Assembly (NCBI RefSeq): GCF_964355755.1
Contig: NC_092671.1
Coordinates: 11,481,001-11,545,000 of the forward strand
Length of the DNA stretch: 64,000 nt
Direction: 5' to 3'
Origin: Antedon mediterranea
Lineage: Eukaryota; Echinodermata; Crinoidea; Comatulida; Antedonidae
Each line of letters starts with the position of its first letter. Positions within the stretch are counted from its first letter, which is position 1. The translations under genes and the position numbers were made by a program. The notes beneath the pieces are model-generated. The model was not told the DNA's origin. It did not search any database and saw only the letters and a list, made by a program, of their open reading frames with translations. This document shows positions 1-64,000 of the stretch, one piece after another.

Positions 1-298
1 CATCAAGACTTGTCAGGGAATCCGAACCATTGTGTGTAGTTGACATCAGTGTCGCAAATACACCGACGAGGAAGTCTGCAACTGCAAGATTTGCAATCAG
101 AACATTCTGACGTTTTCTGAGTTGTCGGATGCAACATAACATAAAAAATGTAATCATATTTGTAATGATTGCAACAATGCCAATTATAATTGTTAATATC
201 CTACAAACCTCAGTCACTGGGCTCATATTGAAAATAAATAAGTATTTGACATCAGAAAAAAATATTGGTTCATCGGTTGCATTCGAAGAGGAAGACAT
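1..298 (-). CDS. rhodopsin-family (class A) GPCR, N-terminal part, cut by window edge
   Basis: Reading the minus strand from the ATG at 298-296 gives an open frame to the window edge (99 codons). It begins MSSSSNATDEP with an N-glycosylation sequon at Asn6 and an extracellular N-terminus of about 30 residues. TM1 follows, containing the conserved Asn in IVAIITNMITFFML, then a basic first intracellular loop (RQLRKRQN) and TM2 with the class A signature NLAVADFLVG. An in-frame TAG lies two codons upstream of the ATG, which fixes the start. The family is clear from the TM1 Asn and the TM2 LAVAD motif; the ligand cannot be told from this piece. It is divergent to WDR7, about 2.7 kb away. Whether the gene has one exon or several cannot be seen here. 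Confidence 0.85.
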   Translation of the reverse strand, partial: MSSSSNATDEPIFFSDVKYLFIFNMSPVTEVCRILTIIIGIVAIITNMITFFMLCCIRQLRKRQNVLIANLAVADFLVGVFATLMSTTHNGSDSLTSLD

Positions 299-1980
299 GG
301 CCTAATATAGCCACATAAACTTTAGCGAGTCAAATTCACTTATCGATCCTTAGAAACTTATCTCCACCACTTAGATGCGTTCATTCATACTAACCAATGT
401 AAACGGACGCTTACGGATGTTTCAGGTAAAAAACGTCAATTTCATGAGCAAAGCTGCATGCAGCGAATCCACTTTGTTAAGGAAGAGAATTGCATCAAAT
501 CCACTTTGTTACTGAAGTATTCCATTGTTTTGTCTATATATACAGTATAACTGTAACATAAAACCTAGCTACCCTCATAAATGTGCATTTTCATAATATC
601 AAATTAACTGTATTTGTTTAACTTAAGGTCGGAACACAAAGCTATAACATTTTATGGCTACGTTCCATGATTCAACAGGAAAATCTAGGACAAATTTAAA
701 TTTGTCCTAGATTTTAAAATGTTTTAGATTCCAGACATTTGTGACTTTTTCATTGGGTGTGATAACAATGTATGATTTCAACATAATAAATTAGTAATTT
801 TAACAGCCGGAATGTATGATAGATAGTTGAAAAACAATTAGGAACATTGATTCTTCTGTAATTGTTTTATTATTTTTGATTTGATATCTGCTTTTTACAT
901 TTATTTTTGTTGGTGTTTTCTTTTGAGCACGTTTTTGTTACTGAAAAACAACTTTTAGTTGAGTTAAGTATCCGTGATTAAATAAAGCTTATTATTATTA
1001 TTATTATTATTATTCTATCGATTTTTTTCTTGTTGTTTGTAGAGGCTATTTGCAACTGTTGAGAAAAAAACAAACATGGATGTATTTATATAAATTAAAA
1101 CATAAATTGGATATTTTATATAAATTAAAACATAAATTAAATAAGATTAAAATATATATGAATCTTTTTCTTGATCTTTTCTTGTTATTTGTAGAGGCTA
1201 CTTGATTTAACTGTTGAGTAAAAAAACATGTTAGGGCCTATAGGCTACTGTATATAGTGTAAAATACGATATAATTTACAGACACATAATAAAAGCTATA
1301 GGCTAACTACAGCAGCAGTTTTTTGTTTGTTTTTATCAAACACAGTGAAATACAAAACAATTGGCACAATGACACGAACAATAGAAGCCTCACAACCCAA
1401 CCCAACATATTGACTAACACCCCTATAAATAATAATGGAATAGTCCTATATTCAATACATGCCGAAAACTCAGGTTGATCCGAATAAAGTATTTTGGCAA
1501 ACGACTAATAAACAACATATATTTTCCAAAGCGAATATTACAAATTATAAGTACAATTTTTCAAATCATCCCCTGATGAAATTAATTGATGTATATTTGG
1601 CGCCCTCTGGATAAGTCACCTGCTTAATATATTAATGTTGCCGAGCCTTTTTTTGCAAAACAAGAAAAATGAGTTCGTAAATTAACAATAAAATAGTTTT
1701 TTTTTGTCGAGGTATAGTGCATTTATTTTATCATATAAGGTAGAATGAATGTAAAACTACCTATTTAAAGTGTTTTTTAGCATATATGTATTTCCTATTT
1801 CGTGTTGTAAGCCTAGCTAGCCAGGCACCGGGCCTAGGCTAGGCCTAGCCGTACACTCTAGGTCTGGGCCAGGGGCCTTGGCTAGCTAGGGCGGCTAGGC
1901 CAGGGTGGTAGGCTAGGTATACCTAGGCCTAGTACTGTACGTAGATCCCTACTCAATACTGTACTTTGCACCTCAATCTC
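299..1980. other. intergenic, AT-rich, with repeat debris
   Basis: No gene is supported. A LINE-like 3' tail (AATAAAGCTT followed by TTA repeats) is at about 983-1015. A roughly 60-bp segment containing CTTGTTGTTTGTAGAGGCTA at about 1020-1080 recurs imperfectly near 1165-1230, and a short AT repeat (TATATAAATTAAAACATAAA) occurs twice at 1088-1140. A dense cluster of the palindromes AGGCCTA, GCCTAGGC and CTAGCTAG lies at 1808-1933. Confidence 0.5.
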
Positions 1981-2891
1981 GAGTTTAGGCGCTAGTTCCG
2001 TTTCGCACCTGTCGTTTATTTCGACTCAAAATTGGTTAAGTAACTTTATCGTGAGTACCACACCTTTAGAATTAGGCCTCAAAAATACTTTTACGAAGGA
2101 GATCACACAAAAAGTAAAAAGTAAATCCTTTAAATTGATGAATTTACAGACGTGTTTCTCGCACATCAGTTCGTGAATTTCGCATACTCCATGTTCAATG
2201 GGGATTGTTGTTTCTATGGAGCGCCAAAAGAGCAATCATAATAGAGGGCTAAAAACTCAGTAAATTTCGTATATTTAATGCATTTATTGGTGAAAATTAC
2301 GTTCAATTTTATCATATTTTGTCAATGTCAATGCAACAAAAATATTACTGTTGATACTGTACATGGTTTTTGCAGGAGCTTTTAGGAATGAAAATCGACA
2401 AATTCATCATCATATTACATGTACTGTAGGGGTATACCTTAATCTAAATAATGTGCGTCTTAGTCTTACTCTTAGGCCTAGGGTTGGTTGCTATTTGAAA
2501 ACAGCAAATTATTAGCAGTAAAATGTTACAGCATTTTTATTGACAAAATATATTAAAATTAAACGTGTATTTCAATAGTAAATGCATTAAAAGAAGACGC
2601 ATTCCACTGAGGTTTTAACCATCTATTGTTGTTGCTCTTTTGGCGCTCCATAGAAACGAAAATATTGAACTTCGAGTATGCTAAATTCGCGGCGAACGGC
2701 ATGCGAGAAACATGTCTGTAAAATCATCAATTTAAGGATTTATTTGTTACTTTTTGTGTGATTCTTCTTCATAAAAGTACTTATGAGGCCCAATTTTAAG
2801 GTGTGGTATACACAATAAGTTGCTTAACAATTTGGAGTCAAAAGGAAGTCGAAATAAAAACAGGTGCGAAACGGAACTAGCGCCCGAGTTT
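1981..2891. repeat. long inverted repeat (foldback-type element)
   Basis: The left arm (about 1981-2262) and the right arm (about 2603-2891) are diverged reverse complements around a loop of about 340 bp. Landmarks are GCGCTAGTTCCGTTTCGCACC on the left against GGTGCGAAACGGAACTAGCG on the right, and CTATGGAGCGCCAAAAGAGC against GCTCTTTTGGCGCTCCATAG. No transposase ORF is present, so it looks like a non-autonomous foldback or MITE-like element about 150 bp upstream of the first coding exon of WDR7. Confidence 0.8.
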
Positions 2892-3024
2892 ATACCAACA
2901 ACGAACATCCACCCCTTTTTTTGCATATTCATAAATTAATATAATAGGCCTACCCAGTCATAACTATTCATACTGTATTTTTTTGCTACATATTCATAAC
3001 AATTCCACCTTTCCCTCTAGGTGA

Positions 3025-22150
<19,126 letters not shown>

Positions 22151-25100
22151 GTTGGTAAGTAGTTTTATATTAGTAAGAGAATACATACATACAGATTTTT
22201 TGTATTATTTCCAAACATGATTATAGCTGACAATATAAAAATCAGCATAGTTTTGATCCACTGCCAGCCTGCAAAAACTACTGATTTACATGCCATACTA
22301 ATTTTTTTCGTAACCCCTGATTTATATGTCTGTTTCTAACTGCTTGAAAAATGCTTTTTTACATTTTAAAAATACAACAACAATCAACAACTGCATTTTT
22401 AATTCTTTTTCTTTATAAACTTACAAACAGTTAATGCCAATTTACATGGAAACCGGGTAGTTTGTCTCACATAGGACATATCCTTAGCGGAAACCGCCCT
22501 TCCGCTCCACGTTTTGTGTAAATGGTCATAAGGAATAACATAGATTCTATTCTAATTTTTATTTCCGTTACCGCTCGTTTTTTAGCCTTTACAGTTGATG
22601 ATAAGTAAATCCTGCCTGTGAGGAGTTACTCTTGGAGGATATGTTGAAATTAAAAATGGTTAGTTACTATATTTTGAAAGGATTCTTAACGACCTTTTTA
22701 CCACCCCCAGTTTTAATTAGCAATCTTGTCCCTGTTAGCTAAATGTCTGATTCGTTTTAAGCATCAGGTAACTACTTGCAGACATCTATGTCACTTCACT
22801 TCCTCACATCAATACTCTAGAGACAATCTGACAGCAAGCTAAAAGCCTAGCTTAATTGTTTTCATTTGTTTTGTGTGTTTTGGTGTTTTGGCTAGACTCT
22901 GCTTCCTTGCACATATTATAATGAGCGATCTGATGACCTCCCCCCCCCCCCCCATGCCCCTTGCAGATCTCATCCAGGTAAACCACCTTTACACTTCAAG
23001 GAACCATCAATATTAATGCTCCTTCTTCTTTCATACCGACACCTAGCCCCTTCCCTTCTTGTAGTATCAACCTTTTAATCATAGAGGAATTAAAACAATC
23101 ATCTCCCTTAATATTATGCTCTGTCAGTGGAATGAACAACCTAGAATACACAGTGCCATACCAGATACTATTAAATAAGATAAATGTGGGAGTCTAGCCA
23201 GCTCTGCATGTGTTCAGTGATGACAAATGAGTCACAAATATTACTTATTTCATTATTTGTTTCATATCATACTCAACAAGTTAAACAGTACAGCAATGTC
23301 AAATAGTTGCTGTCCTTTTTGTGTATGACTGTTTCAAAGTCTTGTTTAATATATTTTGCACATAGCATTTAGGCCTATGTTGGTTTTTTCATGGTAGAAA
23401 CCATCAAACAATTTTTTCAACATCCACACTGTCCTATCTATTAATTGATAATTGACAAGATCATCTAAGTTTAATTTCTAAAATTAGACTGTCTGACGTA
23501 CGATTGATATTATCAATTTTCTTAAACTTATTTTGGTATGCATTACATCATTTCTTATATATATGCCAAGACATTCTCAGCTGGGCTATATCAATACGTA
23601 GACTATTTAATTAATTGGCTAGACAGTAATTGAATTAATTTTCAGTTTAAATTTGTAATTTATTTATTTTGAGATAATATACACACTGGAATGAAAAGTA
23701 CTATATAATGGTTTATTTATTTCTTTAGTTTTTAGACAATATTTATAATCAGACAAATGCCATTATTAGTTGTTAGTTTCTGATATAACAAATATTCTTT
23801 TCATCCACATTGTGTATTAAATTTTAATTCTTTTTTATACCCTTCCAAAATTAGACTAAATTAGCCTTTATAGAAAATGTTTGATATTTTATTAGTGATT
23901 TTCTATATTGACTGTTTTCTGCATGTACGTATATTGTTATTATCTCTGCAGTGTATATAAGAGGAATTTCTAATGTATTTTTATATTGGACCAAATAAAG
24001 AATATATATAAATCCAAAGGCAAATTACTGAAAAAAATGCTAAAAAGCTAAATCAAAACGATAAAGTAAACAGCCAGAAAAATTAGCAGAGCTTTATATA
24101 TATATATACTGTATATATAATATAGAAATTGTTTACTAAAAGAACAATGTCTAAAGTAGAAGAATACACAATGTTTTTGAATTTGTGTAGGAAGTTAAAT
24201 AATGACGTCAAAAACACCCAATTGAAAATATGGGTATTAATAGTTCCCTCAGGACTTTAATTTGTATGAACAACAGGATAATTATACAATTTGGTCTCTG
24301 GCTGTATCTTACCTCCTGGGTCTTCGATATTTTACAAATTGCTATGTGATTTTTTTATTTGAATGCCTACAAAAATCACATGAAAAGTCTGCAATAGGAC
24401 TTGAAATGAATAGCACCTTTGAGACTAACACTGGAATGTGAAGTACTTGACATTTAAAGTCACTCATATTTTGAATTACATTATGAATTATTTTGCACAT
24501 TCGAACTCCAGACTTTCAAAGTACTTTTTTGAAGAACGAGACAATGTTTTTCAGACTGAAAAGTTGATAATATTTTGTGACTTATTTCCACTTAAATTTG
24601 AGTTGATTTAAAGTATATTGATAATATTTTGTAACTTATTTCCACTTAAATTTGAGTTGATATAAAGTATATTGATAATATTTTGTGACTTATTTCCACT
24701 TAAATTTGAATTGATATAAAGTATATTGATAATATTTTGTGACTTATTTCCACTTAAATTTGAGTTGTTATAAAGTATATTGATAATATTCTGCAGTTTA
24801 TAGTTAATAAGGTTTTTTTTTTACAAAGAAATTTGTAACATTTTTTAGTAGGATACTGTTATAACTACAGTACTACAAAGTATATTTGTCCGATGTTTTT
24901 CCCTACTCTGAGATAAATTAACAATTTGTAAGGCTAGCCTAATCATGTACCTAAAATTATATGGCCAATTATAAGGATTTGTATGGGTTGGAATGGGAAG
25001 GTTCATAACATAAATCAAACATTTGAATCACTCAGATAATGCATTAATATTTTGCATAAAATTAGATTACATACGTTAGCATAATCCTTGACCCTGAGAA

Positions 25101-25369
25101 GAAACTTCAAAGTCTGTGTTGCATCCTGGAACTCAACTTTAAAGTTAACAAAAAGTGAAAGATTACTGTTAGAAATGTTGTTATGAAATTAATAAAGATA
25201 TTATCTGTTTGTAAATTGGTTAATATCTACCCTAATCATGTACTCAACTGTAAGTAATACTCATTTTGAACATATTTCTTATTCAATCAATGTAAATAAA
25301 ATGTATCAATTTTGAGATAAGAAGTATCTACATTTTTGTAATGTATAATCACATATGGAATATTTGGTC
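22151..25369. other. WDR7 3' flank, no gene seen
   Basis: Probably contains the WDR7 3' UTR (AATAAA at 23994). A C homopolymer is at about 22939-22954. A 54-bp tandem repeat is listed separately. Otherwise AT-rich sequence without supported genes. Confidence 0.5.
24565..24795. repeat. 54-bp tandem repeat, about four copies
   Basis: The unit begins GATAATATTTTGTGACTTAT and includes TTCCACTTAAATTTGAGTTG. Four nearly identical units and a partial fifth follow one another. Confidence 0.9.
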
Positions 25370-25495
25370 CAGTCTCATAGATAAATTCTGTATACAGTGT
25401 CACATGTATCACATGCGTGTATTATGTTGTCATGGTTAGATACAGACTTCCCACGTGATGCATATGTGACGCTGTATTACAGAATCTGCCTAATA
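25370..25495. repeat. MITE-4 copy 1
   Basis: The inverted ends ATTCTGTATACAGTGTCACA and TGTGACGCTGTATTACAGAAT bracket about 110 bp. A related copy is at 32275-32405. Confidence 0.65.
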
Positions 25496-25605
25496 CTGTA
25501 TACATACACTATTGAATAGAAATCTTTTTTGGTGGAGAAATATAAATTTTTTTTAGGTTTACTTGATTCTTTGATTTGTCTTAAAGCTTGTCTTGCCACA
25601 TGATT

Positions 25606-27590
25606 TGATTTGATTTGATTTATTTCGGCATCAGTACATAAAATATCACAGACATACAATTAAAATTGGCAAATATAAAAAGACCAATATAAAACAAGGA
25701 TGCCAAGGATAACTCATAAAAGTCCTCTACGGACTTGTTTCCAATGAGGTCCTTTGAGAGAACAGCAAAAAAGACAAACAAAGCAACAATAAAAATTACA
25801 AAAAACAGCAAAAAGGACAATCGAAAAAAGAAGAAGCGCTAATTAAATAGTTTCTAGAGCTAGTGAACGTTCCTGTAGATACTTTTTAACTTTACTTTTA
25901 AAACAACAAACAGTTTGTGATTCCTTAATGTTAATTGGTAAATTATTCCATTCTTTAATAGCATTGTAAAAAAAGGTCACATGTGCCATTGGCTTGATAG
26001 TTGGGATTCTAAAATTAAAATTGCATCCCCTAGTATTGTAATTATGACTGTCTGAAATTCTAATAAAACGATTGCATAAATAAGGTGGACAACAATGATT
26101 AAATATTTTAAAAACATGACAGACTCTAAGAAATTCGACACGGTCTTGGACTTTTAACATACCAACGTCGTTTAGCTGAGATTGACCAACATGAGATCGG
26201 GGACCTAACTTTTTTATAAAACGAACCATTTTGTTTTGAGTCGTTTGTAATTTTGATTTTAAATTTTTATTTACCGTAGAAGACCATGAGCAAACCGAAT
26301 AATCGAACATCGGTTGGATTAAAGCAAAACTAAGAATTTTGCGACAATGTGAATTAAGAAATGATGATTGTCGGTACAGAAATTTCAGTCTGCCGTTTGC
26401 TTTGTTTATAACAGAGCGGGCAATGACGTCACCTGATACATTTTGGTCAATCTCAATACCTAGATATTTGATAGATTTTGATCCATTTATAGTCGTTCCA
26501 AAGCAATCAATATAGAATTCGTTTACTTTGCTTAATCTACGTTTAGAACCAAACAGGATGCATTCGGTCTTACCCATATGAAGCGAAAGTTGATTGTCGA
26601 TCAGCCAATTATTGCATGATACGAGATTGTTTTGGAGTTTAGATTGGATTGCGATTGGATCTTTATGGGAGTAAAAAAATTGCACAATCGTCAGCGTACA
26701 AAACAACTTTACAATCACTTTCGATACTAGATGGTAGGTCATTCACGTAAATAAGAAACAAGAGAGGACCCAAAAGGCTACCCTGGGGGACTCCACATCC
26801 AATCTCAATAGAGTTCGATTTGGTACCTTTAATATCGACAATCTGATTTCGCCCAGACAGGTACGCTTGAAACCAACCGATAGACCGGCATCCTAGATAC
26901 TTAAGTTTTTTACACAAAATATCATGATTGACCGAGTCAAAGGCCTTTTGGACATCGAGTAAAACCATACCCGTAAATAAACCATTTGACATTTGAACTC
27001 TAAGGTGATCTCTAAGATGGATAAGACATGTGTCGGTAGAAAATGATCTACGAAAACCGGATTGATGATCGTAGATAAGTTGATTCCTTTCAAGGTAATC
27101 GGAAACTTGTATATATACCACCTTCTCCAGAATTTTTGAAACTGAGGAGAGAATGCTTATAGGTCTGTAATTGTTAGCCTCAGTTCTGGAATTCTTTTTA
27201 TGAAGGGGCGTGACTTTTGCGAGTTTAAAATCCGAGGGAATACGTTCGTATTTAATGGAGAGGTTAATTATATGTGTTATTGGTATTTTAATATTAGGAG
27301 CTCCGTCTCTAAGAAATTTTGCAGGAATCTGATCAAGGCCTACACTTTTAGATGGGTTGAGATTTCTCAATTCCTCTTCGATAAGGCTCTCATCAATTTC
27401 TTCGAGAGAAAAACCAGAAACATGTTTGATTTTGCTATTATAGTAATTTTTAAAGGCATTCGAACCCACACTAAAAAGGTTACTGGGAGAAGGCAATTTC
27501 TTCATTAAATCGGAAGCAATATTTGCGAAGTAATGCTTATCTTTTGATTCTTACGTCTGTTGGCTTCAGACATATAGCACTGTACAGTAG
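25606..27590 (-). mobile_element. CR1/jockey-group LINE, 5'-truncated
   Basis: The minus strand encodes a reverse transcriptase in two overlapping frames (27505-26663 and 26742-25843), with further coding upstream of 27505 (KDKHYFANIASDLM). Visible RT blocks are NPSKSVGLDQIPAKFL, NNYRPISILSSVSKILEKVV, GFRRSFSTDTCL, LLDVQKAFDSVNH, GVPQGSLLGPLLFLIYVNDL and YADDCAIF. The C-terminal part (MVRFIKKLGPRS, FYNAIKEWNNLP) is typical of the group. One extra T in a T run just after YADDCAIF shifts the frame. The endonuclease domain is absent. The 3' end reads ATGCCGAAATAAATC followed by AAATC repeats (25606-25625), so the true tail is present. It is a dead copy. Confidence 0.92.
25843..27505 (-). pseudogene. 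LINE reverse transcriptase ORF with one frameshift
   Basis: The two reading frames meet near 26665-26675, where the homopolymer TTTTTTT is one base too long for YADDCAIF to continue into YSHKDP. With that base removed the RT palm, thumb and C-terminal regions are otherwise open for about 550 codons, which implies fairly recent insertion. Confidence 0.85.
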
Positions 27591-30500
27591 TAATTGGGCA
27601 ATTTCTTTTTATAGTCTCAAATTCATTGCCTGTTTGAATTATATTCATATTGTAGATAAAGCTTACTGAATGAAGATATATACCCATAATGCAAATATAC
27701 AATATTCAACTTTTGTCATATCAATATCGCTTAAGTTGTTAACTACAAATTCACTTTTTTTACTCCATCAACTCGCCATGATATTGCAGAAACTAAAGAT
27801 TTCTTTATTGCCATATAAATCATGAACAAAGCTTATTGATGACACACTTACTATCTTTTAACTTCCGTCACAAAATAAATACCGTTGTCACGTACGTTTG
27901 TCGTCGTACAGTGGTACAAAATACTAATGTATTTATTCAAAGACTATCCTTTGAGAGTTTCTTTGTCACATGTGGGCGACTCTTTAAAGTTACAATTTTC
28001 AGGCCTGTCAATATGCTCTCTTTCTAAAATCCAAATCGACTTTTGTGACTGAGTTCAGCAAGAGTAGGCTACAGTATAGTGTGAAAAGTTTTTTTTATCA
28101 CTATTGTATTAACACTGTTTAAAATAAATTAAATCAAAATTGATGATACTAAGGCAAATATGTGATTATCAAAATACAGATATGGTAGTTAATTTACCAC
28201 AATTTATATAAATGAATCACTAAAATGTTATCGTTAAATGATTTATATTAATCAATCAAGTTATTCATAAATCAAATTGAAAAGATAAATTGTTATTTTT
28301 TAAATAATATTCAGGAAAAAATGTAAAAGGTTAAAGCAAAATAAGGAGAGAAAGAATAATTACAAATTTTTTAATAATAACTTATTAGCCTATGTCTTAT
28401 CTTTTTTTAACAGAAATCTTAATTTTATTATTTAAATTATGCTTATTCATTTATTTGCAGAACATTTTCAATTTTCCCATACATACAGTTTTCCTCAACT
28501 AGTTTCTTTACATCCAAACATGTGCATGCATGTGGAGCTGTGATATGTCCAACCAAGTCAGCATGACAAATAAAAATGTAACATATCCTATCACCAGGAT
28601 CTGCAGTACATGTTTATGCCTGTTAGTTCAGCCTATTAACTTTTTATGAAATATGATACACTTTGGACAATACCAGCTGTATTTCAAATTACTGATGATC
28701 TTAATATCTCATCCTTCTTTATAAAACTTAATATTAAGTTAACCATATTGGTGCCTGCTGGAAATTAAGCCTGCAGAATTGCAACACAGCTTGTTAGATA
28801 TAAAATTTAATTTAAAATATGAGAGATAACCTGTATGATTTAACCCATGGGGTAATATAATTGATTAACCTCCGCATGATATAAAGGTACGGTAACCTTT
28901 TTCTTGGCACACTGAAAAAGTCTTTGAATATGAAGTCATTGTATTTCAGCATCCCTATACTGAACTTAATAGACAACACAGCATAACAATAGTTTATACC
29001 AATTCAGAAACAAATCATCTAAGCATTGGCATTATGTGGTAGGGTGGCCATTTCCACACAGCCTTATATCCTCCCTAGTATCTTTCAACCAGGTGTTCAA
29101 TTACAGCTGAGTGGACAGGGAGTCATTCTTCTTGGGAGTTGAACCTGTGCCTTTCTGTATGATAGTCAAGTCCACTCAAGACCACTCAGCCACCAACATT
29201 CAAATAAGAATAATATAATACTTGAATGACAGATTTTCTTTTGAGTAAAAATATGCAATGGAATACACCAAATGTTTTATTTATTATTTTGACATCCTCC
29301 TATTAATCACTTAGCTATAAAGTACTAGAAAAAGTACTATGTAGTATATCAGATCATGAGAAACTTTTCACATGTTGTCTGGTAATAATCATATTTGTCA
29401 TGATGTTATTTTCTTATAGAAATGCTATGAATGATTGACATGTGTCAGATGTTGATTAAGTTGACATATATTGGGAATTACTGTCTCAATGCAGCAACGC
29501 TTTCCTTCTGCAGTAACACTACTTACGCTGCGACACTAGTGTCCCACTTAAGTAACACTACATTAACAGGTATGTAGTGACACTAGTGGCGCACTGCAGT
29601 AAATTAACAGCAACACTGTTTTGTTTCGGAGCTATTCAGAACTGTATTTCGTCAATTTAGATTCATTGTTCATCCAACTCCTAAATCAAATGTATGCTAC
29701 TATCTCAATGCACTGTATTTACTATACTCATAGCAGTGACACTACCATCGCCTGTCTACTACCTAAACACTTTACAGTAAGACACAATCTGATATTGTTG
29801 ATTAACTAGTTTGATATTTCGTATTGTCTTCTAAAAACATGTAAAAATCAGTATGTTCAGATACACAAAGTTTATTTATAAACAACATAGAATACCAAAC
29901 TTGATGTTCTCGTCACTTTGTGAGCCTCATACTGAAAGTCTTAGTGGGCCAAAAATATGCTTATTTATATAGGAGAATAATGATGATAATAGAACTATCT
30001 GATTCCAAAGTAAAATATAAAGTTGCGATATTAAAAGAAATACAGAACGTTTCTATGCACTATTTAATGGATTTATTGAATATGGTTATATTCTTTCTTA
30101 TTTCCTTTCTTTAATTGTTGAATTTAGTCCAATACTATGAAAGTTATACATAATACAGATACACATATTTAAGGAATGGTGTTAATGTTAATACATGCAA
30201 AGGCAAGTTACTGGAGAAGAAAAAATGATATATTGGATTCCTAATTGATTGTAATTGGTTCATATATGTGTTTCATGGAACATTTTTTTCTTAATGTACT
30301 AAATCGTTTAATGAACTCAAGTTCAAAATTATGAACTCACCATTCCAACTACAAGCTTTCAACTTTGTTTCTTTTTATACATATAATCTGTGTTTTCACT
30401 TAAATCTATAAGATTATTGGCTCCAATGTTGGTTTCAGAAAAAAATACCAAAAATATCATAGATATACTATAACTACTAGAGTGTATACTACAAGTCAAG

Positions 30501-30659
30501 AATCATAGTGAGTCACTATGTTTGGTTTAAAGCCAATCTATTGAAGCTCATTGGATAGTACAGTAATGTTTTTGAAAAAAAATAGAAAGTTGGTCAGGGA
30601 CTAAAAGTAAACTAATGTATTAACAATCTTACTATTAAATCTACGAATTAAGTCTATAC
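27591..30659. other. intergenic, AT-rich; one SINE-like piece
   Basis: No supported gene. A tRNA-derived SINE fragment is listed at 29036-29195. Around 29455-29785 there are repeated AGTAACACTAC / GACACTAGTG motifs that I cannot classify. Confidence 0.4.
29036..29195 (-). repeat. tRNA-derived SINE fragment (second type)
   Basis: On the minus strand GGTGGCTGAGTGGTCTTGAG gives a tRNA A-box-like start and GGTTCAACTCCC a B-box about 50 bp on. The spacing and motifs resemble a tRNA-Ser/Leu head; the rest is unlike the SINE at 34665. Confidence 0.55.
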
Positions 30660-31217
30660 TTAAAGATGTATTGTCCCTTGAAACACAAAAAAATTAAAGT
30701 CAAAATATAATAAATTTGTATTGGCCATATCAAAGTAATATTAAAGTTATTTACTTTAAGTCGAAAATTCGAGCCAAAAACAACAATTTTACGTAATTAT
30801 CAGCTAAATTAATTTGATTACATTTCGTCTGGAAAATAGTCGCGAGCAAAAGTAAACAAAGATTTTAAACCATGAGTATACATTATGCATGATGCTAATT
30901 AGTATTGTTTACAACTCGTCACGGTTGAGAAGTGTGTTTTCACACAGATCGCGAGGAAGTTTTATGGTTATGATACAGAGTAGCCAAATAAGCGCATTGC
31001 ATTATAAGATATGTTTTGATCGAAAACTTTGACTGGAAGTCAAAGTTATTTTTTGAACCAAAAAACGTCTGTATTTCAGTTAAATGATTTTTTTTTCGAC
31101 TAATTTTTTTTGGTGAAAGTTAATAACTATTATGATACTTCAAAATGACCCACTTTTTTTCGAAATCTTTTTATTTTAATTTTTTTGGAATTTGACAAAG
31201 GGACAATACATCTTTAA
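30660..31217. repeat. MITE-3 copy 1 (558 bp, TTAAAG ends)
   Basis: Perfect inverted ends TTAAAGATGTATTGTCCC and GGGACAATACATCTTTAA. The interior contains CGTCACGGTTGAGAAGTG, GATCGCGAGGAAGTTTTATG and TTTGATCGAAAACTTTGACT. The second half is repeated at 51239-51598. Confidence 0.85.
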
Positions 31218-31649
31218 CTGCATGTAAGTTAGTTTCAGTTGTTAAAAGCATAACAATGATAATAGTATTTATTTAAATGTTGTATAATGTTATAAAAAAA
31301 AGAAGGAAATATGACGTGTATTAATTGTGGTAGATGTACAATTAATGTGTAAGAATAAATGAATTTAGGTATAAACAATAAATATAAATGCCGGTGCAAT
31401 AAAGAAAATATGAAAACATAACGTCAGAATTATTGGTATCATGTTGTGTTTATCATATCTACTTTCAATAACAATCACATACATACATTGCTTTAATAGT
31501 TGATACTTTTCTACGATGTTTGAAACATTGCTTTCGCAATTTGATTGCCCCAGGAAACCTCCCCCACATCCTAAATCAAAGCACTTTACTTGATATTCCA
31601 TTTTTTTTTTCGAAATTGACTTACACCATCATGCGCAAATTGACGTTAA

Positions 31650-31825
31650 GGTTTTTAATTGTATTTTTGGCGATACTTGAATTCCATAACATTATACTTT
31701 TTTGTCTTTTAACGTGTTTAGCATAAAGTACGTCGCGTCTTAGCAATTGTACGTTGTTAGTATTTGAATTGTATTTTTGGCGATGTTTGCCTTCCATAAC
31801 ATTATACTTTTGTTTGCCTTTTAAC
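31650..31825. repeat. direct repeat of about 65 bp
   Basis: AATTGTATTTTTGGCGAT, then CTTGAATTCCATAACATTAT or its variant, then CTTTTAACGT, occur at about 31657-31722 and 31766-31830. The minus-strand ORF across them shows the same repeat and is not considered a gene. Confidence 0.6.
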
Positions 31826-32274
31826 GTCTGAAAACCATCATTGGTATAAACGTGTTTAATAGTGACAGGCGGGTTGACTGAACCTGCTTGTGTGGACAGA
31901 CAGTTCTTATTTAAAGACCTAACAAAAGCCCGAGAGAGAATCAAGTATCTATTCATAATTCCCATGGTTTGCAAAGTTATACCCGAAAGTCAAATCATTG
32001 TTTTTAAAAACGACTAAATTTAAAAAATAAACACGATGACCAGTCAGTGATATGTTAAGTTCAGATCCCAACGGGAATGAAAGATACAATCATTCTCTTC
32101 TATTTATGATTGGTATGAGTCCACAATCCCATCGGCTGCTTTTTTTTTATTCTGTTCTATTATATTTTTTATATGAATCTTGATGTTTTACAAGCTCCTG
32201 AAATTTCTTCTTTTGGAGATAATAAAATATGTCTTGTCAAACTCCCAATTCTATGTACTGTATCTCCAAATTTA

Positions 32275-32405
32275 TAGTCCAGTATGTCATAGACAAATGC
32301 TAGTGCCACATGTGTCACATGGACGCCATTACGTTAAGGTTAGAGTTAGGCATGGCCTATTTATACAGGCCCATGCGATACATGTGTGACACTGTATTGC
32401 AGAAT
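32275..32405. repeat. MITE-4 copy 2
   Basis: Inner inverted blocks CCACATGTGTCACATGG and CCATGCGATACATGTGTGAC, with the right end CACTGTATTGCAGAAT as in copy 1. Confidence 0.6.
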
Positions 32406-32450
32406 ATGATACTAGACAAACATTATAGATTCGTCTACTAATCTAGTCTT

Positions 32451-32590
32451 TAGCTCTGTCTACACTATCAAACTTTATGTGAAAAAAAAATGTGATGTGC
32501 CCATATATGGACACGATGACATCATATCACTACCATATTTGGGCACATCACACTTTTTGTGAAACTAGTTTGATCATGTAGACAGAGGTT
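32451..32590. repeat. MITE-1 copy 5
   Basis: TAGCTCTGTCTACACTATCAAAC...AAACTAGTTTGATCATGTAGACAGAGG. The inner GATGTGCCCATATATGG pairs with CCATATTTGGGCACATC. Confidence 0.85.
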
Positions 32591-33547
32591 TTTGTATAAA
32601 ATAATCATAAAAAAAACAATAGGCCTCTCTGAAATCAGCGGTCAACCTTCAACTTGATGTTTAAAGGAAACGTGATCGTGGTTGTTTATTCCATTCAAAA
32701 GTCCTTTGACACTCGTTGCATTATCAATTTCGATTGTACGTGATCGAACGTTTAAAAAAATGATTTATTGGAATCAGTTGGTAAAAGTTTAGGCCTACCG
32801 CGTAATTTATTTTATGGTAGGCCTACACCAAAAGGAGCTAAACAATTGTGTAACGTTAAAAAAAAAAGAGGTAACGATACGTTTACACTGAGCCAGGTAG
32901 CTATATAAAAATCATGAAAAATCGATATAGTGTTTAGGAACTATTCACACTAACGCAATCCGGGTTCTATAAACCGTGAAATTTCACTCTTCCCTGGTGT
33001 TTGACTTTAGTCAAACTTTTGTCAGTCAGTTTTCCAACTTTCCCATTGGCTGAAAATCAGGCAAAGAGTTATTAAATGTACGTCATAAACTGTAACGGAT
33101 TCGATAGAAGACAAGAATCCTCGGAGGTTTTCTGCGCTTTGTAGGTAGGCTTAACTTTCGAACCCGTTTTAAGTTCGGTCAATCGTCTGCTACTTTTAGG
33201 CATCTCCAGGGTAATTCGGTACGCGAAAAGGAAATGGTTGTATTCATTGGACAACTAATCCTACGTCACAAAAAGAAAACACCGGCAGACGATGCGATTA
33301 CTTTACGCATGCATAAAGAAGTTCAAACTGGGATGTGAAACTTGTTTTACATGATATTACAGCTTACAAATACAAAGGATAATATACTCCAAGTACGTGT
33401 GTTGATTACAGATGATACAATGTAGTTGGATCTTACTCAATTAAGTTATAAAATGACGACGAGTTCACTAAACTGGAATTTCAACGCTTTAACGAAACAG
33501 GAACGATTAACACTTTGAATGTTATTGATTTTGATCATTTTTGGAAG

Positions 33548-36291
33548 ATGCGTGCGTTTGAACGTTATTTAGCCTTACTGGCAATGTCTACGTGTATGTG
33601 TATTGTATTGACATACATGCACTCGTGGATAGGTACAGTTGAGGAACATTTACGGAGCGTTGACCCGTCAATGGGTTTTATATCAACACTTAAGTATGTT
33701 TAACATTAATGTCTTAAGCTTTGTCTACACTACCAAACTAGCTTGACAAAAAAAGTGTGATGTGCCCAAATATGGTAGTGGTATGCCCAAATATGGTAGT
33801 GATCATCATCATCATGTCCATATATGAGCACACTTCACATAAAGTTTGATAGTGTAGACAGAGCTTCATTTTATTTTTATTTTTTATTTTTGTAGGCTTA
33901 ACTATTAATATCATTGGTGTAGGCCTAACTCTACGTTTATTTCTTTATTTAATACATTTTTGTTTCGTGGCAGTTTTTCAAGGCTGTCCGAAATCCACAA
34001 AACGGATTTTTAGGAGACAGGTTTAACGCCTTTCCCGGTACTGTTATTGATCATAATATATTTAAAGTGCGGCCCATGGGACATAACTTATTTAGGCCGG
34101 GGTGACTATAAAACTGATTCCTACTGAATGCTACTGTATCGCATCGTTAATTTTAAGTTAGGCCTAATTCTAATTGTACTATACAATTAATTTATCCTTT
34201 AAATTGGTAGCCTCTATCGTAATTATTATATTAATGGTTTCGTATAATGTTCAGAAAGGAATATTTCCTCCGAAGAACCGATGTAAGTTTTACCGTCGCC
34301 AATCAAACAAATATTTCTTCATATCTTATAGATCTAGAACTTTGCTAGGTGAACAAATTTTAATTCCAAAAATAACTAATACCAAAGAATTTAAAGAAGA
34401 TGTGAACGAGGAACTCGATGAAGAAGGTTCCATGTTAATTGCTGAAGTTAAAGCAGATGTCGAGGATGTTATATCGTATCCATGGCAACCAAATCATACA
34501 GCAGCAGTTAGTAAAAGGTATGGGGGTAATAGGAACAAAATTGTCTGACAAAGTTTTTAACTATATTTTGGTGGGATGTTAGGCGAGTATACACGGTCTC
34601 TGTTGCTAGACAGTGTACAGTATATGTAGTATATCAGATACAGGGAGTTCTTAACTCCCTGACAGATATGATCTGGATGAATTGAATTGAAATTTATATT
34701 TATACTGGGTAACCTCTTCAGTCAAAGACTGGTCTCCCAGAGGGCCCAGTTGGTGATCAGTGGCTGTGATGTACTAATACACCGGGGTAACTCCCTACTC
34801 GTCTCGAAAGATGTACTAGGTTCTTTAAAGTGCACACGAGCTAGATGTGTACACTGGACCTACGGTTTATAGTCCTTATCCGAGAAGACTCGTTCTACCA
34901 CCAGAACCATGGAGCGAGTGAGCCTCGAACCCTTGCCGATGTTATGGCTACGTAATTACGGTTCCACTGTCTTAACCGCTCGGCCACTCACTCACTCGTA
35001 CTTCAATTTACTTAAAGTTTTAACGATGACTTCTGATGACGTCACAAGTGGATGGCCATTGCACGTTTATGACGTGATTTTACTAACGAAATAAAGATGG
35101 TAATATTAATCGATGCTTTATTTATATTTTTAGAGAAGAAATGTTGTCGTACTTCAATTTGCTTAAAGTATTAACGATGACTTCTGATGACGTCACAAGT
35201 GGACATTTGGCGCGATTTTATTCCGCTAAATCAAAGAGGATAGTATCGGTACCAGGAGGTATGCACGATTTACTTCCCAAACGGCAGCTATTCCGCAAGA
35301 ACCGCTACAAAAAGTGTTCTTTGGTTGGAAACAGTGGTGTCCTACTACAAAGTGGTTGTGGAAAGAATATCGACCAATCAGACTTTGTTGTTAGATGCAA
35401 CTTTGCAACAATGAAAGGGTTCGAGAAAGACGTTGGAACAAAAGTTGACGTTGTGACCTTTAACCCGAGTATATTACGTAATAATTATAACTCTTTATTA
35501 ACAGAGAAAGATAGATTACAATTCAAGAATGATTTGATAGGATATGGTAATTTTGTTTTATGGGTTCCTGTGTTTTCGGATCACGCTGTTTCTGCCACAA
35601 TAAGAACTTTGATTGATTTCTTAGGAAAAAACAAGGACGATTTGACCAACGTTCAGCTAGCATTTCCAGGCAATGTTCTGCCGGACATTGAAGAGTGAGT
35701 TTCATTGTTATTGAGGCTTTTTTTCAATGCTGATAATATAAACCTAGTTGAAAATTTAAATTAACGGACGAACGTTAAATTGACAAATTCAGTCCCGATT
35801 ATGAAGAACGATGCACACTGGGATTATACGTATGCACAGAAACAAATTCTACCATTTCGAATATGAAAAACTGGTTTCTTAATTTGAAACTAATCTGTAT
35901 TGTTTTTTTATGTCGCTAATTATGTTTGTGCACATCACACTTTTTTTCACTTTAAGGTTTGTTCATCTTACTAATATTGTTATTTATATTATTGTTTAGA
36001 TTTTGGTTTTCAAAAGATATTGACGAAGAGCGAATAAGCACTGGTCTGCTAATGTACATGATATCAAGTCTGCTCTGTGAGGAACTTCATCTCTATGGTT
36101 TCTATCCATTCCCTGAATTTCGCAATAAACAAATTCCATATCATTATTATCAGTCAATGAATAGAACTGCTGAGAATTATGACTTTGGTTATATGAAGGT
36201 GCATCGGCTACCTGACGAATTTGCATATTTGACTAAATTACATAAAGAGGGCGCTATTAAGTTACACCTTGAAACATGTTCTGCGAAGTAA
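33548..36291 (+). CDS. alpha-2,8-sialyltransferase (ST8Sia family, glycosyltransferase 29)
   Basis: Four exons in phase (394 aa): 33548-33693, 34332-34517, 35134-35694, 36000-36291. It is a type II Golgi protein: a short cytoplasmic MRAFER, a signal-anchor (YLALLAMSTCMCIVLTYM), then an acidic stem with an NHT sequon. Sialylmotif L starts at Cys172 (CSLVGNSGVLLQSGCGKNID...FVVRCNFA). Motif S is at about 311-335 (STGLLMYMISSLLCEELHLYGFYPF), motif III is HYY at 346-348, and motif VS has His366 and Glu371 (HRLPDEF). Family reaction: transfer of sialic acid from CMP-sialic acid onto a terminal sialic acid of glycolipid or glycoprotein. The motif context is closest to the ST8SIA1/5/6 group as I remember it; the exact acceptor cannot be told. 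The ATG at 33548 is chosen because upstream in-frame codons offer no other ATG. A poly(A) signal is at 36604. Confidence 0.92.
33714..33866. repeat. MITE-1 copy 6 (sialyltransferase intron 1)
   Basis: AAGCTTTGTCTACACTACCAAAC...AAAGTTTGATAGTGTAGACAGAGCTT. It begins about 20 bp after the exon 1 donor. GCCCAAATATGGTAGTG is doubled internally. Confidence 0.85.
34665..34994 (-). repeat. tRNA-derived SINE, near full length
   Basis: Minus strand: the head AGTGGCCGAGCGGTTAAGAC (A box) and GGTTCGAGGCTCACTCG (B box) are those of a tRNA-Ser/Leu. The body includes AGGTCCAGTGTACACATCTA and AGACCAGTCTTTGACTGAAG, and the tail is a short ATTCA repeat. It lies in sialyltransferase intron 2, 139 bp before exon 3. 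Confidence 0.85.
34996..35052 (+). repeat. duplicated piece of sialyltransferase exon 3
   Basis: 57 bp identical at 55 positions to the coding stretch 35147-35203, lying 151 bp upstream of it and directly against the SINE head. It has no acceptor and cannot be spliced as exon 3 is. Both copies contain the palindrome TGACGTCA (35037-35044 and 35188-35195). Confidence 0.85.
35915..35957. repeat. MITE-1 fragment
   Basis: Only the GTGCACATCACACTTTTTTTCAC part of the family is present, in sialyltransferase intron 3, about 43 bp upstream of exon 4. Confidence 0.4.
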
Positions 36292-37473
36292 TTATTCACA
36301 TGATCTGTCATTTTTGAATTTTTGATTATGTGCCTACTAGACTTCATATTACGTAATATTACGTGTTCAGTACATTTAGTACGATTCTGAGAATTGTAAT
36401 ATTATGATTCAATCACGCCTAAACATATTTTTACAATTTAGGCCTATAAAAAGTAATCATTTTATGAGTGTGTAGGCCCTATATGTATTTCTGCTTAATT
36501 GACCTTGTACCATTGATTTCTCTTCTATATTATTATGTAAACTACTCAAAACAATTAGTTTCCTTGTTTATATATAGTTTAGGTTCTTTACAAACCTTCT
36601 AAAAATAAAACTAATTTATAAACAACATTCTAGACTCTCGAGCACCATTTTCGTCTGCGTATAGAAAGAAAAGTTAAGTTTCGTCAGAAGACGAATAATT
36701 GTTAATGTAACATAAAATAATATGTTAAAACATAAGACTTTCTTGGTTTAAGTATAGGAGTAGATGCCCTTTTCAGTAGTCCTGATGAGTTCCGGTGAGT
36801 TCTCATTTGAGAGCTTCCAAGAAGTTGGGAAAGCAATGGTGAAATTGTTTCCTCTACGTCATCTTTATTTATCTTCTTTTCTTTATTTTTATAATATTTC
36901 ATAAACTTTTCTTTTGTGTGTTTAAAGTTCTTAGACATATTTGTATTGTTTTTCAATTTAACAAAATATCTAACTATGGTGGTTAAGCATTCCGAATTGT
37001 TTTATCTTTCCACTTTGTTTTGGGGTTTTTTTTTTTAAATTTACCACCATGCCATTATAGTTATCTTTTAATATCGGTTTCAAAATGACACATATTTTCA
37101 GGAAATTGAAACAATTTTATTATAATAAAATTAATGTATAGTTTTTATTTCTATGTTGTAGTTTCAGATGTCGATTGCTCAAAAGCTGTAGCTATTGAGA
37201 AATACAAGTATGCCCATACAGTATGTATTTAGTTTTGAATAACAACATGATTGTATTTCAGCATTTCATGTAATTAAACCAGTCTTTATTGTAATGTTTT
37301 ATTAGAACTCTGTGATTTATTGCAAAAGACCAGGATATCATATTTTATCAAAGAGCCATTCACAAGTATAATATTGTCAGTATGGTGAGTGCGACACTAT
37401 TTAGATAGACCTTCTCTCATTAATTGACTGACTGAAAAATAACGCGAACAGACAAAAGATTTGATTGAAAAAA
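36292..37473. other. intergenic between sialyltransferase and Ig-domain gene
   Basis: No gene supported. Holds the sialyltransferase 3' UTR (poly(A) signal at 36604) and presumably the promoter of the next gene. A minus-strand 84-codon frame at 36702-36956 was considered and rejected. Confidence 0.5.
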
Positions 37474-39493
37474 ATGGAATGGTTTATGTTTATGCTGACC
37501 TTTGGTCTGTCCTTTGAGAATGTTGTAAGCCGAACAAACCAAATAATCGATAATGTCGATTTTTATGCCAATCGATCGTATACTTTTACTGCAGACGGTA
37601 AATGTGAAACTTTAGTGACTTGGGATTACCGTGAATCGCCACAAGAAATGCCTACTGTCCTCGCCAATAACTTCACAGTGTCCGCCTTTAAACGTTCCAG
37701 AGTCCTAGCAGACGTTAATAACACCACCAATCCTACACTGAATATCAGATATGCTAAATACAGTGATCAAGGTATTTACAGATGCTGGTGTTGGCGAAGA
37801 GTCTATAAACCAATCAGTCTGAAAGAGGTTTGGCTGGGCCAAGTTAACACTTCTACGCGAAAAATAAACTGGAGAGAACCATATGCTGAAATCTTAACAG
37901 ATAGTCCAGATAAGCTACCTATACATTCAAACGTTGTTTACAGATGTGGAGAGACACACAGTGTAAATGCAGTTATTGGCTCTGTTCGGTGGAAAGTTAA
38001 CGTAACAAATGACAGATTTAAAGTAAATGAAGACGCCATGGAGATACGTGGTATTCAACCAACTGACAATGGTACCGAGATTTGTTGTGAATTTGATGCA
38101 ATATCGTTTAAAAAGAGCAGTACAGTACCTTATGCAATGACCCCGAAAGCCTATAAGATCCTCGTTGTTACGTCAGCAGAGCACCCATCAACCAACACGG
38201 TAATCTTATTAACAAGCTCCACCGGCACAACGCTGATAATGAACCGGAGTACCAAAAAGGTAGAGACAATAAGATAATTAGTAAAGAAATTGATATGATG
38301 GTTCATTTAGTGTAAACCAATATTAGTATTTATACTGGTTTACACTCAATGAACCATTTCAATATAGATAATATTAATTTAGATGGTTATAATTAATTTA
38401 TGTAATTAATGAAATGATCATTATGATCTTTTTATTTATTTTTTCTAACTTGAGTGATATGATACACTTTTCTTTGCAGACTAATCACTGGTACAATAGA
38501 TTACCAAAATGGGTGATGATATACAGTACTGTTTCTATTGTTTTCTGTGTGTGCATTGGTATCTGCATTGCCCTGTGTATAAGAAAAAAACAGAAAAAGA
38601 AACAATGGATTAATAACACAAATTGCAAGGAAAGCTGGGGAAGATTTACATCTAAGCCCCCCAGAAATAGATCTAGGCATAGGTTGTCTTTACGGCGTCT
38701 ACGGCAATATTTTAGTGTTCTTGGAACTGGCCACGTATATGAACACGGAATACCAATCCAATTACCTGACACCCCGTGTGTTCATAGAAACAACTCACAT
38801 ATGCTTACACAACAGCAAACCAGTCCTCTTGATGAACTATACCTTAACACTATGGACAGGAGAAAGGAACGGCAGGAGAAGCAGCCAAAAGATACGCATC
38901 TGCAACAGTTGTCGACGAATGAACGACTGGAAAGGCAGCCAAAAGATACGCATCTGCAACAGTTGTCGACGAAGGAGCGGGAGAAGGAACCAAATGTGAC
39001 AAGGAATCTGAAACAGACTGCCACAAAGGAACATGAGGGTGAAATAAAAAACTACACAATAGACCACATGGACATGCCACCGCAACAATACACAAGAGAG
39101 AAGCTGGAAGGGAAGCAACAGAATGATACCGACACCATAGACACACATCAACATCACACTAAAGACTACCAACGAAAGGCATACAATCACACAAGAGAAA
39201 TATGTAGTAGGCAGACTGGAAAATTGCCAACGACAGCTGCTCACAAAATAGGCCTACAACATGGCCGTACCGCAACAGGACATGAAGACGCAATTACCCT
39301 AATGACAAACATGAGAAACACAAATGAAAGGCTGCAAAGACCAACGAGAGAGATGCGGACATCAGAAGAACACTTAAGTAGGCCTAAAATACAAGAGAGA
39401 CGTCGACCACGCGCAACGAGAGTGACCAAAGAACCGTGGGTAATTTACAGAAAACCGGAAAGTAACATTTACATGAACGTAAATCAAAAGTAA
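37474..39493 (+). CDS. single-pass membrane protein with two Ig-like domains and tyrosine motifs in the tail
   Basis: Two exons, 37474-38259 and 38480-39493, join in phase 0 (599 aa). Residues 1-20 look like a signal peptide (MEWFMFMLTFGLSFENVVS). Ig-like domain 1: Cys44, Trp50, then LNIRYAKYSDQGIYRC with Cys104. Domain 2: Cys158, Trp173, then MEIRGIQPTDNGTEICC with Cys204/205. Many NXS/T sequons. Residues 274-296 form a membrane span followed by basic IRKKQKKK. The tail of about 300 residues is hydrophilic and low in hydrophobics, with an 18-residue segment (QPKDTHLQQLST) duplicated at about 397-432. It carries YLN (383-385) and YMN (593-595), which fit the pYxN consensus for Grb2-type SH2 domains. 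I do not recognise an orthologue. An immune or adhesion receptor is an inference. The ATG is preceded by no other in-frame ATG. Confidence 0.8.
38298..38357. repeat. 22-bp inverted repeat hairpin in the intron of the Ig-domain gene
   Basis: ATGGTTCATTTAGTGTAAACC and GGTTTACACTCAATGAACCAT pair with one mismatch across a 16-bp loop, 39 bp after the donor. Confidence 0.85.
38881..38988 (+). repeat. 54-bp coding tandem duplication
   Basis: GCAGCCAAAAGATACGCATC followed by TGCAACAGTTGTCGACGAA occurs at 38881 and again at 38935, nearly identical, so it is recent. It keeps frame. Confidence 0.9.
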
Positions 39494-40196
39494 AGAAGTT
39501 AGATTTTGTTTTTAAACACACATAGTCAATTTTACTAAACGCTCGCGCACCTTGCTGCCAAATGGAAATATTAACCGCGTGTGAAAATCCCGGTGAAAAT
39601 AATAATAGTAATATTAACGTTTTGGACATTATTATATTTATGAACATTTTATCCAGACGTGCTCCTATAGGGTGAGGAATCATATTTCGTCACCAGAATA
39701 TGGTATCTAAGTAAAATTGGTGTCAAAATGTGCAGAAGTAAAAAAGGAAGAATACTTAAAATAGAAGTCATGTCTTTGGATCAAATCTTGACCACTAAAA
39801 ATGAGGTCAAAGGTCAAAAAGTCAAATTTTCTACATAAAATGGCATATAATTGATATTTCAGCAACATATAATGGTATATTGATGTTAAAATATGTAAAA
39901 AAAAAAGAATAAAACTTGGAACAAAAACAAACAACTTAAAAAATGAGGTCAAAGGTCAAAACTATTTATTCTATCATGAACATGCTGCTATTACTATTTT
40001 TTTTTTGTTGGAAAAAAAAACCCCAAAACATTAACTTTGACTTATTGAGGCGTACACGGTGTCAAAACGCACAGAATAAATGGGTCAAACTAACTTGACA
40101 ATGACCCTAAACCAAGTCTTGACCACCAAATACAAGGTCAAGATAATGCTGATAATAACTTGCAGTAACTATCACCAAAACAAAATAAATTAATAA

Positions 40197-41520
40197 TTAT
40201 AGTGCTTCATCTTCATCGCTGTCAATTAGTTCTTCTGCATCTGTGTTATCCTTTCCATTCTCGCAATGTCCACTGCACACACCACATGCAGATACACATG
40301 ACATGCTAGCTTTCATGCAGCTGCATCTCATGGTTTGGCATTGCCTTTCGCCTTCCTTGCAATTGCAGGAGATTCCTTTGAGAAGCTTGTCTGGCGCAAT
40401 ACCACAAGAGAGCATCTTAGGTTTAAGTTTTCAGTTGGAGTCTAATTCCCATCCTCTTCCTTTGGGTTCAAGAACCGAGGTGTTCAGATGCCTCCATATC
40501 CCAACTTGAAGATGAACACGCAGGGAATGTTGAGCGGTTGCATATTCCGTTGGTGGTAGACGGTCAGGATCGATCTTTCCTTTGGCTGCTTGCTTCTTGA
40601 ACTTAAGATAGCGAGGCTTTTCAAGAGGAGTATCCCCACAGCCATATGTGATCTGCATTGCCTTTGATCCGGCTGTTCGAATTTGTGAGACAGGTGAAGT
40701 GGTACATGTAGATGTTGTGATGACACTGGCAGGAAATTTGGATTTGTAAAGAGCACATTTGGTATGTCCATGAATGCATGAAACAGTGTCATTTCTAGAC
40801 CAGCCATACTTGATGAGGAACTCCTCGCGGTCACAGATGTCTATGGTAGAGATGTCGTAAAGACCAAAATCTGCTTGAAGATACAAGTTAGTACAGTCGA
40901 TAGGTCTATGATAGCAGAGCAAAATCAAAATATCAGTGTCCTGGGCGACAACAACAACTGGTGAATTAACACCTACGACCAAATCCATTGCAGATCTAAC
41001 AATCAGTGTGTCACCATCATCCTTTGCTTGGCGTACAGTGATATGCTGTCTTGCCATCTCTGTATATATCATCGTGATTAAGGCTCCTTTGTTCTTCTCA
41101 TTTGCCAGGAATACCTCTCTATCACATGACACAGTCAGGTCCAGTGTGACACTCAAGTCCGGAGAAACCTTTTCCAGCCATCCGGCGTATATGCTCATGG
41201 TCTTTCGTTGATGATTCTTCCCCGTAGTCATCAAACACGACGGTAGCACTCTTGAATTTGTTGTCAACATACCTGACATAAGAATCAACTATAGCCTTGA
41301 CAGTTGCTCCGCTGGCCCATTTTACCTGATGAAGAATCCATCCTCCATCAACCACGTGCACCTTGCTGTTCATGTCTACATCGAGTTTTGTAGCTTTCTT
41401 CTTTAGCATCTGGCCAAATTCATGTTTTTTTGGTTTCCTCATCATGCAGTCTATTGTGAAATTACATTGCTGCTTGGTCCATTGGTGGTCTCCTGAGAAA
41501 CAGGTTTTGGCTGAGGGTTA
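40197..41520 (-). pseudogene. DTD-motif / Cys-rich (CXC-like) multicopy protein, left-arm copy, broken
   Basis: Minus strand, three consecutive frames: 41445-41122 (open upstream to about 41520), 41288-40431 and 40415-40197. Visible blocks are KVHVVDGGWILHQVKW, SATVVFDDYGEESSTKDHEH, VSPDLSVTLDLTVSCDREVF, GDTLIVRSAMDL, VVVVAQDTDILILLCYHRP and NDTVSCIHGHTKC. The C-terminal Cys cluster has Cys residues spaced C-x-C-x6-C-x4-C-x-C-x6-C-x3-C-x2-C-x3-C, then Asn. Two breaks against the right arm: a 2-bp deletion after RRMAGK near 41170, and TGA for AGA near 40428-40430. The DTD block recalls PIN/FEN-like nuclease folds and a large multicopy family I have seen in invertebrate genomes; the Cys cluster recalls CXC (tesmin/TSO1) domains. 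Function unknown. The acidic end is EELIDSDEDEAL. Confidence 0.75.
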
Positions 41521-42093
41521 TCTGTTTTAAGGCCATTTTCATATAAAGATATTGTGGAACCACGTCAGGTCAAGTTCAATATTGAATGTCGAAACGTGGC
41601 AGGCTGAAGGCGCTTGACCTTTGACAAGATCGCCTAATTTTTTTGTATATTAACTTTACAATACCTAGTGTTGTATATTCTGGTACAGCAGCTCCATAAT
41701 CTCTTTGCTTTTCTTCATTATATCTATATTTTTTATTTATACTAACAAATATCTTTTTATTAATATTATAATAATAATAATATATCAAAAATTGATTAAA
41801 TAATATTTATCGCATAATATACAACCTACGTATACGATAATTTAATTAATTGATATAAAAAATAATTATAATGATATTATATTCGATATTATACCCAACT
41901 ACTATCTCCAATTCTTTATCATTAGAATAAAAGAAAAAATCACACATCTACACATAATCAAACATTGTATACTCTATCTCTAACATTTTTTTCAATCTTC
42001 TATTGACTAAAGCCAAAGTATTTAGTCGTTATCTCGGGACCGTTCTATAGTTACCACCAGGCAGGCTTACTTCATCAAAGCTTCTATGAATGG

Positions 42094-42902
42094 ATGTATT
42101 GGTTGGGAGCAGAAAAATTAATAGACCATACCCAGTACCGTTTTGATTACGATCAATCGGGAAATTACCTCACGAAATTCAAGAGTGCTACCGTCGTGTT
42201 TGATGGCTACGGGGAAGAATCATCAATGAAAGACCATGAGCATATACGCCGGATGGCTGGAAAGAAGGTTTCTCCGGACTTGAGTGTCACACTGGACCTG
42301 ACTGTGTCATGTGATAGAGAGGTATTCCTGGCAAATGAGAAGAACAAAGGAGCCTTGATCACGATGATATCTACAGAGATGGCAAGACAGCATATCACTG
42401 TACGTCAAGCAAAGGATGATGGTGACACACTGATCGTTAGATCTGCAATGGATTTGGTCGTAGTGTTAATTCCCCAGTTATTGTTGTCGGCCAGGACACT
42501 GATATTTTGATTTTGCTCTGCTATCATAGACCTATCGACTGTACTAACTTGTATCTTCAAGAAGACTTTGATGGCCTGCGTGTTCATCTTCTAGTTGGAA
42601 TATGGAGGCATCTGAACATCTCGGTTCTTGAACCCAAAATAAAAGGATGGGAATTAGACTCCAACAGAAAACTTAAACCTAAGATGCTCTCTTGTGGTAT
42701 TGCGCCAGACAACCTTCTCAAAGGAATCTGCTGCAATTGCAAGAAAAGCGAAAGGCAATGCCAAACCATGAGATGCAGCTGCATGATAGCTGGCATGTCG
42801 TGTGTATCTGCATGTGGTGTGTGCATTGGACATTGCGAGAATGGAAAGGATAACACAGATTCAGAAGAACTAATTGACAGCGATGAAGAGGAAGCACTAT
42901 AA
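42094..42902 (+). pseudogene. right-arm copy of the DTD/Cys-rich protein, internally deleted
   Basis: Plus strand, frames 42094-42510 and 42507-42902. It repeats the left-arm protein from KFKSATVVFDGYGEESS through GDTLIVRSAMDL, then shifts frame after DLVV, continues ILLCYHRPIDCTNLYLQ, and skips about 110 residues to LRVHLLVGIWRHLN. It then gives the intact C-terminus with the Cys cluster and EELIDSDEEEAL. Its N-terminal part (about 42094-42176) is unrelated to the left copy. AGA at the site where the left arm has TGA. Confidence 0.8.
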
Positions 42903-43426
42903 TTATTAATTTATTTTGTTTTGGTGATAGTTACTGTAAGTTATTATCAGCATTATCTTGACCTTGTATTTGGTGGTCAAGATTTGGTTTAGGGTCATTG
43001 TCAAATTTAGTTTGACTCATTTATTCTGTGCGTTTTGACACCATGTACGCCTCAATAAGTCAAAGGTAATGTTTTGGGGATTTTTGTTAATTTAAAAAAA
43101 AACAATCACTCATAATAGCATGTTCATGATAGAATAAATACTTTTGACCCTTGACCTCATTTTTTAAGTTGTTTGTTTTTGTTCCAAGTTTTTTTCCTTT
43201 TTTTTCTACATATTTTAACATCAATATACCATTATATGTTACTGAATATCAATTATATGCCGTTTTATGTAGAAAATTTGACTTTTTGACCTTTGACCTC
43301 ATTTTTAGTGGTCAAGATTTGATCCAAAGACATGACTTCTATTTTAAGTGTTATTCCTTTTTTAATTCTGTACATTTTGACACCAATTTTACTTAGATAC
43401 CATATTCTGGTGACGAAATATGATTC

Positions 43427-44401
43427 ATACAAGAATTATAGCTATTTGGCAACGGTCAATGAACTTTGACCTCCGATAAAAAATTTTCCCCAGCCCCTAT
43501 GCTCCCTTCTTTTTTTTTGGTAGTTGTCCATACCCATACCTACCAAAATCAGTTGAAATTTGCTTCTTTTAAATTTTTTCACAGATAAACCTTTAGTTAG
43601 GGATACTAATTAGGCCTATTTAGAGAGTTGACTGTAATAGTTATTTACATTTTTATTAAAAATCATTGAAATTAGCTGTAAATAAAGGATTGATTAAACC
43701 AATATAATTTAATTTGGGAACATCATTATTTGTTACGTGTACGTTAAAAAATAAAAATGTATAGGGTCAATACCAAGTACTACACTGTCTTTGCTAATAC
43801 ACTTCTTAACTACAAACGAGAACAGACTTCCGATTTAAAGAGGGCGCTATTTGGCATTACGTCTCGTGTGTGTCTCTGCTGCTGCTCTGCTGCTGCTTCT
43901 CTGCTGCTGCTCATCTCCTCCCACCATCCAGGGGCCGAAAGAAAATAAAAAAAAGGTTTGTTGGAATTTCCTGAAAAGCATTGTTTGTGTGGTAACTAGT
44001 TACTGTAAGTGTACTTATTAGGGTCCGATATAACTAGCCTATATAAAGTAGTAGGCGTACGTAAGTTGTAGTTCTAGGCCTAGCCTAGATAGAGGCCTAT
44101 GCTAGCTAGGCTAGGCTAGAGAGGTAAGAAAGTGGGCCTTTTGCGCCTCTATATAGGAGGCCTAGGGCCTATGCAGTTTCGTGACATGCGGTGGATGCAC
44201 ATGTAATGCATGTGTTATTTTTAAGCCTACCTAGTAGTATTGTAATGTATCATAATGAATCTGCATACCATACGGTTACAGAATATCCATTCGAGCCTAA
44301 ACTAGGCCTATCCAATAATTAATTTAACTCATAATTTTTAATGTATTGAATGTACAGTATTGACATTGTATGAAGCCTTGACCAATCACCAACTAGACAT
44401 C
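43427..44401. promoter_or_regulatory. pyruvate kinase 5' region
   Basis: Contains a CTG-rich microsatellite (43876-43913), an A-rich stretch followed by GGTTTG that could be a first-exon donor near 43956, and a cluster of AGGCCTA/GCCTAGGC motifs at 44071-44170. No TATA box is evident. Confidence 0.35.
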
Positions 44402-47400
44402 ATGGCTGACCAACAACCTGAACATGAGAATGATGAACATTTCACGCAACTGTATGCCCACCAAGCAGCTATGAATGCCGACTCACTTCTAGATCATTAC
44501 AGTAAAATGGACGTACATTCCACATCTGGCAAAGTTCGTTTAAGTGGCATTATCTGTACGATAGGTGAGTAAGTATACAGACCATTCATTGCCAAAGTTA
44601 CAACATAGATGATCAATACAGTATACAGAAACTGGCTCAGATGACATGAGAGTACATTACATTAGCAAAATAAAAAAATATATAATATTTAGTCATATAA
44701 TATAAGAACAGTATCTGTTTATGTTGGTTGTATTTTATCAGAAAAAAAAATGACTGACCAGGTTCCATTTCCCAGTTCTTTCCAAAAATGGCATGGGGGA
44801 AAATGTTGTTACTGGAGGATGGGATGACACCCAGTACTTTGGTGTCAAATGATGCAAATCAATTAAAACAATAAATAAGTATAGCACTAATTTATTTAAT
44901 ATACAATAATTAAATATTTTAAATGGTTATTCTGTTTTATTTTAGGGCCAGCCTCAAATGATGTTGTCAAACTTGAAAGCATGATCAAAGCAGGAATGAA
45001 CATAGCTCGACTCAACTTCTCACATGGAACACATGATGTATGATTTATCTATAAATATAAACAGTTGAACAATACCGTTACTGTGTATGACCGTTTAGAG
45101 TAGATTATACTTGGATTAACGAAATCTTATTTATAAATTTAGCCTAATTTACAGGCTGGCATTATACTGAAGCATGTTCATATATAGGTAGCACTAAAAT
45201 AAAAAATCTGTATTACATAATATACAAAAAAGTAAAAGTAAAATACAACTTTGGTATGAATTTTTATTTTTTTTGAATATATAAAGGTTTGTTTTTTAGT
45301 ATCATGAAAGCATTGTTAATAAAATTAAGGAAGCCAGATCAAGGTTTACATTTTCAAGAAATGTAGCGATTGCATTGGATACCAAAGGTCCGGAGATTAG
45401 GACTGGCCTACTGAAGGGTGTAAGTCATTTAACATTATATTGGTTGTATTATTGTGTGTTTTTAAACTTGATAATTGCTGTAGCTTTTAACAGGGGTAAG
45501 AAGTTTACTCTTTTTTCGATCTCTTTCTCCTACCCTTCCATCTTTTAACTTCTTTTTCCGTTCCTTCCAAGTGAGTAGAATTGTTTGCATCATTCTCTGG
45601 TTTTTACTCTTGCAGGGTGGTTCTGCCGAGGTTGACCTGAAATCTAACAACAAGATACGTCTGTCATTCGACGATGCCCATGCCGAATGCGGAACAGAAG
45701 AGTGCATCTTTGTCGATTACAAAAACATGCCAAAGATTCTGGACAAAGATTCTATTGTTTATGTAGATGATGGACTTTTATCATTTAAAGTTGATCGCAT
45801 TGATGATGGTAACATTTCCTCTTTTTAATCTTTTTTTAATGTTTGCTCAAAACATAAAATCGGAAACATTGTTAATATCATGGAAAAAAACCATTTATAA
45901 TTGTATTACTTCGGCTGTACTACAATTTAAGACCTTGCTCTCTGCCTACTGTATCGCATTAAATTTTATGTAACAAACAAAAATGATTTTTTAATAGTTT
46001 ATTTGTTGACGCTTTCATAAATTCTCTTTATAGTTATTCACTTTGACAAATATCAAATGTTCAGATATAGGCAACGATATTTTTGTGAAGTTTACTTTAC
46101 TTTCATTCACATCTTAGATTTGAAGTTTATAGACTGTACCATTATAAATGGGGGTAGTCTTGGGAGTCGTAAAGGTGTAAACTTACCAGGAGCCAACGTT
46201 GATCTTCCTGCATTGTCCGTAAAAGATAAAGCTGATATTGGTTTTGGTATCAAACATGGAGTAAGTATATTAAGCAAGCAATTTAGTTTAAATTTATTTT
46301 CAATCTCGTCTTGTATGTCTGTTACGTGACTTGTATTTTTTTAGTAAATTTTAATTTTGTGTTTATACTCGTGACAAGTGTTTTCATACTTATTGACATG
46401 ATCATATGAACAAATTTATCTTATATATTTTTATTATCAATTGAAATAAATGGTTGAGAGAACCAACTAGGGCTGCTAAACTTGTTTTCCAGGCAAGGAA
46501 ATTTGATCATGTCTCTTCTTTTCACAACTTTACTCGTTGCCTGTTACAGAGTGTACACAGTACAAGATTGCAACCTTTTCATATAAGTGCCTTTATGGCA
46601 CTGCTGCACATTATCTTTATGATCTTATTAAACCACTACGCAGAGGTTTTTGTTCTGACACAGATCCTCTTATGTTAACACCTATAACCAATCTAAAATC
46701 TGTGCCTAAGGGCTTCTTTGCTCAGGCATCAAAGAATTAACTAGTACTAATAATAGTTTGGGGTGTTTTTTTAGGTAGATATGGTGTTTGCTTCATTTAT
46801 CCGTAAAAAAGAAGATGTACTAGCAGTTAGAGAATGCCTGGGGAAAGCTGGGAAGGACATACTGATTATAAGCAAGATTGAAAACCAAGAGGGATTAAAA
46901 AAGTTGGTTGAACTATTTTTAATAATTATAAATAATTTATAACTAATCCATTATCCACCGACATTGTCACAATCAATCATATTAATAGGGACTTTTAGAT
47001 CGTGTCAAGTTGACCATGTCGACACGACATGATTACATTATTTTGAGGCATTGCGCATGTGCCGTGTCTTCTCCCTCGTTTACTTGCTGCCTTGAGGGTA
47101 GGCAAATTATATTTGTGCATATAATTATCCAAACATAATGTAAAAATCATCAATTATAATCATTAGTTCTTTGATCTTTCTAGTTTTGATGAAATTTTGG
47201 AGGTGACAGATGGTATAATGGTTGCTAGAGGTGATCTTGGTATTGAAATTGATGCCGAGTTGGTTTTCTTAGCACAGAAAAAAATGATTAGTTTATGCAA
47301 CCGGGTTGGAAAGCCAGTTATTTGTGCAACACAGGTACAATTCTATGTTTTTAGATATACTATAGAACTATCTTGACAGGGTGCCAATTAAAAACAAAAT

Positions 47401-48415
47401 GCAAAACTACTCTTCACAAATAAAATAAAATAATAGTAAAACATTCTGCTGAAAAACATTATTCTAATGGATATGTTGAATATACATTTTTTTAGATGCT
47501 AGAGAGCATGGTTAAAAATCCACGGCCAACTAGAGCGGAGACCAGTGATGTAGCTAATGCAGTGTTAGATGGATGTGATTGTGTTATGTTGTCAGGAGAA
47601 ACAGCAAAAGGGAAATACCCTGTTGAAGCAGTTAAAATGATGCATGCTGTAAGTACAACATTCATTAAAATCATTATATAATTAGTATTTTACACAGAAA
47701 ATCAATACTATTTGTCAATCTAGGTAACTCATGGGTCTTTTGGTATAAAATGGTTGTTATAAATACTGTATATATCACTTATTTACTAGGTGGCTCGTGA
47801 GGCTGAAGCAGCCATGTACTATAAACAGACATATGAAGAGCGAATTCATGAGATATGCGCTCCAACTGACCCAGCGGAGACCATTGCAATAGCAGCAGTA
47901 GGTGCATCATTCAAATGTCAAGCTGGAGCCATTATCGTTCTTACTGAGACGGGAAGGTAGTGTATTTTATGTTAATTCAAGGTACAAATCTTCAAAACAA
48001 CATTCTCATGCTAATAACCTCATCCAATTATTTTAAACCTATAGAAGATATTATTTTAATCTAGAAAATATATTTTAAGCCTAATTTGATAAGACGTAAT
48101 AAAGGTAATAACTTGTATCTCAATGACAGGTCTGCGCATCTGATATCACGTTACCGGCCAGCAGCACCAGTCTTAACAGTTTGTCGCAGCAAAGTTGTTC
48201 TCCGACAGTCACATTTGTGGCGAGGGTGCTTCCCGATTTTTTATGACAAACCTGACCAGGTAGATTTTGAGAAGACTATGGATGATGAATTTGCGTTTGC
48301 GACTGAGATTGCAAAAAAACGAGGCTTCCTTTCAGATGGTTCATGTGTCATCTACATCTCTGGATGGTGCAAAGGTCAAGGCTTTACAAATACTATAAGG
48401 GTCGTTCAAATATAA
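44402..48415 (+). CDS. PKM: pyruvate kinase
   Basis: Ten exons in phase give 531 aa, the length of vertebrate PKM: 44402-44564, 44946-45037, 45300-45419, 45616-45808, 46118-46260, 46775-46902, 47184-47334, 47496-47648, 47790-47956, 48130-48415. It catalyses phosphoenolpyruvate + ADP to pyruvate + ATP in the cytosol. Active-site blocks are present: [31 protein letters not shown] (Lys and Glu), [11 protein letters not shown] (Mg-binding Asp) and VICATQMLESM. The effector loop reads TETGRSA, with Glu434 where FBP-regulated enzymes have Lys, and other FBP-site residues are also changed (see findings). The symbol is given for the family before the vertebrate PKM/PKLR split. Exon 6 ends in AAAAAA before GTTGGT, a weak donor, chosen because it alone restores NFDEILEV. 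Poly(A) signals are at 49119 and 49123. Confidence 0.96.
46441..46740 (+). mobile_element. LINE ORF2 C-terminal fragment in pyruvate kinase intron 5
   Basis: Reads [17 protein letters not shown], then, after a frame change, [27 protein letters not shown] and [13 protein letters not shown]-like text. This is the usual order at the C-terminus of CR1/jockey-type ORF2 proteins. It is a relic with at least one frameshift. Confidence 0.7.
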
Positions 48416-49886
48416 ATGTCTTGATAGTTTTATTGTCATTTCTACTAGAGTTTTCTGGTATTTATGGGTATTGCTGATTCAGCATTATTAATTTGTTACC
48501 ATCTGGCGTTTCATACTTAATGTCTATGTAATTTATCAATAATTCTTGCATACTATTTAGAATTACTATGGTATACTGCCATTTTGGCCAGCTCAGAGGG
48601 TGTCCATATTGAAAATACTACTATGAATTCAGTAAAAAAAGTTGTTAAATATAGTGTAGGGATCTTGAACCCATGTCCAGTCTGGATCTTTTTAGGCCAT
48701 CCTGTTTTTTTATTATATTTAATAAAAGGTAAATTAATTACTGTACAGCAGTATATCAATATATATAAGCTCATGTCTGGCATAGGCCTACAGAGCTATA
48801 ATAAAAAGAATTTTTAGAGAAATCATGTTTTGGTAAATTATTGAAAATAGTAGAATGTTCACTAATCAACTTGGTACTTATCTATATTATTGTAGTTAAA
48901 ATAATGTTTTTAAACAGTATTAAAAAAAAATATCACCTTTTTTTTAGAGTACTATTATACATTCCATAAATAAGAAAATTATAATTGAAAACTGAAATAC
49001 AGTATAAACTCTAACAGGTGTATTGGACAAGATATGTACAGTACGATGTTCTTCTATGTGAATATCAATATATGACATGATAGATAGTCTGTACAGTATA
49101 TAATGTTCATTTAATGAAAATAAATAAAGTAAGGTTAAGGTTAATGATAATGACAATACTGTGTTGTTTCTACTTTTTGTTTCTCATTATTTAATCAGAA
49201 CCATTATTATAGCTCTGATCATGGACCTATTTATACTGTAGGTCCATGCTCTGATCATTATTTTAAAGTACCCCCTCTATTGCAATTATCTTTCCAGACT
49301 TTTTTCGTTATTTTGATCATCGGCCCTCCCCCCTGCTCTGGCCAGGTTGTGCATGTGTTGGGATATGTAGGGCTAGGCCTAAGCCTATATAGTTCCACAA
49401 CCAAAATAGCATATATAATCACATTTCAATAGTCCTAATCTTTTATTCGTATATAAGTTTATTAAGTGATAGTTAGGTAGGTGAGTGTTTGATGCAAAGA
49501 CAGCAGAGAGAGGCTTATTAGAGGCTTACTACTATAGCCTAAAAGCCTAGCCTTCGTTCAGTAGGCTACCTACCTAGCCGATGCTACTCTACACTCTATC
49601 ATGTTAATAGTTTTAATACTAACTAACTAGGCCTAGGATAGGCAGTACTACAAGGGTTCCCTACTACAACAGGGGGCTGGGCCTTGGCCCTAGCTCGTAC
49701 TCTCCAAGATGGGACTTGCAAGATGTCATATAAGCCTGCTGCTGCAATTAAAAATGTGCAATGCAATTTGAAATTCTTTTGCAATTTCAAATTGCGCAAA
49801 AAATCCTTGCGCAATTTCAAATTGCACATAATTATTAATAATAATGACATTATGCATCAAAATTGTTTCATTTCAGATTTGTGAAT
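48416..49886. other. pyruvate kinase 3' UTR and LACTB 5' region
   Basis: No gene in the first 900 bp; poly(A) signals lie at 49119-49128. AGGCCTA-type motifs cluster at 49371-49392 and 49535-49640, just upstream of LACTB. Repeated GCAATTTCAAATTGC palindromes occur at 49755-49830. A splice acceptor (TTTCAG at 49876) precedes the LACTB ATG, so at least one non-coding first exon probably lies here. Confidence 0.5.
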
Positions 49887-52800
49887 ATGATAAAAAAAGC
49901 AACCATCCTAAAATCTAAGCATTTTCATTGGTTATTAGGAGCAACAGTTGGTGGCGGAGTTATTGTTACAATCTTCAATGATGACAGTATAAGTAATAAA
50001 AGAAACAAAAATTCAGCATGTATATCGTTGGTACAACATGCAACATGTGACAGCCAATTTATAGAAAAAGAAAATCTGCTCTCCTGTAGACCGCAAACGC
50101 TGAATGAAGCCATCCAGAAATCCAAAGATTTACTCACAAGAATTAAGGTTTGCCAAATAAATGTTCAGACTGTGTTGAAAATCTTCCTGAACTGGTTTCG
50201 ACTCCTGTCTACATGCCAGAAGAAATCTAAATATCTCAAATAACTTACTATATCGACAAATATTTTTTAAACACATATTTATTGTTTTCTTTTAGGATGA
50301 GACGTGTTCACCTGGAATCTCTATTTCAGTCAGTGTTGATGGAGAGACTGTATGGAGTGAAGGCAAGCTATAATTGAGTTTTTGATTTATTTTTTTACCT
50401 TTTATTTTTAGTGGATAATAAACTGTAAAGAAATACAACAAATGTGGTAAGGTATAGGCCTAAAGTCAATCTGTAAAAGAAGCCTGTGTTTAGGACTATT
50501 TAAATAATTCAAACTTCTTTTTGTGATGTCGCACACATTTTCTGTCACTGTATAAGATAGAAAATCCAAAAAAAGGTCACTTACATGAGTAATATACATT
50601 GATGAACTAATTCCATTTTTTTGAATACCGGTAGTTTCAAATTTTATTTATTTTGATTCACAGAAAGCTCACAGTAATCTTAAGTTTTGTTGGATGTGAA
50701 TTATAATAACAAAACAACATTTTATTCTAGGCATAGGATATGCAGATGTTGAAAATCGAGTAGCATGCACACCCCAGACTGTGATGAGAACGGCAAGTAT
50801 TAGTAAACCATTGGCAATGGTAGCTGTGGCTAAACTGGTTGAAGAAGACAAATTAGATTTAGATAAGCCTGTACAACACTACTTGCCAGATTATCCTGAA
50901 AAAACATGGAAAGATGAAAAGGTAAACCTGGTAGTACTAGAAGATGACCTGTAAGTAAGGACACTAGGACGATCGATGATGCATAAACATGCATTTTTCT
51001 TATAATTATAAAAAAAAAAAAATTAACATTGTTCAACCTAGAACTATAGGATAACCATCTATGCTATTTGGTGAAAACGCGTCCAAGCAAGTGACGTTAT
51101 GGTTAATAAGAGCAATAATATCATGGTCGATTTTATTGTTCTTATGGATCATGATGTAATTTGATGGGATTTTTATCAAAGATACAATAAACAGTCATCC
51201 TATAGTTCTAGAATGAAATTTTTTAAAAGATCTATTGTCAAGATTTCAAACCATGAGAATGCATTATGCATGCTGCTAGTTAGGATTGTTTACAACTCGT
51301 CACGGTTTGAGAAGGTGTTTTCACACAGATCGCAAGGAAGTTTTATGACTGCATACAGAGTAGCCAAACAAGCGCATTGCATTATGAGATATGTTTTGAT
51401 CGAAAACTTTGACTGGAAGTCAAAGTTATTTTTTGAACAAATAAATGTCTGTATTTCAGTTTAATGATTTTCTTTTCAACTAATTTTTAGTGAAAGTTAA
51501 TAACTACTGTATTATGATACTTCAAAATGACCAACTTTTTTTCGAAATATTAAAAAAAATGTTTTTGGAATCAGTCAAAGGGACAATACATCTTTAAATT
51601 TCTTTTGTTTTATATAAGAAAAATGTGTGTTTATCTATTTATCGTCGATTGTTATCGTCCTAGTGTAAAAGCAGCAAAGACTTTTGAGACCAAGGAAAAT
51701 AAATCTGTTTTTGATTTACACGATTGTACACAATTTTGAAAAAGTTTTCAACAATGTAATGTAATGTGTTAATATCCGTTTAGATAAACATATTTTCTAC
51801 TTTCTAGGTTACCATAACAACTAGACAGCTTGTATCTCATCTAGGAGGTATTCGTCACTATGACAAGAAATACATAAAAGATGAAAGCAAAGATGGTGAA
51901 GCAAAAGAAGAGAAAAAGAAGGATAAAGTGAATGAAAAGGAAAATGGAAAAAAGGATAAAAAAGAAGCAAAAGTGAAACTATCTGGAGATTCTATTTATA
52001 AGGAATTCTTTAACAAGAATGGATGTCCAACAATTGCAAAGGCCTTGGAAATATTTAAGAATGATCCATTGATTAAAAAACCAGGTATTGTAAAACTGGT
52101 TGGTAGAACCACTATTAAGTGTACGATTTAAAGCTTGGTTTCCACTTGGGTACAATGCAATGACATATGTGCAATGCAAAAGTATGTTGACCAATCATCA
52201 GCGACATTTATGGATTGGAGAAATTACGTGGGTTGCGCTTACGTCCTTGCATTGCGTCATAGTGGAAACCAAGCCTAATAACTGTACACACCGTGACTAG
52301 GGATTGGCTTTAGTTTTAAAGCGTACAATTGCTTCTCATTCATTTAGGTATATCGACTGAATAGGGTAATCCAAACGAGTGGTTACACTGTAATCATAAA
52401 AACCTATAAGATAAGAAATACTTTTTTTTTCATCTTCAAAAGTGAAAATCACTGCATGGAAAAATCAAAGAGTGTACAATATTTGTTTTAAAATAATAAG
52501 TAAATTGAAATTGATATTATTTTCCTTGTAGGTACTGAATTTTACTACACAACGAATGGGTGGACGTTAGTTAGTGCAGTAGTTGAAGCTGCATCGGGAA
52601 AAGATTTTATCAAGTACATGACTTCCATATTTGCTGATTTGGGCCTAGCATCCACCCAACCAGAGTATCATAAAACACTAATATATCATAGAGCAAGGTA
52701 AACAGTATCCATGATTTTTTTTAATGAATATACTGTATAAAAATGCAACGTACCTTCAATAATGATAATTGTAAGGGATATTGTACTAGCATGTGAGAGG

Positions 52801-54184
52801 CATAGATTTCCAGATCTGTTTTTACCATATTGCTTGTATATCCTTAGTAGGTAAGGTACATGGACCATTGGCCCTGTGTGCACTTTAAAATACAGTCAAC
52901 TCTCCCAATACCGGACACCTTTGGGCCGGCCAAATAAGTCTGGTTTTCCGGAAAGTCTGGTATTCGGAATGCGTTTTTAATGGTAAAAATAAATTTGGGA
53001 CCTTTTGGTCCTCAAAAAAAGTCTGGTATTGGGAGAGTTTCTGGTTTTCAGAGAGTCCGGTATTGGGAGAGTTGACTGTATACTATTTACACTAAAAGTA
53101 TACTATTTGAAAAAAGGCCCTATACTGGGCCCTGAGAGAAGCGACTTGTACTAAAGAGGTCTGTATAAAGAAAAAAGACTGCATTTACAGTACAACAAAG
53201 AGCTTGGTTCTCCCTTTCCAAGAGTATTGATGTACTGTAGCTCTTCTACTACACAGGTTGTTGATGATAATCAACGTATTTATATTATTACATGGCAACA
53301 AAAGTTTGTTTATTGTAATGATATATAAATAAAGAACAATATCAATATTTGTTTCAGACAGTATGCATTGAACAGCCGTGGTCGTCTAGAGAATACAGCG
53401 TATGTTGACAATTCTTGCAAATGGGCTGGTGGTGGATTTATATCAAATGCACCAGACTTGGTTAAATTTGGCAACGCTATGCTGTATAGTTCTCAATACA
53501 ACTCAAACAATCAAGGTAACTAAATATAATTATTGTGAATACACTGTTTTGTTTCTTCATTTGTTTTTGGGGCTTTTTTTTTAATGCCAAAAAAATGAAT
53601 TTTATTTTGTTTACCAATTTCAAATAAGAATCGGGATACAATATATGAAATAGAAATTTGATAAACCATGTCAGAAATGGACTATACTATTAATGTGCGA
53701 GTGTGTTAATATGAAATTGGGAGTAAAATATTGTTTTTTTATCTCTGAATCTTGTTTTTTTTTAAATCATCTTAAATTGCTGTATTTTCTTAAATTTTCA
53801 GATTGCAATGTACTACCAGGTTATCTCAAACCAGAAACTATTAAAAATGTTTGGACACCAGTTAAAAATACAAAATGTTCTTGGGACAGCGATGGGTTTT
53901 ATGGTATGGGATGGTGTGTAGTTGATTATCACCAGAAACATGGGTCATGTAAACAAAACAAAAGTGTTCTATCACACACAGGGGGCTCTATTGGTGGCAG
54001 CAGTGTATTACTTGTGATGCCATCAGATGAGACTAAGGAAAGAGATGATCTAGGCTCTCGTAAACCACATCCCAGAGGTGTGGTGGTAGCGATCCTAGCA
54101 AACATGGAGTCTGTGAGTCTGTATAAAACTGGTGTTACAATCGGTAGTAATTTTAAACCACTTTGCTGGAATAGTATACCTTAA
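49887..54184 (+). CDS. LACTB: serine beta-lactamase-like protein LACTB, mitochondrial
   Basis: Seven exons in phase give 500 aa (human 547): 49887-50147, 50296-50362, 50731-50921, 51808-52084, 52532-52697, 53358-53515, 53802-54184. A basic start (MIKKATILKSK) followed by a hydrophobic stretch (LLGATVGGGVIVTIF) fits mitochondrial targeting and anchoring. The penicillin-binding/class C fold is marked by SISK (Ser132, Lys135), the second-motif region SHLGGIRHY, YTTNGW, and HTGG (432-435) in place of KTG. A Lys/Glu-rich insert (about residues 200-225) matches the low-complexity insert of vertebrate LACTB. Family knowledge: a filament-forming mitochondrial peptidase. Intron 2 has a GC donor. Poly(A) signal at 54260 within a LINE-like tail. 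Confidence 0.95.
51038..51211. repeat. 174-bp inverted-repeat element (LACTB intron 3)
   Basis: Starts CTAGAACTATAGGATAACCA and ends TCATCCTATAGTTCTAG: 15 bp of perfect inverted end, with little else paired. Confidence 0.8.
51239..51598. repeat. MITE-3 copy 2 (left part missing)
   Basis: Matches 30862-31217 (TTTTCACACAGATCGCAAGG, TTTTGATCGAAAACTTTGAC, GGGACAATACATCTTTAA). It lies in LACTB intron 3, 27 bp after the inverted-repeat element. Confidence 0.85.
52131..52278. repeat. MITE-2 copy 2
   Basis: AAGCTTGGTTTCCACTTGGGTACAATGCAATG...CTTGCATTGCGTCATAGTGGAAACCAAGCCTAA. It lies in LACTB intron 4, 46 bp after the donor. Confidence 0.8.
52891..53080. repeat. pogo/Tigger-like MITE, best copy
   Basis: TACAGTCAACTCTCCCAATA ... 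TATTGGGAGAGTTGACTGTA: 20 bp of perfect inverted end including a TA target duplication. The inner TCTGGTATT(C/G)GG repeats are shared with 4571-4717. LACTB intron 5. Confidence 0.85.
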
Positions 54185-55549
54185 AGAATTAATTACATTT
54201 TTTTTATTTTATTTATTTCATTTATATGTAATTTACTTTCTATGGACCAGAGTTTCCGAAATAAAAGATTGAATGAATGAATGAATGAAGATTCATCTAT
54301 CGGCCTAAATAAAATCAAAGTCGAAAATGTGGTGTTATAAGTCAGCAATTTATCTAGTGTTTTTAAATTTTACTTAATTTACAGTACAGGATTAATAAAT
54401 AAATAGCAAAATTGAACAAAAAAATGAATTTGATATACAGTATGTAAAACCAAACTCCATTGAACTAATTTGATAGGGACGGGTTTAGTACTAGCATGCA
54501 GTCTTTTTCAAAATTACCCTTAAATTTGTAGGTGAACTTTATATACTGTATTTTAGGATAGCCTTATACTAGCATATTACAGAACACACTAAATCATTGT
54601 ATTGTCCCACTAGATAAAAAAAAATAATTCGATTTCAAAAGATTGTCGCACATAATGATTAGTACTACATACCTCCGAATCTTTGTTCATCTTATTTATA
54701 ATGTATAATATTGTATTTTTATTGTGAGGTGGTATTGGGAAAATACATTATTATCAAATTATGTATCAAATTTATACATATATTTATTTGATATTTTTTA
54801 TGTTATTTGATATTGAATAAATGCATGTAAATGAAATACTATATGAGACTTTAATAAAAAAAAAATGAATAAAAATAATATTCTTACTTGTGTGGATTAA
54901 TTTCGTATGAATTCTGCCAGAGGCCATCGTTGTCATATTATTCATTGGTTATAATATTGATTTATGTATACAAATAGTTTAATAATATTGGCTGACTAGA
55001 ATATGAATAATGGACAAAGCAGCAATTAAAATGATTGTAGTTTCTGAAATATAAAAAAAGTGTCTGTTCACCCATGTTGGAGGTATCCCAACTTGATTAG
55101 TCACAAATTAAGTATAACTTTCATATAACCATTTGTTATTTAATATTAATGGGAAAATGGCTATAATTTTTTTTAGTGAAAATATATTTTTTTAATGGTA
55201 AAAGGTATCAAAAGTAGGTTTTCCTGAAAAATAAATGAGTAAAAAGAATGAAAATGAATGATATGATAATCAATACTGTGACGGTGTTAATTATATGTGC
55301 TCATATTTTCATTGTTTTATAACATTTAGGAATAATTTGAATTGATCGCATAATTTTAAAAGTGTAAACATTTGTCTTTTAATGTATATTTCCAATATAT
55401 GCAGTTACTCTTTATCATAAAAGAATCTAAACAAAATGTAATATAGTAAAATTATAATATTGGTTCTTTTGATCTCTCACGCTCTTTGTTCATTAATTTG
55501 GCTAAGTTGCCGAGCTTGTGCGCATGTCAGCTATAGCCGATTCGTCAAA
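54185..55549. other. LACTB 3' UTR and STT3B 5' flank
   Basis: A LINE-like tail with TGAA repeats lies at about 54220-54290. The rest is AT-rich with nothing recognised. The STT3B promoter should lie in the last few hundred bases; no TATA box is evident. Confidence 0.45.
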
Positions 55550-58500
55550 ATGGCCACCTCCAAGGAAGATGTGGCGAAAGACACAATTGCTATAAAAAGT
55601 GAAAATAGGTCCGAAAATAGAAGGAATATTACAAATTCAAATGCAGTTTTAGGATTATTAACATTTGTTATTCTTCTATTGGCCTGTTTAGCTGGATTTA
55701 GCTCTCGCCTGTTTGCTGTAATTCGGTTCGAAAGCATCATTCACGAGTTCGATCCATGGTAAGCTGCAAGCATGATAATTATGAAAAACTAGGGGCCTAC
55801 CGGCGTTTCCTGGTGGTTGCTGGTGCCGGTTGCAGTGTGATACGTTGGTTGGGAGGGTGGGTGGGTATTAAATATATGGAATCACACTAGCCTAGGCCTA
55901 GTGGCTATGCCTTAAGAAACAAATTTGGTAGAAGCTGTGGTATAGCATTTTATAGAAACACAGCCTCATGAGATTAGGGTTGTGAAGTGGGAGGGGCATC
56001 ATCATGCCAGTCAACACAATTAAATACATACATAGTAACTAGCCTAGGCCTAGGCCCTATTCAATACTAATATTTAATAATATTATTTAGAATATGCAGT
56101 TGTTTAAATTTTTTAAATGTACTAAATTAGTTTTTATTTTATATGTTTTTTAAGCTAGGGCCTAGGCCTAGAATCTATAGTATAACATTATGTGAAACTT
56201 ACCTTTTGATTAATAATTTTGAAATTATAGAAAAGCATTCTCCAATTATGCCCTACTGCAATCACATAGGCCTACATGTACTTACTGTTGATGTTTTAAT
56301 AAATTTCTTTTTAACTAATCTTACAGGTTTAATTATCGTGCCACTCGTCATATGGTAAATCATGGTTTCTATAACTTTCTTAACTGGTTTGATGAAAGAG
56401 CTTGGTATCCCCTTGGCAGGATTGTAGGAGGAACGGTAAGTATGATATAAACCAACGATTTCATTCAAATACCAAATTTATGAATACATGCTAAAAACCA
56501 GGCTTAAAACTTTTCTTTTTAATGATCTACTGTAATTACAAAAAGCATAGCATAGCAATCGAATGCAATGTACATTCCTAGCTTTTTGCATGGCAGATCC
56601 AAGAGGGGGAGGGGGTAGTAGGAAGTGGAGGCTGAAGCCCAGCCACAGATATCACAAAAGACAGCATATATTGGGTTAAGTTTTAAAGCACTATGAAACA
56701 GTTGACTTAAACACTGAGCTATGTTGACAATGAGTAAATATTAAGCTGCTCAACCAAGTATTGTACAGGTACTGTACACTTGCTGAACAAACATGTGATA
56801 TTTTGAAGGAATTACCTCTTGAGGTAATTTGAAGACATACAGCAATCAGGGAATATTTCTGTCAGTGTATTACTTTTTATTTCAACATTTTTCAAGAGGG
56901 AGACCCAGCCAGCGTGAGTTGATAGAGTATTATGGGGCCCTCAGCAAGACAAGATGACAAAAAGCAACAAAGAATTATAAAGATGTAGCATAGCCAAAGG
57001 CTATAGAATACCACCTTATTACTATGCATCTACAGTAATAATAATAATAGTTCATTCTTATATAGCGCATATAAGCAAGCTCTCAATGCGCTGAACATTA
57101 TTACCCCAGTCATTTCCTGATCAAACACCTATGGAAACATACTCCCATATATGCAGCTAGTAATCAGCGCAAAGTTGTGTCAGTAGTACCAAAACATTCC
57201 CTACTTCAAATTAAGAATGATCACCAATTATTGTACAACAGTACATGAATCCAACACACTGACATTTTCTGTGCTGTAGTGTATTTTATACTGTAGATGT
57301 AGTGTGATGCAGACCAAAGCATTACTTACAGAATATTTTTTTTTTACATTGAGGAACAACTATAAAATAATAATTTATTACACACTGCAGTGTTATTTCA
57401 CATTATTTTTGCAAAAGCAGGTCAATCCATGTAGTTAGAGTTATAATGGCTATGAATATATTTCCTTTATTGGTTCAGTTAAAAGAATTTCACACATGAT
57501 AATTTCTTAGAAGAGCTTTAATTGTGTTATAATTGAATAGTAAATCATATGACTGTCTATGTTAAAGTAAAAATTATTGGAGACACTAATAAATCATATA
57601 CAATTCGACTTAATTTAAAGGATAAGTGTACACTTTTCCTGCTGTTAATTGATGCATATTTAGCATTATTTATGTGTACAGTTTGTAGTCATAAATCATT
57701 TTCAGTTTCTGAATTTATTCTTCATATTAAAAATTACAATGTTTTATTTTAACAAAATGCAAAATAATTAATTTCTGTTGTTCTGTTCATTCAAACTGTA
57801 TATAATTGTCTAAAAATGATTATCGCACAGTGAGTGTTGGTTATTAACACAACACGCGTTTATAACACACAAATTATTAATATAAGCAATAGGCCTTGTC
57901 TTTTAAGGATAGTGAGTGCGATCACTCTCACCTAACAGTCACACTCCTAAACTGCCCTTGAGGAGTGTGATTTACAACACGCCTTAATTTGGTAAACTTC
58001 TACACACAAAAATACAAACAGCACACCTACAGCACCCCTGAATGTATTGAGGAGTGCAATTTGTAGCACACCTACAGGGAATAATTTCGCCAGTGTAGCA
58101 TAGCAAAAAGCTATACAATACAACCTTATTGCTACACATTTCTAAAATTATGTAGCAAAAAAGACAATACAAAACTATGTTTCTCGCCTAAAAATCAGTT
58201 TGATTAGCAATAATGCTAAACAAAATTTTAAAATGAAATTTTTCCCTGACCTATGATTTTCAAAAGACAAGGCCTGAAGCAAACTAAACTGTAGACAGTT
58301 TTTTGTTGCATAATGAAAATAGTCAACAATCATGCAGTACAGTAGCTTAATATACTGTAGTGTTGCATAGGTCACCCAATCTTTTCAAGCTTATTACAGA
58401 AGGTACAATTACAGTAGTTTTTATACAAGCCTTGTGATTTAAACCAAGAATATTTGTTTCCTTTAGGTTTATCCTGGTTTGATGGTAACATCAGGAACAA

Positions 58501-61500
58501 TCCATTGGTTTCTTCACGCACTCAACATTCCTGTTCATATACGTGATATCTGTGTATTCCTTGCACCGTTGTTCAGGTATGCAAAAAGGGAAAAAAATGA
58601 TATATCATATCACCACTACTAATTTAATCTACACTATCAAATTTTATGTGACAAAAAAATGTGATGTGCCCTTACATGGACATGATGATGTTATATCACT
58701 ACCATACTTGAGCATATCATTACCATATTTGGGCACATCACACTTTTTTTGTCAAACTAGTTTGATAGTGTAGATAGAGCTTAATAAATTTGCAAACAGC
58801 ATTCAAAGACATCATCAACCCTCAAGGCATGTTTTACCAAATATGTTAGAGGGTGCTATTTTGTTATTTATTGTCATTTATGAATGCCTCTCACTCAGAC
58901 CATGGGGTACATAAACGAAGGTTGACTGTATTTCTTAGAAGTAATGGTGTCCCATTGGTACAAAATATTCTCACCTGTTTTATTCGCCATTTTCCAGCTT
59001 TGAACTCACTAATGTCAACCAGCTTTGCATTGACTTATTTTAGAATGTTTTGAACGGTTTTGCACCTGCTATAAATCCCTAATTGCATTCCCTTAGGATT
59101 TATAGGAAATTTCCTAATACATTTTTCTTCTCACAATCTCTTGTTACATTAATGTGTTCGTTCATTGTTAATAATCATAGTAATTTTTGATGGTCTTTTT
59201 TAAACTAAATTCTAATCAGTCAAAGGTGGGTTTTTAATTTAATTTCAGAAAATTATTTTACATGGAAAATTTCTTGATAATTTTACAATAATTTTTTTTT
59301 TTTTATTGTTTGGGTTTTTTTTCATTCATTTGTAATTAATGTTTACTGTGTATACTAATTTTTTACTTTGTATTATTTTTGTTTGTAGTGGTCTAACAGC
59401 TTTGGCAACATATGGGTTGACCTCTGAACTGTGGAGCTCTAGTGCAGGTTTATTAGCAGCATGCTGTATTGCAATAGGTACAGTAGGAAATGTTTGGTTT
59501 TTGTTTTTTTCTTCATAATGTAATAGTACAAAAAATAAATGATTCTATCATAGATAAATATTAAGAACAATAATGTAGTCATATATAGCGTCTAAAGACA
59601 AAACAAAAATTATATATTATATAAGATAACCAAAAAAGAAGAAAAGCAGAGTAACCAAAGTCATATTGTGTAGTAGTTTTATTTTGAATTCCTATGTCAT
59701 ATTGTCGAAAGTACTACAGCAATATACAAGTATGAATTAATTACCAAATGTATTTTTAGAAAGAATAATGTACTGTAAATTGCATCTGAGCGGTTCACTT
59801 TATTAGAACATTTCAAGGATTTAGATAATTTCAATTTTATGATGAAGATAAAAGATGCATCAGAATCTAATAACTTGGTTAACGAGTAAACATGATCTTT
59901 ATTTGATTAACGTAATCATTATCTAATACTATTGAAAATTTAGGTTAATTATTAATTACTTGGAGTTTCGATTTTATCATTCTCTATAATTTTACCACAT
60001 GTTATTCCAATGATAATGTACTGTAACAATTGCAGCATGAAATAATGATGATATTAAAGCATAAAAACAGATTTCTAAACATTTGTATTATCTGTATTTT
60101 ATATAGTTCCAGGTTATATATCAAGATCCGTAGCTGGATCGTATGATAATGAAGGAATTGCTATCTTTGCATTAATTTTTACATATTACCTCTGGGTGAG
60201 TATTTTGTACTTTCACAATTTAATTGGTATAAATTAGATATGCTCAAGTATAATCCCACCCCTGAATTTAGAATAAATTAAACATAAAACTTTGTTATAT
60301 ATGCAATCCTTGTGTAATCCCATCCACTAATTTCCACAAACCTTATTCAGACTATTGAGACTTATTATACAGTATATTTTTATTTTTAACATGGTGTACT
60401 ATACTTCTACCTACAAAATTAAGACCATAAATGTAGTATATTTAAACATAAAAGATATTTAAATGTTTTTGGCTGAGTTTTTCATTTAGTTAGTTACTTG
60501 TCAATTTTTGTAAATAATTATTAATATTTTTTGTTATTGTAGGTAAAAGCTGTAAAGAATGGATCCGTTTCATGGGCAGCATTAACAGCTCTTTCATACT
60601 TCTATATGGTGAGCAATCTTGTAATTTGATTGTAGGTTACAGTAAATCACATGATAACTGTTATTTTGTACTATTTTGACTATTTGTACTTTTTTGTTCT
60701 ATCTGCAAAAAAGACACATAGCAATTGCTAAACTTATAATCAACTAAACACCCAGCATGTCCGGAAAATAAACCGTCTAGTTTTCAGAATGCATTTTGAA
60801 TTTTAGAACTTTTGAACTTGAAGGCAAAAGAATTATCAGGTTTTTGAGAAATGTAATGTATTCATTTCTATTTTGCCCATTTTACAGTTTCAGTGTAAAA
60901 TATAAAATATCAAGGGGACACCTTCTGGGCCAAACAAACTGTCCTCTTATTAGAGGTGCCCTTGGCAGTGTTAAATCCTATATTGCAAAATGAGTCTCTC
61001 TTAAATATGTGTCCCAGTGGATAGTATAATTATCGTTTTAAAACCTCATTAATATAAACAATTTTTTTTTGTGGCAGGTTTCAGCTTGGGGTGGTTATGT
61101 TTTTATAATTAACCTTATTCCACTTCATACGTTCGTTCTTTTGTTGATGGGAAGGTATTCTCAAAGAATCTTTGTAGGTAAGTATATGTCCTCTTTTCAA
61201 CAGTCAGTGAAACTCCTGACATGCCTGTAAAGCTTTCCAGTAACTGGCCCATTTAACCAGTCAATCGTTTACAGATGCCATACATGATTTTTACACACAA
61301 AACAAGTTTTGCCAATAAAATTGAATATTTGCGAGTAAAAACACTGATTTACTGGTAAGAGGGACCAGTTGAAGATAACCCTAAGGACACTCCTGTTTAA
61401 GTATACCGACTTATGAATTTTAACTGTATGTTCATACATATGAATAATCCAAGATATTTTATGTGCAGGTTTCAAATGAACCCTGATGCAAAAACCAGTC

Positions 61501-64000
61501 TTTCAGTTGACTCATTTAGATTAAAAGCCATTTACAAATAATGAAATGTTATTAACCAAAGAAGTGTTTCTATTTTTTGCAGCATATAGTACATTCTATA
61601 TACTAGGTACATTATTTGCAATGCAAGTGCCGTTTGTAGGTTTTCAGCCAGTTCGGACAAGTGAGCATATGGCTGCAGCAGGTATGGAATATGTCATTAG
61701 TATACGTTCAAATGAATATGTTAATGTTCAAGAGAATTAACCTATTTTTCTGATAGCAAAATAGAACAGTTTACTAGGCCACACTAAGTTTTTGTTGTTT
61801 ATTTTAATACCTGGATAAACCAACATTAGCCTATTTCTCATCAAAAGCCACTGTAACAAAATAGGACAGTCTGCCAGGTTACACTAAGTTTGTTGTTTAT
61901 TTTAATACCTGGATAAACCAACATTAGACTATTTCTCATTAAAAACCCCTGTAACAAAATAGAGCAGTCAGATTTAAAAGAGTTGTTTGCTGATTAATTA
62001 CATTAATGATTTGCCTAGGCTCTTGATTAAAGGCCAATTAAAAATGTATGCAACTTAAACAAGTTATACAAAGATTTGATCTTGTCAACCTTTTGTCTAT
62101 GTTCTTAGTCTACGTTTGATTAAAGGCCAGCCAATTAATAATTTACACCACTTTTTTATACAACATTTGTTCTCTTGTTTTAGGAACTTTTGTCTTGCTG
62201 CAAGCCTACGCATTTTTTAAATACATTCAGAAAACCCTAACAAAGCAAGAATTCACATCACTGTTCTTCTTCTCAATTCTTGCTGCTGCTGGGGGTGTCT
62301 TTGTTAGTGTTGTTATTCTTACATACAGTGGTAAGTAACTTCTACACATATGTTTATCAGTCTATTTCGTGCCTAGCTTACCTGGATAAACCTACATTTA
62401 ATTAGCCTATTCTCTCCGAGAAAAGAAACTACTTTTGGTTTGTGTATTTTCTTTTGCTAATTTTAATAATAATGATATTGTTACATACACCCATTTTTTT
62501 GTATAGGTTATGTTGCTCCCTGGAGTGGTAGATTTTATTCTCTTTATGATACTGGGTAAGTAAACATTTTTGCATTTATTTTATGCTGTGAAAATATCTG
62601 AATGAATTCAATTCCTAGACAGGGGTACAATTGTGGTAGCTTAAGTATCGAACACTTCCATTACTTAATGCTTATAATTTACCTTAAGAATCTCTGATCT
62701 AGATTTCTCCATGTATCTACAACCTCATCATTTTGGGATGGTAATATTTTATTCATGAGGACATTTCTCGAATGATTATAATCAAAACGACACTGGGTTT
62801 GGTCTACTAGCGTTCCTGATCCCCAAATCCATTCATAGAAACACTGATGAAGAAAGTCTCTTCGTGGTGGCTATAGAGTGGTCCTGGGACATGACTATAC
62901 TTCGGCTTTAGTTGATAGAAGTTTGAAATGTCATTTAATAAGTTGTTTTATGGATATTTTAATTTTTATATAATAAGACTTAATGTATTTAAATTCCTCG
63001 GTTTTCTTTCAAGATATGCTAAAATTCACATACCGATTATCGCATCAGTGTCTGAGCATCAGCCGACAACTTGGGTATCTTTTTTCTTTGATCTTCATAT
63101 ACTTGTGTGTACATTCCCTGCTGGTCTTTGGTTTACAATTAAAGATATTAATGATGAAAGAGTTTTCAGTAAGTATCTTTTAATTCTCTAGCAATCCCCG
63201 TTAACATACATATATTCTAAAATACTTCATATAAATACACTAGAACCTTTATTATATGGGACTGCTGACTCTTGTAGTTACAGTAATCGTATTACTTTAG
63301 CAGTCCCTGACCAATTTCATCTTTTTACATTGTATATTATGTTTTGTTGGTCAGATAAATAAATGAAATGAAATTATATGGACAACTTCAAGACCAAAGA
63401 AAGTGTTTATACAGCTATTCCCTTAATATTAGTGTAGTGTTAATATGTACTGTATATTCACGCTTGTTTGTTTCATGGAAAAGTGTCCCTTTAATAATGG
63501 TGTCCAGTTAGTAGTTGCTCATAGTGTTAACATATATATTTCCCCTTCGTTTTTTGAGAAAGTGTCCCTTTAATAATGGTATGCCATTAATAGTAGTTAG
63601 TTGTAGTGTTAACATATATATTCCCCTCATTTGTTCACTGGAAAGTGTTCCTTTAATGTTTTACTACAGTATATTATGATTGTACTTTTTTGTTGGGAGT
63701 GGCACGCCTAATCGGCGACAGAAGCTGTTGGTCACTTTTGCCACTCTTTGGCGCAATCTAGCTATTTTTTGTCTTGTTTTGTTTGTATAAATGTGTTTGC
63801 CGAAATAAATAAAATAACAATAAATAAATTAACATTTTTAATTTAATTTTATCTTTGATTCCAGTTGTTTTATATGCAATAAGTGCTGTGTATTTTGCCG
63901 GTGTCATGGTCCGACTGATGTTGACTTTAACACCTGTTGTATGTATACTATCATCAATCGCAATATCAAAGTTACTAAGTGAATATCTTTTGGATGAAAC
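55550..64000 (+). CDS. STT3B: STT3B-type oligosaccharyltransferase catalytic subunit, 5' part
   Basis: Twelve coding exons in phase, then the window edge: 55550-55758, 56327-56435, 58467-58576, 59389-59477, 60107-60195, 60543-60608, 61078-61177, 61583-61681, 62184-62330, 62507-62555, 63014-63168, 63865-64000 (452 complete codons). It is a polytopic ER membrane enzyme that moves the Glc3Man9GlcNAc2 glycan from dolichol diphosphate to Asn-X-Ser/Thr. Catalytic-site blocks are [15 protein letters not shown] (metal-binding Asp68), [41 protein letters not shown] and [21 protein letters not shown], the alanine-rich MAAAG context and [12 protein letters not shown] favour STT3B over STT3A, as does the N-terminal extension of about 35 residues before the first membrane span. 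The WWDYG motif would lie beyond the window. Confidence 0.95.
56985..57035. repeat. short dispersed repeat, first copy
   Basis: GTAGCATAGCCAAAGGCTAT followed by AGAATACCACCTTATTACTA. A close copy is at 58093-58145 (GTAGCATAGCAAAAAGCTAT). Both lie in STT3B intron 2. Confidence 0.6.
57043..57270 (+). repeat. dispersed short repeat, copy C (TATATAGCGC family)
   Basis: TTCATTCTTATATAGCGCAT, AAGCTCTCAATGCGCTGAAC, GGAAACATACTCCCATATAT, GCAGCTAGTAATCAGCGCAA. It has the cleanest 5' end of the three copies. STT3B intron 2. Confidence 0.7.
58622..58784. repeat. MITE-1 copy 7 (STT3B intron 3)
   Basis: ATCTACACTATCAAATTTTATG...CAAACTAGTTTGATAGTGTAGATAGAGCTTAA. It begins about 45 bp after the donor of exon 3. 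Confidence 0.85.
61757..61965. repeat. tandem duplication of about 104 bp (STT3B intron 8)
   Basis: TAATACCTGGATAAACCAAC and TGTAACAAAATAGGACAGTC blocks repeat twice and begin a third time. Confidence 0.8.
63465..63660. repeat. tandem repeat of about 95 bp (STT3B intron 11)
   Basis: GAAAGTGTCCCTTTAATAATGG, TAGTGTTAACATATATATT and CCCCT blocks recur; GTCCCTTTAATAATGG resembles the DNA-transposon termini near 19512. Confidence 0.75.
63686..63830 (+). mobile_element. LINE 3' end (CR1-like tail)
   Basis: Ends TTTGCCGAAATAAATAAAAT, the same GCCGAAATAAAT terminus as the LINE at 25606-27590, in plus orientation, 34 bp before STT3B exon 12. No coding part is retained. Confidence 0.6.

Follow-up and report, generated by a model that had tools for sequence, protein, structure and literature searches.

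DNA transposons of the AcademX group carry a nuclease of the XPG type, and in the Foldback elements of Drosophila long terminal inverted repeats (TIRs) make up most of the element. We know of no foldback form in the Academ group. Within this group, AcademX elements are characterized by target duplications of 3-4 bp and a nuclease, and AcademH elements by duplications of 9-10 bp and a helicase (PMC10045372). In Galileo, a member of the P superfamily in Drosophila with internally repetitive TIRs, copies without a transposase extend their TIRs with internal sequence taken up in inverted orientation (PMC3573991). In Mu killer, a derivative of maize MuDR, part of the transposase gene is present as an inverted duplication between two TIRs (PMC3440606).

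Here we describe a palindromic element in a window of 64,000 nucleotides from the crinoid Antedon mediterranea (C2:11481001-11545000 of a 354-Mb genome in 18 contigs). With a probability of about 0.9, we regard it as a palindromic (foldback) element that derives from a DNA transposon of the Academ type (AcademX-like), is non-autonomous and has decayed. The family to which it belongs resembles AcademX in its 3-bp target duplications and its nuclease-bearing protein, with full-length relatives in the same genome. By comparison, the window element is palindromic, lacks the transposase-like half and carries half-gene copies in both arms. It shares with Galileo the internally repetitive TIRs and the growth of TIRs by inverted internal sequence in non-autonomous copies, and Galileo provides a documented precedent for TIR growth by internal recruitment in copies that have no transposase. 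Galileo, however, belongs to another superfamily with other target duplications and recruits TIR-adjacent sequence, whereas the window element recruited more than 1 kb of coding sequence. Maize Mu killer would be the closest functional parallel, as an inverted duplication of a transposon gene together with TIRs is also found here, but Mu killer is one derivative locus acting by hairpin RNA, whereas the palindromes of the window family have themselves transposed to several loci. Drosophila Foldback and Tetris elements (PMC4079207) are similar in that long TIRs constitute most of the element; they differ in their ends and origin, and their arms contain no gene halves.

Overall architecture of the palindrome

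Self-comparison of positions 39000-44200 revealed inverted arms at 39677-41259 and 42175-43426 that are 94-98% complementary, with blocks of up to 433 bp, and the palindrome at 39677-43608 is real and far beyond chance (Table 1). Each arm consists of a non-coding flank of ~500 bp and an outward-pointing gene copy, arranged around an AT-rich centre. This layout agrees with a preliminary description of the locus, and the frame breaks that it noted in the left and right arms are both confirmed. The right-arm deletion, which it had put at about 110 codons, measures 339 bp (113 codons), is in frame and removes sequence kept by the left arm. The outer boundary given there does not hold, since the right end lies at 43608 and the left end is truncated. 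Consistent with elements of the foldback type, the arms account for most of the 3.8-kb element as long inverted repeats, and the terminal repeats are internally repetitive, with direct repeats offset by ~142-172 and ~340 bp.

Table 1. Features of the window element and target duplications of complete copies in its family
Feature	Position	Strand	Remarks
Left (B-side) terminal inverted repeat, non-coding	39677..40198	+	outermost ~195 bp including tip TAGTATCCCTAAATTAGCCATATATTGAGC missing
Left-arm copy of nuclease/Cys-rich half gene	40199..41577	-	nuclease region complete up to 'MMRKPKKHEFGQML'; frame disrupted by a 2-bp deletion and a TGA
AT-rich centre	41578..42175	.	partly remnant of unrelated short inverted repeat, GTGAGGTNNTTTCCCGA end at 42175
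Right-arm (A-side) half-gene copy	42176..42902	+	frame shifted near 42463; 339 bp deleted in frame at 42570-42575
Right (A-side) terminal inverted repeat	42903..43608	-	complete to tip, by comparison with other copies
True outer tip TAGTATCCCTAA	43597..43608	-	common to complete copies on C8 and C10
Expected right copy of 3-bp target duplication (att)	43609..43611	+	by analogy with five complete copies; left partner lost
Target duplication TAT	C8:7162123-7165941		exact 3 bp
Target duplication ACT	C10:18793373-18794149		exact 3 bp
Target duplication ATA	C10:13248126-13248499		exact 3 bp
Target duplication ATG	C3:8486173-8486836		exact 3 bp; sister subfamily
Target duplication TGT	C5:20723699-20726955		exact 3 bp; sister subfamily

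The terminal repeats contain perfect or near-perfect AGGTCAAAGGTCA motifs at 39804-39816, 39946-39958, 43287-43299, 43145-43157 and 43460-43472; with at most one mismatch allowed, six occur in the window against 0.11 expected. The motif, the DR1 consensus of nuclear receptors, could represent a protein-binding repeat or a receptor site. The short inverted repeat in the centre has relatives at loci L019 and L020, on C5 and at 62756-62928 in the window. This separate element with GTGAGGTNNTTTCCCGA ends spans 5402-5862 of L019 and the centre itself (41578-42175) in part; it also lies at 815-1471 of L041, and on C5 it is inserted in a gene of the sister subfamily described below.

Termini, target duplications and dispersal

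The preliminary description had named outer ends confined to this locus as the observation that would speak against an element. The outer end of the window element recurs at at least a dozen other loci (copy counts in the genome are lower bounds). Together with complete copies bearing tips and target duplications and with a second palindrome of the same layout, this upholds the proposal of a foldback mobile element. Nearly all well-kept copies, and the right side of the window element itself, continue for ~182-195 bp outside 43426/39677 and end in the tip TAGTATCCCTAA, which in the window is reached at 43608 on the minus strand. On the left, the B tip TAGTATCCCTAAATTAGCCATATATTGAGC was looked for in the window and is absent, as is the outward continuation to the tip that is present in copies L019, L020, L023, L024 and L027. 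The left arm is thus cut short at 39677, and the seemingly perfect boundary at 39677/43426, which had been taken to argue for an element, is a truncation and therefore provides no such argument. The two tip types, A and B, are different over positions 13-38 and then converge.

The copy at C8:7162123-7165941 is a complete palindrome of the same layout: it has both an A and a B tip, its target site is duplicated over 3 bp, and the window element matches it at 94.6% over 3.2 kb. Exact 3-bp duplications flank five of five complete copies of the palindromic family, as well as both full-length relatives. Given the local base composition, the chance of a 3-bp match is ~2% each, so that five out of five cannot be attributed to chance; the family has dispersed with 3-bp target duplications. 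For the window copy, whose left tip and target duplication are lost, we infer insertion from these relatives.

In the window, C8 and C4 copies, the A arm carries the 339-bp deletion with identical ends, and on C3 it lies inside a slightly larger deletion. As three or four copies thus have this deletion on the same side, the palindrome formed before it spread. In addition, the asymmetric centre is common to the window and C8 copies, and among the informative sites of their four arms, six group the arms by side, one by element and one crosswise. The near-identical arms, and a left end in the window that has neither tip nor duplication, would also be expected of a one-off local palindromic duplication of a host gene. 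That reading is refuted by the C8 copy, in which the same palindrome, with its asymmetric deletion and centre, is accompanied by a 3-bp duplication, by parts of the palindrome on C3 and C4, and by the dispersed copies with target duplications; we consider it barely conceivable.

Two loci were set aside in the course of the comparison. C11:17006642 (L019), a candidate long autonomous copy, proved to consist of a solitary end and an unrelated short repeat within an apparent CHD-type host gene, and the C7 copy (L028), a candidate ancestral single-gene form, is a deletion derivative whose right junction lies inside the coding region. At L037 (599-1238, on C5), a sister-subfamily terminal repeat forms a tandem pair (74% identity, offset 317 bp), which suggests modular TIR growth.

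The arm gene and its protein family

The genome contains ~100 matches to the protein family of the arm gene, and the window arms are ~31-37% identical to intact relatives. Acidic residues (DAD, DTD, CD) are invariant among the intact relatives, as are nine cysteines at the C-terminus. A profile built from six relatives yielded human EXO1 as the top three matches (E 2e-4 to 4e-3), in an alignment spanning the acidic residues and the SGCD/GxGK motif. In Pfam, nothing from the gene scored above the cut-off for the window proteins, and matches to XPG_I and the 5'-3' exonuclease in the relatives were sub-threshold only. A single-sequence AlphaFold model of the left-arm ORF was uninformative (pLDDT 34.5), and a phage search with a long relative gave no match. 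The arm gene corresponds to the C-terminal half of a transposon protein, with an XPG/EXO1-like nuclease and a Cys-rich motif. It had been described as a host-like gene carried by the element; it is instead the 3' half of a gene of an Academ-type transposon protein family, the one with ~100 genomic matches. The accompanying remark that no transposase is visible applies to the transposase-like half, which is indeed missing, but overlooks that the gene itself corresponds to the nuclease half of a transposon protein.

Full-length and single-gene relatives

C8 carries two elements, 7110 and 7158 bp long, that are 99% identical to each other, one of them at C8:16436259-16443368. They have target duplications TAC and TCT, TAG...CTA tips and 575-bp TIRs at 90%, and contain a 1547-aa ORF that is interrupted in one copy. 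From its N-terminus, the protein comprises CxxC fingers, a conserved central region that is a putative transposase domain, the nuclease and, finally, the Cys-rich part. Measured to a common AAGAAGC box, the left tip of these elements exceeds the right by ~10 nt, which is the same offset as that between the B and A tips of the palindromes. Compared by published features, the 7.1-kb elements appear to fit the AcademX group. The 3-bp duplication is present in the relatives (the left end of the window element being lost), and the nuclease is XPG-like (EXO1, E 2e-4). With regard to the DDD/E transposase domain of autonomous AcademX members, a conserved N-terminal half is found in the long relatives and remnants of it on C11, and the window element has none of it.

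The window subfamily has a single-gene relative at C11:9842181-9852990, which, like the C1 locus below, was pieced together from overlapping stretches of its contig, with the sequence left unrepaired. Its single plus-strand gene runs toward an A tip, which identifies A as the 3' end; the palindromes therefore carry a copy of the 3' half on the B (5') end. The locus is decayed and keeps N-terminal and transposase-like remnants, and its DNA is 95.8% identical to the window over 409 bp. Where the left arm of the window begins MMRKPKKHEFGQML, the C11 relative reads FELTPFPTSLFTMDRMMRKPKKHEFGQML, and upstream of this point it goes on with FELTPFPTSLFTMDR. The window palindrome derives from a single-gene lineage. 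No intact transposase-bearing element with the TAGTATCCC tip was found in the genome. The C11 relative is interrupted by a Gypsy-type LTR retrotransposon (C11 ~9843019-9846800), whose gag and pol frames are long and open.

Between subfamilies, dN/dS is ~0.1 (dS saturated, dN 0.2-0.4), and the ancestral gene was therefore under selection. Within the window subfamily the values run from ~0.5 to 1 or higher, their intervals are wide, and the frames are broken. The arm gene copies thus look like passengers, broken and under no clear selection since dispersal. The strong purifying selection on the nuclease between subfamilies, together with the absence of the transposase-like half from every palindromic locus examined, could point to a separate lineage of palindromic transposons that depend on their own nuclease for movement. 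This is very improbable, however, as the window subfamily has a transposase-bearing single-gene relative on C11, the nuclease frames are broken in the palindromic copies examined and dN/dS within the subfamily approaches 1.

A second palindrome in the sister subfamily

A sister subfamily, with ~55-67% protein identity to the window subfamily, also forms palindromes, on C1 (arms of 1385 bp, 87%), at C8:22893k and at C9:16582k. Those on C1 and C9 have the same spacer-free head-to-head junction, at which ...TTTTTACACCC directly meets CAGTTGTCG..., and the C8 palindrome has the same junction region with a further deletion. This junction differs from the centre of the window element, which holds the unrelated short-repeat remnant. 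A search for a single-gene relative of the sister subfamily found none. One versus several origins was judged by comparison of the junctions, the tree alignment of all ends being too gappy. Palindromes have formed at least twice in this one genome, and because their centres differ, the two events were probably independent.

Origin and possible consequences of the palindromes

The derivation from an Academ-type transposon can be outlined as follows. The parent had terminal inverted repeats of ~500-600 bp and a single gene, whose protein joined a transposase-like N-terminal half to an XPG/EXO1-like nuclease and ended in a Cys-rich region. At an ancestral stage, the 3' terminal repeat and the nuclease half of the gene were duplicated as an inverted copy at the opposite end, where they took the place of the transposase half; template switching while a gap left by excision was being repaired is the most likely route. 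The resulting palindrome kept its distinct A and B tips, stayed transposable and spread as one unit, with target duplications of 3 bp; full-length relatives presumably supplied the proteins that moved it in trans. The sister subfamily underwent the same conversion around a different centre, probably independently. An Academ-type transposon can thus turn into a mirror-image element that bears its own nuclease gene as two half copies, and such an element is still mobile. That this happened at least twice in one genome, with traceable junctions and a decayed single-gene relative, makes the origin of foldback elements testable in an animal.

The palindromes might also act in hairpin-RNA silencing, in the manner of maize Mu killer. 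The palindrome would be transcribed into hairpin RNA and give rise to small RNAs that shut down the parent transposon, so that palindromes appear and persist where the parent has died, which is compatible with the origin and spread proposed above. The anatomy is that of Mu killer, a partial inverted transposase-gene duplication with two TIRs (PMC3440606), and the palindromes arose at least twice. Furthermore, one subfamily is left with a decayed single-gene relative only, and none was found in the other. Yet the arms are now ~4% diverged and the death of the parent could have other causes, and we regard such a silencer as unlikely. The broader proposal, that palindromic Academ conversion is a recurrent route to mobile hairpin-RNA silencers which extinguish their autonomous parents, seems quite unlikely; if true, it would provide an animal counterpart of Mu killer that is itself able to transpose. 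With the recurrent palindromes, their traceable junctions and the decayed relative, the idea that palindromic derivatives silence their parents also becomes testable in an animal.

Other features of the window

A 5S rRNA match at 15261-15369 (45.5 bits) may be a 5S-derived SINE instead of a gene; an 85-bp piece of it recurs, 91% identical, at L019 4062-4146 in an intron-like stretch on C11. Two overlapping reverse transcriptase ORFs on the minus strand at 25843-27550 are probably a frameshifted LINE. Positions 19516-20857 contain a tandem array of ~80 copies of a 17-bp unit, one frame of which is open for 236 codons.
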